Below, piece by piece: positions 1 through 64,000 of a stretch of 64,000 nt of DNA. The translations under genes were made by a program, and so were the position numbers. The stretch is from assembly GCA_000381585.1 (NCBI GenBank), contig KB906734.1, positions 1 to 64,000 of the forward strand. Direction: 5' to 3'. Numbering within the stretch: position 1 is the first letter of the stretch; each line of letters begins with the position of its first letter. The notes under the pieces are model-generated. The model made no database searches. It was given only the letters and a program-made list of their open reading frames with translations, and had not been told where the DNA came from. This stretch comes from Acidobacteriaceae bacterium KBS 83 (GTDB taxonomy: Bacteria; Acidobacteriota; Terriglobia; Terriglobales; Acidobacteriaceae).

Positions 1-344
<344 letters not shown>

Positions 345-424
345 TGCGCTTCTCCTGATCTCCGCGTCCGCTCCCGGCCGCGTCTCAACAGCGTGACCAT
401 CACGTCACGCACATTTCTGTCGAA

Positions 425-2506
425 CTACTTCCCTTGGTTGCGGCCGATGATCTCTTCCGAGATCATGCGGGGCGCCTCTTCGTACCGTGCGAACTGCATG
501 CTGTAGGAGGCGCGACCCTGCGTGGACGAGCGAATGTCATTCACGTAGCCGAACATCTCCTTGAGCGGAACCATGGCCTTGATCACCTGCGACCCACCCG
601 AATGCTCCATGCCCTCGATACGGCCGCGGCGTGAGTTAATGTCGCCAATGATGGTGCCCATGTGCTCTTCCGGCACCGTCACTTCTACTGCCATCATGGG
701 TTCGAGCAGCACCGGGCTGGCCTTCCTGGCCGCTTCCTTGTAGGCCATGGAACCGGCAATCTTGAAGGCCATTTCGTTCGAGTCGACATCGTGATAGCTG
801 CCGTCGTAAAGCACAGCCTTGAAGTCGACCATCTCGTAGCCGGCAAGAATACCGTTATGCAGCGCCTCGCGGATGCCCATCTCCGTCGGCTTGATGTACT
901 CCTTGGGCACCACGCCGCCGCGAATCTCATCGATGAACTCAAAGCCCTTGCCCGCTTCGTTCGGCTCGAGGCGGATCTTTACGTGACCATAGTTGCCCGA
1001 GCCGCCGGTCTGCCGGATGTACTTGCCCTCGGCCTCGGCAGTCTTGCGAATGGTCTCGCGGAAGGCCACCTTGGGCTCGCCCACATTCGCTTCCACCTTG
1101 TGCTCGCGCTTCATGCGGTCGACGAGGATTTCGAGGTGAAGCTCGCCCATGCCACTGATGATGGTCTGGCCGGAATCGATATCGGTCTTCACCTTGAAGG
1201 TCGGATCCTCATCGGCCAGCCGCGACAATGCGACGCCCATCTTCTCCTGATCGCCCTTTGTCTTGGGCTCAATCGCCACAGAGATGACCGGCTCCGGGAA
1301 GGTGATGGCGCTGAGCGCGATCGGCGCCGACGGGGAGCACAGAGTATCGCCCGTCTTCAGTTCTTTGAGGCCGATGCAGGCGCAGATGTCGCCGGCGTAG
1401 ATCTCGGTGATGTCCTCACGCTTGTTGGCGTGCATCTTCACCAGGCGCCCCACGCGTTCGGTCTTGCCGGTGCGCGGGTTTTCGACCGTGTCGCCGGTCT
1501 TGAGCGAGCCCGAGTAGATGCGAATGAAGCCCAGCTTGCCGTACGGGTCGTTGATCAGCTTGAAACCCAGCGCCGAGAACGGCTCGCTATCATCTGCCTT
1601 GCGGATGAGGACCTTCGACGGGTCAGCCGGATCAATACCTTCGACCGGCGGCACATCAAGCGGGCTCGGCAGGTAGTCGACTACCGCGTCGAGCAGCGTT
1701 TGAATGCCCTTGTTCTTGAAGGCCGAGCCACATAGCACCGGGAAGACCTTCATCCCGATCGTCGCCTTGCGCAGAGAGACCTTCAGCTCCTCCGCGGTCG
1801 GAATCTCGCCCTCGAGGAACTTGTGCAGCATGTCATCGTCGTACTCGGCTACCGTCTCGACCAGCTGCATGCGGAAGGCTTCTGCCTTCTTGATCAGGTT
1901 CGCGGGTACAGCTTCGATCGCGTACTCGGCACCCATGGTCTCGTCATCCCAGACGATCGCGCGCATCTCGATGAGGTCGATCACGCCCCGGAAGTTCGCC
2001 TCGGCGCCAATCGGGATCTGGATGGCTACCGGACGCGCGCCCAGCCGCTTGCGGATGGTCTCGATCACATGTTCGAAGTCCGCGCCGGCCTTGTCCATCT
2101 TGTTGACAAAGCAGATGCGGGGCACGTGGTACTTGTCACCCTGCCGCCACACCGTCTCAGTCTGGGGCTGCACGCCGGAGACAGAATCGAACAGGGCCAC
2201 CGCGCCATCGAGGACACGCAGCGAGCGCTCCACCTCGGCCGTGAAGTCCACGTGGCCGGGCGTGTCGATGATGTTGATGCGGATGTTGTTCCAGGTGCAG
2301 GTAGTCGCAGCGGAGGTGATGGTGATACCACGCTCCTGCTCCTGCTCCATGTAATCCATCGTGGCCGTACCCTCGTGCACCTCGCCGATACGATGGGTAA
2401 TGCCCGTGTAGAACAGGATGCGCTCGGTCGCTGTCGTCTTTCCGGCGTCGATGTGCGCCATGATTCCGATGTTCCGGCAACGATTTAGAGGTACTTGGCG
2501 AGCCAC
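425..2506 (-). CDS. fusA: Elongation factor G
   Basis: This translocase GTPase moves tRNA and mRNA through the ribosome. The 693-residue product has the normal family length. All GTPase motifs are visible near the N terminus: AHIDAGKTT (G1), DTPGHVDF (G3), NKMDKAG (G4) and a G5 GSAFKNKG. The C-terminal EF-G IV/V domains follow, with GGVVPKEYI and RRGRIEGME. It lies 90 nt downstream of rpsG and 80 nt upstream of tuf and is presumably cotranscribed with rpsL-rpsG. Long open frames on the opposite strand are codon-bias shadows. Confidence 0.98.
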
Positions 2507-2596
2507 GGTCTCTTCTCTCTCAACTTCCCGCCAGCCGTCAGGCCAGCGTCATTTCTACGGTTAATCTGTGCTGCTATCCGACTTCTCTCCAGTGAA

Positions 2597-3067
2597 CTAC
2601 CAGCGGTAATGCGCGAATGCCTTGTTGGCCTCAGCCATGCGATGGATGTCTTCCTTCTTCTTCATCGCGGCGCCGCGGCCGTTTGCGGCATCCAGCAGTT
2701 CGTTGGTCAGCTTGTCGACCATGCCCTTCTCTCCGCGGGCGCGGCCAAAGGTCACCAGCCAGCGGATCGCGAGCGATGTGCGGCGGTCCGGGTTGACCTC
2801 GATTGGCACCTGGTAGTTCGCGCCGCCTACGCGCCGGGTCTTCACCTCAAGCAGCGGCTTGCAGTTCTCGACCGCCTTCTTGAAGAGCTTCAGGGCCTCG
2901 TCGCCGCCCTTCTGCTCCAGGTTGGTCATCGCGGTGTAGAAGATGGCCTGCGCGGTCGACTTCTTGCCGCCCCACATCATCGAGTTCACGAACTTGGTCA
3001 CCAGAGTGGAGTTGTAGACCGGATCGGCCGCTACCTCGCGCTTGGCAATGTGTCCTTTTCTGGGCAT
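2597..3067 (-). CDS. rpsG: 30S ribosomal protein S7
   Basis: S7 nucleates assembly of the 30S head and contacts mRNA and tRNA at the exit site. The 156-residue protein starts [20 protein letters not shown] and contains [16 protein letters not shown] and [14 protein letters not shown], all typical of S7, at the standard length. It lies 30 nt downstream of rpsL and upstream of fusA, the canonical str operon arrangement. Confidence 0.98.
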
Positions 3068-3097
3068 CGCTTCCTTACCTTTTCCTGACTTTCCGTC

Positions 3098-3481
3098 TTA
3101 CTTCGCCGCTGTCTTGGGGCGTTTCGCGCCATACTTCGAGCGTCCTTGCTTGCGATTGGCAACACCTACGGAATCGAGCGAGCCGCGCACCACGTGATAG
3201 CGCACTCCGGGCAGGTCCTTCACACGGCCGCCGCGGATCAGCACGATCGAGTGCTCCTGCAGGTTGTGGCCGATGCCGGGGATGTACGTCGTCACCTCGA
3301 TACCGTTGGTAAGCCGGACGCGGGCCACCTTGCGCAGTGCCGAGTTCGGCTTCTTGGGCGTCTGCGTGTAGACGCGGGTGCATACACCACGCCGCTGCGG
3401 CGAGCCCTGCAATGCCGGGCTCGCGGTCTTGTACCGCGGCGCCGTACGACCCTGCTTCACTAGCTGATTGAATGTCGGCAA
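3098..3481 (-). CDS. rpsL: 30S ribosomal protein S12 (TTG start)
   Basis: S12 sits in the decoding centre. The conserved segments are [30 protein letters not shown] and [13 protein letters not shown]. Both lysines whose substitution classically gives streptomycin resistance (in PKKPNS and RVKDLP) are present. The longest open frame reaches base 3586, but S12 proteins begin M-P-T-x-N-Q-L. The TTG at 3481 falls exactly there and is preceded by AAGGAG eight or so bases upstream, so I use it. This gives 127 residues, the usual length. It is the first gene of the operon. Confidence 0.95.
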
Positions 3482-3885
3482 TCCAGTACTCCTTACCCTT
3501 TTCTCAAACCAACTCATAGCCCGCGAGCCGCCATCCAGTGAATCATGCCGCACGCACGCAACGTGCCTCAGGCATGACTTACGCATGTCCGCTTCGCGTC
3601 TGCTTCGCTTCCTATCTCAGACAGGAACCAGGACGTTAGCCGCACGCGACGGGAACCCAGGATTGACCCGGAATCCGGTACCAGTTCAGCTCCGTTTCGA
3701 AGTTCCGGCCCGCATAGCCCTTCCAGGTGAAGGGTGTCGCAGGCACCGATGCGATCTTCGTCCTCTTACCTCAGAGGAACCGCAGAAGAGACCCAGCTTC
3801 CGGCCTGCACTCTGTGGGATCCCGTCTGGCACCCGCCTTGCGCTCCGTTACAACATGCGCAGGACGTGCCTCGAGGAACCTTTTG
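3482..3885 (-). other. Long 5' leader of the str operon
   Basis: This stretch of about 400 nt lies between the promoter at 3886-3914 and the rpsL start and holds no convincing gene. An in-frame extension of rpsL to 3586 exists but has no S12-like sequence and no good ribosome site. I did not find a recognisable riboswitch or terminator. Such a long leader on a ribosomal operon could host regulation, but nothing in the sequence proves it. Confidence 0.4.
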
Positions 3886-3914
3886 AGAATAACAAGCGTT
3901 TGGGAAGTGGTCAA
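3886..3914 (-). promoter_or_regulatory. Sigma-70 promoter of the str operon
   Basis: On the minus strand, TTGACC (3909-3914) and TATTCT (3886-3891) are separated by exactly 17 bases. Transcription would start near 3880 and read into rpsL. Confidence 0.65.
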
Positions 3915-4021
3915 TAAAACGCGTTGAATTTGTAAGCGCAATCGGACTTCCTCAGGACATGGGGGCGCGATTCGCCATCAGCGGAGTTGTTTTTTGGAAG
4001 CACGAGCCGCCTTTCGACGCC

Positions 4022-5467
4022 TTAGAGGTCCAGATAGACCGGCGTCACGGAGATTGGCACATGGACCTCGCCACCCAGTAACCGGGCCTGGAGCGTCTTG
4101 CCCAGAGCATCGATCGCCGACACAGTATTTGCGCTCCATTTCAAGCGGAAGAGGACCGGCGGCGCATCCTCGCCGGAAAACAAGTCACCCTTCTGCCAGA
4201 CTACATAGAGCGAACCGCGCTGACCGCGATCGACGCGAAACAGGAAGATCTCCGGTTGACCGGGAGTGTCTATTTGCGTGACCCGCTCAAGGTCACGGAA
4301 GGCGGTCGCCATCCGCGCATAGGCCTCCGCTATGGGGAAACGCCGCGTGAGCGCGCCATTTTCCTCCCCCACCATCCCGATTTTGCCGAACATCAATGTC
4401 ATCAGCTCGTTGCGATCTCCATGCGTGTGGAGAAATTGCCAATAAAGCGTCTTCTTGATACCTGCCGCGAAGGCAAAGAGATTGCGCATCACAAGTTCCC
4501 GCGCCTGGATGCGTGCGAGAGTGGCATCGAGTTCGGGCGGGCAATCCTGCATAAACATCTGCGTCTCGGGTGGAAGCGTGCTCATGACTTCGTAAAGGTG
4601 TTCGATCTCCGCTGCTACCGGATTCGCTTCAGCCTGCCCGCCGGCAACAGTTTGCGACCAGGCAGCAACCCATGGGCGATATTGCCTGTTTGCCGCGAAT
4701 TGGAAGAGCGAAGGGCCGCCGTACTCCGTGCAAACGATGGGTTTCTCATAACCGAGGCGATGCATCTTTTCACGCATGAACTCGATGCGCGGCCGGATCG
4801 TGTAGGGATCGCCGTATAGACGCAAGTCAAAGATGTCAAAGATATTGCGTCCCTCATCGAGCACGTAATCGAAGAAGCGAAGTCCCGCTTCCTGCATGGA
4901 GAATGGGGGCTTGTCAGTGATGGTCGGTGGCACAAACAGGCCGTCGTATCCACCAGCGATGACTTTGGCGTCTGGGTCTGCGTCCTTTACGGCGCGATAG
5001 AAGATTTCCAGTCCGGAGACGAACTCCTCTTTTGTCCCCGCCCAGAAGACCGGGTTATTGGGTTCAGCGTCGTTCTGCCAGTAACGCACCTTTCCCCGAC
5101 AATGACGCACTAGTTCGTAGACAAAGCGGTAGTAGTGCTCCGGCTGTTTCGCCGGCGAGGGTGGCAGCATCTCCGCCGACGTCCGGGTCGCCCACTTCGA
5201 GGAAGAGAACAGCGCTATGAGGCCCTCTTCAGGGCTCTCCAGTTGATTTACGAAGGCATCGACAGTATTCCAGTCGAAGCTTCCCTTCTCCGGTTCGATT
5301 TGGTTCCAGATCAGGTAAACCTTGGTGAAGCCGGCACCGAGCTTTCGCAATTCGGGCATGTAGGTTGCCGCCTGTATGCCTCCGTAGCCATACAGGAAGG
5401 CCCAGGCAATGCCGAGCGGCGAACCCGGCAGCGTGATCTGGTGTGTATCGATATCGTCGTCGTTCAT
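4022..5467 (-). CDS. Glycoside hydrolase-like protein (clan GH-A type TIM barrel)
   Basis: A 481-residue protein without an evident signal peptide. The segment YWQNDAEPNNP (Glu about 135) resembles the N-x-E-P acid/base motif, and IVCTEYGGP (Glu about 248) resembles the nucleophile motif, of clan GH-A glycosidases such as GH5/GH39. The spacing of about 113 residues and the preceding IEPEKGSFDWN strand fit a TIM barrel. The C-terminal ~100 residues look like a beta domain. Substrate is not predictable. Its start overlaps the stop of the upstream membrane-protein gene by four bases (ATGA), so the two are probably translationally coupled. Confidence 0.7.
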   Translation of the reverse strand: MNDDDIDTHQITLPGSPLGIAWAFLYGYGGIQAATYMPELRKLGAGFTKVYLIWNQIEPEKGSFDWNTVDAFVNQLESPEEGLIALFSSSKWATRTSAEMLPPSPAKQPEHYYRFVYELVRHCRGKVRYWQNDAEPNNPVFWAGTKEEFVSGLEIFYRAVKDADPDAKVIAGGYDGLFVPPTITDKPPFSMQEAGLRFFDYVLDEGRNIFDIFDLRLYGDPYTIRPRIEFMREKMHRLGYEKPIVCTEYGGPSLFQFAANRQYRPWVAAWSQTVAGGQAEANPVAAEIEHLYEVMSTLPPETQMFMQDCPPELDATLARIQARELVMRNLFAFAAGIKKTLYWQFLHTHGDRNELMTLMFGKIGMVGEENGALTRRFPIAEAYARMATAFRDLERVTQIDTPGQPEIFLFRVDRGQRGSLYVVWQKGDLFSGEDAPPVLFRLKWSANTVSAIDALGKTLQARLLGGEVHVPISVTPVYLDL

Positions 5468-6162
5468 GCGTGTGACTCCCCGACAGGCGCCTCGTCGGCA
5501 CTCGTCGCCTTCATCTCCGAAAGCTGCTCATCAACCATGCGGTGCGTCCTGCGCCCCATGAGCGCGCTGAAGCCCATGAGCACCGCGATCGCCGTCAGAT
5601 GAGGCACATTCGAGAGCCAGGCGGCACGCTCCACGGGGAACCGGTAAACAACGATGACGCGCAGCACGGAGTCGACAAGACACGCCACTCCCCATCCCAC
5701 GCTGGCTACTCGCAATGTGTTGCGGAACTGCGGTGACCGCTCCCAGCAACGCGCAAAGACCGTGGCGCGCACTGGGTCACCCCTGGTGCCCATCTGCAAC
5801 GCGCCGTCATAAGTGAGAGGCTTTCCGCGAAATGATGTCGCAATGAGATAAACGCCCGCGACTGCTGTGTAGAGCGAAGGCTTTGCCAGCAGAAAGCGCG
5901 GGTCGTGCCACACGAAGAGCAGCACGATGGACAGCCCGAGTTCGACCATCACCAGGATGCCCAGGCGATCGATGCGCCGCCGGCGCAATGTGTTGATGGT
6001 TGTGCTGCCTAATGCGATGGCCGAGCCGAGCAGAAGTCCCCACATCGGCGGTACGCCCAACTTGCTCAGCACAAAGTACGCCGCCATGGGCGCAACTACA
6101 TCCACCGCATAGCCCAGGAAGACAATAGATGGGGTGGCCGGGTTCGCCTCTTTGGTTTTCAT
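5464..6162 (-). CDS. VC0807-like integral membrane protein
   Basis: The product has about five hydrophobic segments (e.g. PSIVFLGYAVDVVAPMAAYF, MWGLLLGSAIALGS, LGILVMVELGLSIVLLFVW, LTAIAVLMGFSALMG). It resembles the VC0807/septation-A-like membrane family, whose function is unknown. The open frame extends to 6195, but that would overlap the marR stop. The ATG at 6162 has a CGGAG ribosome site just upstream and gives 232 residues starting MKTKEANPATP. It sits 14 nt after marR and overlaps the glycosidase gene by four bases, so the three genes form one unit. Confidence 0.7.
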   Translation of the reverse strand: MKTKEANPATPSIVFLGYAVDVVAPMAAYFVLSKLGVPPMWGLLLGSAIALGSTTINTLRRRRIDRLGILVMVELGLSIVLLFVWHDPRFLLAKPSLYTAVAGVYLIATSFRGKPLTYDGALQMGTRGDPVRATVFARCWERSPQFRNTLRVASVGWGVACLVDSVLRVIVVYRFPVERAAWLSNVPHLTAIAVLMGFSALMGRRTHRMVDEQLSEMKATSADEAPVGESHA

Positions 6163-6176
6163 AGCACTCCGGTGGT

Positions 6177-6659
6177 TCAGGACTTCTCCTGCCAACTACG
6201 GCCTCGCTGGTCGCGAGTATGCGCAGCGTCTTCGCGCTGGACAACCTTGGCCTTTGAAGTCTCGAGCTTGCTCAGCAGGGCGCCCAGCATGCGGATCTCC
6301 TCCTGGCTCCAGTCCGCAAGAAACCCCTCGAAGCGCGAAAGCCCGAATGCGTGCAGCTCCTCAAGGTGCTTGCGTCCTCTACCGGTCAGTGCGGCGAAAC
6401 ACGAGCGCCCGTCGCCAGGATCGGCAGTAAGCGTGAGAAAGCCCGCCTGCTCAAGCGACTGCAGCTGACGCGAGATCGTCGACTGATGTACGTCCAGAGC
6501 CGCGGCAAGCTCCGACGGTCGTGCACGCTCGGTAGTAGCGAGAAGTTGCAGCAGTGACAGCGTTGCAGCATTGCCTTTTCTGCTGGCGCGTGCCGTGCTC
6601 GTGACGGTGGCCATCAGCGCAGCCACCATGGCACGAATCTCGTCTTTGCGGCTTGTCAT
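6177..6659 (-). CDS. MarR-family transcriptional regulator
   Basis: A 160-residue winged-helix regulator. The recognition region LAAALDVHQSTISRQLQSLEQAG and the wing LTADPGDGRSCFAALTGRGR match the MarR family, whose dimers bind palindromes and release DNA on ligand binding or oxidation. It starts eight bases from a 37-bp perfect palindrome at 6668-6704, which also lies upstream of the divergent S9 peptidase, so it likely controls both directions. It heads the unit marR - membrane protein - glycosidase. Confidence 0.85.
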   Translation of the reverse strand: MTSRKDEIRAMVAALMATVTSTARASRKGNAATLSLLQLLATTERARPSELAAALDVHQSTISRQLQSLEQAGFLTLTADPGDGRSCFAALTGRGRKHLEELHAFGLSRFEGFLADWSQEEIRMLGALLSKLETSKAKVVQREDAAHTRDQRGRSWQEKS

Positions 6660-6667
6660 TTCGAGAT

Positions 6668-6704
6668 CCTATTATATTTGCATGCGGCATGCAAATATAA
6701 TAGG
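6668..6704. promoter_or_regulatory. Perfect 17-bp inverted repeat: probable MarR operator and divergent promoter
   Basis: CCTATTATATTTGCATG (6668-6684) and its exact reverse complement (6688-6704) flank a CGG spacer. Each arm contains TATAAT reading outward (6696-6701 on +, 6671-6676 on -), so bound regulator would cover a -10 box for both divergent transcripts. No strong -35 is seen. Confidence 0.75.
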
Positions 6705-6768
6705 AGCGACAACGACTGAACCTTCCACCGCGTTGGCGTGCAGCTACCGAGCGCGGAATGCTGTTAGC

Positions 6769-8847
6769 ATGCAGCCCATGAGTTTTTTGTGCCGACGTAC
6801 CCTGCCTTTTCTGCTTTGCTTCCTTGCAGTTCCTTTCACAGCCGTGGCGGCGAATGCGACCGACACCCATCCACCCGCGAACCCGAAAGTGCGGGCGATT
6901 CTGGCCGATCTCGGCAAAGCACGGAACCTGGGACAAACATCGCTTTCGTCCGACGGAAAGCACCTGGCCTGGACGGAGCGGGAGCACGGTAACGCAAGCC
7001 GGATCATGGTGAGCGACGCGCGCGGAGAGGGCTCCGAGCAGATCGACATAGGAACCGACTGCACGGCGAGCGATCCCCTATGGTCTCCGGACTCCCGAGC
7101 GCTCCTCTTTGAAGGTGACTGCGGCAAGGACGGCCAGAACGACCTCTATGTAACCACTTTGAACGCAAAGCCGCAGCAGATCACCCACTTGAAGGGCTTC
7201 GTCGAGCACGCGGCATGGTCACCCGATGGCGACCGCATCGGCTTTCTCTATGTGCCGGGTGCCACGCGACCTGCGGGAGCACTGGCGGCAATGAAGCCGC
7301 CATCGGGCGTGATCGGGGTGGAAGGCCTCGAAATCCAGCGAATCGCTGCCGTAAACTCGCGCGGCGGTGAGGTCGAACTGCTCACTCCGGAGAAGCTGCA
7401 TGTCTATGAGTTCGACTGGTCGCCCGATTCCAAAAAGCTGGCTTACGTGGCCGCCCCGCCGCCAGGTGAGAACAACTGGTGGGTGGCACAGCTTTATACC
7501 GCTCCGGCAACGCCAAATGCTCAGCCCACCAGCATCGTGGACCCGCAGAAGGATTCCGGATCACTGCACGGTTTGCAGATGGCGGTGCCTCGCTGGTCTC
7601 CGAATGGCTCGCAAATCGCTTTCATCGGCGGCCTGATGAGCGACCAGGGCGCTACCGGCGGGGATGTCTACCTGCTGCCCTCGGCGGGTGGCCCGGCAGT
7701 GAACCTGACACCGAACGTCTCAGTGACCTCAGTATGGCCGTACTGGAGAGACGATCACACTCTGCTCGTCTCCGAGGTATCCGGCGGCAACAGCCGGATC
7801 GCGTCTTACACGATCTCTGAATCCGGCTCTCCAAAGCTCAGCGGCGGCCATGTTTTGCTCGCCACACCCGCGGGCATCAGCGATGGGCGCGAGGCGATGA
7901 GCCTCTCGATCGCGAAGAACGGGACCTTCGCAGTAGCCAGCAGCTCCTTTGAGAAGGCACCCGAGGTCTATACAGGCGGGCTGAAGCCGGATGCGCAGCT
8001 CACCCAGGTCACGCATGTAAATGACGCATTGAAACCGGCCTGGGGCAAAGCCGAGTCCATCGAGTGGACCAATGACGGCTTCCGCATCCAAGGCTGGCTG
8101 ATGCTACCGGCGCATTACGATCCGGCGAAGAAATATCCGCTGGTCGTAATGGTGCACGGCGGCCCATCAAGCGCGGTAGTGCCACGCTGGCCCGGTGCAG
8201 GCTTTGGCGGCGCGCCGCTGAGTGCGATGGATTATTTCGTGCTCGAACCGAATCCGCGGGGCAGCTACGGACAGGGCGAGAAGTTCACCATGGCCAACCG
8301 CAAGGACTTCGGCTACGGCGACCTGCGCGACATTCTGGCCGGTGTCGACGCCGTAGAGAAGAAGTACCCCAGCGTGGACGATAACCGGCTTGGCCTTACC
8401 GGTTGGAGCTATGGCGGCTTCATGACCATGTTCGGCGTGACGCAGACCCATCGCTTCCATGCGGCGGTCGCCGGCGCGGGCATCGCGAACTGGCAGAGCT
8501 ATTACGGCGAGAACTCGATCGACCAGTGGATGCTGCCCTTCTTCGGCGCGAGCGTCTATGACGATCCGGCGGTCTATGCAAAGAGCTCGGCCATCGACTT
8601 CATCCGGAAAGTGAAGACGCCGACGCTCGTGGTGGTAGGCGATCGCGATGGAGAGTGCCCGGCACCTCAATCCTTCGAATTCTGGCACGCACTCAAAGAC
8701 GCGGGTGTGCCGACCCAGCTGGTGGTGTATCCGAACGAAGGCCACGGCTTCCGCACTCCCGAGCACCGCATCGATGTGCTGGAGCGGACGCTGGGCTGGT
8801 TCGATCAGTATCTCGGCGCATCGGTGGTCGCGGCAGCGGGGCGTTAG
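6769..8847 (+). CDS. Exported S9 family prolyl oligopeptidase-like peptidase
   Basis: A serine peptidase of the DPP-IV/acylaminoacyl-peptidase type with an N-terminal beta-propeller (repeated SPDG/SPDSK blades) and a C-terminal alpha/beta-hydrolase domain. The nucleophile is in GWSYGGFMT (Ser about 547), the acid probably in VVGDRDGECP (about 625), and the histidine in NEGHGF (about 659). The open frame reaches 6571, but only from the ATG at 6769 (or 6778) does the protein begin with a signal peptide, RRTLPFLLCFLAVPFTAVAA, which supports this start and export. It is transcribed divergently from marR across the palindrome at 6668-6704. Confidence 0.88.
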   Translation: MQPMSFLCRRTLPFLLCFLAVPFTAVAANATDTHPPANPKVRAILADLGKARNLGQTSLSSDGKHLAWTEREHGNASRIMVSDARGEGSEQIDIGTDCTASDPLWSPDSRALLFEGDCGKDGQNDLYVTTLNAKPQQITHLKGFVEHAAWSPDGDRIGFLYVPGATRPAGALAAMKPPSGVIGVEGLEIQRIAAVNSRGGEVELLTPEKLHVYEFDWSPDSKKLAYVAAPPPGENNWWVAQLYTAPATPNAQPTSIVDPQKDSGSLHGLQMAVPRWSPNGSQIAFIGGLMSDQGATGGDVYLLPSAGGPAVNLTPNVSVTSVWPYWRDDHTLLVSEVSGGNSRIASYTISESGSPKLSGGHVLLATPAGISDGREAMSLSIAKNGTFAVASSSFEKAPEVYTGGLKPDAQLTQVTHVNDALKPAWGKAESIEWTNDGFRIQGWLMLPAHYDPAKKYPLVVMVHGGPSSAVVPRWPGAGFGGAPLSAMDYFVLEPNPRGSYGQGEKFTMANRKDFGYGDLRDILAGVDAVEKKYPSVDDNRLGLTGWSYGGFMTMFGVTQTHRFHAAVAGAGIANWQSYYGENSIDQWMLPFFGASVYDDPAVYAKSSAIDFIRKVKTPTLVVVGDRDGECPAPQSFEFWHALKDAGVPTQLVVYPNEGHGFRTPEHRIDVLERTLGWFDQYLGASVVAAAGR

Positions 8848-9024
8848 GGGTAAAGACCACAGCCAGACAAAGGCAGACAACTTCAGAGAAGATCAGCAAT
8901 CGAATCCGCTGCCTTCGTCCGGGTTGTCCGCAGTTATCTGAAGTGGTCTTGCCCTAGCTCCTGCGTCCCGTCCTGCTTTACACTCGTGACACACGATTCA
9001 CAGTGATCTTCCTGGCAGTGCAAC

Positions 9025-9157
9025 CGTGGCGGCTGGAGGATTTTTCCTGTAGGTGTAGAGGAGTAGCGACAGTTCGTATGGCCTTCCTTGAAGGAAAGGC
9101 ACGCCGAGTGTCTCTTCGCCATCGTACAACAGCAGGAAAAATCCTCCGCCAGCCGTT
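9025..9157. repeat. ~133-bp imperfect palindrome (MITE-like or long RNA hairpin)
   Basis: The outermost arms share GGAGGATTTTTCCTG (9035-9049) with its exact complement (9133-9147). Flanking GGCGGCT/AGCCG elements also match approximately. The centre is GCCTTCCTTGAAGGAAAGGC at 9081-9100, and the intervening arms also pair partly, so symmetry runs through the whole element around about 9090. The rest of the 8848-9170 gap holds no gene I can support. It ends 14 bases before the ATG of the lipoprotein gene. Confidence 0.6.
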
Positions 9158-9170
9158 ACGGGGAGGTTTC

Positions 9171-11612
9171 ATGCGGCGGTACCTGATCCTTGTTGTCCTC
9201 TTCCTCATCACGCTTCCTGTTCAGCTCTCTGTTCTCGGTTGCGGGTCGAACCCAAACAACTACTGCAACAGCAACGGAGCCGGCTTCTCAACGAAGAAGG
9301 GAACATTGGTCTCATTCTCTCTGGAGCCGCAGCAGACCGGCATCTCCCTTTCGTACGGGCAGATAGGAACGCTGACTGCCGGCGCGGGCAAAGATTGCAC
9401 TGGCGCTGCAGTGAGCGTCGGTACCGTGAACTACGGCAGCTCGGATCTCAACAACGCCGATGTCTCTCCCAGCGGACAGATCTGCGCCGGTCGCTGGAAC
9501 CGCCTGACCAACGCGGGCGTGGCGCCATACACCACCTGCCTCCCAACCAACCAATCGATGGTCGCCACCATGACGGCGAGCGCCAACGGCGTCGCTTCCA
9601 GCAACGCCGTGCAGGTGTACATCCACCCTGTGGTCACCAGCGTGTCGCTGGATACAACGAGTACAGGTGGTAGTCCATTGACGGGGTGTATCTCGCAAAA
9701 TCAGACCGCGCAACTGGATGCCACAGCTTTCGTCGCAGGTCAGCCGAAACCCTATTGCGCGCCAAATATCGCTGGCGTTCCTAACTGTTCCACTGTCCTC
9801 GGTCACCTTACCTATGCCGCGCAGAGCACCTCCTCGATTAGCGGTACTGGCCCCCAGAACAGCATCGTCTCCATTGACCAGAACGGCCTGGCAACGGCGA
9901 AGCAGCCTGGCGCCGCACTGATCTCCGCCAGCATTGCAGGCACCAGCTCCAGTGCCGGCGTCTTCCATACCTGCCCGCCCAAGTCGATCACGCTCTCCGC
10001 CAATGGCGGCACCAGTGTCCTGGTGACTCCGAATACGCCCCAGCCCACCACGGCGACAGTGATCGATACCAACGGCGCCACCATTACCGGCGTGCCGCTC
10101 AGCTTCACCTCAACCGACCAGCGCACCATCGGAGTCAGCGGAAGCGGTTCCATCACATCGACCTTTCCCGGGTCGAGCTCGGTGTACGCGGTGTGTGCGC
10201 CGCCGACTTGCAATCCCGCACCGGTCAACCAGATTGGCATCAACGGCAACGGAACGCCGGTCGCCAGCAATACGATCGACGTGAAATCGCCGGGAAGCGC
10301 CAGCAGCTTTGTCTGGATGGCCAGCCCTGACTCCCAGTACTTCACTCCGCTGGATCTGAGCCAGGGCACCATCGGCACCCCGGTGCATCTGCCTTACACG
10401 CCAAATTCCATGGTGCTGGACCAGACCGGCGTCAGCCTCTACTTCGGCAGCTATCGCGAGTTGATGGTCGTTGCCGCCGCCAGTAACTCGCTGATTAAGG
10501 AAGACACAACGGTTCCTGGCGTGGTGCTTGCTGTCTCGCCGACTAACAATCAGGTGGTGATCAACGACCGTGACCGCCAGATCATTTACGTCTACCAGCC
10601 AGCGGTTGCGCCTTCGACTACAACTGGTGGCACAGGCAGTTCCGGAAGTACCGGAACACCGGCGAGCATCGTGACTCAGTACGGAGGCGTCGCGCAACGC
10701 GCAACTTTCTCGCCGGATGGCAGCACGATCTACATCCTGGGTATAAACAAGCTCTACGTCTACAACACCTTCACCGGATGGAGCACCGAGACGCTCGACC
10801 CCACCAACGGAACGCCTTCCGCAGCGGCGTGCCCGGCCAATGGGGCTCCGGGCAGTGATCCGAACACCGCGTACAACATCTTCTGCTCCCCGGATCTCTC
10901 GCTGGCTGTGCCGCAGTTCGGCGCCTTCCTCTCCGGCGCAAACACCTCGGCCCGCGGCTATTGCCCGGATACGCGCGTAACGCCGATTGATAACTATCCT
11001 TCAGCGGTGCCCGGCGGCGCAGTGGGCTACAACTTTTCCGCCGCCCACCTGGCCAGCACCACCGACGGCAGGCACCTGATCAGCGCGACCGCCAGTCCGG
11101 CGCAGCTGATCGACTCGAATGTCGTGGTGCCCACCAATGCCGGCACGAATCCGGAAGGCGCCTGCCCGATGGATCCAGCGTCCAAGGCTACGTTGCCACT
11201 GGAGATCACGAACTCCGCCAACTACACGCTCCCGCTGGCGACGTACGCGCCCTCACTGATTCACCAGGTAGTGACTTCGCCAGACTCGTCGCTGGCCGTG
11301 GTTACCTATGATTCGGCGAGCGCCACGCCCGGCAATGCCAAGCTACCCGTCTACAAGGTTCCAGCGCCTGGCGCGCAGGGATCATTGACTCCTGTGACGC
11401 TGACCGGCGCGCAGGCTACGACGCCGGTGGCGGCCATATTCAGTCCTGACCAATCGCAAATCTTCGTCTCGACTGCCGGCGACAGCAACATGCACATCAT
11501 TTCCACCAGTACACTGACAGACACGGAGCAGTTCAGCTCAAACCTGCCGGATACCAACGGCGGAATTACGCCGGCGCAATTCCTCGCCGTGAAGCCGAGA
11601 GCCATTCCGTAA
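9171..11612 (+). CDS. Large Ig-like / beta-propeller lipoprotein
   Basis: The ATG at 9171 follows GGGGAGG and gives an 813-residue protein starting MRRYLILVVLFLITLPVQLS, then VLGC, a lipobox with cysteine about residue 24. The earlier frame to 9003 runs through the palindrome and is discarded. The N-terminal half has bacterial Ig-like repeats rich in Thr, Ser and Asn (SVSLDTTSTGGSPLTGC, KSITLSANGGTSV). The C-terminal half has propeller-like blades (FSPDGSTIYILGINKLYVYN, VVTSPDSSLAVVTYD, IFSPDQSQIFVSTAGDSNMH). It is probably surface anchored; the ligand is unknown. This style of protein is common in acidobacteria. Confidence 0.75.
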   Translation: MRRYLILVVLFLITLPVQLSVLGCGSNPNNYCNSNGAGFSTKKGTLVSFSLEPQQTGISLSYGQIGTLTAGAGKDCTGAAVSVGTVNYGSSDLNNADVSPSGQICAGRWNRLTNAGVAPYTTCLPTNQSMVATMTASANGVASSNAVQVYIHPVVTSVSLDTTSTGGSPLTGCISQNQTAQLDATAFVAGQPKPYCAPNIAGVPNCSTVLGHLTYAAQSTSSISGTGPQNSIVSIDQNGLATAKQPGAALISASIAGTSSSAGVFHTCPPKSITLSANGGTSVLVTPNTPQPTTATVIDTNGATITGVPLSFTSTDQRTIGVSGSGSITSTFPGSSSVYAVCAPPTCNPAPVNQIGINGNGTPVASNTIDVKSPGSASSFVWMASPDSQYFTPLDLSQGTIGTPVHLPYTPNSMVLDQTGVSLYFGSYRELMVVAAASNSLIKEDTTVPGVVLAVSPTNNQVVINDRDRQIIYVYQPAVAPSTTTGGTGSSGSTGTPASIVTQYGGVAQRATFSPDGSTIYILGINKLYVYNTFTGWSTETLDPTNGTPSAAACPANGAPGSDPNTAYNIFCSPDLSLAVPQFGAFLSGANTSARGYCPDTRVTPIDNYPSAVPGGAVGYNFSAAHLASTTDGRHLISATASPAQLIDSNVVVPTNAGTNPEGACPMDPASKATLPLEITNSANYTLPLATYAPSLIHQVVTSPDSSLAVVTYDSASATPGNAKLPVYKVPAPGAQGSLTPVTLTGAQATTPVAAIFSPDQSQIFVSTAGDSNMHIISTSTLTDTEQFSSNLPDTNGGITPAQFLAVKPRAIP

Positions 11613-11657
11613 AGCGAGTCGGCGAGTCAGCAAGGCCGTCAAGACCAGACTGGCTCG

Positions 11658-12080
11658 CTACTTCCGGCTCTTTGCAATCGCATCCAGTATCCCGTTCAGG
11701 AAGCTGAGAGACTCCGGCGCAGAGTAGCGCTTCGCAATCTCTAGCGATTCGTTGATCACGATGGGAACGGGAGTACCGGGAAATCCCAACAGCTCCGCAA
11801 CGGCGAGACGCAACAGGTTGCGGTCGACCGCGGGCATGCGCGGGATGCGCCAGTGCGCGGAGTGCTGCTCGATGAGCGCATCGATCTCTTCCTCGCGCCC
11901 AGTAGCAACACGGAAGAGGTCCTCCGTAAAGCCCCGCGTATCCGCATCGATCGTCTCCTCGCGCGCCTTCCAGAAATTCTGTCGTACTTGCTCCGGCGTC
12001 TGCTTGCCGACGTCCCGCTGGAAGAGCATCTGCATGGCGAGTTCGCGCGACTTGCGACGCTTGCCTGGTGCCTGGCTCAT
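11658..12080 (-). CDS. nusB: Transcription antitermination protein NusB
   Basis: NusB binds boxA RNA with S10 to keep RNA polymerase processive on rRNA operons. The 140-residue protein has RRKSRELAMQMLFQRDVG at its N terminus and the family segment VINESLEIAKRYSAPESLSFLNGILDAIAK at its C terminus, at standard length. It overlaps the upstream ribH fusion gene by four bases (ATGA). The ribH-nusB pairing is very common in bacteria and supports both calls. Confidence 0.95.
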   Translation of the reverse strand: MSQAPGKRRKSRELAMQMLFQRDVGKQTPEQVRQNFWKAREETIDADTRGFTEDLFRVATGREEEIDALIEQHSAHWRIPRMPAVDRNLLRLAVAELLGFPGTPVPIVINESLEIAKRYSAPESLSFLNGILDAIAKSRK

Positions 12081-12964
12081 GCCGGCCGCCTGTCTGTAAC
12101 CGCTCCTGTGGCGATCCGGCGATGCACGTCTACCATCTCGATGGTCGCTACCGCTGCCTCGAAGCCCTTGTTTCCTGCCTTAATCCCGGCTCGGTTCAGT
12201 GCCTGCTCCAGCGTCTCGCAGGTCAGCACGCCGAACCCGTGGGGCACGCCGGTCTCCTGCTGGGATTGACCGATGCCGCGACTCACCTCGTTGTAGATCG
12301 CCTCGTAATGGGCTGTTTCGCCGCGCAGAAGGCAGCCGAGGGCGATCACACCGTCGAAACGCTTGCTGGCCGCGAGGGCTCGCACCGCCGAAGGAATTTC
12401 CCACGCTCCCGGCACTCGAACAATCTCAATCTGCTCGCGGGACGCGCCACTGCGCAGCAGACCGTCGAGAGCACCCTGCAACAAGCGATCCGTGATGACC
12501 GCATTCCAGCGCGCGACGACGATGGCAAATCGCATGCCTGCGGCCGAGAGATCACCTTCGATAGCAAGCGGCTTGCCGCGCAGCGGATCTTCCCACTGCC
12601 AGAAGGCGAACGGAATGCCGGGCACGGGTTCGATGGTGAACGCAAGCGACTTCCATGTCGTGGGCGTGACGTTGCTGAGTCGGCGGGATGCCTCTTGCTT
12701 GCCTGCGGCCTGCTCCAGCCACTCCTTCGCGGCCCGGTGCACATCGTCAATCGCGGTGACTTCGATGAGCACTTCGGCAGGCAGATGGGCCATGCCATCG
12801 AGCAACTCGAAGCTGCCCACGGGCGCGAGAAAGGGCGCTCCGCGGCTCGTGTCTGTCTCCCAGCTGCGGCCCGGTTCCATCCCGATCGCAGAAAAGAAGC
12901 GGCGCAGGGTGTCATATACAGCAGCCGTGCTGGCCGCATGCACGAAGGTGATTCCCTTAATCAT
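12077..12964 (-). CDS. ribH: VOC-like domain fused to 6,7-dimethyl-8-ribityllumazine synthase
   Basis: The C-terminal ~160 residues are lumazine synthase, the penultimate riboflavin enzyme: IEGDLSAAG-RFAIVVARWN (about 135-153), VPGAWEIP, the phosphate/catalytic loop GCLLRGETAHYE (His about 219) and KAGNKGFEAA. Residues 1-130 are an extra domain with GITFVHAASTAAVYDTLRRFF at the start and VPGIPFAFWQWEDP at the end, resembling a vicinal-oxygen-chelate (glyoxalase-like) unit. The conserved RibH strand IEGDL lies before the only nearby internal methionine (144), so a separate ribH start is unlikely and a real fusion is favoured. RibH alone is usually about 155 residues. The function of the extra domain is unknown. 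Confidence 0.88.
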   Translation of the reverse strand: MIKGITFVHAASTAAVYDTLRRFFSAIGMEPGRSWETDTSRGAPFLAPVGSFELLDGMAHLPAEVLIEVTAIDDVHRAAKEWLEQAAGKQEASRRLSNVTPTTWKSLAFTIEPVPGIPFAFWQWEDPLRGKPLAIEGDLSAAGMRFAIVVARWNAVITDRLLQGALDGLLRSGASREQIEIVRVPGAWEIPSAVRALAASKRFDGVIALGCLLRGETAHYEAIYNEVSRGIGQSQQETGVPHGFGVLTCETLEQALNRAGIKAGNKGFEAAVATIEMVDVHRRIATGAVTDRRPA

Positions 12965-13092
12965 TCTCTTTTGAATCTACCATTCAGCCATTGCAAGACG
13001 AGAGAACAACGGCCCCGGCAACTGCTGCCGCCGAGTGACAAAAACGCACGCGCCACGGATGATAGTGGGTTCACAAGAAGGAGACAGTCCGG

Positions 13093-13875
13093 ATGGCCTA
13101 CGAGACCCTGCTGCTCGAACGAAGCGACGCCTACGCTGTTGTCACCCTCAATCGCCCCAACGTGATGAATGCGCTGAATCGCGCGCTTTTTGCCGAACTG
13201 GATGATGCCTTTGCTGCGCTCGCGAATGACTCAGGCGTGCGCGCCATCATTCTGACCGGCGCGGGCGAGAAGGCCTTCGCTGCCGGCGCCGACATCAGCG
13301 AGTTGGCCACGCTGACGGCAGCCGAGGGCCAGCAATTAGCACTGAGGGGACAGGCCATCTTTCGCAAAATCGAAACCTGCGGCAAGCCGGTGATTGCAGC
13401 GATTCAGGGCTTCGCGCTCGGTGGCGGCTGCGAGCTTGCGATGGCCTGCACGCTCCGCATCGCGAGTGAGCGCGCCCGGCTCGGCCAGCCAGAGGTGAAG
13501 CTGGGGCTGGTGCCCGGATACGGTGGCACGCAGCGCCTCCCGCGGCTGGTGGGCAAGGGCGCCGCGTTCAAGCTGCTGCTGACGGGAGATATGGTCGGCG
13601 CAGAAGAGGCCTTCCGCATGGGGCTGGTGGACGAGGTAGTGCCGGCCGAGGCTCTGATGCCGCGCACGGAGACGCTGGCTCGCGCCATCGCACAGCAGGC
13701 GCCGCTGGCGGTCGCCGGTTGCCTGCGCGCCGTGGAAGGCGGCTACGATCTGCCGATCGAAGCTGGGCTGGAATTGGAAGCGTCTCTCTTCGGGTTGGCC
13801 TGCGCAACCGAGGACAAGGCGGAGGGCACACGTGCTTTCCTGGAGAAGCGTGCCCCGGCATGGCAGGGACGCTAG
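13093..13875 (+). CDS. Enoyl-CoA hydratase/isomerase (crotonase family)
   Basis: It hydrates trans-2-enoyl-CoA in beta-oxidation or butyrate-type pathways. The 260-residue length is typical. The CoA-binding/oxyanion segments are KAFAAGADISEL and GFALGGGCELAMAC, whose Glu is one catalytic residue. PEVKLGLVPGYGGTQRLPR carries the second catalytic Glu, so hydratase activity is likely. The start follows AAGGAG. It precedes a lipoprotein, DoxX and the lactate-type module on the same strand, but membership in one operon is not shown. Confidence 0.9.
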   Translation: MAYETLLLERSDAYAVVTLNRPNVMNALNRALFAELDDAFAALANDSGVRAIILTGAGEKAFAAGADISELATLTAAEGQQLALRGQAIFRKIETCGKPVIAAIQGFALGGGCELAMACTLRIASERARLGQPEVKLGLVPGYGGTQRLPRLVGKGAAFKLLLTGDMVGAEEAFRMGLVDEVVPAEALMPRTETLARAIAQQAPLAVAGCLRAVEGGYDLPIEAGLELEASLFGLACATEDKAEGTRAFLEKRAPAWQGR

Positions 13876-13979
13876 TTCAGCAACGGTAGGAAGACTGACC
13901 GGCGTGCAAGGATTGTTATGCTGACAACGTGCAACACCTCTGTCCTGCTGATATCCATCCACGCCCTTCATGCCTGAAC

Positions 13980-14540
13980 GTGAAATACGCCGCCTTTCTT
14001 CTCCCTCTGCTCGTTTTTGCGGGCTGCCGGCAAAACGCACCATCCGGCTCTACGCAGCAGCCCACTCCGCGCCAGTTGCAGCAGCAGCAGGCGCACGAAT
14101 TGGCAAAGAAGGAAGCTACGGCGCGCGTGGCGCTCGAAGAGATTCCGCCTCCGTCGAAACACCTTTATGTGAATGTGCGTAGCACCGACGCGTGGCAGAA
14201 TCCGTTCCTCACCGTGCACCGCGATACCCTGACCCTGCGCGTCATCTTCCCGCAGCAGACCACGAGCGCGCTGGATGCGGGCACCCTGCTGCATCCCGCG
14301 GCGGCGCGCCGGCAGGAGCTGGAAATTCGCATGTCCGACCTGCCCGAGGCGCTGGCCGCGGTCCCCGATTTTTCATGGCCCTACGGTCGCGTCGTTGCGA
14401 TTGAAGAGTCGCCCAACGCCTCTCGCCAGGATCGGCCACACGTACGGCGAAACGTGGAACAGGCAATCCGCATCGTGAACGACCTCGACGTTGTGGTGGA
14501 TGAGTGGACGCCCGGCGGCGGCAGTGGCCTGCTTCACTAA
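13980..14540 (+). CDS. Small lipoprotein of unknown function
   Basis: Initiation at the GTG at 13980 gives a classical lipoprotein signal, (M)KYAAFLLPLLVFAGC, with the lipid cysteine about residue 16. The frame upstream to 13929 adds residues that would spoil the signal. The mature part of about 170 residues begins with a Gln-rich stretch, then PPPSKHLYVNVRSTDAWQNPFLTV, PDFSWPYGRVVAIEES and VNDLDVVVDEWTP. I do not recognise a family. No strong ribosome site precedes the GTG. DoxX follows after 23 nt. Confidence 0.65.
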   Translation: MKYAAFLLPLLVFAGCRQNAPSGSTQQPTPRQLQQQQAHELAKKEATARVALEEIPPPSKHLYVNVRSTDAWQNPFLTVHRDTLTLRVIFPQQTTSALDAGTLLHPAAARRQELEIRMSDLPEALAAVPDFSWPYGRVVAIEESPNASRQDRPHVRRNVEQAIRIVNDLDVVVDEWTPGGGSGLLH

Positions 14541-14563
14541 ATTCAGAAAACTCAGGAGAACGC

Positions 14564-14992
14564 ATGGCGTTTCAAAAGCAATCGGCGAGTGCGAGTGGTG
14601 GAGAAGCGGGGCTCGCCATCCTGCGCATCGGAACCGGCGCCACGCTCTTCCTGCGCCATGGCTGGGAGAAGCAGCCAATGCACTGGGCTCAATTCATGGC
14701 GCGCTTTCCTGATCCCATCCACATCGGCTCGCACGCTTCATTTTTCGTCGCGTTCATCTCCGACTTCGTCTGTGCCCTCCTGCTTACGTTCGGCATATGG
14801 ACACGCTGGGTTGCGCTCTTTTGCTTCTGCAATATCCTGGTGGCCTGGGCAATGGTGCATCGCTTCGCCTTCTTCGGCAGAGGGCCAGGCTCAGACCACG
14901 GTGAGTTGATGGTGCTCTATCTCATCGCGCTGCTCACACTGGTCATCACCGGCTCCAGCGCCTTCAGCGTTGACCGGCTGCGCGGCAGATAG
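14564..14992 (+). CDS. DoxX-family membrane protein
   Basis: A 142-residue protein with four hydrophobic segments and the DoxX N-terminal signature GLAILRIGTGATLFLRHGWEK, ending VITGSSAFSVDRLRGR. DoxX relatives are small quinone/redox-associated membrane proteins without a settled role. The start at 14564 is chosen over an earlier in-frame one because CAGGAGAA lies just upstream. Twenty bases separate it from the transporter gene, suggesting cotranscription. Confidence 0.85.
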   Translation: MAFQKQSASASGGEAGLAILRIGTGATLFLRHGWEKQPMHWAQFMARFPDPIHIGSHASFFVAFISDFVCALLLTFGIWTRWVALFCFCNILVAWAMVHRFAFFGRGPGSDHGELMVLYLIALLTLVITGSSAFSVDRLRGR

Positions 14993-15012
14993 AACACGTA
15001 CAATCTCACACG

Positions 15013-16533
15013 ATGCCGCCGGCCATCCGCACCACCGCACTCGTTGTCTTCTGCCTCTGCTTCGTTGCGGTGACGGCAGCAGGCTTTCTTGCGGCGCGAT
15101 GGCGACGGGCAGACCTGCACAGCCTGGAAGAGTGGGGACTTGCCGGCCGCCGATTCGGCACACTCGTCGTCTGGTTTCTGATCGGCGGCGATTTCTACAC
15201 CGCCTACACAGTCATCGCTGTGCCCGCAGCCCTCTATGGAGCCGGCGCCGCCGGGTTCTTCGCGGTGCCGTACTGCATCCTCACCTATCCGCTGATGATG
15301 CTGGTGCTGCCGAAGCTATGGACCATATGTCACCGTGAGCGTTACATCACCCTGTCAGATTACGTGCGCGGTCGCTACCGAAGCCGTTGGCTGTCTGTCG
15401 CCTTCGCACTCACCGGCATCCTGGCGACCATGCCTTACATTGCGCTGCAGCTTGTCGGCATCCGCGAAGTCATCTCCGCGCTCGGCGTCCGTGGCGAATG
15501 GCCGCTCATCGTCGCCTTCGTCATCCTCGCCGCTTACACCTATACCAGCGGCCTTCGCGCTCCAGCTGCTATCGCCATCGTGAAGGACGTGATGCTCTAC
15601 ATCATGGTGCTCGCCGCGGTCATCATCATTCCGGCGAAGCTCGGGGGCTACGGCGCGGTGTTCGCGAACGCCGCACATGCTCTCTCGCAGCACACACCAC
15701 CCGCCTCCATCGTGTTGCGACCGGCGCAATATTGGAGCTATACAACGCTCGCCATCGGCTCTGCCCTGGCGCTGCTCTTCTACCCGCACACTTTCACCGG
15801 GACGCTCAGTGCCTCCGGCGCGAATGTCATCCGGCGCAACGCCGCGCTTATGCCTGCGTACAACATCCTGCTCGGGCTGATTGCGCTGTTGGGTCTTATG
15901 GCGCTCGCCGCAGGCATTCAGTCCAAGGACACCTCTGCTGTCGTACCCATTCTCTTCGTGCGCATGTTCCCTGAGTGGTTCGCCGGCTTCTGCCTGGCGG
16001 CGATCGGCATTGGCGCCCTGGTGCCGGCAGCCATCATGTCCATCGCTACGGCCAACCTGTTCACCCGCAATCTGTGGGGCGAGTTCGTGCGCACTCCGCT
16101 GACACCGCCAGAAGAAGCGCGCATGGCCAAACTTGTTTCGCTCGTCATCAAGTTCGGCGCACTCGCCTTCATTCTCGCCGGCAGCACGCAATATGCCATC
16201 GAGTTGCAGTTGCTGGGCGGCATATGGATCATGCAGATGGTGCCCGCAATCCTCTGCGGCCTCTTCACGCGCTGGTTTCGCGGCGCCGCGCTGCTTGCCG
16301 GTTGGGCTGTCGGCATGGCCACCGGTACGGCCATGGTTGTCTCCATGGGCATGAAGACTTCCGTCTTTCCCCTGCATCTTTCGGGACACACCTTCGCCGT
16401 CTACGCAGCGCTGCCCGCGGCTCTCCTGAACCTGGTGGTGACGGCGCTGGTTTCGCTTGTGACCGGCCGCGACAGAGAGAGTGAGGGCGAGGATCTTTCA
16501 CCGCTGCCGCCACCCACTCTGAATGAGGTCTGA
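15013..16533 (+). CDS. Sodium:solute symporter (SSS family), monocarboxylate-permease-like
   Basis: The 506-residue protein has about 13 transmembrane segments and SSS-type sequence (EEWGLAGRRFGTLVVWFLIGGDFYTAYT; LSDYVRGRYRSRWLS; VAFVILAAYTYTSGLRAPA). It most resembles permeases for small organic acids. The next gene starts two bases later and encodes a D-lactate-type dehydrogenase, so lactate or another 2-hydroxy acid is a reasonable substrate; that is inference from context. Confidence 0.85.
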   Translation: MPPAIRTTALVVFCLCFVAVTAAGFLAARWRRADLHSLEEWGLAGRRFGTLVVWFLIGGDFYTAYTVIAVPAALYGAGAAGFFAVPYCILTYPLMMLVLPKLWTICHRERYITLSDYVRGRYRSRWLSVAFALTGILATMPYIALQLVGIREVISALGVRGEWPLIVAFVILAAYTYTSGLRAPAAIAIVKDVMLYIMVLAAVIIIPAKLGGYGAVFANAAHALSQHTPPASIVLRPAQYWSYTTLAIGSALALLFYPHTFTGTLSASGANVIRRNAALMPAYNILLGLIALLGLMALAAGIQSKDTSAVVPILFVRMFPEWFAGFCLAAIGIGALVPAAIMSIATANLFTRNLWGEFVRTPLTPPEEARMAKLVSLVIKFGALAFILAGSTQYAIELQLLGGIWIMQMVPAILCGLFTRWFRGAALLAGWAVGMATGTAMVVSMGMKTSVFPLHLSGHTFAVYAALPAALLNLVVTALVSLVTGRDRESEGEDLSPLPPPTLNEV

Positions 16534-16535
16534 GG

Positions 16536-19481
16536 ATGAGTAGCACGTCGCCGTTTCCTATCCTGAATGCGCTACCCGATACTCATCTGCCGCATGAAGA
16601 CTTCGCGGCGCACACGGCACTCGAAACCCGGCTGCGTGCAACCGTTCGCGGTGAGGTTCGGTTCGATCCAGCATCACGGGCGCTCTACGCGACGGATGCC
16701 TCCAATTACCGCCAGCTACCGATCGGGGTTGTGCTGCCGCTCGATGCGGAGGACGCGGTCGCAACCGTTGCGGCGTGCCGTGAGTTTGGCGCGGCAGTGC
16801 TCTCACGCGGCGGCGGCACCAGCATTCCCGGCAACTGCTGCAACATCGCTGTAGTGCTCGATTTCTCGAAGTACATGCGCCGCATCGTGTCCATCGATTA
16901 CGAAGGTCTCCGCGCCCGCGTCGAACCCGGAGTCGTCCTCGATGCGTTGCGCGCCGAGGCCGAGCGCGGCAAGCTGACCTTCGCTCCCGATCCCGCAACC
17001 CACAACCGGTGCACCATCGGAGGCATGATCGGCAACAACTCTTGCGGCGTGCACGCATTGATGGGCGGGAAGACGGTCGACAACATCGAATCGCTCGACG
17101 TCCTGCTATATGACGGCACTCGTATGACGCTCGGGCCCATGAATGACGAGGCGCTTGAGACGGCGATCGCTGCAGGCGGGCGCACCGGCGCAATCTACGC
17201 AGGACTGAAGCGCATCCGCGATACCTACGCATCCCTTGTCCGTGAGCGCTTCCCGGAGATTCCCCGTCGCGTCTCCGGCTACAACCTCGACCAGCTGCTG
17301 CCGGAGAATGGCTTCCACGTTGCGCGCGCCCTGGTCGGTACCGAGGCCACGTGCGTGACCGTGCTGGAAGCGACCGTGCGGCTGATGAAGAGCCCGCAGC
17401 ACCGCCAACTCGTTGTGCTGGGCTTCGCCGATGCGTTCCTTGCCGCAGACGCCGTCCCGGAGATCCTGAATTACAAGCCGATCGGGTTCGAAGGCTTCGA
17501 CAGCATGCTGGTCGACTTCCTGCGGCGCAAGCAGATGGCGCTTGAGGACATCGTATTGCTGCCGGCTGGCAGCGGGTTTCTGCTTGTTGAGTTTGGTGGG
17601 GATAGCGATGACGATGCCCGCGCCCAGGCGGGGCGGTTCGTCGCTGCCACCGCTGACTGGCCTGTGCCCCCACAGGCCAAACGTGTGGATGGGGAGCAGG
17701 CGGAGCGTGTGTGGCGCGTGCGCGAATCTGCTCTCGGCGCGGTTACGTGTGTTCCCGGCGTGCCGGAGCTCTGGGAGGGATGGGAAGATTCGGCCGTCCC
17801 GCCGGCAAAGCTCGGCGCCTATTTGCGCAAACTCCACGGGCTGGTTCAGGAGTTTGGATACATCATGCCTATCTATGGGCACTTCGGGCAGGGCTGCATC
17901 CACACGCGTATGAGCTATGACTTCCGCTCGGTGGAAGGCGTACAGGCGTATCGCGAATTTATCGATCGCGCCGCCGACATCGTGCTCGAGTTCGGAGGAT
18001 CGCTCTCCGGCGAGCACGGCGACGGGCAATCGCGCGGCACATTGCTGCCAAAGATGTTCGGCCCGGAGCTGATGCAGGCCTTCCGCGAGTTCAAAGCATT
18101 GTGGGATCCGGACAATCGCATGAACCCGGGCAAGATGATGGGGACACCAGACGATCCGCGCATTTACCAGCCGGAGGAGAAGCTGCGCGTGGGGCCGGGC
18201 TATGAGCCGGCGCGCCCGCACACGCACTTCGCATTTCCTGATGACGATGGCGCTTTCTCGCACGCCACGATGCGCTGCGTTGGCGTGGGCGCCTGCCGCA
18301 AGACGAACAGCGGCACGATGTGTCCCAGCTACATGGCGACGCACGAGGAGCAACACTCCACGCGCGGCCGCGCACACCTGCTGTGGGAGCTGATGCAGAG
18401 CGAATCACTCCCGGACAAGTGGCGGAACGAGCAGGTGCACGAGGCGCTGGACCTTTGCCTCTCCTGCAAGGCATGCAAGAGCGAGTGCCCGGTGCGCGTC
18501 GACATGGCCACTTACAAAGCGGAGTTCTTCGCGCAGCACTACGCAAACAGGGCGCACCCTTTGCCGCATTACCTCTTCGCCTTCATGGATCGCTGGGCGC
18601 GGCTGGCATCCTTCGCGCCTTCGATCGCCAACGGCGCGCTCGCACTGCCCGGCATGGAGTCACTGGCGAAGCGCATCGCCGACGTTGCCCCCGAACGTTC
18701 GCTGCCGCGTTTCGCCTCGCGCAGCTTCCTGCGGCAACAAGACGCTCCCGCAATGAACAAGAGCGATCTGAAGACGGTTCTCCTTTGGGCGGATACCTGG
18801 AACAACTATCTACAGCCTCAGGTGCTGGACGCGGCGGCCCGCGTGCTCCGCAGCGCCGGCTTCCGCGTGGTCTTTCCCCGGCGCCATATCTGCTGTGGAC
18901 GCCCACTCTATGATTTTGGCTTCCTCGATCGTGCGCGGCTCTATCTGGATGATGTGTTGAGTCGCCTCGCGCCGCAGATCGATGCGGGCATGCCATTCAT
19001 CGTGCTCGAACCAAGCTGCGCCAGCGTCTTCCTCGAAGAGCTGCGAAACTTCTACCCGAAGAATGAGCGCGCACAGCGGCTGGCACAGCAAACCTGGCTG
19101 CTCGCCGACTTTCTGGCGGCACACGCACCCGGATGGCAGCCTCCATCATTGGCTGGCCAAAAAATCGTGTTGCACGGCCACTGCCATCACAAAGCTGTCT
19201 TCAACATGAAGGCCGAACGCACGTTGCTCGAACAAACGGGTGCGCAGGTAACGATGCTTGACTCCGGCTGCTGCGGCATGGCCGGCCCCTTCGGATTCGA
19301 GCGCGAGAAGTACACCGTCTCGCAAACCTTAGGAGAGCGCGTTCTGCTGCCCGCCGTGCGAGCTGCGGATCACGAGACGGTTATCGTGACCGACGGCTTC
19401 AGTTGCCGCGAGCAGATCGCGCAAGGCACCAGCCGGCGCGCTGTTCATGTCGCCGAGGTGTTGGCGCACCAATCGGATTAG
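16536..19481 (+). CDS. FAD- and Fe-S-binding D-2-hydroxyacid (D-lactate type) dehydrogenase, GlcD-GlcF fusion
   Basis: A 981-residue respiratory dehydrogenase similar in layout to E. coli YdiJ. An N-terminal FAD-binding-4 domain (ACREFGAAVLSRGGGTSIPG, TIGGMIGNNSCGVHA) is followed by the C-terminal FAD-oxidase domain ending GQSRGTLLPKMFG. Then come two [4Fe-4S] clusters (CRKTNSGTMCPSYMAT and DLCLSCKACKSECPV) and two CCG modules (HICCGRP and LDSGCCGMAGPFGF). It would oxidise D-lactate, glycolate or D-2-hydroxyglutarate into the quinone pool. It is coupled to the SSS transporter (two-base gap). Its stop overlaps the convergent S10 gene at TTAG. Confidence 0.9.
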   Translation: MSSTSPFPILNALPDTHLPHEDFAAHTALETRLRATVRGEVRFDPASRALYATDASNYRQLPIGVVLPLDAEDAVATVAACREFGAAVLSRGGGTSIPGNCCNIAVVLDFSKYMRRIVSIDYEGLRARVEPGVVLDALRAEAERGKLTFAPDPATHNRCTIGGMIGNNSCGVHALMGGKTVDNIESLDVLLYDGTRMTLGPMNDEALETAIAAGGRTGAIYAGLKRIRDTYASLVRERFPEIPRRVSGYNLDQLLPENGFHVARALVGTEATCVTVLEATVRLMKSPQHRQLVVLGFADAFLAADAVPEILNYKPIGFEGFDSMLVDFLRRKQMALEDIVLLPAGSGFLLVEFGGDSDDDARAQAGRFVAATADWPVPPQAKRVDGEQAERVWRVRESALGAVTCVPGVPELWEGWEDSAVPPAKLGAYLRKLHGLVQEFGYIMPIYGHFGQGCIHTRMSYDFRSVEGVQAYREFIDRAADIVLEFGGSLSGEHGDGQSRGTLLPKMFGPELMQAFREFKALWDPDNRMNPGKMMGTPDDPRIYQPEEKLRVGPGYEPARPHTHFAFPDDDGAFSHATMRCVGVGACRKTNSGTMCPSYMATHEEQHSTRGRAHLLWELMQSESLPDKWRNEQVHEALDLCLSCKACKSECPVRVDMATYKAEFFAQHYANRAHPLPHYLFAFMDRWARLASFAPSIANGALALPGMESLAKRIADVAPERSLPRFASRSFLRQQDAPAMNKSDLKTVLLWADTWNNYLQPQVLDAAARVLRSAGFRVVFPRRHICCGRPLYDFGFLDRARLYLDDVLSRLAPQIDAGMPFIVLEPSCASVFLEELRNFYPKNERAQRLAQQTWLLADFLAAHAPGWQPPSLAGQKIVLHGHCHHKAVFNMKAERTLLEQTGAQVTMLDSGCCGMAGPFGFEREKYTVSQTLGERVLLPAVRAADHETVIVTDGFSCREQIAQGTSRRAVHVAEVLAHQSD

Positions 19482-21040
19482 TGAAGCGACCCCGCGATGA
19501 ATGTCGCCACATCGTCGTGCAGCTTCTTCTGAGCGGACGGTTTCAGGTACATCATGTGCCCCGCATCGTAAAAACCTGTCGAGATGCGGCCGGTTTCCGT
19601 CGGCTCAAGACCCAGATGTGCGAGCGTATACTCCGTCGCGAAGTATGGCGTGGCCAGGTCATAGTAGCCCGACGCTACGTACAGCCGCATGTATGGGTTG
19701 CCGGCAAATGCCTTCCTCAGCGATTCTGTGACATTCGGAAAGCCCTCGGCAGCCGAGCCCCAATCCCAGTCGTTCACCTGGGAGAACCCTCCACCCAGCA
19801 AGTAATAATCTTCGTCGGATTTGTAATTTAGCTCGGTGCGAATGTATTGATGGAACGATGCCGAGAAGGGCGACGAGATAATCGACATAGTCGGGTCCGT
19901 CTCGCTCTCCGCACCAACCAACGACGGTTCGTATCCCGTATAACGGCTGTCCAGCCGGCCCACGTTCAGATGCTGGTCGCGCAACAGTTCCTTGGTAAAG
20001 TGCGGCTCATCCACGCGTAGATTGCTCAGGTCGATGTAGTGAGCGCTCAGGCCGGTGAACTTCGCGAGACCAGCGACCACTTGCGCGCGATCGGCTGCGC
20101 TCAGGCGATCTCCCTTCGCGAGCGCGTCCGCATATGGACCATCCGCAAAAATCTGCGCTTGTTGCAGCGCGGACTGCAAATCGCCTTCGAGCGATGGATC
20201 GAGTTTCTTGTGGTACCACGCTGTCGCTGTGTAGGTCGGCAGGAAGAGGACATACGGCAGATCGTTACCGGTCGCAAACTCGAGCGTCTCAAAGTTCAGC
20301 ACAGTTGACATCAGCACGACGCCGTTGAAGGCGACGCCGTACTTCTGCAGCATGTATCCCGAAAGCGCCGAAGCACGCGTTGTACCGTAGCTCTCGCCCA
20401 CCAGAAAGAGCGGCGAGTTCCATCGCTCGTACCGATCCAGATAGAGCCGGATGAACTTGCCGACAGCCGCGGTATCGCCCTTCAGACCGAGATAGTTCTT
20501 CAGCAACTCCGGCTTCGTCACGCGGCTGTAGCCTGTGCCCACCGGATCGATGAAGACGAGATCTGTCTGCGTGAGCCAGGTGTTTTCGTTGTCCTCCACC
20601 TTGTACGGCGGCGCCGGCATGGTGCCATCAGGCTGCTGCATATGCACGGTGCGCGGACCGATCGCTCCCAGGTGCAGCCATACCGAAGCCGACCCCGGGC
20701 CGCCATTGAAGGCAAACATCAGCGGGCGCTTGCCGTCCCGCTTCGCCTCCGGCTGGTCGAGTGTATAGGCCATGAAGAAAATATTGGCCTCGGTCTCGCC
20801 CTTGTCGTTCTTCAGCGGCATCATGCCTGCGGTCGCGGTGTAATTTAGCGTCTGCCCGTTCACGTGCAGCGCATGATGCGTCTGCACCGGCGGCACCTCG
20901 GCCTGCGGCTTATTCTCGACGACTTTCTCCGCCGCGGACTTCTCCTGAGCGGGCTTCGAAGTATCTTCATGTTGGGCGGATAGTGGAGAGGCGGCGACGA
21001 GCAGGCACCAAAGTGCAGAACAAAGCAGACGACGATTCAA
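19478..21040 (-). CDS. Exported S10 serine carboxypeptidase-like peptidase
   Basis: The protein has the S10 signatures FAFNGGPGSASVWLHLGAIGPR, the nucleophile LVGESYGTT (Ser about 217), the acid SGYYDLATPYF and the histidine YDAGHMMYL. It should cleave C-terminal residues outside the cytoplasm. The open frame reaches 21067, but GGGAGG lies inside it and points to the TTG at 21040, which gives a clean signal peptide MNRRLLCSALWCLLVAASPL. After this comes a Lys/Glu-rich linker. It converges on the dehydrogenase gene, sharing TTAG. Confidence 0.88.
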   Translation of the reverse strand: MNRRLLCSALWCLLVAASPLSAQHEDTSKPAQEKSAAEKVVENKPQAEVPPVQTHHALHVNGQTLNYTATAGMMPLKNDKGETEANIFFMAYTLDQPEAKRDGKRPLMFAFNGGPGSASVWLHLGAIGPRTVHMQQPDGTMPAPPYKVEDNENTWLTQTDLVFIDPVGTGYSRVTKPELLKNYLGLKGDTAAVGKFIRLYLDRYERWNSPLFLVGESYGTTRASALSGYMLQKYGVAFNGVVLMSTVLNFETLEFATGNDLPYVLFLPTYTATAWYHKKLDPSLEGDLQSALQQAQIFADGPYADALAKGDRLSAADRAQVVAGLAKFTGLSAHYIDLSNLRVDEPHFTKELLRDQHLNVGRLDSRYTGYEPSLVGAESETDPTMSIISSPFSASFHQYIRTELNYKSDEDYYLLGGGFSQVNDWDWGSAAEGFPNVTESLRKAFAGNPYMRLYVASGYYDLATPYFATEYTLAHLGLEPTETGRISTGFYDAGHMMYLKPSAQKKLHDDVATFIAGSLH

Positions 21041-21219
21041 AGGGTAGGACCTCCCGCCGCGTAGCATTTTCGGTAACAGCGTGGACTACGGAATCTCACT
21101 CAATTGGTCTTTCCGTCAAGACAAGGCAAAAGAACAATCGTTGAACAGCCACTCCCAATGGCGAAATGCTATGCGGATGACTCTTTGTACAGCATCCTAG
21201 ACAGCCACGAAAGCAGCGA

Positions 21220-22182
21220 TCAATATCCTTCAGTCACGACATGGGCAAGCGGCTCGCCCGCAAGATAACGCCGGCATTGATCGCCGATAAGCCGCATGAC
21301 GCGATCCATCATGCCCGGACTGGAGCCCGCGATATGCGGCGTGATCAGCACGTTTGGCGCAGACCACAGCGGATGCCCCACCGGTAGCGGCTCGGGATCC
21401 GTGACATCCACAGCGGCGTGAATCCTGCCCGCACGCAGCGCTTCTACCAATGCCTCGGTATCAAGGACCGGTCCACGCGCCGCATTCACCAGCAGCGCTC
21501 CATGCTTCATCGCGGCCAGCCGTTTGCCGTTGAAGAATCCGCGTGTCTGGTCCGTCAGGGGCACCAGCAGGATCACAATGTCAGCCTGCGGCAATAGATC
21601 ATCCAGCCGGTCCTCTGGTTCCACACCTTCACGACGTCGACGTCCAATCCGTAACATTTTTACGTCGAATGGCTTCAGCCGCTCTTCGGTAGCGCGGCCA
21701 ATTGAGCCATAACCGACGATCAATACTGTCTTGCCCGTCAGCTCATCCTCGAGCGCGGGCGGAAGCATCGGCTGCACGCCCGGATGCGCATTCAGATAGA
21801 GCTTCTGCGCTCCAATGCGCTGTCTCCAGTCGCCGGCGTCCTGCATCCGTAAATAGAAGGGTATGTATTTGAGCGACGCGAGGACGACGCTGAGGATCCA
21901 CTCCGCGACCGGAATATCGTGCACGCCCTGCGCATCACACAGCGTCGCACCCTCGGGCACGACGGAGAGAAAGGCATCCACTCCTGCGTACTGCGACTGC
22001 ACCACATGGACGCTTTTGATGTGTGCACGCGCCGCGGCGGCCTGCTTTGGATTAAGCGGCAGCACCCACATATCGAGGTGAAGCTCGCCGCTGAGCTCTT
22101 TGCCGATCCGGGTGACATCGACGCCCTTCGGAAGATAACGAAACAAAGATGGATCGATCTCCTCAGGAAGCCCGAGGTGCAT
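21220..22182 (-). CDS. D-isomer-specific 2-hydroxyacid dehydrogenase (NAD-binding)
   Basis: A 320-residue cytosolic reductase. It has the Rossmann glycine motif VLIVGYGSIGRATEERL, the catalytic Arg in LLVNAARGPVLD, the Glu in VDVTDPEPLP and the His in LITPHIAGSS, so it should be active. The substrate (glyoxylate, hydroxypyruvate, pyruvate or others) cannot be told. AAGGAC precedes the ATG. The upstream gene stops five bases before this start, so they are cotranscribed. Confidence 0.9.
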   Translation of the reverse strand: MHLGLPEEIDPSLFRYLPKGVDVTRIGKELSGELHLDMWVLPLNPKQAAAARAHIKSVHVVQSQYAGVDAFLSVVPEGATLCDAQGVHDIPVAEWILSVVLASLKYIPFYLRMQDAGDWRQRIGAQKLYLNAHPGVQPMLPPALEDELTGKTVLIVGYGSIGRATEERLKPFDVKMLRIGRRRREGVEPEDRLDDLLPQADIVILLVPLTDQTRGFFNGKRLAAMKHGALLVNAARGPVLDTEALVEALRAGRIHAAVDVTDPEPLPVGHPLWSAPNVLITPHIAGSSPGMMDRVMRLIGDQCRRYLAGEPLAHVVTEGY

Positions 22183-22187
22183 GCGTA

Positions 22188-22997
22188 TTAGTCCTTTTGA
22201 TGAAAGAACTTGTTATTCACGTCTGGCCAGAACTCATTCATGGAGAACACGGCACCATCGATGATCACATTGGTGAGCCAGCGCTGTCCGATTTTGGTCC
22301 AGGTCTGATACACCGAAGGATAATATGCCGCTGAAATCGATGAAGCTACGCCCGCGCCGACAATCTCGGAGTAGTTTGGCGCCCGCCTGCTGTCGTTGTT
22401 CCGCGTGACCAGGACGCGGGTGAACGCATAGGCTTCGCGCTTGATGATGCCGCCGTGGCCCAGCGTGTAGTAGCGGCTGTCCTGGTGCAGCGCGACGGGC
22501 AGGATGCCTTGGACCCAGAGGTTCTCGTCCGTCTCATCGGCAAAGGTGTGCCAGAAGTATCGGCCATAACCCGCCGCGCCCTGTTGAAACTCGGGATAGG
22601 AGTCCAGCGCCTGGGCCACCCCAGCCTGTCCGGCGGCAAAGATAATTGCCGAGTAGTCGAAGCTCTCAAGCGCCGCCGTCTTGAACTTCTCCTTCGCCGT
22701 CTGGGGTGGCAGCTTCTGATTGGCACTTACCGAGCGGAAGTTCGGAACGATGAATAGAATGCGCTTGGTCTGTTGCTTGCCCTCATTGCTGGGCGTCGGG
22801 GTCGCTTCCGTCTTTGCAGCAGTCGAGGCTCCCGGCGGGGCCTGGGTCTGCGTCTGCGGTTGCGGCGCGTCCGGCAAGACGGCGGCAGAGGCAGAGGTGC
22901 TGGGCGCAGCAGGATCGGATAGGCCCCTGGCAAGGGACGGCGCGACAGTACAGGCGCACACCAAGATCGCAGCCGTCAGAAGGCGTTGCTTGTGCAT
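22188..22997 (-). CDS. Exported protein of unknown function
   Basis: I do not recognise a domain. From the ATG at 22997 the protein begins with a signal peptide (MHKQRLLTAAILVCACTVAP), followed by a low-complexity Pro/Ala/Thr/Gln linker to about residue 75. A conserved-looking globular part follows with RILFIVPNFRSVSANQKLPP, PVALHQDSRYYTLGHGG and VTRNNDSRRAPNYSEIVGAGVASSIS. The frame extends to 23081, but that would place a basic stretch before the signal. It may be an acidobacterial surface protein. It lies five bases ahead of the hydroxyacid dehydrogenase gene. Confidence 0.75.
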   Translation of the reverse strand: MHKQRLLTAAILVCACTVAPSLARGLSDPAAPSTSASAAVLPDAPQPQTQTQAPPGASTAAKTEATPTPSNEGKQQTKRILFIVPNFRSVSANQKLPPQTAKEKFKTAALESFDYSAIIFAAGQAGVAQALDSYPEFQQGAAGYGRYFWHTFADETDENLWVQGILPVALHQDSRYYTLGHGGIIKREAYAFTRVLVTRNNDSRRAPNYSEIVGAGVASSISAAYYPSVYQTWTKIGQRWLTNVIIDGAVFSMNEFWPDVNNKFFHQKD

Positions 22998-23091
22998 ATG
23001 CCGGTTAAGATTCCGTCCCAGCCTGCTCGGCTGCAAAAGATTGCTGCCTGTCAGACGACGACGGGCAGTATTTCGTTTCACAAGCGAGTAG

Positions 23092-24267
23092 TTACGTCAG
23101 CCGACGCAGCGCCTCGAGGCCCTGCTGAATCGCCGCCACGGTCGTCGAGTAGCTGAAGCGCACATGCCCCTCTCCCTGGCTGCCAAATACCGCACCCGGA
23201 ATCGTGGCAACATGCGCCTTCTCGAGTAACATTGCCGCCGCTTTACGGCTATCGTTCGATAGCCTGGTGACCGAAGGAAACGCGTAGAATGCGCCGGCGG
23301 GCATCTCGCAGTCAAAGCCGATCGTGTTCAATCCTTCCACTAGTGCCTCGCGCCGCTCCCGATATTCGGCAAGCCGCTTCTGGTGATGATCCGGGCTTAG
23401 ACGCAAGGCCTCGACCGCCGCCCACTGCAGCATTGTCGGCACACCGTTCGTCGAGTAAAGTACCAGCTTGCGCATCGCCGTCATCCAGGGCTCCTGCGCC
23501 ACCGCATAGCCGATACGCCATCCCGTCATGGCGTAGCTCTTGGAAAAGGTATAAGCCGAGATCGTGCGCTCCGCCATGCCCGGCAGCGATGCGATAGAAA
23601 CGTGCTCGCCATCATAGACAAGGTCTTCGTAAGCCTCATCCGCAATCACCATCAGATCGTGTTGCTTTGCGAACTGCGCAACCTCTTCCGCTTCCGCGCG
23701 TGTGAAGACCACACCACTCGGATTTTGCGGCGTGTTGTAGTAGATGGCGCGCGTCTCCGGCGTCGTGAGCTGTTCAAGCGTCGTTGTGATCCCGGACCGG
23801 CGCGCTGTCGAGGTTGGCACATACACCGGCCGCGCCTCGGTGCCGCGGATCATATCGGCAATCGGCGTCCAGTAGGGCGAGAAGAGCAGACAATCGCTGC
23901 CCGGATCCAGCACCGCGTGAAAGGCACAGTAAAGCGCGTGCGCGCCGCCGACCGTGATCAACACCTCATCCGCGGTAGCTTCAATCCCATTGCGCTCGCG
24001 GAGTTTGTCGACCAGGGCCGCTCGTAGAGGCGCGATTCCGGAAGAGGGCGCGTAGCGCGTCTTGTTCTCCTCCGTCGCTGCATAAAGCGCCTGCTTGATG
24101 GCATCCGGCGTTTCGAAGAACGGCTCGCCGCCGTGAAAGGCATGCACCGTCTGGCCCGCGGCGCGCAGCTCCATCACCTTGTTGCGGATCACCACAATAT
24201 CGGAGAATCCGACCTCGTCCAGCCGTTTCGCCACTCGCAATGCGCTCTCCCTGGCCGACGTCGCCAT
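23092..24267 (-). CDS. Class I/II PLP-dependent aminotransferase (aspartate-aminotransferase-like)
   Basis: The fold-I signatures are all present: the substrate loop HGGEPFFETPD, YNTPQNPSGVVF, VIADEAYEDLVYD and the PLP lysine in TFSKSYAMTGWRIGYA, with the C-terminal Arg region HVRFSYSTT. The open frame begins at 24309, but AGGGTGA precedes the ATG at 24267, giving 391 residues, a normal length. Amino donor and acceptor are uncertain. It precedes the exported-protein and dehydrogenase genes on the same strand with short gaps. Confidence 0.9.
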   Translation of the reverse strand: MATSARESALRVAKRLDEVGFSDIVVIRNKVMELRAAGQTVHAFHGGEPFFETPDAIKQALYAATEENKTRYAPSSGIAPLRAALVDKLRERNGIEATADEVLITVGGAHALYCAFHAVLDPGSDCLLFSPYWTPIADMIRGTEARPVYVPTSTARRSGITTTLEQLTTPETRAIYYNTPQNPSGVVFTRAEAEEVAQFAKQHDLMVIADEAYEDLVYDGEHVSIASLPGMAERTISAYTFSKSYAMTGWRIGYAVAQEPWMTAMRKLVLYSTNGVPTMLQWAAVEALRLSPDHHQKRLAEYRERREALVEGLNTIGFDCEMPAGAFYAFPSVTRLSNDSRKAAAMLLEKAHVATIPGAVFGSQGEGHVRFSYSTTVAAIQQGLEALRRLT

Positions 24268-24441
24268 CCGTTCACCCTGTCCTGTCAATCTCGAAGATGT
24301 TTGATGCAAACCACTAAGAATACCAGCCGAATTTCAGCTCCCGCATAGGAGCAGCGACTTGTCTCAAGCCAGGTGCATTCGGACGAGCGAGTTCGATCGC
24401 CCGAATCACCACACTCCGCGTCGCCCTTATACTGATTCCCG

Positions 24442-24636
24442 ATGCGACGCTACATCCTCTGGTATGTGCTGGCGTTCTTCTGGGGCGCAATCGCCGTGGC
24501 CGGCCTAGTGCGACATCGTCCCGGCAACGCTGCACTGGAGGGTGTCGTCGCCCTCCTCTTCATGATCATCGGTGTTGCCGTGAAGCGAAGAGATGCTGCC
24601 GCGGCTTCGCGTTATACCGCTAACCGGCCCAGATAA
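24442..24636 (+). CDS. Small two-helix membrane protein
   Basis: A 64-residue open frame with two hydrophobic helices (YILWYVLAFFWGAIAVAGLV and LEGVVALLFMIIGVAV) and a basic C terminus. It lies between two minus-strand genes and its last 25 bases overlap the hisA 3' end in a convergent manner. No homologue is recognised. The membrane pattern supports a real gene, but size keeps confidence moderate. Confidence 0.5.
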   Translation: MRRYILWYVLAFFWGAIAVAGLVRHRPGNAALEGVVALLFMIIGVAVKRRDAAAASRYTANRPR

Positions 24637-25316
24637 ACTGCCATTCCTGCTACTGCATCCACTCCCATCGCGGAAAGAGCGTCGATCTCCTCCTGGTCGC
24701 GAATGCCGCCCGCAACAATCAATTGCCGCTCGGTCACCTCACGCAACCTGCGTGCTACCTCCAGCGGAAAACCCTGCATGGTCCCTTCGCGATCGATGTG
24801 TGTGTAGAGAAACGCACCACAGTACGGCTCCAGCGCGACCATCGCCATCTCCGGTGTCAGATTCACCTGCTGCTTCCATCCCTTGATCGCGATGCGGCCC
24901 TCGCGTGTATCTACGCTGAAAACTAGCCGCTCCGCTCCGACAGCGTCGGCGAGTTCGCGGGCAAAATCGCGCCGCACCAGGCTTTGCATCTCGTCTTCAT
25001 TTGCGGCGCCGGCTGCGTCGAACAGTGCGGAGCCGATGATTACGCGCCGCGCGCCCGCTGCCAGCATCTCTCGTACGCGTTCTATCGACCCAATGCCGCC
25101 ACCCACCTGGCACGGCAGCCGCTGCGCGATCTGTTCAATCAGCGCGCGGTTGCTGCCCTGCCGCATCGCCGCATCTAGATCGATCAGCTGCACGATCGGA
25201 TAGCTCGAAAAACGCTGTATCCAGTGCTCGAAGTCATCGAAGGCCAGCTTTAGCTCCTTGCCCTGCACCAGCTGCACGATGCGTCCACCCATCAGGTCAA
25301 TCGAGGGAATCAGCAT
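24612..25316 (-). CDS. hisA: Phosphoribosylformimino-5-aminoimidazole carboxamide ribotide isomerase
   Basis: HisA catalyses the Amadori isomerisation of ProFAR to PRFAR. The 234-residue beta/alpha barrel starts [20 protein letters not shown], with the catalytic Asp in IDL and a second in [11 protein letters not shown]. The phosphate-binding loops [11 protein letters not shown] and [11 protein letters not shown] are present. It is the last gene of the his operon and overlaps hisF by seven bases. Confidence 0.96.
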
Positions 25317-26080
25317 GGCAGCCTCACGGGTACACCCAGAACGGCGAGCTCACTTTTCAGTTCCCGCACATCTGCAATGCCGAAGTGAAAGATGCTCGCG
25401 GCGAGCGCCGCATCCGCGCAACCTGCTTTGAACACTTGAGCAAAATGCTGCGCGTTCCCTGCGCCGCCGGACGCAATTACCGGGATGCGCAGCGCGCTGC
25501 TCACAGCAGCGGTCAGCTCGCAATCGAAACCATTCCGCGTGCCGTCCGCATCCATGGAGGTCAGGAGGATCTCGCCCGCGCCGCGCTCCTCCGCCTCGCG
25601 CGCCCAATCCAGTGCCTTCCGGCCAGTTGGTTTGCGGCCGCCGTTCACATAGACTTCCGCTATTTCCGCACCACCATTGCCACGCCGTGCATCAATGGCA
25701 ACTACCACCGCCTGCGAACCGAAGCTGCGGCCGACCTCGCCGATCAACGATGGGTCCGCAATTGCCGCAGAATTCACACTGATCTTGTCTGCACCCGCAT
25801 CGAAGAGCGCGGCCGCATCATCCGCTGTCCGCACGCCGCCACCCACGGTAAACGGAACGAAGATCTCGCGTGCCGTGCGGGCCACCGTATCCACCAGCGT
25901 CTTCCGCCCCTCGTGCGTCGCTGTGATATCAAGCAGCACAATCTCGTCGGCGCCTGCAGTGGCATGACGATGCGCCAACTCCGCCGGATCGCCCGCGTCC
26001 AGCAGATCGACGAACCGGACCCCCTTCACCACGCGGCCTGCTGTGACGTCGAGACAGGCGATGATGCGCTTGGTCAGCAT
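25310..26080 (-). CDS. hisF: Imidazole glycerol phosphate synthase, cyclase subunit
   Basis: HisF forms IGP and AICAR from PRFAR using ammonia from HisH. From the ATG at 26080 it reads [20 protein letters not shown], with catalytic Asp in CLDV and in [15 protein letters not shown], and loops [10 protein letters not shown] and [11 protein letters not shown]. The 256 residues are normal. A longer open frame to 26323 lies within hisH and is rejected. It overlaps hisH by seven bases and hisA by seven. Confidence 0.96.
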
Positions 26081-26673
26081 CGCGGCACCGCCAGAAAGTT
26101 GCGCAATACCTGCAACCCTGCGTCGCCGGACTTTTCCGGATGAAATTGCACGCCGAAGAGGTTGCCTCGTTCCACCGCCCCGCTGAAGGGCCCCGCATAG
26201 TTGGTTACGCCAACGGTTTCTTCCACTAGGGGCGCGCGGTAGCTGTGCGTGTAATACACGAACGGTTGTGGCGGCAATCCCGCCAATAACCGCGATGCAC
26301 CCGCAGCCGCGATCGTGTTCCATCCAACGTGCGGCACCTTGTGCGAGTCAGGGAAACGCGCGCAGCATCCGCGCATTGCGCCAAGGCCCGCTACTCCACT
26401 CGCCTCTGTGCTGCCTTCAAACAGCCACTGCAGCCCGACGCAGATGCCGAGAAACGGCACACCGGCCGCGATCGACTCGCGCGCCGCATCTTCAATTCCC
26501 GTCTCGCGCAGACGCGCCGTCGCGGCAAAGTGCCCTACTCCGGGAAGCACTACACGCTCCGCCGCGCGCACCACGGCAGGGTCTTCGGTGATTTGGGCTG
26601 CGGCACCAAGCGCTGTGAGCGCCTTCATCACCGAAGTCAAATTGCCGGCCTTGTAGTCGATGACTGCGATCAC
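26074..26673 (-). CDS. hisH: Imidazole glycerol phosphate synthase, glutaminase subunit
   Basis: A class I amidotransferase that feeds ammonia to HisF. The triad is visible: Cys about 78 in [15 protein letters not shown], and His and Glu in VQFHPEKSG near the C terminus. The N terminus [15 protein letters not shown] is typical. The 199-residue length is normal. Its start overlaps the hisB stop by four bases (ATGA). Confidence 0.96.
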
Positions 26674-27320
26674 AACAAACCCTTCGTGCTCGGAAGCATC
26701 TCGCCGAGTTGCTTGTCACGCGAGCAGGCCACCCGCAGTGCGCGCGCGAACGCTTTGAACAGTGCTTCGATCTTGTGGTGGTTGGATCGGCCGTAAAGCG
26801 TCTTCAGGTGCACATTCGCCCGCGCTCCGCGTGCAAAGCCTTCGAAGAAGTCTTCCACCAGTTCGCTCTGCAGGTCGCCTACCAGCCTCGTCTTCACCTT
26901 GGTCTTCACCACGCAGGCAACTCGCCCACTCAGATCAACCGCCGCGACCGCCAGCGTCTCATCCATCGGCATTACAAAATACCCAGCACGCAGAATCCCC
27001 TTCTTGTCAACAAGCGCCTTATCGAAGGCCTCGCCCAGTGCAATGCCCACATCCTCTACCGTGTGGTGTTGATCTACGTCGAGATCGCCCTTGCATTGCA
27101 GTTCCAGGTTGAACGCTCCATGCCTCGTGAACAACTCCAGCATGTGATCGAAGAAACGGATGCCCGTACCCACGCTGTAGCGACCCTGCCCTTCGATCGT
27201 CAGCTTCAGAGCGATCTTCGTCTCTGTCGTGTTTCGATCCAGTGTCGCCGTTCGCAAACCCTTCGTTTCCTCTTTTGTGGCCGCGCCTGCCAACCGCTTT
27301 TTCTTGTTTACGCCCGCCAT
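26670..27320 (-). CDS. hisB: Imidazoleglycerol-phosphate dehydratase (monofunctional)
   Basis: Mn-dependent dehydratase making imidazole-acetol phosphate. Both metal-binding motifs are present: [19 protein letters not shown] and [19 protein letters not shown], with [13 protein letters not shown]. There is no N-terminal HAD phosphatase domain, so histidinol-phosphatase must be encoded elsewhere. A ~20-residue basic N-terminal extension precedes the catalytic core. The ATG at 27320 follows AAGGAGA. It overlaps hisC by 13 bases. Confidence 0.95.
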
Positions 27321-28396
27321 CCAATCTCCTTCAGTGATCGCTCGATAGCTGCCTTCGCCTGCTGCATCTGCTCGCGTGTGCCCACGGTGATGCGAACCAG
27401 GCCGTCGCAGCCCGGATCGGCCGAGCGATCGCGCGTTAGAACGCCGTGCGATCGCATCGCCTGCACAAACGCTCTGTGCTCGGAGCCGATGCGCGTCAGG
27501 ATGAAATTCGCCTCGCTCGGCCAGTGTTCAAGCCCGAACTCCGTCAGCGTCTGCGCGAGCTCCGCGCGGGCCGATTTCACTTCCGCTACATACCAATCCA
27601 GATATGCGTGGTCTTGAAGCGCGGCGGGCAGGCAAGCAAGCGCAAGCTGATTCACGCTGTATGGCGAGATCACGCGTCGCAGCCACTGCATCGTCTCCTC
27701 GGCTGCAACCAGCACCCCCAGCCGCAGACCTGCCATCCCATACGCCTTCGAAAATGTGCGCGCGACAACGAGATTCGGCACCTTGCCGATCAGGTCCAGC
27801 ACCGTCTCGCCGAAAAAGTGATAGTAAGCCTCGTCTAGCAGGACGACTGCTTGCGGCGCGCGTTCTGCAACCTTCACGATCGCGTCACGTGCCACGGTGG
27901 CCCCGGTCGGACTGTTCGGGTTCGCAATCGCGATCAGCCGTGTACGCGCATGGATGGCCCGAAGCATTGCATCGAGAGGAAAGCGGAAGCCCCGGACAGC
28001 CGGCACTGCATCGATCTGCGCCTCCGCCGCCGAACTGTACACCTCATACATGCTGTACGTCGGGACCGGGAGCAGCATGGCATCGCCGCGATCCAGAAAC
28101 GCCTGGCACAACGCGTGGATCGCTTCGTCCACCCCATTGGTCAGAAGCACCTCGACGGGCGCCACGCCCAGCGCATCCGCAACAATCGCTTCCACCGTGC
28201 CGCGTTCGGGATAGCGCGTCAGGTCGGCGGCGGTAATTTTCTGTAGGACCTCGAGCACACGCGGAGAGCAGGCCAACGTGTTCTCGTTGAAATCCAGTCG
28301 CAGCCCATCGCGGCCGGCAACCGGCGGATGATATTCCTTCATGCGGCGCACGCCTGCTCGCGGCTCCGGCGCGCGCGCCGCAACAGGCTCACCCAC
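27308..28396 (-). CDS. hisC: Histidinol-phosphate aminotransferase
   Basis: PLP enzyme converting imidazole-acetol phosphate to histidinol phosphate. Motifs: [50 protein letters not shown], the PLP lysine in [15 protein letters not shown] and [22 protein letters not shown] keep the GTG at 28396 because AGGAG lies about seven bases upstream. An ATG 18 codons later lacks such a site. It overlaps hisD by eight bases. Confidence 0.95.
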
Positions 28397-29678
28397 GCGC
28401 AGCTCCTGCCGCTTCCGCCCGGGTGATTCGCAGTTCCACCGCCTCTGCGTGTCCGCTCAATCCTTCGGCTCGCGCCAGCGCCACTGCGGCAGGCCCCAGC
28501 GCGCGCACCCCATCCGGCGTGTAGCTCTGCACCGTCACAAGTTTTACAAAGTCCATCACGCTCAGGCCACCGCGAAGGCGCGCGACGCCACCCGTCGGCA
28601 GCGTATGGTTCGGCCCGGAAACATAGTCGCCCAGCGGCTGCGATGCCCAGTTGGCGATGAACACCGAGCCCGCATTTCGCACCCACTCCAGATCTTCTTC
28701 ACTGTCTATTGTGAGATGCTCCGGCGCCAGGCGGTTCGCAATCTCCTGCGCCTGCTCTTTCGTATCCGTTATAATTACGTATCCGTGACTACGCAGCGCC
28801 TCGCGGGCCACGGGATTGCGCCGCGACCGCTCCTTCACCTCCCGAATTACCTCTTTGGCCAATGCCGGCTGCGACGTTACCAGCACGCTCAGCGTCTCGG
28901 TATCATGCTCCGCCTGTGCCACCAGATCGGCGCCAATCGCCTCCGGATGCCCTCGCTCGCTGCACACAACAATCTCTGTCGGGCCAGCCAGCATGTCGAT
29001 CCCGCAATCCGATGCGACCAGCCGTTTCGCCGCGGTGACAAACAGGTTGCCCGGCCCCACGATCTTGTCGACCCGTGGCAGCGACGCCGTCCCGTAGGCC
29101 AGCGCGGCGATCGCCTGCGCTCCGCCCACCTGGTACACCTCGTCGATGCCCAGAAGTGTCGCCGCCGCAAGCGTCTCACGCGCGGGCCGCGCCGATACCA
29201 CCACAATGCGTTCGACGCCGGCCACCTGTGCAGGAATCGCCGTCATCAGGAGCGATGACGGCAGCGGATGCCTTCCGCTCGGCACATAGCAACCCACTGC
29301 TGCAAGCGGGCGCACGCGCTGTCCCGTTTTCACTCCGGGCACCGGTTCCGTATCCCACTCCTGCGGCAACTGGCGCTTCGCAAATTCCATAATGTTACGG
29401 GCAGCCAGCTTCAACGCAGCATGCAGCTCCGGGGTGGTCTCCTCCCATGCGCGATGCAGTTCGCCCGGAGCGATGCGCAGCGGCTGCTTTCGCGGTACGC
29501 CGTCAAAGTGCGCGCGCGCCGCCAGCAAGGCACGGTCACTGCCGCGGCGCACATCGTCCACAATGCGCCGCACCTGTCGCTCGACACGATCCAGGTTCGA
29601 CGTCCCGCGCTGTCCCAGCGCCTGAAGCAGCCGCTCCACCTTCCGTGCACCGCCACCGCTGGTTGTCAGTAGTTCCAA
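28389..29678 (-). CDS. hisD: Histidinol dehydrogenase
   Basis: Zn-dependent enzyme for the last two steps of histidine synthesis. Recognisable segments are GCYVPSGRHPLPSSLLMTAIPAQVAGV, GGAQAIAALAYGT, VDKIVGPGN, GIDMLAGPTEIVV, ADLVAQAEHD and APEHLTID, with the metal-site His residues. Its 429 residues are typical. Initiation is at TTG 29678, directly after AGGAGGGCAC. Confidence 0.96.
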   Translation of the reverse strand: MELLTTSGGGARKVERLLQALGQRGTSNLDRVERQVRRIVDDVRRGSDRALLAARAHFDGVPRKQPLRIAPGELHRAWEETTPELHAALKLAARNIMEFAKRQLPQEWDTEPVPGVKTGQRVRPLAAVGCYVPSGRHPLPSSLLMTAIPAQVAGVERIVVVSARPARETLAAATLLGIDEVYQVGGAQAIAALAYGTASLPRVDKIVGPGNLFVTAAKRLVASDCGIDMLAGPTEIVVCSERGHPEAIGADLVAQAEHDTETLSVLVTSQPALAKEVIREVKERSRRNPVAREALRSHGYVIITDTKEQAQEIANRLAPEHLTIDSEEDLEWVRNAGSVFIANWASQPLGDYVSGPNHTLPTGGVARLRGGLSVMDFVKLVTVQSYTPDGVRALGPAAVALARAEGLSGHAEAVELRITRAEAAGAARG

Positions 29679-29708
29679 GTGCCCTCCTAAACCACAAACG
29701 CGCTTGCG

Positions 29709-30590
29709 TTAAATGACGACCTTATTCAGCGGATACTCGACAATGCCGGTAGCGCCTGCTGCTTTCAGCCGCGGCAGCACGTCGCGCACCACGCCCTCTT
29801 CCAGAATGGTGTTCACCGCGGTCCACTCCGGATCGCGCAGCGGCGAAACCGTCGGTGAATTCAGCGCCGGCAGCACCTGCAGCACCGCATCCAGGTTCTG
29901 CCTGCGCACGTTCAGCATCAGCCCAACCTGCCCTTGCGCCGCAATCGCGCCGTTCAGCATCAGCGCCAGGTTCTTCACCTTCTCGCACTTCCACGCGTCC
30001 TGCATCGCGCTGCGATTCGCAATCAGGTGTGTTTCGCTTTCCATCACCGTATCAATGATGCGCAGCCGGTTCGCACGCAGTGAGCTGCCGGTCTCCGTCA
30101 CCTCCACAATCGCATCGGCCAGCGTTGGGGGCTTCACTTCGGTCGCACCCCAGCTGAACTCCACCCGCACCTTCACGCCCTTGTTCGCGAAATATCTCTT
30201 CGACACCTCGACAAGCTCCGTCGCAATCGTCTTGCCGTCCAGGTCCTCCGCGCGGTTGTATGGCGAGTCCTCCGGCACGGCGAGCACCCAGCGCACCTTG
30301 TTCCGGCTCTGCTTCGCATATGTCAGGCTGGCAACGCTCTCCACATCGAGTCCACTCTCCACTACCCAATCGACGCCAGTCAGCCCTGCGTCCAGCACGC
30401 CTTTTTCCACGTAGCGCGACATCTCCTGCGCGCGGATCAGCATGCACTCAATCTCCGCATCGTCGATCTGCGGAAAATACGAGCGACCGTTTGCGTAAAT
30501 GCGCCAGCCCGCCCGCTCGAAGAGCGCAATCGTCGCGTCCTGCAGGCTGCCCTTCGGTATGCCGAGCTTCAACTTCGCCGTTGCCGTCAC
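29709..30590 (-). CDS. hisG: ATP phosphoribosyltransferase, long form
   Basis: First enzyme of the pathway, feedback-inhibited by histidine. From GTG 30590 it has about 293 residues: [21 protein letters not shown], the PRPP loop region and [20 protein letters not shown], followed by the C-terminal regulatory domain ([27 protein letters not shown]). It is therefore the long HisG that works without HisZ. The GTG overlaps the hisI stop as GTGA, so translational coupling is likely. An upstream extension to 30659 lies inside hisI and is rejected. Confidence 0.95.
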
Positions 30591-30955
30591 GCGCGCACCT
30601 CGGCTGCTGCTTCCATCGCAATCGGCCGCGTGAAGCAGCTCACCGTGCCCTCGTGGCACACCAGCCCGTCGCCTTCCACGACGACTTCAAACAGCAGCGT
30701 GTCCCTGTCGCAGTCCGTGAATGCCTTCACCACGCGTAAGCGATTGCCGCTGGTCTCGCCCTTCATCCACAGCTTCTGCCGCGTGCGGCTCCAGAACGTG
30801 ACAAAGCCGCTCTCGAGCGTGCGTCGGTAGCTCACTTCATTGAAAAAACCCACCATCAGCACCTCTTTGCTGACGGCATCCTGCACGATGGCTGGCACCA
30901 GCCCGTCCATCTTTTCGAAATCGATCGTTGCCTCGCTGCTCACGTGTCTCTCCAT
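30587..30955 (-). CDS. hisI: Phosphoribosyl-AMP cyclohydrolase
   Basis: It opens the purine ring of PR-AMP. Family segments are [45 protein letters not shown], the metal-site DCDRDTLL and CHEGTVSCF. The 122-residue protein lacks the HisE (PR-ATP pyrophosphohydrolase) half, and no hisE is in the window. The ATG at 30955 has only a weak ribosome site; the in-frame GTG at 30943 is preceded by GGAGAG and may be the true start. It is the first enzyme gene after the attenuator. Confidence 0.93.
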
Positions 30956-30972
30956 ATGGTTCGCCTGAATGC

Positions 30973-31005
30973 AAAAAGCCCACCGTTGCTAGGCATCGGC
31001 GGGCT
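30973..31005 (-). terminator. Attenuator terminator of the his operon
   Basis: On the minus strand, GCCCGCCG (31004-30997), an 11-base loop and CGGTGGGC (30985-30978) form an 8-bp stem with one G-U pair, extended by one A-T pair. Five T follow (30977-30973). It lies between the leader peptide and hisI. Its first arm can instead pair with CGGCGG at 31054-31049, so it is conditional. Confidence 0.88.
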
Positions 31006-31031
31006 GCTGGGACCTTATCTCGGTTTGCTGC

Positions 31032-31109
31032 TTATCTTCCGGAGGAGTCCGCCGACACGTTCGCCACGTGGTGATGATGGGCATGGCGATGATGGCGGTG
31101 GAGGTTCAT
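31032..31109 (-). CDS. hisL: His operon leader peptide (attenuator peptide)
   Basis: A 25-codon frame on the minus strand: ATG at 31109 and TAA at 31032-31034. Residues 4-14 read HRHHRHAHHHH, eight histidines in eleven codons, which is the hallmark of ribosome-mediated his attenuation. It lies directly upstream of an intrinsic terminator and hisI and is preceded within 15-43 bases by TTGACA and a -10-like box. Stalling at His codons when His-tRNA is scarce would leave segment 31049-31054 free to form the antiterminator. The ribosome site is weak (CGGA) and the 5' UTR would be only about 8 nt. Confidence 0.9.
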   Translation of the reverse strand: MNLHRHHRHAHHHHVANVSADSSGR

Positions 31110-31123
31110 ATTCCGTAGCACTA

Positions 31124-31152
31124 ACGCTAGCGGCTCGGCCGCAAAGTGTCAA
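31124..31152 (-). promoter_or_regulatory. Promoter of the his operon
   Basis: On the minus strand, a perfect TTGACA (31147-31152) is followed after 17 bases by TAGCGT (31124-31129), a weak -10 with T-A-----T conserved. It lies in the last codons of the sensor kinase gene, so the his operon can also receive read-through. Predicted start is near 31117. Confidence 0.6.
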
Positions 31153-33412
31153 CCGCACGGCTGCGGTTTCTCCGCACAGCCGCCTCCTGCGCCCTCTGGG
31201 CGCGACCGCCTCTCCCGTTACGCGACCATGCCATCCTCTGCCGTAGCCGGCTCCGCAGTGTCCCCCAGAATCCACGCGTGCTCATGTGCTCTTCCAGCGG
31301 CGCATTCGCCTCGACGCGCGTGCCCTTGCCCGCCTCGCTTGTGATCGTCAGCGTCGCGCCGATGCTGCGCGCACGCTTTTCCATGCCCCGCAGGCCGAAG
31401 CCGCGTGTCTGCTGCTTCGGATTGAAGCCCCGCCCTTCGTCTGCCACAGCAAGCGTGACATGCTTCATCTCGTACTCCACGGACAACACGATTTGCGTTG
31501 GATTGGCATGGCGAACCGAATTCACGATCGCTTCCCTGCCAATATGAAACAACGCATCCGCTACCCGAACCGGAATGTGCGCCGGGGCACCTCGGCCATC
31601 CCCGCGTCCTTTCCGGACGACACGCACATTCCCGCCCGCCACGATACTCGCCGCGCAGTCTTCAAGCGCACTCCCGAGCTCTTTGCCTGCGGGCCACTCC
31701 TCCCGCAGCATCGCAATGCTCAGGCTGGCCTCCTCATGCGTCTGTCGCACCACGTCACATGCCAGTTCGATCTGCTGGTTCACCCGCGCGATACCGGCCG
31801 AGTCTGCATGTTCGAGCCCATTGCGGATGCCCTGCAATTGGAACGCAACGCCTGCGAAGCTCTGCGCCAAAGTATCGTGCAGCTCGTGCGCGAGCCGCTC
31901 GCGCTCCTGAACGATCGCGCGCCAGCGCCATTGCTTCGCGCGGCTGTAGAGATACTGCACCAGCAGGCACAACAACAGAATCGCCGATCCGATCTCCGCC
32001 AGCCGCGATGGAGTCCACCATGGCGGCCCCGCCAGCCGGTCGATATCTTCGCTCGAGCGCAGCAGCAGCGCGAACGACGTCACACCCTCCGTATATCGCC
32101 GTTCCAGCGTGCATACTCCGCGCAGGTTCAGCAGGCTGCGCGGCAACATGCGGCGATAGAACGCGGCCGACTGCCCTGCCGGGATGAATGCGCGAAATGC
32201 CTGCGCCCCGCTGGCAAGCTCAAGCACAAGCATCTTGCTCCCTGTCTCCTGGTGTACGCCGGTCAGTTCGCCCTGTAGCTCGATCAGACGCGCATCGTAG
32301 TTGCCGGTAGCCGCCTGTCCTGCGGTAATGGACAGTGGCGCAGCCGGCGTGTGGTCCCACAGCAGACGCACCCGCGCATGAGGAAGCATCGCGCCGGCTC
32401 CGATTGCATCTCTAAGAGCCGAGGGCGTACCGGTCGCCTCCACCTCATCACCCAGATTCAACGCGGGCGCAATCGGATCGGGAAGCGCAATTCCTCCGGT
32501 GTCGTCCTGCACAAAAAGCATGGGAGAAGTCAGCGATACCGTACCTCTCACTGTTACTAATTGTGCTTCCCTTCCGCGAACGCGCTCCGGTACGCTTGCA
32601 ATCGGAGTAATCTCGGTTTGCGGTTCCTGGTCACCGAAGAACCGCCGCTGCAATGCGAGGTCGTCGAAGGTAGGAAAACTATGCGACGCATTGAAGGCCG
32701 CCTCGCTCTTCGGGAAGTCCGGATGGAGCACCGTCGGCGCAGGTCCGGCCAGCGCCACCAGGTCCGCCTCTTTGGCAGGCTTGACCTGAACGTTGCGCCA
32801 TGCCGCGCCCGTCGCCAGCGAGCGCAAACCGATGCGGCCACTACGCACGCAATTCGGCTCCTGAAAGAACAGTCTCGCCTCATTGGTCGATCCCAGTTCG
32901 CTAACCCTCGCGGCGATGCTGCACCCCACCGCTACTACATCAAGGTGGTACCAGACATGGCTGCGCAGGCCGGGCAAGCGCACGGGCGTGGCTTCCAACC
33001 AGCCGTGGTCGGAGCGCCCGATAAGCAGCGTGCTGTCGTACATCCGCACCCCGACGTAGTAGCCGTCGTAAGCGTCCACACCCGGCTCTTCATCCTTTGA
33101 CCTCAGCACCACCCCGGCGTCGCCGCCTTCGCCCAGCAGCTGCACATCCGCCTGCAGACGATAGTCCCTCCAGCGATAAGAGCCGGTAAGCATTTTGGCG
33201 CCGCGTTCGTCGGAATCGTTATGCATTGCGCCCGCAGCCAGACGCCATGCGCCGCCTACGGCATGCCATTCATCCGCGCGGTTCTGCGCAAAGTCATCGC
33301 GGTAGAAGGGCCGCGCAGTCGCAAACCAGCGCCACGCCGCCACGGTGCCGGCCAGCAGCGCGAGCGCAGCCAGGGCGGCGATCCACCATGATCGTCGACT
33401 GCTGTCGCTCAC
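31127..33412 (-). CDS. Membrane sensor histidine kinase with extracytoplasmic LamG-like and OB-like domains
   Basis: A 761-residue kinase. A transmembrane helix at 10-27 is followed by a beta-rich domain at about 35-210 resembling LamG/3-keto-disaccharide-hydrolase folds (WHAVGGAWRLAAGAMHND; SGRIGLRSLA). An OB-like stretch covers about 280-450 and a second helix about 470-490. The cytoplasmic part has HisKA_3 with the phospho-accepting His about 512 in RLAHELHDTLAQSFAG, and a HATPase (FHIGREAIVNSVRHANPTQI; ADEGRGFNPKQQTRGFGLRGM). The last ~60 residues are Arg-rich. It overlaps the upstream binding-protein gene by four bases. No response regulator is adjacent. Confidence 0.9.
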   Translation of the reverse strand: MSDSSRRSWWIAALAALALLAGTVAAWRWFATARPFYRDDFAQNRADEWHAVGGAWRLAAGAMHNDSDERGAKMLTGSYRWRDYRLQADVQLLGEGGDAGVVLRSKDEEPGVDAYDGYYVGVRMYDSTLLIGRSDHGWLEATPVRLPGLRSHVWYHLDVVAVGCSIAARVSELGSTNEARLFFQEPNCVRSGRIGLRSLATGAAWRNVQVKPAKEADLVALAGPAPTVLHPDFPKSEAAFNASHSFPTFDDLALQRRFFGDQEPQTEITPIASVPERVRGREAQLVTVRGTVSLTSPMLFVQDDTGGIALPDPIAPALNLGDEVEATGTPSALRDAIGAGAMLPHARVRLLWDHTPAAPLSITAGQAATGNYDARLIELQGELTGVHQETGSKMLVLELASGAQAFRAFIPAGQSAAFYRRMLPRSLLNLRGVCTLERRYTEGVTSFALLLRSSEDIDRLAGPPWWTPSRLAEIGSAILLLCLLVQYLYSRAKQWRWRAIVQERERLAHELHDTLAQSFAGVAFQLQGIRNGLEHADSAGIARVNQQIELACDVVRQTHEEASLSIAMLREEWPAGKELGSALEDCAASIVAGGNVRVVRKGRGDGRGAPAHIPVRVADALFHIGREAIVNSVRHANPTQIVLSVEYEMKHVTLAVADEGRGFNPKQQTRGFGLRGMEKRARSIGATLTITSEAGKGTRVEANAPLEEHMSTRGFWGTLRSRLRQRMAWSRNGRGGRAQRAQEAAVRRNRSRAVDTLRPSR

Positions 33413-34410
33413 TCAGTCGGCCTCCAGTCCATATTCAGCATCTTCTGGATCTCCGGAGTGTCCACGTTGTCACGCGTCACCAGTCGCGGCGCAAAGCGCA
33501 ATACACGTCCTGGCGCTCGCACCTTCCCGCCAACACGATGTTCCGTGATCAGGCGTGTCGCCTGGTACCCCATCGCAAATGTGTTCTCCGCCACCAGCGA
33601 GTCGATCTCGCCCAGCCGCAGGTAATACACCAGGTCAAGATCCTGATCACATGCCACCAGGTGCACCTGCTGGATACGCTGCTTCAGCTTGAGTCCGCGA
33701 TAGACGCCGCGCGTTGCTCCGACGGTCAGAGTAAAGATCGCGTTGAGCTGCGGATGGCTCGCCAGCAGCTCCTCCGTATCCTGCTCCGCAAGATTGGTGC
33801 GGAACCGGCCCGGCAGCGGGTCGAGCACCGTAATGCCCGGGAAGCGCGCCGCCATCGTCTGGCGAAAAGCCTCGGCGCGCGCCACCGTTCCCATTAGCGC
33901 CGGTGTCTCCCCCAGCACCGCCACCGTCCCGCGTCCATGCAGAATGGCGCCGATGCGATCCGCGGCGAGCTCGCCCGTCTGCTGTTCATCATTCAACAGG
34001 TAGTCCACGTCCAGCGATGGTGGCAGGTTCAACGTCGCATCCACCACCACGACGGGCATCCCCTGCTCCGCAGCCCGACGCACCGCTGTTGTCAGAGCGA
34101 GCGGATGATCGGGCGCCAGTATCAGGCCGCCGTCCCGCTGGCGAATTGCCTGCTGCACCAGCGCGATCTGCCGGTCAACCTCCGTCTCGCTGCTTGGACC
34201 GTTCCAGCGTTCCTTCCACCGTGTGCCGAGCAGAGCCTTGGCCACGCCAGCATGCTCCGCCTCCCAGATCTCCTGCGCTGTCGTCTGCGGTACCACGGCA
34301 ATCGTATGCGGATGGCCGCCGGAACAGCCCCCGAGCATTAGATCCAGTGACAGCAGCGCCAGGGACCAGCACCAGACTCCGATACTCCTCACGCTCCGGA
34401 ATCGCCTCAT
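33409..34410 (-). CDS. Sugar-binding-type periplasmic lipoprotein (Peripla_BP_4 / LacI-like fold)
   Basis: A 333-residue exported protein with a signal ending LMLGGC (lipid Cys about 29), so it is membrane anchored. The rest matches type I periplasmic binding proteins of ribose/galactose type: HTIAVVPQTTAQEIWEAEHAGV, GLILAPDHPLAL, PVVVVDATL, DYLLNDEQQTGELAADRI, AIFTLTVGATRGVYRGL and HLVACDQDLDLVYYLRLGEIDSLV. There is no ABC transporter next to it. The ATGA overlap with the sensor kinase suggests it presents a ligand to the kinase, which is inference. Confidence 0.85.
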   Translation of the reverse strand: MRRFRSVRSIGVWCWSLALLSLDLMLGGCSGGHPHTIAVVPQTTAQEIWEAEHAGVAKALLGTRWKERWNGPSSETEVDRQIALVQQAIRQRDGGLILAPDHPLALTTAVRRAAEQGMPVVVVDATLNLPPSLDVDYLLNDEQQTGELAADRIGAILHGRGTVAVLGETPALMGTVARAEAFRQTMAARFPGITVLDPLPGRFRTNLAEQDTEELLASHPQLNAIFTLTVGATRGVYRGLKLKQRIQQVHLVACDQDLDLVYYLRLGEIDSLVAENTFAMGYQATRLITEHRVGGKVRAPGRVLRFAPRLVTRDNVDTPEIQKMLNMDWRPTE

Positions 34411-34540
34411 CGCCTGGTGGCAAGCCTAAAGCATTTCACCTGCCGCTGCAGACCTCGGGAGCGCACAACGGAGTCTTCCGATCCGTTCACTCCGGCCGGT
34501 TTCCTCTTATCTCCTCTGGGATTTGCTACATTCAACACCA

Positions 34541-35218
34541 ATGATTCGCCTGGTCTGGAGCCAATTCGGCATCGCATTCAGCGCGCTACTGCCACTTGTG
34601 AATCCGCTCGGCTCGGCCTTGGTCTTCTACGGGCTTATCGGTGCGGCTCCTCCGGAGGTCTATCGTCGTCTGGCTCGCAGAATCGCCATCAATACCGTCC
34701 TGTTTCTGCTGGTCATCGAACTTATCGGAGCGGCCCTGCTCTCCTTCTTCGGCGTCTCCCTTCCCATCATGGAGGTGGCCGGTGGTCTCGTGCTGGCCGC
34801 GATGGGTTGGTCATTGCTCAATCAACAGGGCGCGGATGCGCACCAACAGGAGAAGGAGGATCGGGCGCCGGCATCCGATATTGACAAGCTCTTCCAGCAG
34901 ACCTTCTATCCGCTTACCTTCCCCATCACGGCCGGCCCGGGATGCATCGTCATCATGCTCACACTGTCCGCCCATGCTTCAACACACCGGCTCATTCCGG
35001 ATCTCTTCGCTCACCTCGGCGTTTTCATCGCCATCATCGTGCTTTGTGTACTGGTGTATTTCGCTTACGCGTATGCACCGCTGATCACGCGGAAGATCTC
35101 GCCCCAGACTGCCAATGGAATCGTGCGGATCATCGCCTTCCTGCTGCTCTGTATTGGTGTCCAGATTGCCTGGAACGGCGTCAGCAGTCTGGTACTTACC
35201 CTGATGAAACATAGCTGA
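34541..35218 (+). CDS. MarC-family integral membrane protein
   Basis: A 225-residue protein with six hydrophobic segments and MarC/UPF0056 signatures: LLPLVNPLGSALVFYGL, LIGAALLSFFGVSLPIMEVAGGLVLAAMGW and FQQTFYPLTFPITAGPGCIVIMLTL. The family's role is unsettled despite its old link to multiple antibiotic resistance. I use the ATG at 34541; a TTG six codons earlier is possible. It is divergent from the binding protein gene. Confidence 0.9.
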   Translation: MIRLVWSQFGIAFSALLPLVNPLGSALVFYGLIGAAPPEVYRRLARRIAINTVLFLLVIELIGAALLSFFGVSLPIMEVAGGLVLAAMGWSLLNQQGADAHQQEKEDRAPASDIDKLFQQTFYPLTFPITAGPGCIVIMLTLSAHASTHRLIPDLFAHLGVFIAIIVLCVLVYFAYAYAPLITRKISPQTANGIVRIIAFLLLCIGVQIAWNGVSSLVLTLMKHS

Positions 35219-35399
35219 GCCGCAAAATCTCGACCCGCAGCCAAACGTAGGTCGGGTCATGTCACACTGTTCGCGCAAGCTATTGAAAATAATCGCGCTA
35301 CGGAGACAGCAAAAGGGCCGGTAAAACGACTAGTTGCATAAGTCGCAGCGATTGTTCTAAACATTAGAGCGTCTCCACAATCCCAGTTGAGGTGCCCCC

Positions 35400-35624
35400 A
35401 TGCATCACTTCGATGCAGTCGCCTGCTGGCGCAATCGCCAGGCTGAGCTGGAGTTTCACATCCGCCGTCATGAGTGGTTCCTGGACAAATCCGTTGTGTT
35501 GGACCCGGAGGCGCTCCAGGACAAGATCGACGCCTATCGCATTGAATGGAACACCTACGAACGCCTGATCCGCAAAGTCTCTTCCTCGCATCCAGCCGGC
35601 AGAAACACCAGATCTGCCGCCTGA
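35400..35624 (+). CDS. Small hypothetical protein
   Basis: A 74-residue open frame whose ATG follows GAGGTG closely. The product is charged and helical (AELEFHIRRHEWFLDKS, DKIDAYRIEWNTYERLIRKVS) with no signal or recognised domain. It sits alone between marC and the convergent phosphoesterase gene. Composition looks protein-like, but the case is only moderate. Confidence 0.45.
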   Translation: MHHFDAVACWRNRQAELEFHIRRHEWFLDKSVVLDPEALQDKIDAYRIEWNTYERLIRKVSSSHPAGRNTRSAA

Positions 35625-35694
35625 ATAGCGAGGACGTGTGGCACCACGGGGACGAAAGCCCCTGTCTTCTAGTTCTGCGACTACAGTTCTGTGA

Positions 35695-38166
35695 CTACGG
35701 ACCCATGTTCGTCGGCGTGCACGGATTGTAGCCGAGCGATCCAGCAGTGACCGGGTTGGGCGGTGACGGTGGTGTCGCCCATGGAACATTCTGGAAGTCG
35801 AAGAAATCCAGTAGATTGGGCTGCGCCGCGTCGCGGGCAGTCAGGTGCGCCGAGCTGCCGATAAAGCGGTTCTCGACAAACTTGATCACCGCTGTGTGGT
35901 CCATCGGGATGTGCGAAACATAGTGCTTGCGCACAAAGGGCGAAACCACCATGTTCGGCACACGGAAGCCGAGTTGCGCAGCGAAGCCGTTGACTGCCGG
36001 AGCATCTGTCGAGTTCCTGCCAGGTGCCCCGGCCTTCAGATCGCAGTAAGGAGGAGCCGTCCCGGCCGGAGTGGTGGGGGCACATGGTTTGTAACTGTCG
36101 GCATTCACCGCGATGGACGAAATGTCCGTTGGATAATTCGCCGCCGCCGATATGTCTGTCCAGTCGTTGGTATGACCAGGCACAGGCGGGACGTGTTCGT
36201 ACGGGCCACCGCCCTCGTCGTAAGCGAAGAAGAACGCTGAATCCTTCCAGGAACTGCTGGTCATCAGCGCATTGATAATGCCCGACACCTGCTTCTGCCC
36301 AGCGAGAACCGACTGTCCGGATCCTGGATGCTCGTCATTGAAGCCGGATCCCGATTCGATAAAGGCAAAGCTGGGCAGCGTGCCGTTCTTAAGATCGGCA
36401 AAATACCCATACCTCGGATCATTGAGCGGCGCAATGTGGGTAGGATCGATGCAGAAGGAGTTCGTCGTATCGCCAACGACAGTCGATGGTTCCGTTTTAC
36501 CGGTGCAGGGACCAGTTAGATAGAGGTACTTAAATGAGTACGTCAGGTCCGAAAAGGTCGTGGAGGGCATGGCCAACGCGCCTGACGGATGGCAGGTGCT
36601 CGGATCGCACTGCCCATTGACCGCGGTGTAATAGATCTTCCACGATACCCCCGCCTTATCTAGTTCATTGAAGATCGTGGTTATGTTGAGTTGAGGGAAA
36701 TGATCGTCCGATCCCGGATCCTGAGTGACTCCCTGCGTAGTGCCTCCGGTGAAGGTGGCGATGCGGTTGGGAATGCTCTTGCTCGACACGGGCGAGAACC
36801 ACCTGTCGGAAAGGCCAAACTGCGACGCCATGTAGTAGTAGTAGTTTAGGAATCCTTCGTCATAGTAGCCCATGGCGCGATCGCCGCTCACGTCGGTGAA
36901 GCCGGTGCAGGGGCCAACTCCACCCGGGCACTTGCTGTTCGCAAAGCCATCGGCGTTGGAGGCGAACCCGTTCATCCTGATCTGACGTGTAGTGGAAAAG
37001 TTGCCCAGAGCGGTGTCGGCGTAACTCTCAGTCCAGGCGGAGGACATGTCGTCCACGCAGGTGCTCTTGAACTTGAACAGCGTGTGGGCGCCTTTCGGAT
37101 TCTGTTGGTCGTTGTTGCTGATGATCTGACCCGCCTTACCGACGGAGTCGTAAGCCTGGCCATTTACCTTATCCTCAATGCCGTCGACGTCGTATTTGAC
37201 GCCATCGTCGCCGATCTCAAATCCATGACTCTGACGATAGGGATTCAACATGCCGAAGTAGTTATCGAAGCTATGGTTCTCCTGCAGCATGAAGATCACA
37301 TGGTTGATGGACTGCGTGCTGCCCACCGGCACCACTGAGACGGTCGCAGTCGCCGTCACGCTCCCCGATGCTCCGGTCGCGGTCGCGGTGTACGTTGTTG
37401 TGGCGCCCGGGCTGACAACTTGCGTACCACCGTTGGCCGGCAAATTGTAAGTGCTGCCGTCGGTTCCGGAGATCGTCACCTGGCTGGCATTCGTCGCAGT
37501 CACGCTCAGCGTGGATGAGTCTCCATAGGTAATGGACGCGGGGGTCGCCGTCATACTGACCGTCGTGCCTCCCTGTACAGTCAGGTTGATTGTGGTGAAA
37601 GCAGAGCCACCGCAGAAGTCCCACTCCTGCACGACCGTATGCTCGGCCCCCGGCGCCAGGTTCACCAGCGTGTTCAGCTGCGGCGCATTCACCGTGTACA
37701 CAATCTTGTTGTTCACGTAAATGCCCATCGAAGCCACGCCCTTCGCGCAGGTGCCCGTCGTTGCGCTCGCCACATAGTTCACGGGAGAGCTCACCGTGCT
37801 ATTGGCAACAGGCGAAGTCACAGTGACAGCAGTCTGCGTCGACTGATTCGCGACCGTGATAGGTACAGGGGTGAAGCTAGCGCCCCCACACTTATCCCAC
37901 TCCTCCACAACCGTGTTGTAAGGCCCCGGATTCAGAGACAGCGAGGTATTGAGACTGGCGCCATTCACCACAAACGTGAGTTTGTTGTTCACGTAAATGC
38001 CCATGGAGGCCACGCCCTTGGCACAGGTGCTGGTCGTCGCCGTCGCCACATACTGGACCGGCGAGTTGACGGTCGCCCCACTGGCTGGGCTGGTGACGGT
38101 GACGGTTGCGAATGCCGGTGCTGCGGTCGTTAGAAGCAGAACAAGGAGATAGGAGAGGATCTTCAC
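35695..38166 (-). CDS. Secreted phosphoesterase (phospholipase C / acid phosphatase family) with N-terminal Ig-like repeats
   Basis: An 823-residue exported protein starting at GTG 38166 after GAGG, with signal (M)KILSYLLVLLLTTAAPAFA. Two Ig-like repeats at about 20-108 and 113-200 are near copies, both with TCAKGVASMGIYVNNK. A third beta domain at about 200-285 follows. The catalytic domain begins NHVIFMLQENHSFDNYFGML, the signature of the PF04185 phosphoesterases, with metal-site segments such as FFAYDEGGGPYEHVPP and SHIPMDHTAVIKF. It probably hydrolyses phosphate esters or phospholipids outside the cell. The signal is Sec-like, not the twin-arginine type usual for PlcC. Confidence 0.87.
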   Translation of the reverse strand: MKILSYLLVLLLTTAAPAFATVTVTSPASGATVNSPVQYVATATTSTCAKGVASMGIYVNNKLTFVVNGASLNTSLSLNPGPYNTVVEEWDKCGGASFTPVPITVANQSTQTAVTVTSPVANSTVSSPVNYVASATTGTCAKGVASMGIYVNNKIVYTVNAPQLNTLVNLAPGAEHTVVQEWDFCGGSAFTTINLTVQGGTTVSMTATPASITYGDSSTLSVTATNASQVTISGTDGSTYNLPANGGTQVVSPGATTTYTATATGASGSVTATATVSVVPVGSTQSINHVIFMLQENHSFDNYFGMLNPYRQSHGFEIGDDGVKYDVDGIEDKVNGQAYDSVGKAGQIISNNDQQNPKGAHTLFKFKSTCVDDMSSAWTESYADTALGNFSTTRQIRMNGFASNADGFANSKCPGGVGPCTGFTDVSGDRAMGYYDEGFLNYYYYMASQFGLSDRWFSPVSSKSIPNRIATFTGGTTQGVTQDPGSDDHFPQLNITTIFNELDKAGVSWKIYYTAVNGQCDPSTCHPSGALAMPSTTFSDLTYSFKYLYLTGPCTGKTEPSTVVGDTTNSFCIDPTHIAPLNDPRYGYFADLKNGTLPSFAFIESGSGFNDEHPGSGQSVLAGQKQVSGIINALMTSSSWKDSAFFFAYDEGGGPYEHVPPVPGHTNDWTDISAAANYPTDISSIAVNADSYKPCAPTTPAGTAPPYCDLKAGAPGRNSTDAPAVNGFAAQLGFRVPNMVVSPFVRKHYVSHIPMDHTAVIKFVENRFIGSSAHLTARDAAQPNLLDFFDFQNVPWATPPSPPNPVTAGSLGYNPCTPTNMGP

Positions 38167-38469
38167 GGGCGGGCCTCGAAAGTTGCCCCGAATGCGGGCA
38201 GTTGATCAAACCGCGATCAGCGATCGGCCATTTCCGAGCGCTCAGCGTGGCGAATGTGTCTTCCGGGGGAAGTTGCATGATACCGGCCGCATCCTCAACC
38301 AAGCAACACAGTTAAATACCAGTTTTCCTGACTTAGGAGAGTTACCACACCAGGTTGTTGATTTTATTGGTGGGCGGAGAAAGCGTTGGAGATTACAAAC
38401 AATGTTTTTGATCTACTGGCCCCGAACGCCATACACGAAGGGTTAGCAATTCTTTGACATTCGCCGCTT
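38167..38469. other. Intergenic region, no gene seen
   Basis: This spacer of about 300 bp lies between the phosphoesterase start and the stop of the next minus-strand gene. It should contain the phosphoesterase promoter. I see no convincing small gene or terminator; the frame crossing it runs on into the phosphoesterase gene and looks like a shadow. Confidence 0.4.
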
Positions 38470-39354
38470 CTACTGCAATTTCTGTGCGGCCGAGCCATCC
38501 TTCAACATCTTTGCCGCAGCAGCCAGAGTCAGCGATGGCGGCGTCGGATGATATTGGGTCGTCACCTCATCCTGCTGCTCCCCAATGCTCTTGAAGATGA
38601 GTGCGTGACCCTGAATGTGAATGTGAGTGTTTGTAATGTCCCACACTCCGGGGGCGATCTGCTGCCGCTGTATCTCGAACGTGCCGCCCTTTTCCAGCTT
38701 TCCCAGCAACCCGTATCCGAAGTTCACATTCCTGGTAAGCGTTCCCTTGAGTTGCTTGATACGCTTTTGCTTTGTATCGACAACCATCGTCCCCGCCATT
38801 GCGGCGAAGACGCGTGATTCACGCGTGAGTGGATCGAAGTGAGGATCTGGCTGAAAGCTTAATGTTGTTTCGGCGTCGTTTTGCCCTGTCATCGTCCATA
38901 GAAAGGCATCGGGCAGCATTTTCGTTAGTGAGCTGGCCCTTTGTGAATCCTGTGCGTGATCCTGCTTTTGCTTCTGACGCAGACTCGCATCCCGGACAAA
39001 GGCATCGATCCTCTGCTCGTCCTCTCTCTGTTCTTCCGATGTCAGGGGATGACCATTCTTCTGTACGATCTTCGACAGATCGCCCTCGGACGTTTGAATG
39101 ACAAGTTTCACCGTACGCAGCTCGGGAGTTTTGTTGTCGTCCCGATACATCCATCGACTGTGATCATTTGCATCGGCTGCCAATTCATTTGCAACCACTG
39201 CATGCACAAGGGCACGCGCATTCTGAGAGGTTTCAGAAGCTGGAGATAGGGAGCAGGCGCAGGCAAAGATGACGAAAAACAGAGCGGGCCGGTATAAAAA
39301 CCGAATCGCCCGACCCGAAGAAATAATCGCCACAGTTATATGGATGCCGATCAC
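38470..39354 (-). CDS. Exported protein of unknown function
   Basis: A 294-residue product starting at GTG with a hydrophobic signal (FLYRPALFFVIFACACSLSPA). The mature part is charged at first (SRWMYRDDNKTPELRTVKLVI, KNGHPLTSEEQREDEQRIDAF). It then becomes a beta-rich half with FSFQPDPHFDP-like segments, VFAAMAGTMVVDTKQKRIKQLKGTL, and NTHIHIQGHALIFKSIGEQQDEVTTQY. It resembles acidobacterial outer-membrane-associated hypotheticals, but I cannot name a family. Confidence 0.72.
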   Translation of the reverse strand: MIGIHITVAIISSGRAIRFLYRPALFFVIFACACSLSPASETSQNARALVHAVVANELAADANDHSRWMYRDDNKTPELRTVKLVIQTSEGDLSKIVQKNGHPLTSEEQREDEQRIDAFVRDASLRQKQKQDHAQDSQRASSLTKMLPDAFLWTMTGQNDAETTLSFQPDPHFDPLTRESRVFAAMAGTMVVDTKQKRIKQLKGTLTRNVNFGYGLLGKLEKGGTFEIQRQQIAPGVWDITNTHIHIQGHALIFKSIGEQQDEVTTQYHPTPPSLTLAAAAKMLKDGSAAQKLQ

Positions 39355-39828
39355 AGACGATTCGGCAGATTGCGCCTGACGCCACCAAATCAGCTTTTGT
39401 CATCGTACCCAAAGGTGTTACGGGTCCTGCGCCTATGTGGTATTCCCTGCCCCGTTAGCGCTGCAGTCGCGTAATAACGTGCAGTCCCAGTGACATTTTG
39501 TCCCATCTCATGCATCCCTATTTACATAGTGATTCTTCCGCAACTACCACAAAATAGGGACTTTCCGATCACATGCAGATCTGTATTATCCGTTTACCAA
39601 ATCACCTATGAGATGCCCGCAGACGTCACGTTACGGGCGTACAGAAGAGTGAAACTGCCTAACACCTAAGTTGCAGGCAGTCTGCTCGCATTCTCGTCAG
39701 CCGCACCGGAAGGGCGGTTCTGACTGTGCTCGACGTGTGCCTGAAACGGCATTGCTGCCATCCCCGTGGATCGGAAGACCGAAGCAAAACAATGTGAGAA
39801 CAAAAATCCCCCAATGCAGGAGAAGTAC
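39355..39828. other. Divergent intergenic region, no gene seen
   Basis: This region separates a minus-strand and a plus-strand exported-protein gene and must carry both promoters. An interrupted inverted repeat CCCTATTT (39516-39523) / AAATAGGG (39552-39559) is present and may be a regulator site. No RNA family is recognised. Confidence 0.4.
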
Positions 39829-40965
39829 ATGCTTATACAGAAGAGCTACCATCCTTTTTGCCGGGTACCGTGGCGCCGCGTCCTTCATCTCTCCTTCGCC
39901 GTACTTTCCACGGCAGTCTTCGTGCAGGCAGCCCTCGCGCAGAACATCACTGTAGGCAGTCCGCTCAACGGCACAACCACCCAGTCACCCCTCCTGGTCA
40001 AGGCTCATAACATCGGATGCAAGGGCCTTGCTCCCACAGCATTTGCCTTCATGATCGACGGCAGTTCCACTGCCCATTGGGGTGCGACGCCTTACGATAT
40101 CGAGGTCACGAACACCTCCGTCTCTGTCGGGAAACACATCATTCGCTTCAAGGCGTGGACGAGCGCCGGAATTTGCCCCGAGGTGGACAGCACCATACAG
40201 GTGGCTACGGGCACCCCTCCCTCAGGCGGTTCTGGCGGATCTAGCGATACGGGCGGCGACGGTTCGGGCAGCGGCTCCACGGGTGGCGGCTCGGACAGCA
40301 TCCCCTCCAATGCCGTGGCGTCGGCTGATCTGGACACATTGACCAACTGGCCAGGTGAGCACGATGCGGGAACGCCGGGAACCTCGCGCGGCTCGACCCT
40401 GTTTCCCGCAACCACGCCGTTGTATGACGATGCCCGCCAGTTCTACATGACGTACACGGGTCGTGGTGGCCATCGCTGGCACAACTCCTTTGCCAAGGAC
40501 ACTACGTCCACGCATTTCATCATGGACACCTACGTCTATGTCGTGAATCCCGACCAGCTGGCGAATCTCGAGCTGGATCTAAATCAGGTCATGTCGGATG
40601 GCAGGACAGTCATCTACGGCACACAGTGCTCCACGTATTCACACACCTGGGAATGGAGCTACTACGACAGCAAAAGTCCTCACTGGCACGCCTCCAATAT
40701 CCCCTGCGACACGCGGAAATGGACGGCAAACACCTGGCATCACATTCAGGTTGCCTTCCATCGCGACAACAACGGATACGTAACACATGACTGGGTAAAT
40801 TTTGACGGCACCCACACCAACTTCACCGCGGCGGCTGCCGGGTCGGCAAAGGCGCTGGGATGGGCGAAGGGTTCGATGATCATGAACGTACAGTTCGACG
40901 GCTGGAACAAAACGAGCGGGAACATAACCGCTTACTTCCATAAGACAACCTATTACCGCTGGTAG
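39829..40965 (+). CDS. Secreted protein with Ig-like domain, Gly/Ser linker and lectin-like domain
   Basis: The ATG at 39829 follows GCAGGAGAAG and begins a protein of 378 residues with a signal peptide (RVLHLSFAVLSTAVFVQAALA). An Ig-like module follows (ITVGSPLNGTTTQSPLLVKA...), then a Gly/Ser/Asp linker, and a C-terminal beta domain of about 200 residues (FIMDTYVYVVNPDQLANLELD; THTWEWSYYDSKSP; WTANTWHHIQVAFHRDNNGY). The C-terminal domain resembles concanavalin-like lectin/glucanase folds. An earlier in-frame start at 39766 lacks a ribosome site. It is followed by a strong terminator. Confidence 0.75.
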   Translation: MLIQKSYHPFCRVPWRRVLHLSFAVLSTAVFVQAALAQNITVGSPLNGTTTQSPLLVKAHNIGCKGLAPTAFAFMIDGSSTAHWGATPYDIEVTNTSVSVGKHIIRFKAWTSAGICPEVDSTIQVATGTPPSGGSGGSSDTGGDGSGSGSTGGGSDSIPSNAVASADLDTLTNWPGEHDAGTPGTSRGSTLFPATTPLYDDARQFYMTYTGRGGHRWHNSFAKDTTSTHFIMDTYVYVVNPDQLANLELDLNQVMSDGRTVIYGTQCSTYSHTWEWSYYDSKSPHWHASNIPCDTRKWTANTWHHIQVAFHRDNNGYVTHDWVNFDGTHTNFTAAAAGSAKALGWAKGSMIMNVQFDGWNKTSGNITAYFHKTTYYRW

Positions 40966-40980
40966 GTCCCCAGACCGCAT

Positions 40981-41020
40981 AAGGGCCGGCTCCGATCGTG
41001 AGCCGGCCCTTCATTTTTTT
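40981..41020 (+). terminator. Strong Rho-independent terminator
   Basis: AAGGGCCGGCTC (40981-40992) and its exact complement (41000-41011) enclose a 7-base loop and are followed by seven T after CA. It ends the secreted-protein gene 15 bases after its stop. Confidence 0.95.
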
Positions 41021-41483
41021 GTCCAGGTTGCGGACGAACAACAGCAGAATCATCTGCCTAGTGCTGGGCAATATCGATTGCGCAAGAATCAGTCTTGGCT
41101 CTCCACTGGTGGTACTGGTCTTGGACAAGGCGGATGAGCGGTTCAACGCTATGCTCGAGCAAACGAGCATCTGATGCAGACGCGGCCTGAGCGCCCGCGG
41201 CCAAAGTCGCGAATACCATGATGCGCGATTTCGATTGACACCGCAGCTGATATCAGCGCACATTGTTACTCTTTCCAGCCGGGCCCTTTGAAACGGCATT
41301 GCAGGGGACCGTAGTCGCGCGAATGTTGCCACGTCCCATTCGCCTAAGGTTGTAAGTATCATCCCGCCAAATCGAAAAGATCACGTTCCCAAGTCCAGCT
41401 CAATGGACAGGCGAAATCCGTGACGCCGGAAATGCGGAGTGCACGGTCCCACTCCTATCACCCTGTAGTTCGAGGTGTTAGAT
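41021..41483. other. Intergenic region, no gene seen
   Basis: About 460 bp between the terminator and the next gene. A minus-strand open frame at 40880-41362 has no protein-like features and crosses the terminator, so I do not annotate it. The promoter of the following gene is expected here but no clear boxes stand out. Confidence 0.4.
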
Positions 41484-43004
41484 ATGACCCTCCGGAGCCG
41501 AGTCCTTCCAGCCGCCGTCATTCTGTTTGTATCAGTGACAACGCTTCTCGCTCAGGAGCCGGTCATCGCACCGGCCAATAGCTACCCAGCGAACCTTTCA
41601 AACGTGCTTGTTGCCGATCTCAATCGCGACAACGCACCAGAGATTATCGGTCTTGAAAGTAGTAGCTCCGCTGTTGGGGTCCTGAAAAATTTGGGCAATG
41701 GAACCTACGGCAACGCAACCTATTACCCGGTCAACGGTCATTTGAATGGTATTGCCATAGGGGATTTCAACGGAGATGGCAGGCTTGACGTAGCGGTTGC
41801 GATTGGTGCCTTCAATGCAGCCAATGGACGTGTCGCAGTACTGCGCGGAAATGGCGATGGCACGCTCCAGTTGCCCGTGTACCACAACGTCGCGATTCCC
41901 GCTAACTCCATTGCCGTCGGCGACTTTAACAACGACAACAAGCCCGATATCGCGATCATCGGCAATAACAGCGACAACAGCAAAAATACTGTCGCGATAC
42001 TCACCAATACCGGCACAAGCTTTACTGAGAATTCTTTTCCCGCCGCCACTTATTACACAGCCAACGGGTTCGGACCGGATGGGGATTTTATCGACGATCT
42101 GGTGGCCGCGGACTTCAATGGTGATGGACGCATAGATCTTGCCTATATTGACGGCTGTACACAATGCGACCCCTCGTCGGAACAGCTCTTCGTCCTTTCC
42201 AACACGACCTCTGGATGGAAACCCAAGCGGCCTGCCGGCGGCACGGGGAGCGAGAGCCTCGAGGCTGCCGACATAGACGGTGATGGCATCAGCGATTTTG
42301 TAATCCCGTTCCAGGGATGCCACACGCCATGCGTCGGCGTTGCTGTGCTCTATATGAACAAGAACACTGCCGTCGGGAGTTCACAGAACCTGGATGTATT
42401 TGATGAAGAAGATGGACCCACTCCGAACCAGGTAGTCATCGGCGACTTCAATAATGACGGTATTACGGATATCGCAGGCTACTCGCCCTTTGGCGGTACA
42501 GACCGGAACTTCAATCAACTGCCCGCGGGAATCATGATGTGGACGGGTGCGGGTAACCGGACCTTCCATAAGCTCAAGTACTATAAACAACCCAACCCAC
42601 CGGCCAATTTCTTTTCGGGGTACACCGCGGCTGGCTTTTTGAACAAGAACGGCACGCGCGACCTCGTCGTCCCGAAGGGAATGAAGACTCAGGTCTGGAT
42701 GAATAGCACAAACAATCCTGCTGATCCATGTCCTTATCCCACGATCGGTGGGGTTCACGTATGTGCGCCTTCAGCGCAGGTCGGGAGTGGCATGGTTCAA
42801 TTCCTGGCCAGCGCCCGTACCAACACCCAGCCGCTGAATCGGATAGAGCTTTGGATCGATGGTCAGAAAAAACTCCAGGTATTCGCAGATCGCTTGCAGG
42901 TCAAACTGCCTCTTGCTGACGGACAACACACCGCTGGGTTCATCGAGGTCGGCGCGAGCGGCCTTTCCATCAAGAAAAAGTTGACCTTCACCGTTGGTCC
43001 TTAA
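41484..43004 (+). CDS. Exported FG-GAP/VCBS-repeat protein with C-terminal Ig-like domain
   Basis: The ATG at 41484 lies after CGAGG and starts a 506-residue protein with signal RVLPAAVILFVSVTTLLAQ. Calcium-binding-like FG-GAP/VCBS repeats recur: VADLNRDNAPEIIG, IGDFNGDGRLDVAVA, VGDFNNDNKPDIAII, AADFNGDGRIDLAYI, AADIDGDGISDFVIP and IGDFNNDGITDIAGY. These suggest an integrin-alpha-like beta-propeller. The C-terminal ~90 residues (NRIELWIDGQKKLQVFADRL; DGQHTAGFIEV) resemble the Ig-like modules of nearby secreted proteins. Extracellular role unknown. Confidence 0.8.
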   Translation: MTLRSRVLPAAVILFVSVTTLLAQEPVIAPANSYPANLSNVLVADLNRDNAPEIIGLESSSSAVGVLKNLGNGTYGNATYYPVNGHLNGIAIGDFNGDGRLDVAVAIGAFNAANGRVAVLRGNGDGTLQLPVYHNVAIPANSIAVGDFNNDNKPDIAIIGNNSDNSKNTVAILTNTGTSFTENSFPAATYYTANGFGPDGDFIDDLVAADFNGDGRIDLAYIDGCTQCDPSSEQLFVLSNTTSGWKPKRPAGGTGSESLEAADIDGDGISDFVIPFQGCHTPCVGVAVLYMNKNTAVGSSQNLDVFDEEDGPTPNQVVIGDFNNDGITDIAGYSPFGGTDRNFNQLPAGIMMWTGAGNRTFHKLKYYKQPNPPANFFSGYTAAGFLNKNGTRDLVVPKGMKTQVWMNSTNNPADPCPYPTIGGVHVCAPSAQVGSGMVQFLASARTNTQPLNRIELWIDGQKKLQVFADRLQVKLPLADGQHTAGFIEVGASGLSIKKKLTFTVGP

Positions 43005-43074
43005 GACGATGATCGTTAACTCCGCTCGTGTCCCGGTCCGAGGCGCTAGGAAGCCGTATGAACTGAGATCTGAT

Positions 43075-43151
<77 letters not shown>

Positions 43152-43223
43152 GCCACAGGTGGGTTGCCTTCATTGTAGCGTCCGCATGCCCGGAGAACGT
43201 TACGCATCTCCGGTCCTTTGGCC

Positions 43224-44198
43224 TCACTGCTGCTCCGATGTGGAATGCGAGCCGTTCAGCGCCGCCGAACGCGCAAACTCCTGCTTCGCATGCGCGTCGT
43301 CCCCATCGCGCCGATAGGCCTGCCCCAGCAGATAGTGATAGCGCGGATTCTCCGGCGCCAGCTTTACCGCCGCAGCAAACTCCTTCACCGCATCTGGCAA
43401 CCGGCCCGTGCGCTGATACGCCTGGCCTAGATTCTCGTGAATGCGCGGCTCCTTCGGAGCAATCTTCGCCGCCTGCTCCAGCAACTGCTCGGCTTCCGCA
43501 ACCTGATTGCGATGCAGCAGCAGGATCGCCAAATTCAGCAGCGGCTGCTCGCTAGGCGCGGGATCATCCTTCTGCCACGCAATGGCCGTACGATACGCCT
43601 GTGCCGCATCATCATTGCGGTTCAGTGCTTCGTACACCAGCCCCAGGTTGTTCTCGCCCTTCACACTTCGCGGGTTCAACGCGAGCGTCTCCTGAAAACA
43701 TGTCAATGCATCCCCGTAGCGGCCCTGCGTATAGTGCAGCCTGCCCATCGCGTACCAGGTTTCCGCGTCATTGCCATCCATCGCGAGCGATCGATTCATC
43801 CATCGCTCCGCATCCGGCAGATCCTTCAGCAGCACGTAATCGAACGCCACGTCGCGCAGCTCCGTTGCCGTGGGCGTGCGCAGCGCCGCTGCGCTCGTAT
43901 ACTCCTTCAGCGAATCGGCTGGCTTGTTCTCACGCATCAGCGCATATGCCAGCAGATATCGCGGCTCCGCCGCCTTTGGGTCTGCTGCAATCAGCGGCCG
44001 CAGGAGTACCTCCGCCTCTGCAAACCTGCCCTCGTGCATCAACTGCTGCGCAGCCGCTAGCGAGCTCGCAGATGGAGATGGATTCGGCGTTAGCGTTCCA
44101 ATCTGCCGCGCCGCGCCCACCAGGGCACCGCACGCCATCGCCGCCACGCAGCCTGAGACGCTCAGCCAGCCGCATCTCGATTTACGCTTGTTACCCAC
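43224..44198 (-). CDS. TPR-repeat protein with N-terminal membrane anchor or signal
   Basis: The product has about seven tetratricopeptide repeats, e.g. AETWYAMGRLHYTQGRYGDAL, VKGENNLGLVYEALNRNDDA and RIHENLGQAYQRTGRLPDAV, used for protein-protein contacts. The GTG at 44198 yields a hydrophobic N terminus (CGWLSVSGCVAAMACGALVG). The open frame reaches 44282 but would overlap the preceding gene and start with a basic stretch. The partner is unknown. Confidence 0.78.
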   Translation of the reverse strand: MGNKRKSRCGWLSVSGCVAAMACGALVGAARQIGTLTPNPSPSASSLAAAQQLMHEGRFAEAEVLLRPLIAADPKAAEPRYLLAYALMRENKPADSLKEYTSAAALRTPTATELRDVAFDYVLLKDLPDAERWMNRSLAMDGNDAETWYAMGRLHYTQGRYGDALTCFQETLALNPRSVKGENNLGLVYEALNRNDDAAQAYRTAIAWQKDDPAPSEQPLLNLAILLLHRNQVAEAEQLLEQAAKIAPKEPRIHENLGQAYQRTGRLPDAVKEFAAAVKLAPENPRYHYLLGQAYRRDGDDAHAKQEFARSAALNGSHSTSEQQ

Positions 44199-44226
44199 GC
44201 CGACAGGATAGCAACGCGGGAACCGC

Positions 44227-44844
44227 CTATCCCCGCCCGTCCAACTCTTCCGGCGACGCAAACAACAACTCCGCCGTCGCAATCAGCACAGGCGTCACCT
44301 GCTCGACGGCTCTCGCCCACGCAGCCTCGGCATGCACCTCGTCCGCGCCACTTACGTAGCAATACACCGTTAATCCATAGCCCCAATGCTCACTGCGATG
44401 CGCCGGCCGCACCACCAACTCCAGCCGCGCATCCTCAATAGCCAGCGCAGCACACCGCCGCGACGTCGTGCGCGCCCATTCCTCATGCAGCAGAAAATCC
44501 GCCATCGGCACCGCGTGGGCCATCAGCACATCGATGTACGACCCGCACCCGCTCGCCGCTATCGGCGCATCGAGCACATCGGCAAGGTCGGCCCGTTCCT
44601 CGTCGCTTAAGCGCCATCGATCGCACTTCGTCGTCATCAGCAAGCCGCGCGGCGCATTCAGCAGAGCCAGCGCCTCGGCCATCGCGGGCGATCGGGCCGC
44701 CTCGGGCAACCCGGCAATGCGGCTTCGGCACGTCTCCCCATCGCCTCGCAAATCCACCCACGCGAGCCCACTTGCCGCATCCGACCAACCCGTCTCGATC
44801 ACCGGATCTTCGACACCCGCAGCAACGCTCCAATCTGTTTCCAC
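44227..44844 (-). CDS. Conserved-looking hypothetical protein
   Basis: I start at the GTG at 44844, preceded by GGAG within the end of the upstream hydrolase gene, giving 205 residues; the frame to 44964 lies inside that gene. No domain is recognised. Visible segments include MTTKCDRWRLSDEERADLADV, MADFLLHEEWARTTSRRCAALAI and ARLELVVRPAHRSEHWGYGLTVYCYVS. It looks cytosolic. It is sandwiched with 16-28 nt gaps between the YheT-like hydrolase and the TPR gene, so all are likely cotranscribed. Confidence 0.6.
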   Translation of the reverse strand: METDWSVAAGVEDPVIETGWSDAASGLAWVDLRGDGETCRSRIAGLPEAARSPAMAEALALLNAPRGLLMTTKCDRWRLSDEERADLADVLDAPIAASGCGSYIDVLMAHAVPMADFLLHEEWARTTSRRCAALAIEDARLELVVRPAHRSEHWGYGLTVYCYVSGADEVHAEAAWARAVEQVTPVLIATAELLFASPEELDGRG

Positions 44845-44860
44845 TACAGGAATTTCTCCA

Positions 44861-45901
44861 TCACAGGCTCTCAGCCTGCGCGTGCAGGAAATCGAACAAA
44901 AGCTTCTCTGCCCAGTAGCCGTCGTAACCGGCCGCTTCCGCAAGGAACGCGCAGTGGCCGCCATGGTCGGTCTCGATCAAGTGAACGTGCGGATTCGCAA
45001 GCAGCATCGCGCGCGTCTCCTCGATCATTCGGATAAACGGATCGTCGAGCGCATGCAACACCAGCGTAGGAATGGCGATGCGATCTGCAACGCGCGCACT
45101 TGCCGCGCGATGGTAGTAATCATCTGCGCCGGTGAAGCCGCAGTAAGGCGACATCACACGATCATCGAATTCGCGCAGCGATCGGACACCGTGGCTTCGC
45201 CTCGGATCGAAGACCTGCGGAAACAGCGTGCATTTATACGCGTACCGCTGGATCAGTCCGCGCAGAAACTTCCACTCGTAGATACGGTTCGCCGGCTCAT
45301 GCAGCGCATCCGACGACGGCGCAAGGTCGACCACCGGCGACACACCCGCCACTGCACGCAACAGCGGCGCAGCGTCTTCACCAAGTTCACCTGCCAGCTT
45401 CAGTACAAGGTTGCCGCCCATCGAGTAGCCCACCAGCGACCACCGTTGCGTATCACGCGTGCGTTCAAAATGCCGCACTACCGCCAGCACATCTCCTGAT
45501 AGCCCGGAGTGGTAGAGCGTCGGAGACTCCCGCTCCGTGCCGCCGCAGTTGCGCATGTTCATGCGCACCACATTCCATCCCGCGGCGAAGAACCGCGCGG
45601 AGTTCCCGCGCACATACTGCGAATTCGACGAGCCTTCAAGTCCATGCAGCAGCAGTATCGTGTCGCGCCCCGCTTCCGGCTGCCAGTGGCTCTGACACAG
45701 CACCCGGCTGGGCGGCATGCCATCGCGCGCAGGCTCTACCTCAACCAGCTCATTCTCAGGAGGCGGCAACACCGCCTTGCGCGGAAAGTAATTTCCCGCC
45801 AGCGTCTGCAGATGCGCATTGCGCAGGAATCGGCGCGGCGTGAATGCGCTCTGCCACTTTGCGAGCTCCTTCGCCGCAGATTCGATCAGGGGTGACGTCA
45901 C
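44861..45901 (-). CDS. YheT-family alpha/beta hydrolase
   Basis: A 346-residue hydrolase. It has the family N-terminal motif FTPRRFLRNAHLQTLAGNYFPR, the oxyanion region LLLHGLEGSSNSQYV, the nucleophile LVGYSMGGNLVLK, the acid in VLHALDDPFI and the histidine in ETDHGGHCAFL. YheT relatives are esterases of unclear substrate. It overlaps the DUF72 gene upstream by four bases (ATGA). Confidence 0.9.
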   Translation of the reverse strand: MTSPLIESAAKELAKWQSAFTPRRFLRNAHLQTLAGNYFPRKAVLPPPENELVEVEPARDGMPPSRVLCQSHWQPEAGRDTILLLHGLEGSSNSQYVRGNSARFFAAGWNVVRMNMRNCGGTERESPTLYHSGLSGDVLAVVRHFERTRDTQRWSLVGYSMGGNLVLKLAGELGEDAAPLLRAVAGVSPVVDLAPSSDALHEPANRIYEWKFLRGLIQRYAYKCTLFPQVFDPRRSHGVRSLREFDDRVMSPYCGFTGADDYYHRAASARVADRIAIPTLVLHALDDPFIRMIEETRAMLLANPHVHLIETDHGGHCAFLAEAAGYDGYWAEKLLFDFLHAQAESL

Positions 45902-46623
45902 TGCGCCAGCGCCTCGAGCACCGCGCGCGCCCGCAGAGGGCCATCCGGCGCATCTTCGTGCATAAAGTAGGCGTATACATCGCTCTGCTCTGCATTCTTA
46001 GCGAAGCGCCGGGCTAAACTCTGCAAACTCTCTTCGTCATAGTGGCTCCGCCGCAACCGGTAGCAGAGAAAATCCGCTGTCCTGCGCTGCGGCGTCTCGA
46101 ATTCGTCACTCTCCGCGATACATAACGCGGCATTTGCCTGCTCCAGCGCCGCATACACTGCCTCATCAAGCCACGACTCATGCCGGAACTCGAAAGCTGC
46201 CCGCAACTTCACCCGTCCCACATCTTCCAGAAACGTCTTCAGCCGCTCCACATCTGCGCGAAAGTTAGGCGGCAATTGAAACAACACAGCACCCAGCTTC
46301 CCCGCCCGCTCCGCAGGCAGAAGAGAAGCCTTCAATGCAGCCAGCGCATCGCCGCACTCGCGCAGCCGCTTCAAGTGTGTAATCGCCTGTGGCGCCTTGA
46401 ACGAGAAGCGAAACCCGTCCGGCGTCGCATCCAGCCAGGTCGTCAATTGCTTTTCGGTCGGCAACTGCCGGAAGGTAAAGTTCACCTCCACAGAGTTCAG
46501 TTGTGACGCGTAGTATGCCAGCATGCGCGCCGCCGGTGTCTTGGCCGGGTAGAAGCCCGGCTTCCAGCTCGCGTAGGCCCAACCCGAGGTGCCGGCATAG
46601 ACGGTGTGCGGGTGGACAGGCAT
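45898..46623 (-). CDS. DUF72 family protein
   Basis: A TIM-barrel-like protein of unknown function. Signatures are VYAGTSGWAYASWKPGFYPAKTP, LNSVEVNFTFRQLPTEKQL, FRFSFKAPQAITHLKRL and LGAVLFQLPPNFRADVERL, with a C-terminal SDVYAYFMHEDAPDGPLRARAV. The open frame extends into the tRNA-His gene, so the start must be one of the paired ATGs at 46626/46623; I give 46623. The ribosome site is weak. It leads a unit with YheT, the hypothetical and TPR genes. Confidence 0.87.
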   Translation of the reverse strand: MPVHPHTVYAGTSGWAYASWKPGFYPAKTPAARMLAYYASQLNSVEVNFTFRQLPTEKQLTTWLDATPDGFRFSFKAPQAITHLKRLRECGDALAALKASLLPAERAGKLGAVLFQLPPNFRADVERLKTFLEDVGRVKLRAAFEFRHESWLDEAVYAALEQANAALCIAESDEFETPQRRTADFLCYRLRRSHYDEESLQSLARRFAKNAEQSDVYAYFMHEDAPDGPLRARAVLEALAQ

Positions 46624-46653
46624 CATCAGGAAAGTGAGGAGGAGAGTTCGTTT

Positions 46654-46729
46654 TGGGGCGGCTAGTGGGGATCGAACCCACGACATCCTGAGCCACAGTC
46701 AGGCGTTCTGCCGCTGAACTATAGCCGCC
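46654..46729 (-). tRNA. tRNA-His (anticodon GTG)
   Basis: Cloverleaf on the minus strand: an extra G at position -1 opposite C73, acceptor GCGGCTA/TAGCCGC, D-stem GTTC/GAAC, anticodon arm CCTGA-CTGTGGC-TCAGG and CCA encoded. The G-1:C73 pair is the histidine identity element. Confidence 0.96.
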
Positions 46730-46847
46730 GTGACGCTCTCAGTCGCAACTATGCGATTGTAGCATCAACAAGGCGAATTCAGGCCTATCAGGACAGCTCG
46801 CAAGCCCGCACAAGGCGCGCCCAAAACCTAAGCCGCAGACAACGAAA

Positions 46848-47387
46848 ATGGCCACGCAACGCGAACCCGAGATCCTCCCGCCCGGTTCCCGCATCGGTGC
46901 GCCCGACGGTCTCTTTCGCGACGAAAACCTCGACATCCTCAGCCGCCTTCTCGACTCGTGGTTCCGCATCCCCGGCACCTCCATCCGATTCGGCTTGGAT
47001 GGCATCATCGGCCTCATACCCGGCATCGGTGACATCCTCGCCGGGCTCGCCTCCACTATCATCATCATCGCCGCATGGGCGCGCGGCGCCCGCTACGTCA
47101 CCATCGCGCGCATGCTCGTCAATCTCGCGCTCGACGTGATCATCGGCACCGTCCCATTCTTCGGAGATGCCTTCGACATCGCATGGAAGGCCAACCGTCG
47201 CAACTACGCGTTGCTCACTCGCCACCTCGAACATCCACGCCGCCATCAGTGGCGCGACTGGATCTTCCTCGCAGCCGTCGGCGTCGTGCTCCTCGCCATC
47301 CTCGCCGTGCCCATCCTGTTCGTCACCTGGCTTATCCATCTTGCTTACGGAGTGAAAATCCAGGCAGGTCTGCCATTCGGCCCGTGA
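46848..47387 (+). CDS. DUF4112 membrane protein
   Basis: A 179-residue protein of the DUF4112 family: LDSWFRIPGTSIRFGLDGIIGLIPGIGDILAGLAS, DVIIGTVPFFGDAFDIAWKANRRNY and a C-terminal transmembrane helix (WIFLAAVGVVLLAILAVPILFV). Function unknown. It lies between tRNA-His (minus) and tRNA-Pro (plus) with no close neighbours on its strand. Confidence 0.88.
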   Translation: MATQREPEILPPGSRIGAPDGLFRDENLDILSRLLDSWFRIPGTSIRFGLDGIIGLIPGIGDILAGLASTIIIIAAWARGARYVTIARMLVNLALDVIIGTVPFFGDAFDIAWKANRRNYALLTRHLEHPRRHQWRDWIFLAAVGVVLLAILAVPILFVTWLIHLAYGVKIQAGLPFGP

Positions 47388-47416
47388 TCTCTGCTTGATA
47401 CAATCAACTACGGCGT

Positions 47417-47493
47417 CGGGGCGTAGCGCAGTCTGGTAGCGCATCTGCTTTGGGAGCAGAGGGTCGGGGGTTCGAATCCCTCCGCCCCGACCA
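47417..47493 (+). tRNA. tRNA-Pro (anticodon TGG), probable integration site
   Basis: Acceptor CGGGGCG/CGCCCCG, D-stem GCGC/GCGC, anticodon arm TCTGC-TTTGGGA-GCAGA, T-loop TTCGAAT and CCA encoded. A tyrosine integrase lies about 1.3 kb downstream with foreign-looking genes, so the 3' end is a plausible attB. Confidence 0.96.
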
Positions 47494-47588
47494 TCGAATC
47501 AATCACTTAGCGCACTCGCGCATCTCCTCAAAAGCACACTGTAGCGAATACTGTAGCGGGTGGTGGTCGGTAGATAGCCCTCGGCAGT

Positions 47589-48710
47589 TCACTTTGCATC
47601 GTCTGTCCTTTCAGTCCATGTCTTCGATGCCGCGAGCGTTTGCTCACTGAATCCCTTGTGTCGTTCATAGTCGAAATTGACAACTGTGACCTTCACAAGG
47701 TTCGACTCAATTACTTCGGCAACTGCGGGATCGAAGAAGACGACGTTAGTGCCACCGGGATTGAGTGCACTTGGATAGCGGATTCCGTCATATGCATTTT
47801 GGCGGATATAGTCAGCGAGCCGCTGACACGGCATGTATAGAGTTTTGTCATCGTTTCGTTCCAGCGGGCGTGCCATTTCATCGCCCAATCGGGTCAAAAG
47901 ATCGCGAATTCCCAAGAACCATCCGAGGTTGTCCCGTTCAAATGGATTGAGTTCTGGCAACTCTTTGGTCAGATCCAGTATTCGACAATCGCGTTTTAGT
48001 TTCAGTTCTGCTACCGAAACATAGAGGCCCAGAGCGGGACGTACTTCCGAGACCGCAGTTTTCTCGTCGTCTGCAACATAGAGAACGACTTGACCATCAG
48101 CATTCGCCCTGCCAGCGAGCGCGCTGTTCGCTGGCGGCGGGCCGATGTCCACTCCATTCCAGGGAGACTTCTCGTAGTCCTCTAGGTGGAAGCCGAGGCG
48201 GCAACGATATGATTTAGTGCCAGCTTGTAGAGACTCCTCGGATTCCGCCAATTCTTCCGCGATGAAGTCATCGAATGGGATTGGTACGTCCGGATCTGTC
48301 CTCACAGCGTCGCAAAACTCATCCCAAACATCGCCCTGCGTCTGCCGGAACAGATCCGACGCATTCGTCATGTACAGTCCTTGGGCGTCAACCATTGGCA
48401 TGCCATCATCGTCATCCCAATCAGCATTCGCGATTTCCTCCAGCAGGCTCGCCTGTTGATCCTCGTCCAGAGAGTCATCGAAAACAGCCCAATGCCCTTG
48501 AACGAGGCTCAGTAATGTTTCCCCTCGCTCGAATGTATCTGCTTCTGTATACATCGACAGCATCCGGTGAAATGGAAGTGCCAATTCGTCAGTTGGCAGG
48601 ATGGGTACTTCGATGGAATTGCAGAAGTCGCAGGCTCCAACGAGCTTGTGACGGTCGGTGACGTAATCCTTTAGCCATGGATGAGCAAAGCAATTGGCGC
48701 AACAGTGCAT
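47589..48710 (-). CDS. RES-domain protein with N-terminal zinc-ribbon (HEPN/RES type)
   Basis: A 373-residue protein starting after AGGAGAAACTGA. The N terminus MHCCANCFAHPWLKDYV...GACDFCNS has two Cys pairs that can bind zinc. A central acidic helical part covers about 60-170. The C-terminal RES domain shows YRCRLG, AGRANADGQVVLYVADDEKTAVSEVRPA and YPSALNPGGTNVVFFDP. RES toxins degrade NAD+, but this longer zinc-ribbon type is not a simple toxin and no Xre/MbcA-type antitoxin lies beside it. A defence or stress role for the element is inference. Confidence 0.8.
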   Translation of the reverse strand: MHCCANCFAHPWLKDYVTDRHKLVGACDFCNSIEVPILPTDELALPFHRMLSMYTEADTFERGETLLSLVQGHWAVFDDSLDEDQQASLLEEIANADWDDDDGMPMVDAQGLYMTNASDLFRQTQGDVWDEFCDAVRTDPDVPIPFDDFIAEELAESEESLQAGTKSYRCRLGFHLEDYEKSPWNGVDIGPPPANSALAGRANADGQVVLYVADDEKTAVSEVRPALGLYVSVAELKLKRDCRILDLTKELPELNPFERDNLGWFLGIRDLLTRLGDEMARPLERNDDKTLYMPCQRLADYIRQNAYDGIRYPSALNPGGTNVVFFDPAVAEVIESNLVKVTVVNFDYERHKGFSEQTLAASKTWTERTDDAK

Positions 48711-48745
48711 TCAGTTTCTCCTGCACAAACCTTGGGAGTGGCCTC

Positions 48746-49822
48746 TTAATGGAGCAGATTCGACCTCTTCGCTGGAGATTCCTTAGGCAGCATGCGGGAA
48801 AATACATTCATCACCGCGTCTTCACTTGGATGAACATAGCGAGCGGAAATTGCAATCGAGGAATGGCCCGCAATTCGCGCCAGCGTCCACGCGTCGCATC
48901 CGGCCTCGCCTAAACGGGTCAGAAACGTATGACGAAGTGAGTACAGCACGAAGGGACGCACGCCACTGAGCCTCACAGCCCGCTGGTGCTGTTTCTTCGT
49001 CGTGGATGGCTCTATGTGTCCACTTGCCGTCTTCGCGGCCCATACAAAACCCTCGGACGGATTTTTGGCGACATTCCAGCGCCGTTCCAGCAAGGAGCGA
49101 ACACGCGGACTCATCGGGAGCATTCGCCGTGCTGCCGCAGTCTTGCCATGTGTCACCTGTAGCGTTCCGCAGTGGCCGGTTGTCCAGCTCACATACTCCC
49201 ACCGTAGCCGGGCGTTTTCTTCCGGTCGCATTCCAGTGTCAATAAGTACGGTTGCAATCTCGGCCATCTGTTCTCCGGCAGCCGCAAGATAGCGCCGCTC
49301 CTCGTCAGGAGTGAGGACGCGCTCGCGGTGGTGCTCGCCGCGAAGCAGCTTTATCTTCGGTGCGGTTGGAGCGATACCCCATTCCACTGCCACGCGGAGC
49401 ACACGCCGGAGCACACGCAGAGAACAATTGACGGAGCTGGCCTTCCACTCTTTCGCTTGCAGATGCGCCGCGTAATCGGCGGCATGTTCGCTAGTGATGG
49501 CGTCCAGCTTACGATTCACCAACGCGGGATAGGCGGAGATGTTCGCAAGCTGCGTGCGATACCAGCCCGTCCACGTCTTCGGAGAGGCTTTCTCAAACGT
49601 GGCTCGCGCCCACGGCGTGAAGCGATCCTCGATGAATTCTGCCAATGTGGGCACAGGCTTACGCTTTGTAATGCCTACTTCACCTTTAGCGAGCGCCGTC
49701 CTATGTGCCGCTTCCATCTGCCGCGCCGTTCGCGGATTGCCCTGCTTGGTACTGGCTTGTACGTGCTCGCCGTTGAAGATGAAGTGGTACCAATAGACAT
49801 TCCCGCGCTTAAAGATGGACAT
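48746..49822 (-). CDS. Tyrosine recombinase/integrase
   Basis: A 358-residue site-specific recombinase. An N-terminal SAM-like/arm region is followed by the catalytic domain with Arg about 199 (DTGMRPEENARLRW), the box II segment YSLRHTFLTRLGEAG (Arg 297; Tyr at 294 in place of the usual His), His about 320 in RIAGHSSI and the nucleophile Tyr about 329 in SARYVHPS. It should be active. It is nine bases downstream of the zinc-finger gene and 35 bases ahead of the RES gene. Confidence 0.95.
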   Translation of the reverse strand: MSIFKRGNVYWYHFIFNGEHVQASTKQGNPRTARQMEAAHRTALAKGEVGITKRKPVPTLAEFIEDRFTPWARATFEKASPKTWTGWYRTQLANISAYPALVNRKLDAITSEHAADYAAHLQAKEWKASSVNCSLRVLRRVLRVAVEWGIAPTAPKIKLLRGEHHRERVLTPDEERRYLAAAGEQMAEIATVLIDTGMRPEENARLRWEYVSWTTGHCGTLQVTHGKTAAARRMLPMSPRVRSLLERRWNVAKNPSEGFVWAAKTASGHIEPSTTKKQHQRAVRLSGVRPFVLYSLRHTFLTRLGEAGCDAWTLARIAGHSSIAISARYVHPSEDAVMNVFSRMLPKESPAKRSNLLH

Positions 49823-49831
49823 TGGCGTGCC

Positions 49832-50545
49832 TCACTTTACGTTTTTGGTTTTGTGCAATTTATAGAGCTTGCGTGCATAGGCATTCCGCTTCTGACGAGC
49901 CTCATCGCTCGTACGGAATTCGGCAATGCGGCACTTTTCAGAACAAAATCGCTGGTGCGCGAAACGTTGGAAAAAAAACCTTTCGCAACGGCACCTGCGA
50001 ACTTTGGAGATGTAGTCCGTTTGGATCAACTCCAATACACGCCTAATTGCCCCCGTCTCATTCATGCGCGCGCCGGGCAAAAAATCTGCTTCCATGGGTT
50101 GCCGTTCAATTTCAGAAAGGGACCGCCGGTCCGAATTGTTCTTCAAGCTCTGGTCCAATTCTGAGCCGTCTACTGGGCGGGACCCGACGTGGACGCTGAA
50201 TCCCCTGTCCTCACCGCGTTTTCCAAGCCTCCGATGCATGAGCACCCACGGCGTCGTTTGGTAAAAGCCAAGTGCCTCATCGAGGAGCAGTTGCAATTCG
50301 TTTCTTCTCTTCGTTTCCGGCGTTTGATGTTCTTTCCACTCGTCGTCGCCAATGCGAGTGTATTTCGGCCTTTTCATACTGAAATGGTGATCGCGAAGAT
50401 CGGAATAGAGAGCTATCACCCGCAGAATCCGCTCTTTTTCATCCGCGTGATTCGTGTGATTAAGCCAGTTAACGAGTCGCTCGCCGGTCTCCTCGCCCTC
50501 GTAGATCCGCTTAGTTTCCGTGATACGGCTTTGTGCGTTAGCCAT
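49832..50545 (-). CDS. Hypothetical protein with C-terminal CGNR-like zinc finger
   Basis: The start is the ATG at 50545; a TTG 12 codons earlier is also open. The 237-residue product has a helical N-terminal part (RLVNWLNHTNHADEKERILRV) and a C-terminal Cys cluster CRCERFFFQRFAHQRFCSEKC followed by a basic helix (ARQKRNAYARKLYKLHK). This resembles the CGNR/ABATE-type finger found in bacterial regulators, though the exact CGNR sequence is not present. It precedes the integrase by nine bases and is divergent from the excisionase-like gene, so it may regulate the element. Confidence 0.65.
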   Translation of the reverse strand: MANAQSRITETKRIYEGEETGERLVNWLNHTNHADEKERILRVIALYSDLRDHHFSMKRPKYTRIGDDEWKEHQTPETKRRNELQLLLDEALGFYQTTPWVLMHRRLGKRGEDRGFSVHVGSRPVDGSELDQSLKNNSDRRSLSEIERQPMEADFLPGARMNETGAIRRVLELIQTDYISKVRRCRCERFFFQRFAHQRFCSEKCRIAEFRTSDEARQKRNAYARKLYKLHKTKNVK

Positions 50546-50623
50546 ACATAGGAAAGTACGACTCGATTTGCTCTGTGTCAAGCGAATATGGCCTTGTGCT
50601 CGTTACGCACTGGAGAGAAACAG

Positions 50624-50809
50624 ATGGACTCATTGCTATCGGTTGAGGAGGCCGCGCGCAGGCTGGGCGGTCTAAGCAAATACACCATTCACGCATGGCT
50701 TTGGAAGGGCAAGCTTCGCAGGACCAAAGTGGGAAGCCGCACCATGATCCGGGAATCGGAACTTCAGAGGGTCATCCGCGACGAATGTAAGGAGACTTCC
50801 CGTGGTTAG
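50624..50809 (+). CDS. Excisionase-like helix-turn-helix protein
   Basis: The ATG at 50624 follows GGAGAG. The 61-residue protein LLSVEEAARRLGGLSKYTIHAWLWKGKLRRTKVGSRTMI... is a typical MerR-like HTH_17 excisionase, which biases the integrase toward excision. The frame upstream to 50588 is unsupported. It is divergent from the integrase operon, as expected for a recombination module. Confidence 0.8.
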   Translation: MDSLLSVEEAARRLGGLSKYTIHAWLWKGKLRRTKVGSRTMIRESELQRVIRDECKETSRG

Positions 50810-50917
50810 CGGTGCGCGCACAGCATCTTGGGAAGGCGCTGCCGTTGAGGAGATCGCAAGCGCCGAAACCCTCGAAGGACCACTCCGATGCTGGCACAGG
50901 CAGTGCTCGCGCTGGTG
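50801..50917 (+). CDS. Possible very small protein
   Basis: A GTG at 50801, preceded by AAGGAG, opens 38 codons overlapping the excisionase stop. A second tiny frame (ATG 50888, 29 codons, KDRREWQRYAQRL) overlaps its end. Both are too short to judge. No other gene is evident to 51062. Confidence 0.25.
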
Positions 50918-51062
50918 AAGGATCGCCGCGAGTGGCAGCGGTATGCGCAGCGGCTCACCAGCGGCCCTCAGAGCTAAAGCAAAAGGCCGAACGTGCTGAC
51001 GGCACGCCGGCCTCTCTGGAATGGCTATAACGCCATTCTAAGGCATTTCAAGTGAGGCAGGA

Positions 51063-51638
51063 ATGGCTACGAGGATTGTTGGGCCTCCGATGCCCGTGTG
51101 GACAGGCATAAGCTACACGCGAGTGGCGGAAGGACTGTATCAGGCAATCGCTGTGCGACATCAGGGGCCGGAGTGGGTTCGCGCCTTCTCACGATGGTCG
51201 CTGCTGGTGGAATTTGAGCTACTGGATGACGGCGCACGAGTATGCGCCTTCTACAACATGGGGAATGATCCGAAGGGTCCGGTACCAGCTCGGCGCGGAA
51301 ACTATTTCGCCGCATGGACGCTAGCGAATGGAGACCTGCCCCGGAAAGGGGAGAGGATGACGCCCGACGTCTTTCTCGAAGGACAGGTCTACACAGTGAA
51401 CGTGAAGGATTGCCGGCGAAATGCAAAAGAGCAGGAGAAGGCAGACGCCGAGATCTATTCCGTTGTTTCGGAAATCGTCAGCGTGGGCCGTTTCCCAATC
51501 CTGAATCATTCAATCAGGAATCAAGAATCAAGCAATCACCCAATCATGCAATCAACCAATCAGGTACAGGCCTCTGCGTGCGACAGCGCGAATATGGAAT
51601 TGGCGGTCTCGAAATTCGCCTCAGCCGGGCGAAGGTAA
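51063..51638 (+). CDS. Hypothetical protein of the element
   Basis: A 191-residue protein without recognised domain. The first ~140 residues look globular and beta-rich (VWTGISYTRVAEGLYQAIAVRH, WSLLVEFELLDDGARVCAFYNMG, GNYFAAWTLANGDLPRKGERM, QVYTVNVKDCRRNAKE). The tail is translated from an AATC-rich repeat (51496-51561) and is Asn/Ser/Gln rich. GGCAGG lies just before the ATG. It could be a nucleic-acid-binding or replication accessory protein, but that is not shown. Confidence 0.6.
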   Translation: MATRIVGPPMPVWTGISYTRVAEGLYQAIAVRHQGPEWVRAFSRWSLLVEFELLDDGARVCAFYNMGNDPKGPVPARRGNYFAAWTLANGDLPRKGERMTPDVFLEGQVYTVNVKDCRRNAKEQEKADAEIYSVVSEIVSVGRFPILNHSIRNQESSNHPIMQSTNQVQASACDSANMELAVSKFASAGRR

Positions 51639-51771
51639 GCACACCCCAAATGCAAACCCAAAGGTGCGGGGACTTCGGTTCCCGCTCCAGGCCAGACAAA
51701 GCTAGGTTTGATGAACCAGTGACAGGAGAAAAAGTGATGCTCTTCTATCAACGCCCGACTGGACGTGTGCA

Positions 51772-52232
51772 ATGACCCGCATTCAGAAGAGGAAAGTGAC
51801 ACGGGAAGTCTTTCAGCAACGTCACGATGCTGTGGCTGACTTTGTCGAGCAAGGAAACACTCTCAGGCAGGCCATGCTGAAGGCAGGTTACAGCGAAGGA
51901 CGCGCCAATCGTGGCATCGCTGGCGTGCCCAAGGTGGTGATCGAAAAGCTTGCCCGACGTGGTTTGCACTTCGCGGGGCTGGCTGAGGCTTACGGCAATG
52001 AGACAAAAGACGGGATCTTGTCCGCGGCGCGCTGGTCAGTAATGTGCTGAACGGTAAAGATTCGGCCACGAAAAGCCTAGAATTGCTTGGTCGCGACGCT
52101 GCCCTGGGCATGTTCCGCAACGATGCCAACGCGTTAGCTGTGCAGATCAACATCCCGGTCGGACTACAGGGTGCGTTCCGTGAACTGCTCTCCGCGCAAG
52201 AGTACCCACAGCCGGCGAAGGAAGATACGTAA
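51772..52232 (+). pseudogene. Terminase-small-subunit-like gene, frameshifted
   Basis: The first frame (ATG 51772) encodes a helical DNA-binding-like part, FVEQGNTLRQAMLKAGYSEGRAN, followed by EAYGNETKDG, then ends at 52050. The reading continues smoothly in another frame from about 52014 as DLVRGALVSNVLNGKDSATKSLELLGR to 52232. One missing G in the GGG run at 52012-52014 would restore a single protein of about 153 residues. The pattern resembles phage terminase small subunits. Programmed frameshifting is possible but no slippery site or structure is obvious. Confidence 0.65.
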
Positions 52233-52350
52233 ATGATAGATAATTATCATTTATCGACCGTGCAAGGCGATGCTTTCAATGCGTGGGGTCACGATAAAGC
52301 GGCCAACCCAACCCTAAACGAGCAGCGCCACCGCGGTTCTATGTCGTCAC

Positions 52351-52486
52351 GTCTTGCCGCGTCGCTGGCGCTTCTTGTGAGGACGGAAGTCGGGTCGAAA
52401 CCGACGGCTGGGGCCCCAAAGACGGGGTGGGGTAGACGCACCCCCTGGGGGTGGGGTGCCCTTAGCCTGGATCTCCCCGAAATTTT
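52351..52486. repeat. Dispersed GC-rich repeat, copy A
   Basis: About 136 bp that recur with few changes at 63618-63750. The repeat contains CGACGGCTGGGGCCCCAAAG, a hairpin GGGGTG/CACCCC and GCCTGGATCTCCCCGAAATTTT. The surrounding 52233-52653 gap has no convincing gene; the open frame through it (52233-52490) is the translated repeat. Confidence 0.9.
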
Positions 52487-52653
52487 ATGAATGAAAAACG
52501 AGGTTTTCGACGAAGGAGGCTCAGTGAGCGGCATGGCTTCCCATGCAGTCTATGACCCTGGCCGCCAGCACCGATAATCAACGGCTTTGAACTGAAATGG
52601 CTACGACGGGCGTGGGATACCTTCCAGCCTGGCGTCCAGAGAAAATGCTCCGC

Positions 52654-53268
52654 ATGAAGCGGGACCAGCGTCCGGACGCACCGCAGTTTTTTCATCGATC
52701 GAATGACGATGGAACTTTCAGCTCTATATGCCTGAGCTGTTTTCGGACCGTTGCGACCCAGAACCATGAGGTGGATCTTGCCGGCAAGGAGCAAGCGCAC
52801 GTTTGCTATCGCTATGGAGAAACACGTACTGCCAAGCTAATTTCCGCCCCGCCAGGTCATAAGGTCTATCAACTGGACATCTGCGACGCGATCAACGACC
52901 ACATTCGCTGCCCCGGCTTCGGGCTGCTGAGCGTCGGAAGCCTCGAACTCGGCCCCGTCGCCTGCAGTTGCGAATGTCACAAGAAGCCGACGACTGAACG
53001 TTCAACACCCTTGAGAGGGTACCCGTTGCCTGACGATCCCAACGGGAAATGCTCGACTTATCAGGAGCTGGAACGCAGTTACGACCTTGCCAAGTCGAAG
53101 TGGCAGCAATATGCGTATCCCGAAAAGCACCGTTTACCAGGCATAAGCAATGCCCTGACCAAACGCATCGTCTCAGAGCAACAGCGGCAGATGAACGAGC
53201 TTTCTCGCCAAATGCAGGACCATCGCCAACGTTGCCCCTACTGCCTTTCGGGAGACGATCGAACCTGA
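52654..53268 (+). CDS. Cys-rich hypothetical protein
   Basis: An open frame to 52597 exists; the ATG at 52654 begins MKRDQRPDAPQFFHRSNDDG and gives 204 residues, but no ribosome site decides it. An N-terminal finger-like unit (SSICLSCFRTVA...EQAHVC), a CSCECH cluster near the middle and CPYC at the end suggest metal binding. The C-terminal part is helical (KRIVSEQQRQMNELSRQMQDH). No family recognised. Confidence 0.5.
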   Translation: MKRDQRPDAPQFFHRSNDDGTFSSICLSCFRTVATQNHEVDLAGKEQAHVCYRYGETRTAKLISAPPGHKVYQLDICDAINDHIRCPGFGLLSVGSLELGPVACSCECHKKPTTERSTPLRGYPLPDDPNGKCSTYQELERSYDLAKSKWQQYAYPEKHRLPGISNALTKRIVSEQQRQMNELSRQMQDHRQRCPYCLSGDDRT

Positions 53269-53406
53269 GCCTGGGTTCCGTTTGAATCCCGCGAGAGTGA
53301 CGAGCATTCCTTTGATTTCTGATTGATTTCACAAAATTTAAAGGGTTTCATTTCAGACACTTACGAACCCATAAACCAAAGGAAATCAAGCGGTTTTTCA
53401 AAGCCT

Positions 53407-53547
53407 TCACTTGACCTTCCCCACGTCATCCGGAATCCAGTTCTGGTCGTAGAACGGCTTCGTCGCTCCATACAGACGCAGCGAAACGGCGAAGCCCTCG
53501 CCGGGATGGGTCTTGATCCAGTTGCTCTCCTGCCCGCCCGAGGGCAG
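53407..53547 (-). pseudogene. C-terminal remnant of a DUF1254/DUF1214 protein
   Basis: On the minus strand the frame ending at TGA 53407-53409 reads LPSGGQESNWIKTHPGEGFA then VSLRLYGATKPFYDQNWIPDD, a clear DUF1214 C terminus. Only about 46 codons remain, with no start. Upstream it meets an unrelated reading frame, so most of the gene is lost. This may mark a deletion or the element's edge. Confidence 0.8.
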
Positions 53548-53803
53548 TGAAAAATGCTAAGTAGCTTGCTGGCCAGCTTTCCGTATAGCTAAGGTGAACC
53601 TTGGTGCTTAGCAGGCTCGCCATCTGAGCATTCAGCGGCAGAAAGTGCTTTTCGATGAAATAATCCCACGCCTTCTGAGAATCCGGATCTTTGAGGTCTC
53701 GACGCAGCACTACCTCAAACACGGTTTCCGATTGTTGGATCAAGCCACGAAGTTTGGCAAACAGCTCCAGCTCTTCCGCTGAATAGCCCCGATCTTCATG
53801 CAC
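53426..53803 (-). CDS. Hypothetical protein, 3' end running out of frame through a DUF1214 remnant
   Basis: The first ~95 codons look protein-like (YSAEELELFAKLRGLIQQSE, KAWDYFIEKHFLPLNAQMASLL). The last ~40 codons are the DUF1214 remnant read in a wrong frame, so the native C terminus was replaced. No family is recognised. It is probably truncated and may not be functional. Confidence 0.4.
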   Translation of the reverse strand: MHEDRGYSAEELELFAKLRGLIQQSETVFEVVLRRDLKDPDSQKAWDYFIEKHFLPLNAQMASLLSTKVHLSYTESWPASYLAFFTALGRAGEQLDQDPSRRGLRRFAASVWSDEAVLRPELDSG

Positions 53804-53827
53804 TCGCGGTCGAACGTTGTGCTCCCT

Positions 53828-56134
53828 TCACGGTCGCCAAGAATACGTCCACTTGATCGTCAGTTTGTTCTCGTAGAACTGAGGTGGATTTGAGGCAGCC
53901 AGGCTGGCAAAGCTCGGGCCTGCGGTGTAGATCACATAAAAATCACTATCCGGACGGTAGTTCCAACGCAGGCGAATGTTTGCACTGACGGCTTTTGTAT
54001 CGGCGGTGTTCATCTGAAGCAGTCCAGATAAGGTCAGAAATCGAGAAAACGAGTAATTCGTCTGAAAACTGCCGACTAAGACTGAGAAGTTACCGTTCGT
54101 GATTGGTAGCCGAAAACGGTTCCACTGCTCGGAAAAGTCAAAGGACAACTGTTCATTAGCACGATAGTTCGCGCGAATGCGAGCTTCATTCAGGTGTCCG
54201 TTATAGTACGTGCCGAAACGCTCGAAAAAACGGACCATGAGACGACGATCCTGTGGGGACCCGTAAGTGAGCTGATGCCGAGTCCAATGGTACTCTCCCA
54301 CGGGAATAAACACGTTCTTGTAGATATTGAAAGGAGTAGTCAGCCTTTGGGTAAAGACATCCACGATGTCATCGTCACTGTACGACCCGTTGTTGAACTC
54401 CACGCGCATCGTGCCCTGCCATTCCTGTGTCTGAAGGACATGATGAGTGTCAGGGGCATGAAAGACGAAGCCTTCGAAGTTCAGCTCGCGTACGCTTCGA
54501 ATCTTTGGACGCGGCTTAAAGCTCACATCGAGGTAATTGCAGATGCAGTCCGACCTTTCGAGAAAGCCTACTTCGGGATTGAAGTTGGGACCGATCTTGC
54601 GGTGTTGGGCAAACACTTCAAGCCAATTTGTTTGGAAGTCGAATCCGGCCCCCAGATTCGTCTGCCCCGACGCAATGCCCGGAGTTCGGGTCTGAGCGGC
54701 ATAGCCATTTACCACCAGATCTCTGAAGAAGACCAGACGCGTGTCTGCGCCGCTGGTTTGGTTGAAACTGTCAGATGGACTTCCAGATCGCTTGTCAATT
54801 CCCATCACGCCAACATAGGAACCGCCCCACAATGAACGCTTGATACGCATTACGGCATAATTTGCGTAGGGATTCGGTCCAGAACTGCGAGTATCCACGT
54901 CCATCGCACCGAGTTCAAAGTTCCCAAGCGAGCCAGTTACCTTGCCACCAACATTGATCGGGACTTGTTGGCCGGTCACTGGATCGATTCCGATCTGACG
55001 GCTGAAGAAAAGCAGATCCCCACTGTCACCGCCTAGCGGGAAGTTGAACACTCCAGCATTTTCCAGGAAGAACTGCCGTTTTTCGGGATAAAAAAGCTGG
55101 TACGGTGTGAGATTGAATTGCTCGGTATCTACATCTGCATCCGCGAAATCGGTGTTGACCGTGATATTGGCCACCAGGTTCGAGCGCAGACCAATTTTGA
55201 CATCCACTCCGCCAGTATGGAGCGCAGTGGTTCCCGGTGTTAGTCCGGTTCCCGCAACTGAAGCAGGATAATTGTTGAAACCAGTGAGCGCGTAAGGCTT
55301 GACGATAAACAGGCGTCCGCTGCCGATATCGGAGATGCCGTGCAACTCGCCAGCCTCGCTGATCCGGGCAGCGCCATAGATGCGTCTCCAGCCAGACCAG
55401 AGATCCTCCTCATTCTTTCGCCGGATAAAGCGTTTGAAGTTAATTCCCCAAATCACGTCGCGCGATTGCATGAAATTCAGGGTCGAAAACGGAATCGCGA
55501 CAGTGGCCGTCCATCCTTGCTCGCTGATGCGAGCCTCGGATACCCACACGCCATCCCATCCAGGGTCTCCATCGCCTAAAGTGCTATCCGTGATCTGTTC
55601 CTCGGTGATCAGCGCGTCTCGCTGCGTGCCTAGCGCATTGATCTGGAATACGTATGCGTTCCTGCGATCATGTGACGAATCGATGATGATCTCAAAATAA
55701 TCATCCAACTCCTGGCTGACGTCACGACGCAGCTCGGTTGCAACAATTCCCTTAGGGTTCGAATCGAAGCAGGTAATACCGAAATAAACTTCATGTTTCG
55801 TATAGAGAATGCGTACTTCCGTTCGTTCAGTTGGGGGCTGCCCATCGTGGGGTTCGCGTTGCAGAAAATTGGTAATCGGGTTGGCCTGATTCCACAGGGG
55901 ATCGTCAAGCGTGCCGTCCAGCTTGGGAGCTCTGTCAACACGAATTGCCTGAGCAGTCCTTAGCGGCTCTTGGGCGCCGATTTGTGTCTTCCTGGGTTGC
56001 TGGGTGCTCTGAGACTGGCCATAAACAATTGAAAAGGATAAGCACACCAACCCCAGAAGGGACACAGGAGTTTTTGTCTTCGGACCATGCGCACCGGAGA
56101 TCGTTTGATCGAGACGTTGCGCTTGGAGTCTCAT
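53828..56134 (-). CDS. DUF5916 protein with N-terminal CBM9/DOMON-like domain
   Basis: A 768-residue exported protein starting at ATG 56134 after TTGAGG. A signal-like segment (VSLLGLVCLSFSIVYG) precedes a CBM9-like beta-sandwich (IRVDRAPKLDGTLDDPLWNQANPITNF; YFGITCFDSNP; YVFQINALGTQRD). The DUF5916 part follows, probably an outer-membrane beta-barrel (LTPYQLFYPEKRQFFLENAGVF; GSYVGVMGIDKRSG; FDFQTNWLEVFAQHR), ending in aromatic WTYSWRP. The family is common in Bacteroidota and Acidobacteriota; ligand unknown. It starts seven bases after the YncE-like gene. Confidence 0.87.
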   Translation of the reverse strand: MRLQAQRLDQTISGAHGPKTKTPVSLLGLVCLSFSIVYGQSQSTQQPRKTQIGAQEPLRTAQAIRVDRAPKLDGTLDDPLWNQANPITNFLQREPHDGQPPTERTEVRILYTKHEVYFGITCFDSNPKGIVATELRRDVSQELDDYFEIIIDSSHDRRNAYVFQINALGTQRDALITEEQITDSTLGDGDPGWDGVWVSEARISEQGWTATVAIPFSTLNFMQSRDVIWGINFKRFIRRKNEEDLWSGWRRIYGAARISEAGELHGISDIGSGRLFIVKPYALTGFNNYPASVAGTGLTPGTTALHTGGVDVKIGLRSNLVANITVNTDFADADVDTEQFNLTPYQLFYPEKRQFFLENAGVFNFPLGGDSGDLLFFSRQIGIDPVTGQQVPINVGGKVTGSLGNFELGAMDVDTRSSGPNPYANYAVMRIKRSLWGGSYVGVMGIDKRSGSPSDSFNQTSGADTRLVFFRDLVVNGYAAQTRTPGIASGQTNLGAGFDFQTNWLEVFAQHRKIGPNFNPEVGFLERSDCICNYLDVSFKPRPKIRSVRELNFEGFVFHAPDTHHVLQTQEWQGTMRVEFNNGSYSDDDIVDVFTQRLTTPFNIYKNVFIPVGEYHWTRHQLTYGSPQDRRLMVRFFERFGTYYNGHLNEARIRANYRANEQLSFDFSEQWNRFRLPITNGNFSVLVGSFQTNYSFSRFLTLSGLLQMNTADTKAVSANIRLRWNYRPDSDFYVIYTAGPSFASLAASNPPQFYENKLTIKWTYSWRP

Positions 56135-56141
56135 CCCCACC

Positions 56142-57155
56142 TCAAGGCAAACTGGTTGGCTTCATGATCCGAAGTAACGGGTGACCATCTACATTCGCCA
56201 GTGGGAAATAGACCAGGTGCGTTCTTGGATCGACACTGACCGTATGGGCATGTGGCATATGGAACTGTCCGAGGACCTTCAAGTCGTGCCGATCTTCTTC
56301 GAACGCTGTCACCGTGCCCGACTCGGCCGACACATACAGACGCTTTAGACTTGAATCAAAAGCCAGCACATCAGGGTCATCCCCGACCTGATGAAGAGAT
56401 AACAACTTCATCGTTTTGAGATCAAAGATCGCGAGCGTATGGTTCTCCTCGCCCGCGACGAAGGCAAGTCGATTTTTCACGTCGAGCGCAATGCCATGTG
56501 GATTCTCGATGCCCGGTAAAGGATATCGACCGACAATCTTCATGGCCGCAGGATCGATGGCAACAAGCTCGTTCACGCGATGCACGGCCACCAGGATTCG
56601 CCCGGAACCGGGATCGTAAACGGTGTTTCCGGCTCCGCCGCCGAGCGGAATGTTGGTAAGGAGCTTGCCGCTTCTTGTGTCCATCACCGCATCTACGCCG
56701 CCACGTTCGTCGGACACGAAGACCCTCCTCGTCACTGGCGCGTAAGCGAGTCCGTCAGGATAAGTAACAGGGCCGCACATCGCGACTGTTTTAAGCGTTC
56801 TCATATCGACGGCGGCGACCTTATGTTCGCCGGTCACCGAGGCATAGACCCGGTTTATACCCGGCACTGCGATGACGCCGTGTACACGCTGAAAGCCATC
56901 GAGATTGGCGACGACCTGCTGCTTCTGTGTGTCAAAGACGACGAGCTGGTTTGCATTCATGTGAGCAATGTAGAGGCGGTTATGCTTCACATCGAGGTTC
57001 TGATAGTCAAAGCGCACCGCAGGTCCAGGCATCGGAATATCCGCAATTTTTACCAATACCTGTTGCGCCTGTGACAATGCACCACTGGCCGCTGCGATAA
57101 GAGTAAATGTCATTGCGCCGGTAGCCCACTTCAGCATCCTGCTCTGGACTTCCAT
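56142..57155 (-). CDS. YncE-like beta-propeller protein, exported
   Basis: The ATG at 57155 has AAGGAC upstream and a signal peptide (WATGAMTFTLIAAASGALSQA), giving 337 residues. The frame to 57245 adds an unlikely leader. Seven-bladed propeller repeats are visible: NRLYIAHMNANQLVVFDTQKQ, NRVYASVTGEHKVAAVDMRTL, RRVFVSDERGGVDAVMDTRSG, NRLAFVAGEENHTLAIFDLKT and KRLYVSAESGTVTAF. YncE-like proteins may bind DNA or metals; the role here is unknown. It is coupled to the DUF5916 gene. Confidence 0.85.
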   Translation of the reverse strand: MEVQSRMLKWATGAMTFTLIAAASGALSQAQQVLVKIADIPMPGPAVRFDYQNLDVKHNRLYIAHMNANQLVVFDTQKQQVVANLDGFQRVHGVIAVPGINRVYASVTGEHKVAAVDMRTLKTVAMCGPVTYPDGLAYAPVTRRVFVSDERGGVDAVMDTRSGKLLTNIPLGGGAGNTVYDPGSGRILVAVHRVNELVAIDPAAMKIVGRYPLPGIENPHGIALDVKNRLAFVAGEENHTLAIFDLKTMKLLSLHQVGDDPDVLAFDSSLKRLYVSAESGTVTAFEEDRHDLKVLGQFHMPHAHTVSVDPRTHLVYFPLANVDGHPLLRIMKPTSLP

Positions 57156-57450
57156 TGTCGAATGTCCTTTCTGAATAACGATCAGAACTTGCCTGAGTGG
57201 TTTGGTCAGAGTCAATCGGCTTCCGTCCGCCAGTCGAAGGCTCACCTCTGCATCCAGGATCGCGGCTCCCTTAGGCGTCCTGTACCCCTCCTACGAATGC
57301 CCTGGTCCCTTCTGGTCGATTGGCCTTCGTAGCAGTGAGTGCGAGGGCAGTCACGAAGCATAGAAGCGGATGGCGGAAGTTGATCAAGGCAGTCCACAGA
57401 ATCCCTCTCCCATTGTCCAGAGACAATCCTTTTACAAACCTTAAGATTCT

Positions 57451-57474
57451 GTCATAACATTTCTATGTTATGAC
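57451..57474. promoter_or_regulatory. Perfect 10-bp inverted repeat over the chrB start (probable operator)
   Basis: GTCATAACAT (57451-57460) and ATGTTATGAC (57465-57474) flank TTCT. The second arm contains the chrB ATG. A -35-like TTTACA (57431-57436) and ATAACA (57454-57459) at 17-bp spacing suggest the site overlaps the -10 and start codon. No ribosome site precedes the ATG. Confidence 0.7.
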
Positions 57475-58420
57475 CATAACAAGCAGCAACGATGGGCGAA
57501 CGCCGTGGCTATTGCTGATTTTTAGGCTCCCGTCGAGCAAGGCGAGTGAGCGCGTAGGGGTATGGAGAAAACTGCAAAAATTCGGCTCCATCCAACTGCG
57601 GAATGCGGGTTACATGCTTCCCAACAACCCTGTGAATCAAGAACGGTTGGAATGGCTTGCACGCGAGATTCGAGGGTTCAAGGGCGAGGCCTCCGTCCTG
57701 CAAGTTCAGGGCATCGACGACCTCTCTCCGCGCGCGTTAGTGGATCTTTTCCGACGTGCGCGAGCTGCCGACTACGAATCTCTAATCGAGGAAATTCAAA
57801 AATTGAAGCCTGGAACCGGTGGCCCTTCGCCGCACTCTTTACGCCTTCAGCGGAAATACGAGGAGATTGTGGAGATTGATTTCTTCAACAATCCGCTGCG
57901 CAAAAAGGCAGAAACGATGCTCAAGCAGGCTGAGCGGCCACGAGTGGAGAAAGAAAAGCAAAGGGGTGAAATGGCTTCGAAAGCTGACTACAGGAACAGA
58001 ACTTGGATGACTCGTCCCCGTCCCGGTATTGATCGTGTCTCGTCAGCGTGGCTAATTACACGCTTCATTGATTCCAACGCACAATTCGTGTTCACCAAAG
58101 ACCCGAAGACACACGCCGAGGCGGTGCCGTTCGACATGTTCCAGGCGGGCGGCTTCGGCCATGAGGAAGATCACTGTACTTTCGAGACGATTTGCCGCCG
58201 ATTTGGGATCAAGGACAAGGCAGTCCGCCTAATCGCCGAAGCTATTCACGATGCCGACCTGGAAGACGGTCGATACGGTCGCACCGAGGGGATCGCAATC
58301 AACAACATCCTTCGCGGATGGGATCGTCAAGGACTCTCCAATGAAGACCTTCTCAAGCGTGGAATGGAGTTGATTGAGGGTCTGTATCTGTCTCTGAACG
58401 GAGACAGGCAACGAAGCTGA
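57470..58420 (+). CDS. chrB: Chromate resistance regulator/protein ChrB
   Basis: A 316-residue protein with the ChrB N-terminal domain (WLLLIFRLPSSKASERVGVWRKLQ; GYMLPNNPVNQERLEWLAREI) and the C-terminal ChrB domain (WMTRPRPGIDRVSSAWLITRFID; GHEEDHCTFETICRRFG; IHDADLEDGRYG). In known chr operons ChrB senses chromate and regulates the ChrA efflux pump. No chrA is in the window. It is followed after 20 bases by a nine-haem cytochrome, suggesting a reductive rather than export role. Its ATG lies in a palindrome. Confidence 0.9.
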   Translation: MTITSSNDGRTPWLLLIFRLPSSKASERVGVWRKLQKFGSIQLRNAGYMLPNNPVNQERLEWLAREIRGFKGEASVLQVQGIDDLSPRALVDLFRRARAADYESLIEEIQKLKPGTGGPSPHSLRLQRKYEEIVEIDFFNNPLRKKAETMLKQAERPRVEKEKQRGEMASKADYRNRTWMTRPRPGIDRVSSAWLITRFIDSNAQFVFTKDPKTHAEAVPFDMFQAGGFGHEEDHCTFETICRRFGIKDKAVRLIAEAIHDADLEDGRYGRTEGIAINNILRGWDRQGLSNEDLLKRGMELIEGLYLSLNGDRQRS

Positions 58421-58440
58421 AGGCTGGTGAGGGCAGGAAA

Positions 58441-60087
58441 ATGCGTCGAACCTTTGGAATTGCATTTGTCGCGCTGATAATAGCTCTGGCCTTGGGCGTC
58501 TTGTGGCTCAAGTGGCGTGGATTTCGGGCCACATCGACTCCATCCTATCTGGAAACAACCCTTGCCCGTTCTCTGCGCAATTTTGCGATTCCTGGCAGCG
58601 AGCGACGCCGTACCAACCCTTACGCTAACGATGACCTTGCGCTTGAACAGGGACGAGAACATTTCCTGTCTCATTGCGCCACTTGCCATGGCGCGGACGG
58701 TCACGGCGGTACGGCAATCGGAGCCAATGAGTATCCGCGCGTTCCCGATTTGCACTACGATCTGACCCAGCGTTTGAGCGACGGAGAGATTCACTACATC
58801 GTCCAGAATGGCGTGCAACTCACAGGCATGCCCGCCATGCAAGGCATCCATTCAGAAACAGACGGCGACAGTTGGAAACTGGTCACTTATATTCGCAGTT
58901 TCCGTTCGCCGACTGTCAAGGAAGCGTCGTCACAAAAGAATGAACTGGCATCCGCCCATTACGTTGGGTCTGGAGCGTGTCAGAAGTGCCACGCGGACAT
59001 CTATGAGCGTTGGAAGAAGACGCCAATGGCCAACGTGGTCCGCGACCCAAGAGAGCATCCGGATGCAATCATTCCCGACCTCAAGACAAACAATGTCGCG
59101 AAGTTCACCGTGGATCAAGTCACATTGGTATATGGCAGCAGATGGAAGCAACGCTATTTCACAAAGGTCGGCGACGACTACTACCCCTTGCCGGTGCAAT
59201 GGGACATCGGCAACAAGAAGTGGCTCAAGTATCACGTACCCGATCAGGGTGCGGATTGGTGGACAGCCTACTATCCGTCTGACAACATGCAGCGCCCCAC
59301 GGGTCCAACCTGTGACGGCTGCCACTCGGTAAACTATGACATCCACACCAAGCAGATGACGGAATGGAACGTCGGCTGTGAGCGCTGCCATGGCCCGGGC
59401 AGTGAGCACGTAGCGCATCCGACTCGCACCAACATTCTGAATCCCTCCGCGATGGACGATTTCGCGTCAGACGACACCTGCATTCAGTGCCACTCGCAGG
59501 GGCAGCCTCGCACCGGTCTGATCGACGGCAAAGCGTACGACTGGCCTGTGGGGTATCACGTCGGCCTTCGTTTGGCGGACTATTGGAAGCTTGAAGACGT
59601 CACGCTAGGCCAATCCAATTTCCTGCAATTCGCCGATGGCACCAGCCACAAGAACCGGATGCAGGGGAACGACTTCGTGCAAAGCGTGATGTACCGGCAT
59701 GGCGTGACGTGCGCCACGTGCCACGATGTACACGGCACTGGCAACTATGCGCAGTTGAGAGAGCCATCGCAGCAGCTATGCCTTAATTGCCACGGGCCCG
59801 GATCGCCAAATGGCCCTCATTCGGCAAGTATTGAAGAGCACACACGCCACAAGGCGGGCAGCCCCGGAAGTCAGTGTGTGTCTTGCCACATGCCAAAGAT
59901 TGAGACCCAAGGCGTTCCTGGCGCTTTTGTCAGCGCGCACACCTTCCAGTTCATCACTCCGGCCATGAGCGACAAGTACAAGATCCCGAATCCATGCACG
60001 TCCTGCCATGCCGACAAGACGATTACGTGGGCGAATGCCGAGTTGAATAAATGGACGAATTTCTCGTCTTGGCGAGTCGGCAATTGA
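58441..60087 (+). CDS. Nine-haem c-type cytochrome
   Basis: A 548-residue protein with an N-terminal membrane anchor (FGIAFVALIIALALGVLWL). A monohaem class I domain comes first (HCATCHGADGHGG, with axial Met probably in GVQLTGMPAMQGI). Eight further CXXCH sites follow: CQKCH, CDGCH, CERCH, CIQCH, CATCH, CLNCH, CVSCH and CTSCH. The arrangement resembles cytochrome c554/NrfA-like multihaem proteins. It would move electrons in the periplasm and perhaps reduce oxyanions. The start follows AGGGCAGG, 20 nt after chrB. Function in chromate reduction is inference from position. Confidence 0.87.
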   Translation: MRRTFGIAFVALIIALALGVLWLKWRGFRATSTPSYLETTLARSLRNFAIPGSERRRTNPYANDDLALEQGREHFLSHCATCHGADGHGGTAIGANEYPRVPDLHYDLTQRLSDGEIHYIVQNGVQLTGMPAMQGIHSETDGDSWKLVTYIRSFRSPTVKEASSQKNELASAHYVGSGACQKCHADIYERWKKTPMANVVRDPREHPDAIIPDLKTNNVAKFTVDQVTLVYGSRWKQRYFTKVGDDYYPLPVQWDIGNKKWLKYHVPDQGADWWTAYYPSDNMQRPTGPTCDGCHSVNYDIHTKQMTEWNVGCERCHGPGSEHVAHPTRTNILNPSAMDDFASDDTCIQCHSQGQPRTGLIDGKAYDWPVGYHVGLRLADYWKLEDVTLGQSNFLQFADGTSHKNRMQGNDFVQSVMYRHGVTCATCHDVHGTGNYAQLREPSQQLCLNCHGPGSPNGPHSASIEEHTRHKAGSPGSQCVSCHMPKIETQGVPGAFVSAHTFQFITPAMSDKYKIPNPCTSCHADKTITWANAELNKWTNFSSWRVGN

Positions 60088-60090
60088 ATA

Positions 60091-60320
60091 ACTCCCCATC
60101 GATCACGGATTCGTCGGGCAGAGAATGGAGCGCTGCGGCGATGTAATCGAATCGTTTTGTCCGGTTGTTTCCGCTTCGGGAATAGAGGGTGACTCGGCCT
60201 TTCGTCTTCATCACTTCCAGCCGGTAGCCGTCGAGGTTCAATTCATAAGTCCAACGGTCCCCCTGCGGTACATTGGGGACCCGGCAGACACTCCGTCGGC
60301 AGAACGAATTTGGCGGGCAA
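60091..60320 (-). pseudogene. Remnant of an ATP-dependent DNA ligase (LigD/LigC type)
   Basis: From a TTG at 60320, with AAAGG nearby, the minus strand reads PAKFVLPTECLP. After a frameshift near 60265 it continues VPQGDRWTYELNLDGYRLEVMKTKG..., then LYSRSGN and VIDGEL. These are the start, motif I and motif III regions of ATP-dependent ligases. The catalytic Lys of K-x-DG is Asn here (ELNLDG), the frame is broken and everything after IDGEL is missing. It is dead. It occupies most of the gap between the cytochrome and the MFS gene. Confidence 0.85.
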
Positions 60321-60442
60321 TTGAGAAAACCTTTCTTCTATTCAAAGACATCCGGCCCTTCAAAAATCGGTTGAACTTGCCCCGAGTTCTGGCAGAACAT
60401 GAGGTCCGCCCTTAGCCCACGTTCTGAACGGATCGCCTCAAC

Positions 60443-61732
60443 ATGCCGAAGCCTTCGCGTTCAACAGATATCCGCGCGTTGCTGCCGGTCTATCTCGTGA
60501 TCTTCGTCGCCTTCATCGGCTACGCGATGATGGTGAACTTTTTCGTTCCGCTGCTGATGCACGATCACGGATTTCTGCCTGTTACGGCGTCCAAAGCGCA
60601 GCGAACCACCGCTGTGGGCATCCTCCTCGCCATTTACCCGATTGGCCAGTTCTTCGGCTCGCCCGTCCTCGGAGCGTTTTCTGACCGCTACGGACGCAAA
60701 CCCATACTTCTCCTCTCCATGGCGGTCGCGGTCATCTGTTATGCAATCGTCGCCTTCGCTATTGAGCAACACAATCTCATCCTGCTTGGGGTGGCCTGCT
60801 TTATCGGGGGATTGAGCGAGTCCAATATCGCGATCGCTCAAAGCGCCGTAGCCGATGTCGCGGCCCCGCAAGATCGCGCACGCCTTTTCGCCTATATCTA
60901 TACCGCCTGCAGCATGGGCTGGGTCGGCGGACCGCTCATCGGTGGTCAGGTGGTCCTTCATGTCGGCTTCAGCGCACCGTTCTGGGGTGTGGTTGTCTTG
61001 CTCGTCGTCGCAATCCTCTGGACCCTCATCTCCTTCCGCGAAACTCATCCTCCCGTTCGCTCTCGTGCTCTCGACTATCGCGCCGCAATGATGAACCTGA
61101 CCGCCGTCTTTACCGACCGCCCCATCCGCCGCCTCTATCTCATCAATTTCATCTTCTATCTCACGATCTTTGGCTTCTTCCGCGTGATCCTGATTTATAT
61201 GGCCGATAAATGGCACATGCTCGCGCATCAATCCGGCGTCTATTTCTCCTACTATTCGGCCATGTCGCTTGTGGCCAGCCTCTTCCTCGTTGGTCCTATA
61301 CTCGAGCGCTTTCCGCTCAAAACCGTCGCTATCACAAGTGCCGTGCTTAGCGGCGCTCTGATGTGCATCGTCATCGTGCCGCAGAGTCGGCACTCTCTGT
61401 GGGTCACAGCCGGTCCTTGCTGTTTCATCGCAAGTTTTACGCTTGCGAGTTGTGCAACATTGCTGTCAAATGCCGTCCCACCGGAGCGGCAAGGAAGCGT
61501 GATGGGAAACAACCAGGCCTTGCAGGTAGGAGCGGAAGCCGCGGGTGCACTGGTGGGTGGTCTGCTCGCAGCCGTTGACGTCACGGTGCCTCTGGTGAGC
61601 TTCGGAATCCTGCTCGTCGTCGGTGGCTTGATGCTCGTTTCGCTTCGGACCCCGGTGCCTGCGGTGCCGGCAAAGGTCGCACCGCCAAAAGTCACCCTGA
61701 TCAGCACGGGCAGCTTTCTCACACCTGAGTAG
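60443..61732 (+). CDS. MFS transporter, TetA-like efflux type
   Basis: A 429-residue protein with 12 hydrophobic segments and the MFS motif A in the 2-3 loop (GSPVLGAFSDRYGRKPILL). SESNIAIAQSAVADVAAPQDRARLFAYIYTACSMGWVGGPLIGG resembles the antiporter motif C region of drug efflux pumps. Its substrate is unknown. A separate promoter is expected, since a dead ligase lies between it and the cytochrome. The frame has a weak ribosome site before the ATG at 60443. Confidence 0.87.
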   Translation: MPKPSRSTDIRALLPVYLVIFVAFIGYAMMVNFFVPLLMHDHGFLPVTASKAQRTTAVGILLAIYPIGQFFGSPVLGAFSDRYGRKPILLLSMAVAVICYAIVAFAIEQHNLILLGVACFIGGLSESNIAIAQSAVADVAAPQDRARLFAYIYTACSMGWVGGPLIGGQVVLHVGFSAPFWGVVVLLVVAILWTLISFRETHPPVRSRALDYRAAMMNLTAVFTDRPIRRLYLINFIFYLTIFGFFRVILIYMADKWHMLAHQSGVYFSYYSAMSLVASLFLVGPILERFPLKTVAITSAVLSGALMCIVIVPQSRHSLWVTAGPCCFIASFTLASCATLLSNAVPPERQGSVMGNNQALQVGAEAAGALVGGLLAAVDVTVPLVSFGILLVVGGLMLVSLRTPVPAVPAKVAPPKVTLISTGSFLTPE

Positions 61733-61846
61733 TCTTTCAATACGAGGCCAACGTCCGCAACACTATCGGACCAGCCCGACCTTTGCTAGGCTGCAGCGCA
61801 ATCGATCGGACAGATGAGTAAGGGGGCATCGAATGCTACCCACGTG

Positions 61847-61974
61847 GCCACAGCCGCTCCGCAGTTGATTTTCCGGCTGTGTGGCAACCGGTAGTGTCGG
61901 GGCGGCATCTCCTACGCACCGGCGTAGTCGGAAGCCAAAAATACTGAACGATGCAAGTGGTTTTGGGATCCCAA
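61847..61974 (+). ncRNA. Candidate structured leader with three hairpins
   Basis: The 61733-62049 gap has no gene but holds consecutive hairpins: GCCACAGCCG (61847-61856) with CGGCTGTGTGGC (61874-61885, two-base bulge), CTACGC-ACCG-GCGTAG (61912-61927) and the palindrome TTGGGATCCCAA (61963-61974). They precede the propeller gene by 75 bases. I recognise no known riboswitch family. Confidence 0.35.
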
Positions 61975-62049
61975 CTGTTCGAGGTGACGCCAATTACAGG
62001 CGTGTCAGAAGCCTTGAACAGCATCAGCACCGCCTGAAGGGTGCAGATC

Positions 62050-63564
62050 ATGAAATCCGCAACACAGCAGGTTCTCCGAGGCAGTTTGAAGTTAGCACTG
62101 GTGCTGTTCGTCCTGACCGCAGTCTGCGCACAGGCTGAATCACCTCCGGATTGGGCAAAAACCGCGCGCTTTGGTGGCAGTGGAACGGACGCGGGTGCTG
62201 TCGTCAGGGTCACTAAGAACGGTGATCGCTACCTGACCGGATCTTTTTCGTCCACTGCGAGCTTCGGCGGGAAGAGTCTTACCTCCGCTGGCGGCACCGA
62301 CATTTTCCTCGCCAAATACGGGAAAGGCGGCAAGTTGCTTTGGCTGATCCAGGCGGGCGGCTCCGGAGATGATGCGGCTAACTTTCTTGACCTCGATCCG
62401 GCCGGGAACGCTTATGTAATTGGCTGGTTTGTCGGCACGGCGTCGTTTGGCTCCGCCGGCGGCCAATCGAAGACGGTAGTAGGCAGCGATGAGACCATTT
62501 TCATCGCAAAATACAGTCCTGCAGGCGCGCTCATTTGGCTGCACACCGGCGCCGGCACGTTCGCCGCCATCAACCGCGGTAATGCGGCGGCGGTAAATTC
62601 CGCTGCAAACACCGTGTACATAACTGGGGTCTCGCAGGGTGACACGACGTTCTCCTCCTCCGACGGCACTATCCATACCGTTCCGGGACCTGGAACATGG
62701 CACATGTTTCTGGTGAAGTACGACTTGAGCGGAAATTTCCGTTGGGGCGAATGGAACGAAGCCTCACCCAACAGTATTCCTCGTAGCGTGGCCGTGGACT
62801 CCCAGAACAGCGCCTACGTCGTGGGCTGGTTTGAAGGCACCGTAATCTTTCGCAGCCGTGACAGCCTGGACCAGACGATCGTCGGCCAGAGCGAGCCCGT
62901 TCAGAGTGCTCCTGACTATCCCGGCGATGCCTTCATCGCAAAATACGACACCCGCGGAAACCTGAAGTGGGTGAATGACATTGGCGGTTACAAGGCTATC
63001 GCCACCCAGGTTGCCGCCAGCCGCTACGACAGAGTCTCCCTCACCGGCTTCATCGGAAACGTAAACACCGGAACGACCGCGCAGGCTGAGACCATCGTCA
63101 CCTCGCAGCCGGGCGGAGCCAACATCAACCTCGGTGGCGGGCACTTCAGCACGCCCTACAACCGCGACATACTCATTGCAACCTATAACCGCGCGGGCGT
63201 CCTGCTGAACGCGAAACGACTCGGGGGTGTGGTCCAGGATGGCGGTAGTGGAATCGCGTATGGTAGCGCGGGAAATCTGTACGTGGCGGGAGTCTTCGCT
63301 CGCACTCTTAACGTCGGTGGCCACGTCTTGACTGGCAAGAAAACCAACACCCTCTTCGTCCTTAAGTATGCCGCAGGCCAATTGTTATGGGCGAAGGCGG
63401 CGGACGGAGCGGGAACTCAGAACTTCGAAAGCAACCCTACGATTTCCCTGACCTGGGGAGGCAGAGTCTGGGTGACCGGCCAGTTTGCAGGCACCGCCAC
63501 CTTTGGGAGCACGACGTTGCAGAGTGCCGGACAGGAAGACATTTTTGTGGCCGAACTGCAATAG
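62050..63564 (+). CDS. Exported SBBP-like beta-propeller protein
   Basis: A 504-residue protein from ATG 62050 after GAAGGGTG, with a signal peptide (RGSLKLALVLFVLTAVCAQA). Repeated propeller blades of the SBBP type appear: ARFGGSGTDAGAVVRVTKNGDRYLTGSFSS, GGTDIFLAKYGKGGKLLWLIQAGGSGDDAA, ETIFIAKYSPAGALIWLHTG, DAFIAKYDTRGNLKWVNDIGG and FVLKYAAGQLLWAKAADG. Each blade ends near a G-T-x-x-F-G segment (FSSTASFGG, FVGTASFG, FEGTVIF, FAGTATFG). It is secreted or surface exposed; function unknown. Confidence 0.8.
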   Translation: MKSATQQVLRGSLKLALVLFVLTAVCAQAESPPDWAKTARFGGSGTDAGAVVRVTKNGDRYLTGSFSSTASFGGKSLTSAGGTDIFLAKYGKGGKLLWLIQAGGSGDDAANFLDLDPAGNAYVIGWFVGTASFGSAGGQSKTVVGSDETIFIAKYSPAGALIWLHTGAGTFAAINRGNAAAVNSAANTVYITGVSQGDTTFSSSDGTIHTVPGPGTWHMFLVKYDLSGNFRWGEWNEASPNSIPRSVAVDSQNSAYVVGWFEGTVIFRSRDSLDQTIVGQSEPVQSAPDYPGDAFIAKYDTRGNLKWVNDIGGYKAIATQVAASRYDRVSLTGFIGNVNTGTTAQAETIVTSQPGGANINLGGGHFSTPYNRDILIATYNRAGVLLNAKRLGGVVQDGGSGIAYGSAGNLYVAGVFARTLNVGGHVLTGKKTNTLFVLKYAAGQLLWAKAADGAGTQNFESNPTISLTWGGRVWVTGQFAGTATFGSTTLQSAGQEDIFVAELQ

Positions 63565-63617
63565 GAAAGGACATTTAGAACAGGTCTCTAACGACCGCTC
63601 GAAAGGTCGCAGCTTTG

Positions 63618-63750
63618 GTCTTGCTGCGTCGCTGGCGCTTCTCGTGAGGGAAGTCGAGTCAAAAACCGACGGCTGGGGCCCCAAAGACGGGGTGGGTAGA
63701 CGCACCCCTGGGGGTGGGGTGCCCTGAGCCTGGATCTCCCCGAAATTTTT
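63618..63750. repeat. Dispersed GC-rich repeat, copy B
   Basis: About 133 bp matching copy A at 52351-52486 in the same orientation, with small indels. It starts 54 bases after the propeller gene stop. The GGGGTG/CACCCC hairpin and the CCCCGAAATTTTT end could let it work as a terminator. Confidence 0.9.
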
Positions 63751-63827
63751 GTGTTTCAACGGAAGTCCACCTCACGGGATGGGCTTGGAGGCCTTCCATT
63801 TTGGCAGCAAAAATCAGCATTCCAGCA

Positions 63828-64000
63828 TCACTGGATTAGTTTGTTGGTGTCTTTCTTTGATCCCAGTAATTGATCGCCAATTTCGTCCTGCGTTCTTCGC
63901 AATGCATTTTCCGCTAGATCCGACCAATACTCGCCTGGATCTTCATCTGCCATCTCTTTGAGGGTGCGGTCAACGCCTTTGTCGCCCATTAGGTAGCTAA
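63828..64000 (-). CDS. C-terminal end of an unknown gene (runs off the window)
   Basis: The minus-strand frame ending at TGA 63828-63830 is open to the window edge and reads ...GDKGVDRTLKEMADEDPGEY, WSDLAENALRRTQDEIGDQL, ending NKLIQ. The charged helical sequence looks like a real C terminus; an internal ATG could also make a 53-residue protein. No family can be given. Confidence 0.5.
   Translation of the reverse strand, partial: SYLMGDKGVDRTLKEMADEDPGEYWSDLAENALRRTQDEIGDQLLGSKKDTNKLIQ

Follow-up and report, generated by a model that had tools for sequence, protein, structure and literature searches.

Ribosome-mediated attenuation is long established from the his and trp operons of enterobacteria. 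In the enterobacterial his layout, a leader with His codons is followed by mutually exclusive 1:2, 2:3 and 3:4 helices, and a terminator stands before the first his gene. Mycobacterial poly-Cys leaders are reportedly leaderless (Canestrari 2020). Excerpts of two further papers describe comparable cases: S. meliloti trpL has a leaderless leader peptide and attenuation of the downstream operon (PMC7298713), and the ilvBNC leader peptide of C. glutamicum is treated as leaderless (PMC11857589). According to part of a 2022 study, His leader attenuators are predicted in the B. cereus group, Eubacteriales and Erysipelotrichales, in six, five and six species, respectively (PMC9413887), and hisZ/hisS* of bacilli has a predicted His leader attenuator in the excerpted text of a 2010 survey (PMC2965389). 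The same excerpts of that survey give almost no predicted Acidobacteria attenuator with an assigned function, and describe leader-peptide systems as not shown outside Proteobacteria and Actinobacteria before its bacilli case (PMC2965389). Leaderless genes average 13.3% in three Acidobacteria genomes, according to a portion of PMC3160421. No report of a his leader in Acidobacteria was found in the open-access full text searched, which was represented partly by its best matches only.

The locus described here lies upstream of hisI in a 64,000-nucleotide stretch of DNA (the window) from Acidobacteriaceae bacterium KBS 83. Very probably, the element is a ribosome-mediated transcription attenuator responsive to charged tRNA-His. 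This reading is based on the sequence, its conservation, compensatory changes and synonymous-codon constraint, from which we infer the start site, leaderless translation, stalling and regulation by histidine.

Layout of the hisI leader region

A preliminary description of this DNA had placed a promoter, a 25-codon frame, a terminator and segments 1–4 on the minus strand ahead of hisI, and all of these coordinates proved correct on re-reading (Table 1). It had also put the promoter within the kinase gene, which agrees with our reading, the kinase ORF ending inside the -10 hexamer. The 2:3 helix had been drawn as CGGCGG/CCGCCG extended by a U-A pair and two wobble pairs; we found these and one further G-C pair, giving 10 pairs in all. 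Segment 1 folds into a longer hairpin, in a register slightly off CCGCC:GGCGG. From the promoter position, hisL is predicted to have a 5′ UTR of about 8 nt with no Shine-Dalgarno sequence. The terminator ends 17 nt upstream of the hisI ATG, and the distance from leader stop to hisI start is 76 nt (31032 to 30955). Two further features were seen nearby: a terminator-like hairpin with a T-run within the hisI coding sequence (30878-30851, minus strand), and a Peripla_BP_4 protein at 33409-34410 that adjoins the sensor-kinase-like ORF.

Table 1. Coordinates of the leader elements, the his genes and the upstream gene in the window.
Feature	Position	Strand	Remarks
-35 hexamer, TTGACA	31147..31152	minus	Within 3′ end of upstream kinase gene; read from sequence
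-10 hexamer, TAGCGT	31124..31129	minus	17-nt spacer from -35; first three bases are the kinase stop codon
hisL leader frame, MNLHRHHRHAHHHHVANVSADSSGR	31032..31109	minus	25 codons plus stop; ATG at 31109-31107
Regulatory His codons (putative)	31068..31100	minus	8 His within codons 4-14; run kept in relatives
Segment 1, 5′ arm of 1:2 hairpin	31092..31102	minus	From folds and synonymous-codon control; no single conserved helix
Segment 2, GTGTCGGCGG	31049..31058	minus	Tail of leader frame; pairing with segment 3
Segment 3	30993..31002	minus	Common to antiterminator and terminator
Segment 4, 3′ arm of terminator	30977..30989	minus	Terminator pairing across relatives
Intrinsic terminator, 3:4	30973..31005	minus	Stem 31005-30993 with 30989-30977; T-run 30977-30973
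hisI	30587..30955	minus	First structural gene; PF01502; ATG at 30955
hisG ORF	29709..30659	minus	PF01634, PF08029; true start probably downstream of listed GTG
hisD	28389..29678	minus	PF00815
hisC-like aminotransferase	27308..28396	minus	PF00155
hisB, imidazoleglycerol-phosphate dehydratase	26670..27320	minus	PF00475
hisH, hisF and hisA reading frames	24612..26673	minus	Names from reading translations, not from family search
Sensor-kinase-like ORF	31127..33412	minus	HisKA_3, HATPase_c; N-terminal 3-keto-disaccharide-hydrolase-like domain; 3′ end holds his promoter

We compared these elements with chance expectations. Eight His within 11 codons occur once in the window, where the next best count is 5, and the maximum in 40 simulated first-order Markov windows was 6. 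The leader RNA folds better than its shuffled versions, with z -2.73 and 1 of 200 shuffles as good. The terminator by itself was not beyond chance in a simple scan of the window (2 found, shuffle mean 1.2), and the promoter was not picked up by a consensus scan of the window because TAGCGT agrees at 3 of 6 positions only. Both elements stand above chance because they are conserved in relatives.

Conservation within the Acidobacteriaceae

HisI was matched in 70 of 100 family genomes, from which 68 loci were taken by HisI alone, G052 and G099, whose matches are split, being set aside. In two of the 68 the DNA ahead of hisI is 36 and 2 nt long, which leaves 66 usable loci. Every one of the 66 carries a His-rich short frame upstream of hisI, with 5–8 His in 8 codons. 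A terminator lies between the frame and hisI in 66/66 loci (65 by script, L028 by eye); four wrongly picked stems were replaced, and in L032, one of these four, the T-run is poor. A second scan, of named genomes, gave a leader in 80/80 loci (the best 80 of 568), at least 14 of them identical upstream to one of the 66 family loci. Leader-bearing named loci include those of Terriglobus roseus DSM 18391, Acidipila rosea, Granulicella rosea and Edaphobacter lichenicola. As a measure of chance, 350-nt stretches were drawn at random from the named loci; among 1000 of them, 7 contained at least 5 His in 8 codons and 36 contained 4. Pooling the 66 and 80 loci yields 129 distinct leader sequences, with the GTG-starting leader of L046 left out. 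One locus (L148), from a record titled Verrucomicrobia, has a leader and a HisI of acidobacterial type (77% identity to the query) and probably represents a mislabelled bin.

Of the 74 high-quality family genomes sampled, 21 had no HisI match. Pfam models for HisG and HisB also found no match in 17/17 HisI-less family genomes tested (G001, G004, G010, G011, G014, G022, G023, G025, G045, G048, G049, G060, G069, G080, G042, G074 and G091; 30 are HisI-less), while 13 of 14 controls matched. By gene content, these 17 genomes look like histidine auxotrophs. The idea that these 17 have an alternative his operon was dropped, HisG and HisB being missing too.

Promoter geometry and the start of the leader

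The sequence TTGACA is exact in 53/66 family loci, and TTGACN is present in 63/66, 16–18 nt ahead of a -10-like hexamer; TTGACN together with TAnnnT was found in 62/66, using a script that required A at position 2 and T at position 6 of the -10. The distance from -10 to leader ATG is 6–14 nt in 60/66 family loci (62 with the second ATG in L027 and L051) and in 75/80 named loci, where it spans 6–12 nt. When the -10 was left unused, TTGACN was 28–38 nt from the ATG in 60/63 family and 76/79 named loci. Four or more bases of AGGAGG precede the leader ATG in 2/66 family and 4/80 named loci. Three family loci are without a clear promoter (L042, L044 and L058), and in L002 the gap is longer and comes with GGAG. 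In other families of the class, the gap given by the script is 8–15 nt in 34/40 loci, with a poor -35 in family f5.

By the usual spacing, a 6-nt gap places the transcription start at the A of the ATG. Since the leader ATG is usually 6–14 nt past the -10 and lacks a Shine-Dalgarno sequence, we predict from these sequences that the leader is leaderless or nearly so. The conserved promoter hexamers just before the ATG also speak against a transcription start downstream of the leader.

Elsewhere in the same genome, the TTGACA/TAnnnT arrangement stands 6–11 nt before an ATG at 11 places (0 in a backward control) and 21–26 nt before one at 6 places (2 in the control). No second amino-acid leader was found among those 11 frames. 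Near-leaderless geometry was also seen before frames whose translations read as PadR-, ArsR- and BlaI-type-looking regulators (L268, L270 and L275).

Covariation and codon constraint in the competing helices

An alignment of the 66 family rows (A2), built without structure, was compared with 500 shuffles, whose counts are not probabilities because the rows are related. For the terminator helix 3:4, 88.4% of cells are paired, falling to 31–50% when slid. Six of its 11 pairs are changed on both sides, in 59 such cells versus 25 in shuffles, and the covariation score of 0.240 (0.159 shuffled) was reached by 0/500; on weaker measures, shuffles reached the observed value in 110/500 (pairs) and 132/500 (types). 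The antiterminator helix 2:3 has 90.6% of cells paired and 27–44% when slid. Here 3/10 pairs are changed on both sides, and the score of 0.228 (0.186 shuffled) was again reached by 0/500, with weaker measures reached by 24/500 (pairs), 32/500 (types) and 9/500 (cells). Unaided, the consensus fold recovers the terminator only, and no fixed consensus helix was found for hairpin 1:2 on 74 of the 129 leaders. The comparison that the preliminary description had called for thus came out in its favor: relatives retain the His run together with both rival stems, 2:3 and 3:4, and these covary.

Hairpin 1:2 was also approached through synonymous codons. In 61/66 family loci the actual leader frame gives a better fold than its synonymous versions do, with a mean z of -1.26. 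Upstream pairing of segment 2 is above that of synonymous versions in 55/65 loci (0.76 vs 0.66); in the window, the observed value was reached by 23% of synonymous versions.

Folding as a function of ribosome position

For each leader codon, the RNA ending with segment 3 was folded with a ribosome placed there, whose footprint was assumed to reach from 14 nt upstream of the first P-site base to 16 nt downstream of it. For the window, the predicted probability of the antiterminator, P(2:3), is 0.79–0.99 with the A-site on His codons 4–14 and 0.27 at Val15; past the His run it is 0.00 from Ala16 to Arg25 and 0.002 at the stop. Without a ribosome P(2:3) is 0.96, so the earlier proposal that 1:2 excludes 2:3 finds no support in the window at equilibrium; it fits many relatives, the family mean without a ribosome being 0.42. 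Across the 66 family loci, mean P(2:3) is 0.81 on His codons, 0.02 downstream and 0.31 at the stop. Exceptions occur: on His codons, P(2:3) is close to 0 in 5/66 (L019, L037, L047, L049 and L062) and 0.5 or less in 8/66, and at the stop codon it is 0.8 or more in 20/66.

With a general measure in which the pairs are not fixed, pairing was higher on His codons than after them in 66/66 loci of the family, 38/39 of other class families and 23/23 of a second class (66, 39 and 23 of 66, 40 and 30 loci analysed, with 8 unparsable loci left out). Pairing between leader tail and terminator arm was also better for the actual sequence than for synonymous tails, in 61/66, 36/39 and 22/23 loci. At equilibrium, the terminator forms in the full window RNA wherever the ribosome is placed, with P(3:4) at least 0.986. 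Because the full RNA prefers the terminator at equilibrium, antitermination would have to be kinetic, occurring during transcription.

Occurrence beyond the family

We used the 66 family loci to build a covariance model (R1), which matched 191 of 250 class genomes at E ≤0.01, 57 of them from the same family. The matches listed include at least 150 genomes at E ≤3.4e-6, from seven families (f1, f4, f5, f6, f7, f13 and f14). We examined 40 class matches outside the family (f4, f5, f6, f7, f13 and f14), which were chosen by R1. Since R1 contains the His run, the run in these 40 is no independent evidence; the downstream genes are. hisI comes next in 40/40, and hisG is present in 38/40 (L207 ends early and L214 has none within reach). 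Four to seven His in 8 codons are found in 38/40, and three in L209 and L208 (the latter by eye); the leader of L236 starts with GTG.

A HisI search of the second class, to which G478 belongs, was positive in 67/80 genomes, and the 30 best-matching loci were taken by HisI alone. A clear His-rich frame precedes hisI in 28/30, the other two being weak; there are 5–7 His in 8 codons in 25/30, 4 in three and 3 in two (L298 and L306). No in-frame ATG is present in three loci (L287, L296 and L305), and L297 is without a T-run.

Against 247 phylum genomes, R1 matched 52 at E ≤0.001 (25 from the same family). R1 missed most second-class leaders, so the 195 phylum genomes without a match are no measure of absence. 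Among the 27 matches outside the family, 20 were examined; 9 of these are his leaders, and the other 11 either are no his leaders or are too short to judge. The first gene after these 9 leaders is hisI in five, hisG in two (L250 and L258) and hisZ in two (L245 and L253, both of family f33), with hisZ above the cut-off of NCBIfam TIGR00443. From the f33 leaders, it appears that the attenuator stands ahead of different first genes of the pathway. Matches near E 0.01 include noise: G025 matched at E 0.0032 yet is without HisG, and three more matches in the genome of the window (E 0.009, 0.015 and 0.016) were treated as noise. Phage records gave no match.

The Rfam His_leader model gave no match in the window at the gathering score and none in 20 loci at E ≤1. 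On those 20 loci, the only Rfam matches were far below gathering scores, and included Thr_leader and Trp_leader on the leader strand (L003 and L043). His_leader matched 0/16 genomes, only three of which have the element (G000, G066 and G098); the E. coli and C. glutamicum controls matched, one of them above the cut-off.

Discussion

The operon probably responds to histidine supply by way of a ribosome that stalls. RNA polymerase would start a few nt before the leader ATG, and a ribosome would load at the transcript's extreme 5′ end, probably unaided by a Shine-Dalgarno sequence. When charged tRNA-His is short, the ribosome would stall on the His run and cover segment 1, leaving segment 2 free to pair with segment 3 once this is made, and polymerase would continue into hisI. 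With plentiful histidine, the ribosome would pass the His codons and cover segment 2 as segment 3 emerges, so that 3 would pair with 4 and transcription would end. In the case of no translation, the 1:2 hairpin would favor termination, a step that fits many relatives and is weak in the window.

Of the alternatives, the one that survives best is that the leader works chiefly in trans, as RNA or as peptide, in the manner of rnTrpL/peTrpL of S. meliloti, with attenuation as its source. We consider this improbable, because cis pairing accounts for the conservation and the peptide tails are not conserved between families, although a near-leaderless leader with a terminator would give a short RNA starting near the ATG, as rnTrpL does in the excerpt of PMC7298713. 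A portion of PMC4833913 proposes reinitiation downstream of leader genes in bacteria, Acidobacteria among them, and hisI translation might be coupled to leader translation in this way instead of through transcription attenuation. The covarying terminator between leader and hisI and, in the window, the length of the interval from leader stop to hisI start make such coupling very unlikely. Least credible of all is a small His-rich metal-binding peptide, with an ordinary terminator setting a low basal level of the operon: His-rich peptides do bind metals, and tails such as VSA recur within the family, but the tail varies between families while its RNA pairing with the terminator arm is kept and exceeds that of synonymous tails, and although the HisI-chosen loci have his genes by choice, the model-chosen class leaders also precede hisI, in 40/40.

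Given a tRNA-His-sensing attenuator, we tentatively propose, as a possibility somewhat short of an even one, that it belongs to an ancient class that is leaderless by design. In such a class, the start codon would be the first part of the transcript to emerge, an entire 70S ribosome would bind directly to this free end, and switch timing would hinge on that binding; the element would go back to the ancestor of at least two Acidobacteriota classes and would have been retained as its pairing sequences were rewritten family by family. Acidobacteria are common in soils. The phylum gains a probable histidine-responsive switch with about 200 natural variants (129 family leaders, and 40 + 30 loci), and transcription-translation coupling and leaderless initiation become testable in Acidobacteria.

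Comparison with known systems

Enterobacterial hisL (Rfam RF00514, His_leader) resembles the present element in its His run, the proposed helix logic and a terminator before the first his gene. It differs in phylum; here the run is often broken by Arg, Gly or Ala, the operon opens with hisI, and the start codon lies near the predicted 5′ end with no Shine-Dalgarno sequence. The preliminary description spoke of classical enterobacterial his logic, of which the logic stands while the enterobacterial layout gives way to a near-leaderless leader. The His leaders of Firmicutes share a short His-codon leader, terminator and antiterminator before his genes. They belong to another phylum, whereas the element here occurs in most sampled HisI-bearing genomes of one family and in the examined loci of a second class, and is backed by covariation and codon-level tests. 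S. meliloti trpL, C. glutamicum ilvBNC and the mycobacterial poly-Cys leaders are alike in having a frame with regulatory codons near the 5′ end of the transcript; they involve other amino acids and other phyla, and in the present case leaderlessness is predicted from the promoter. The mechanism is a known one; the present element is widespread in two or more classes of a single phylum, and its distinguishing trait is a probable leaderless start.
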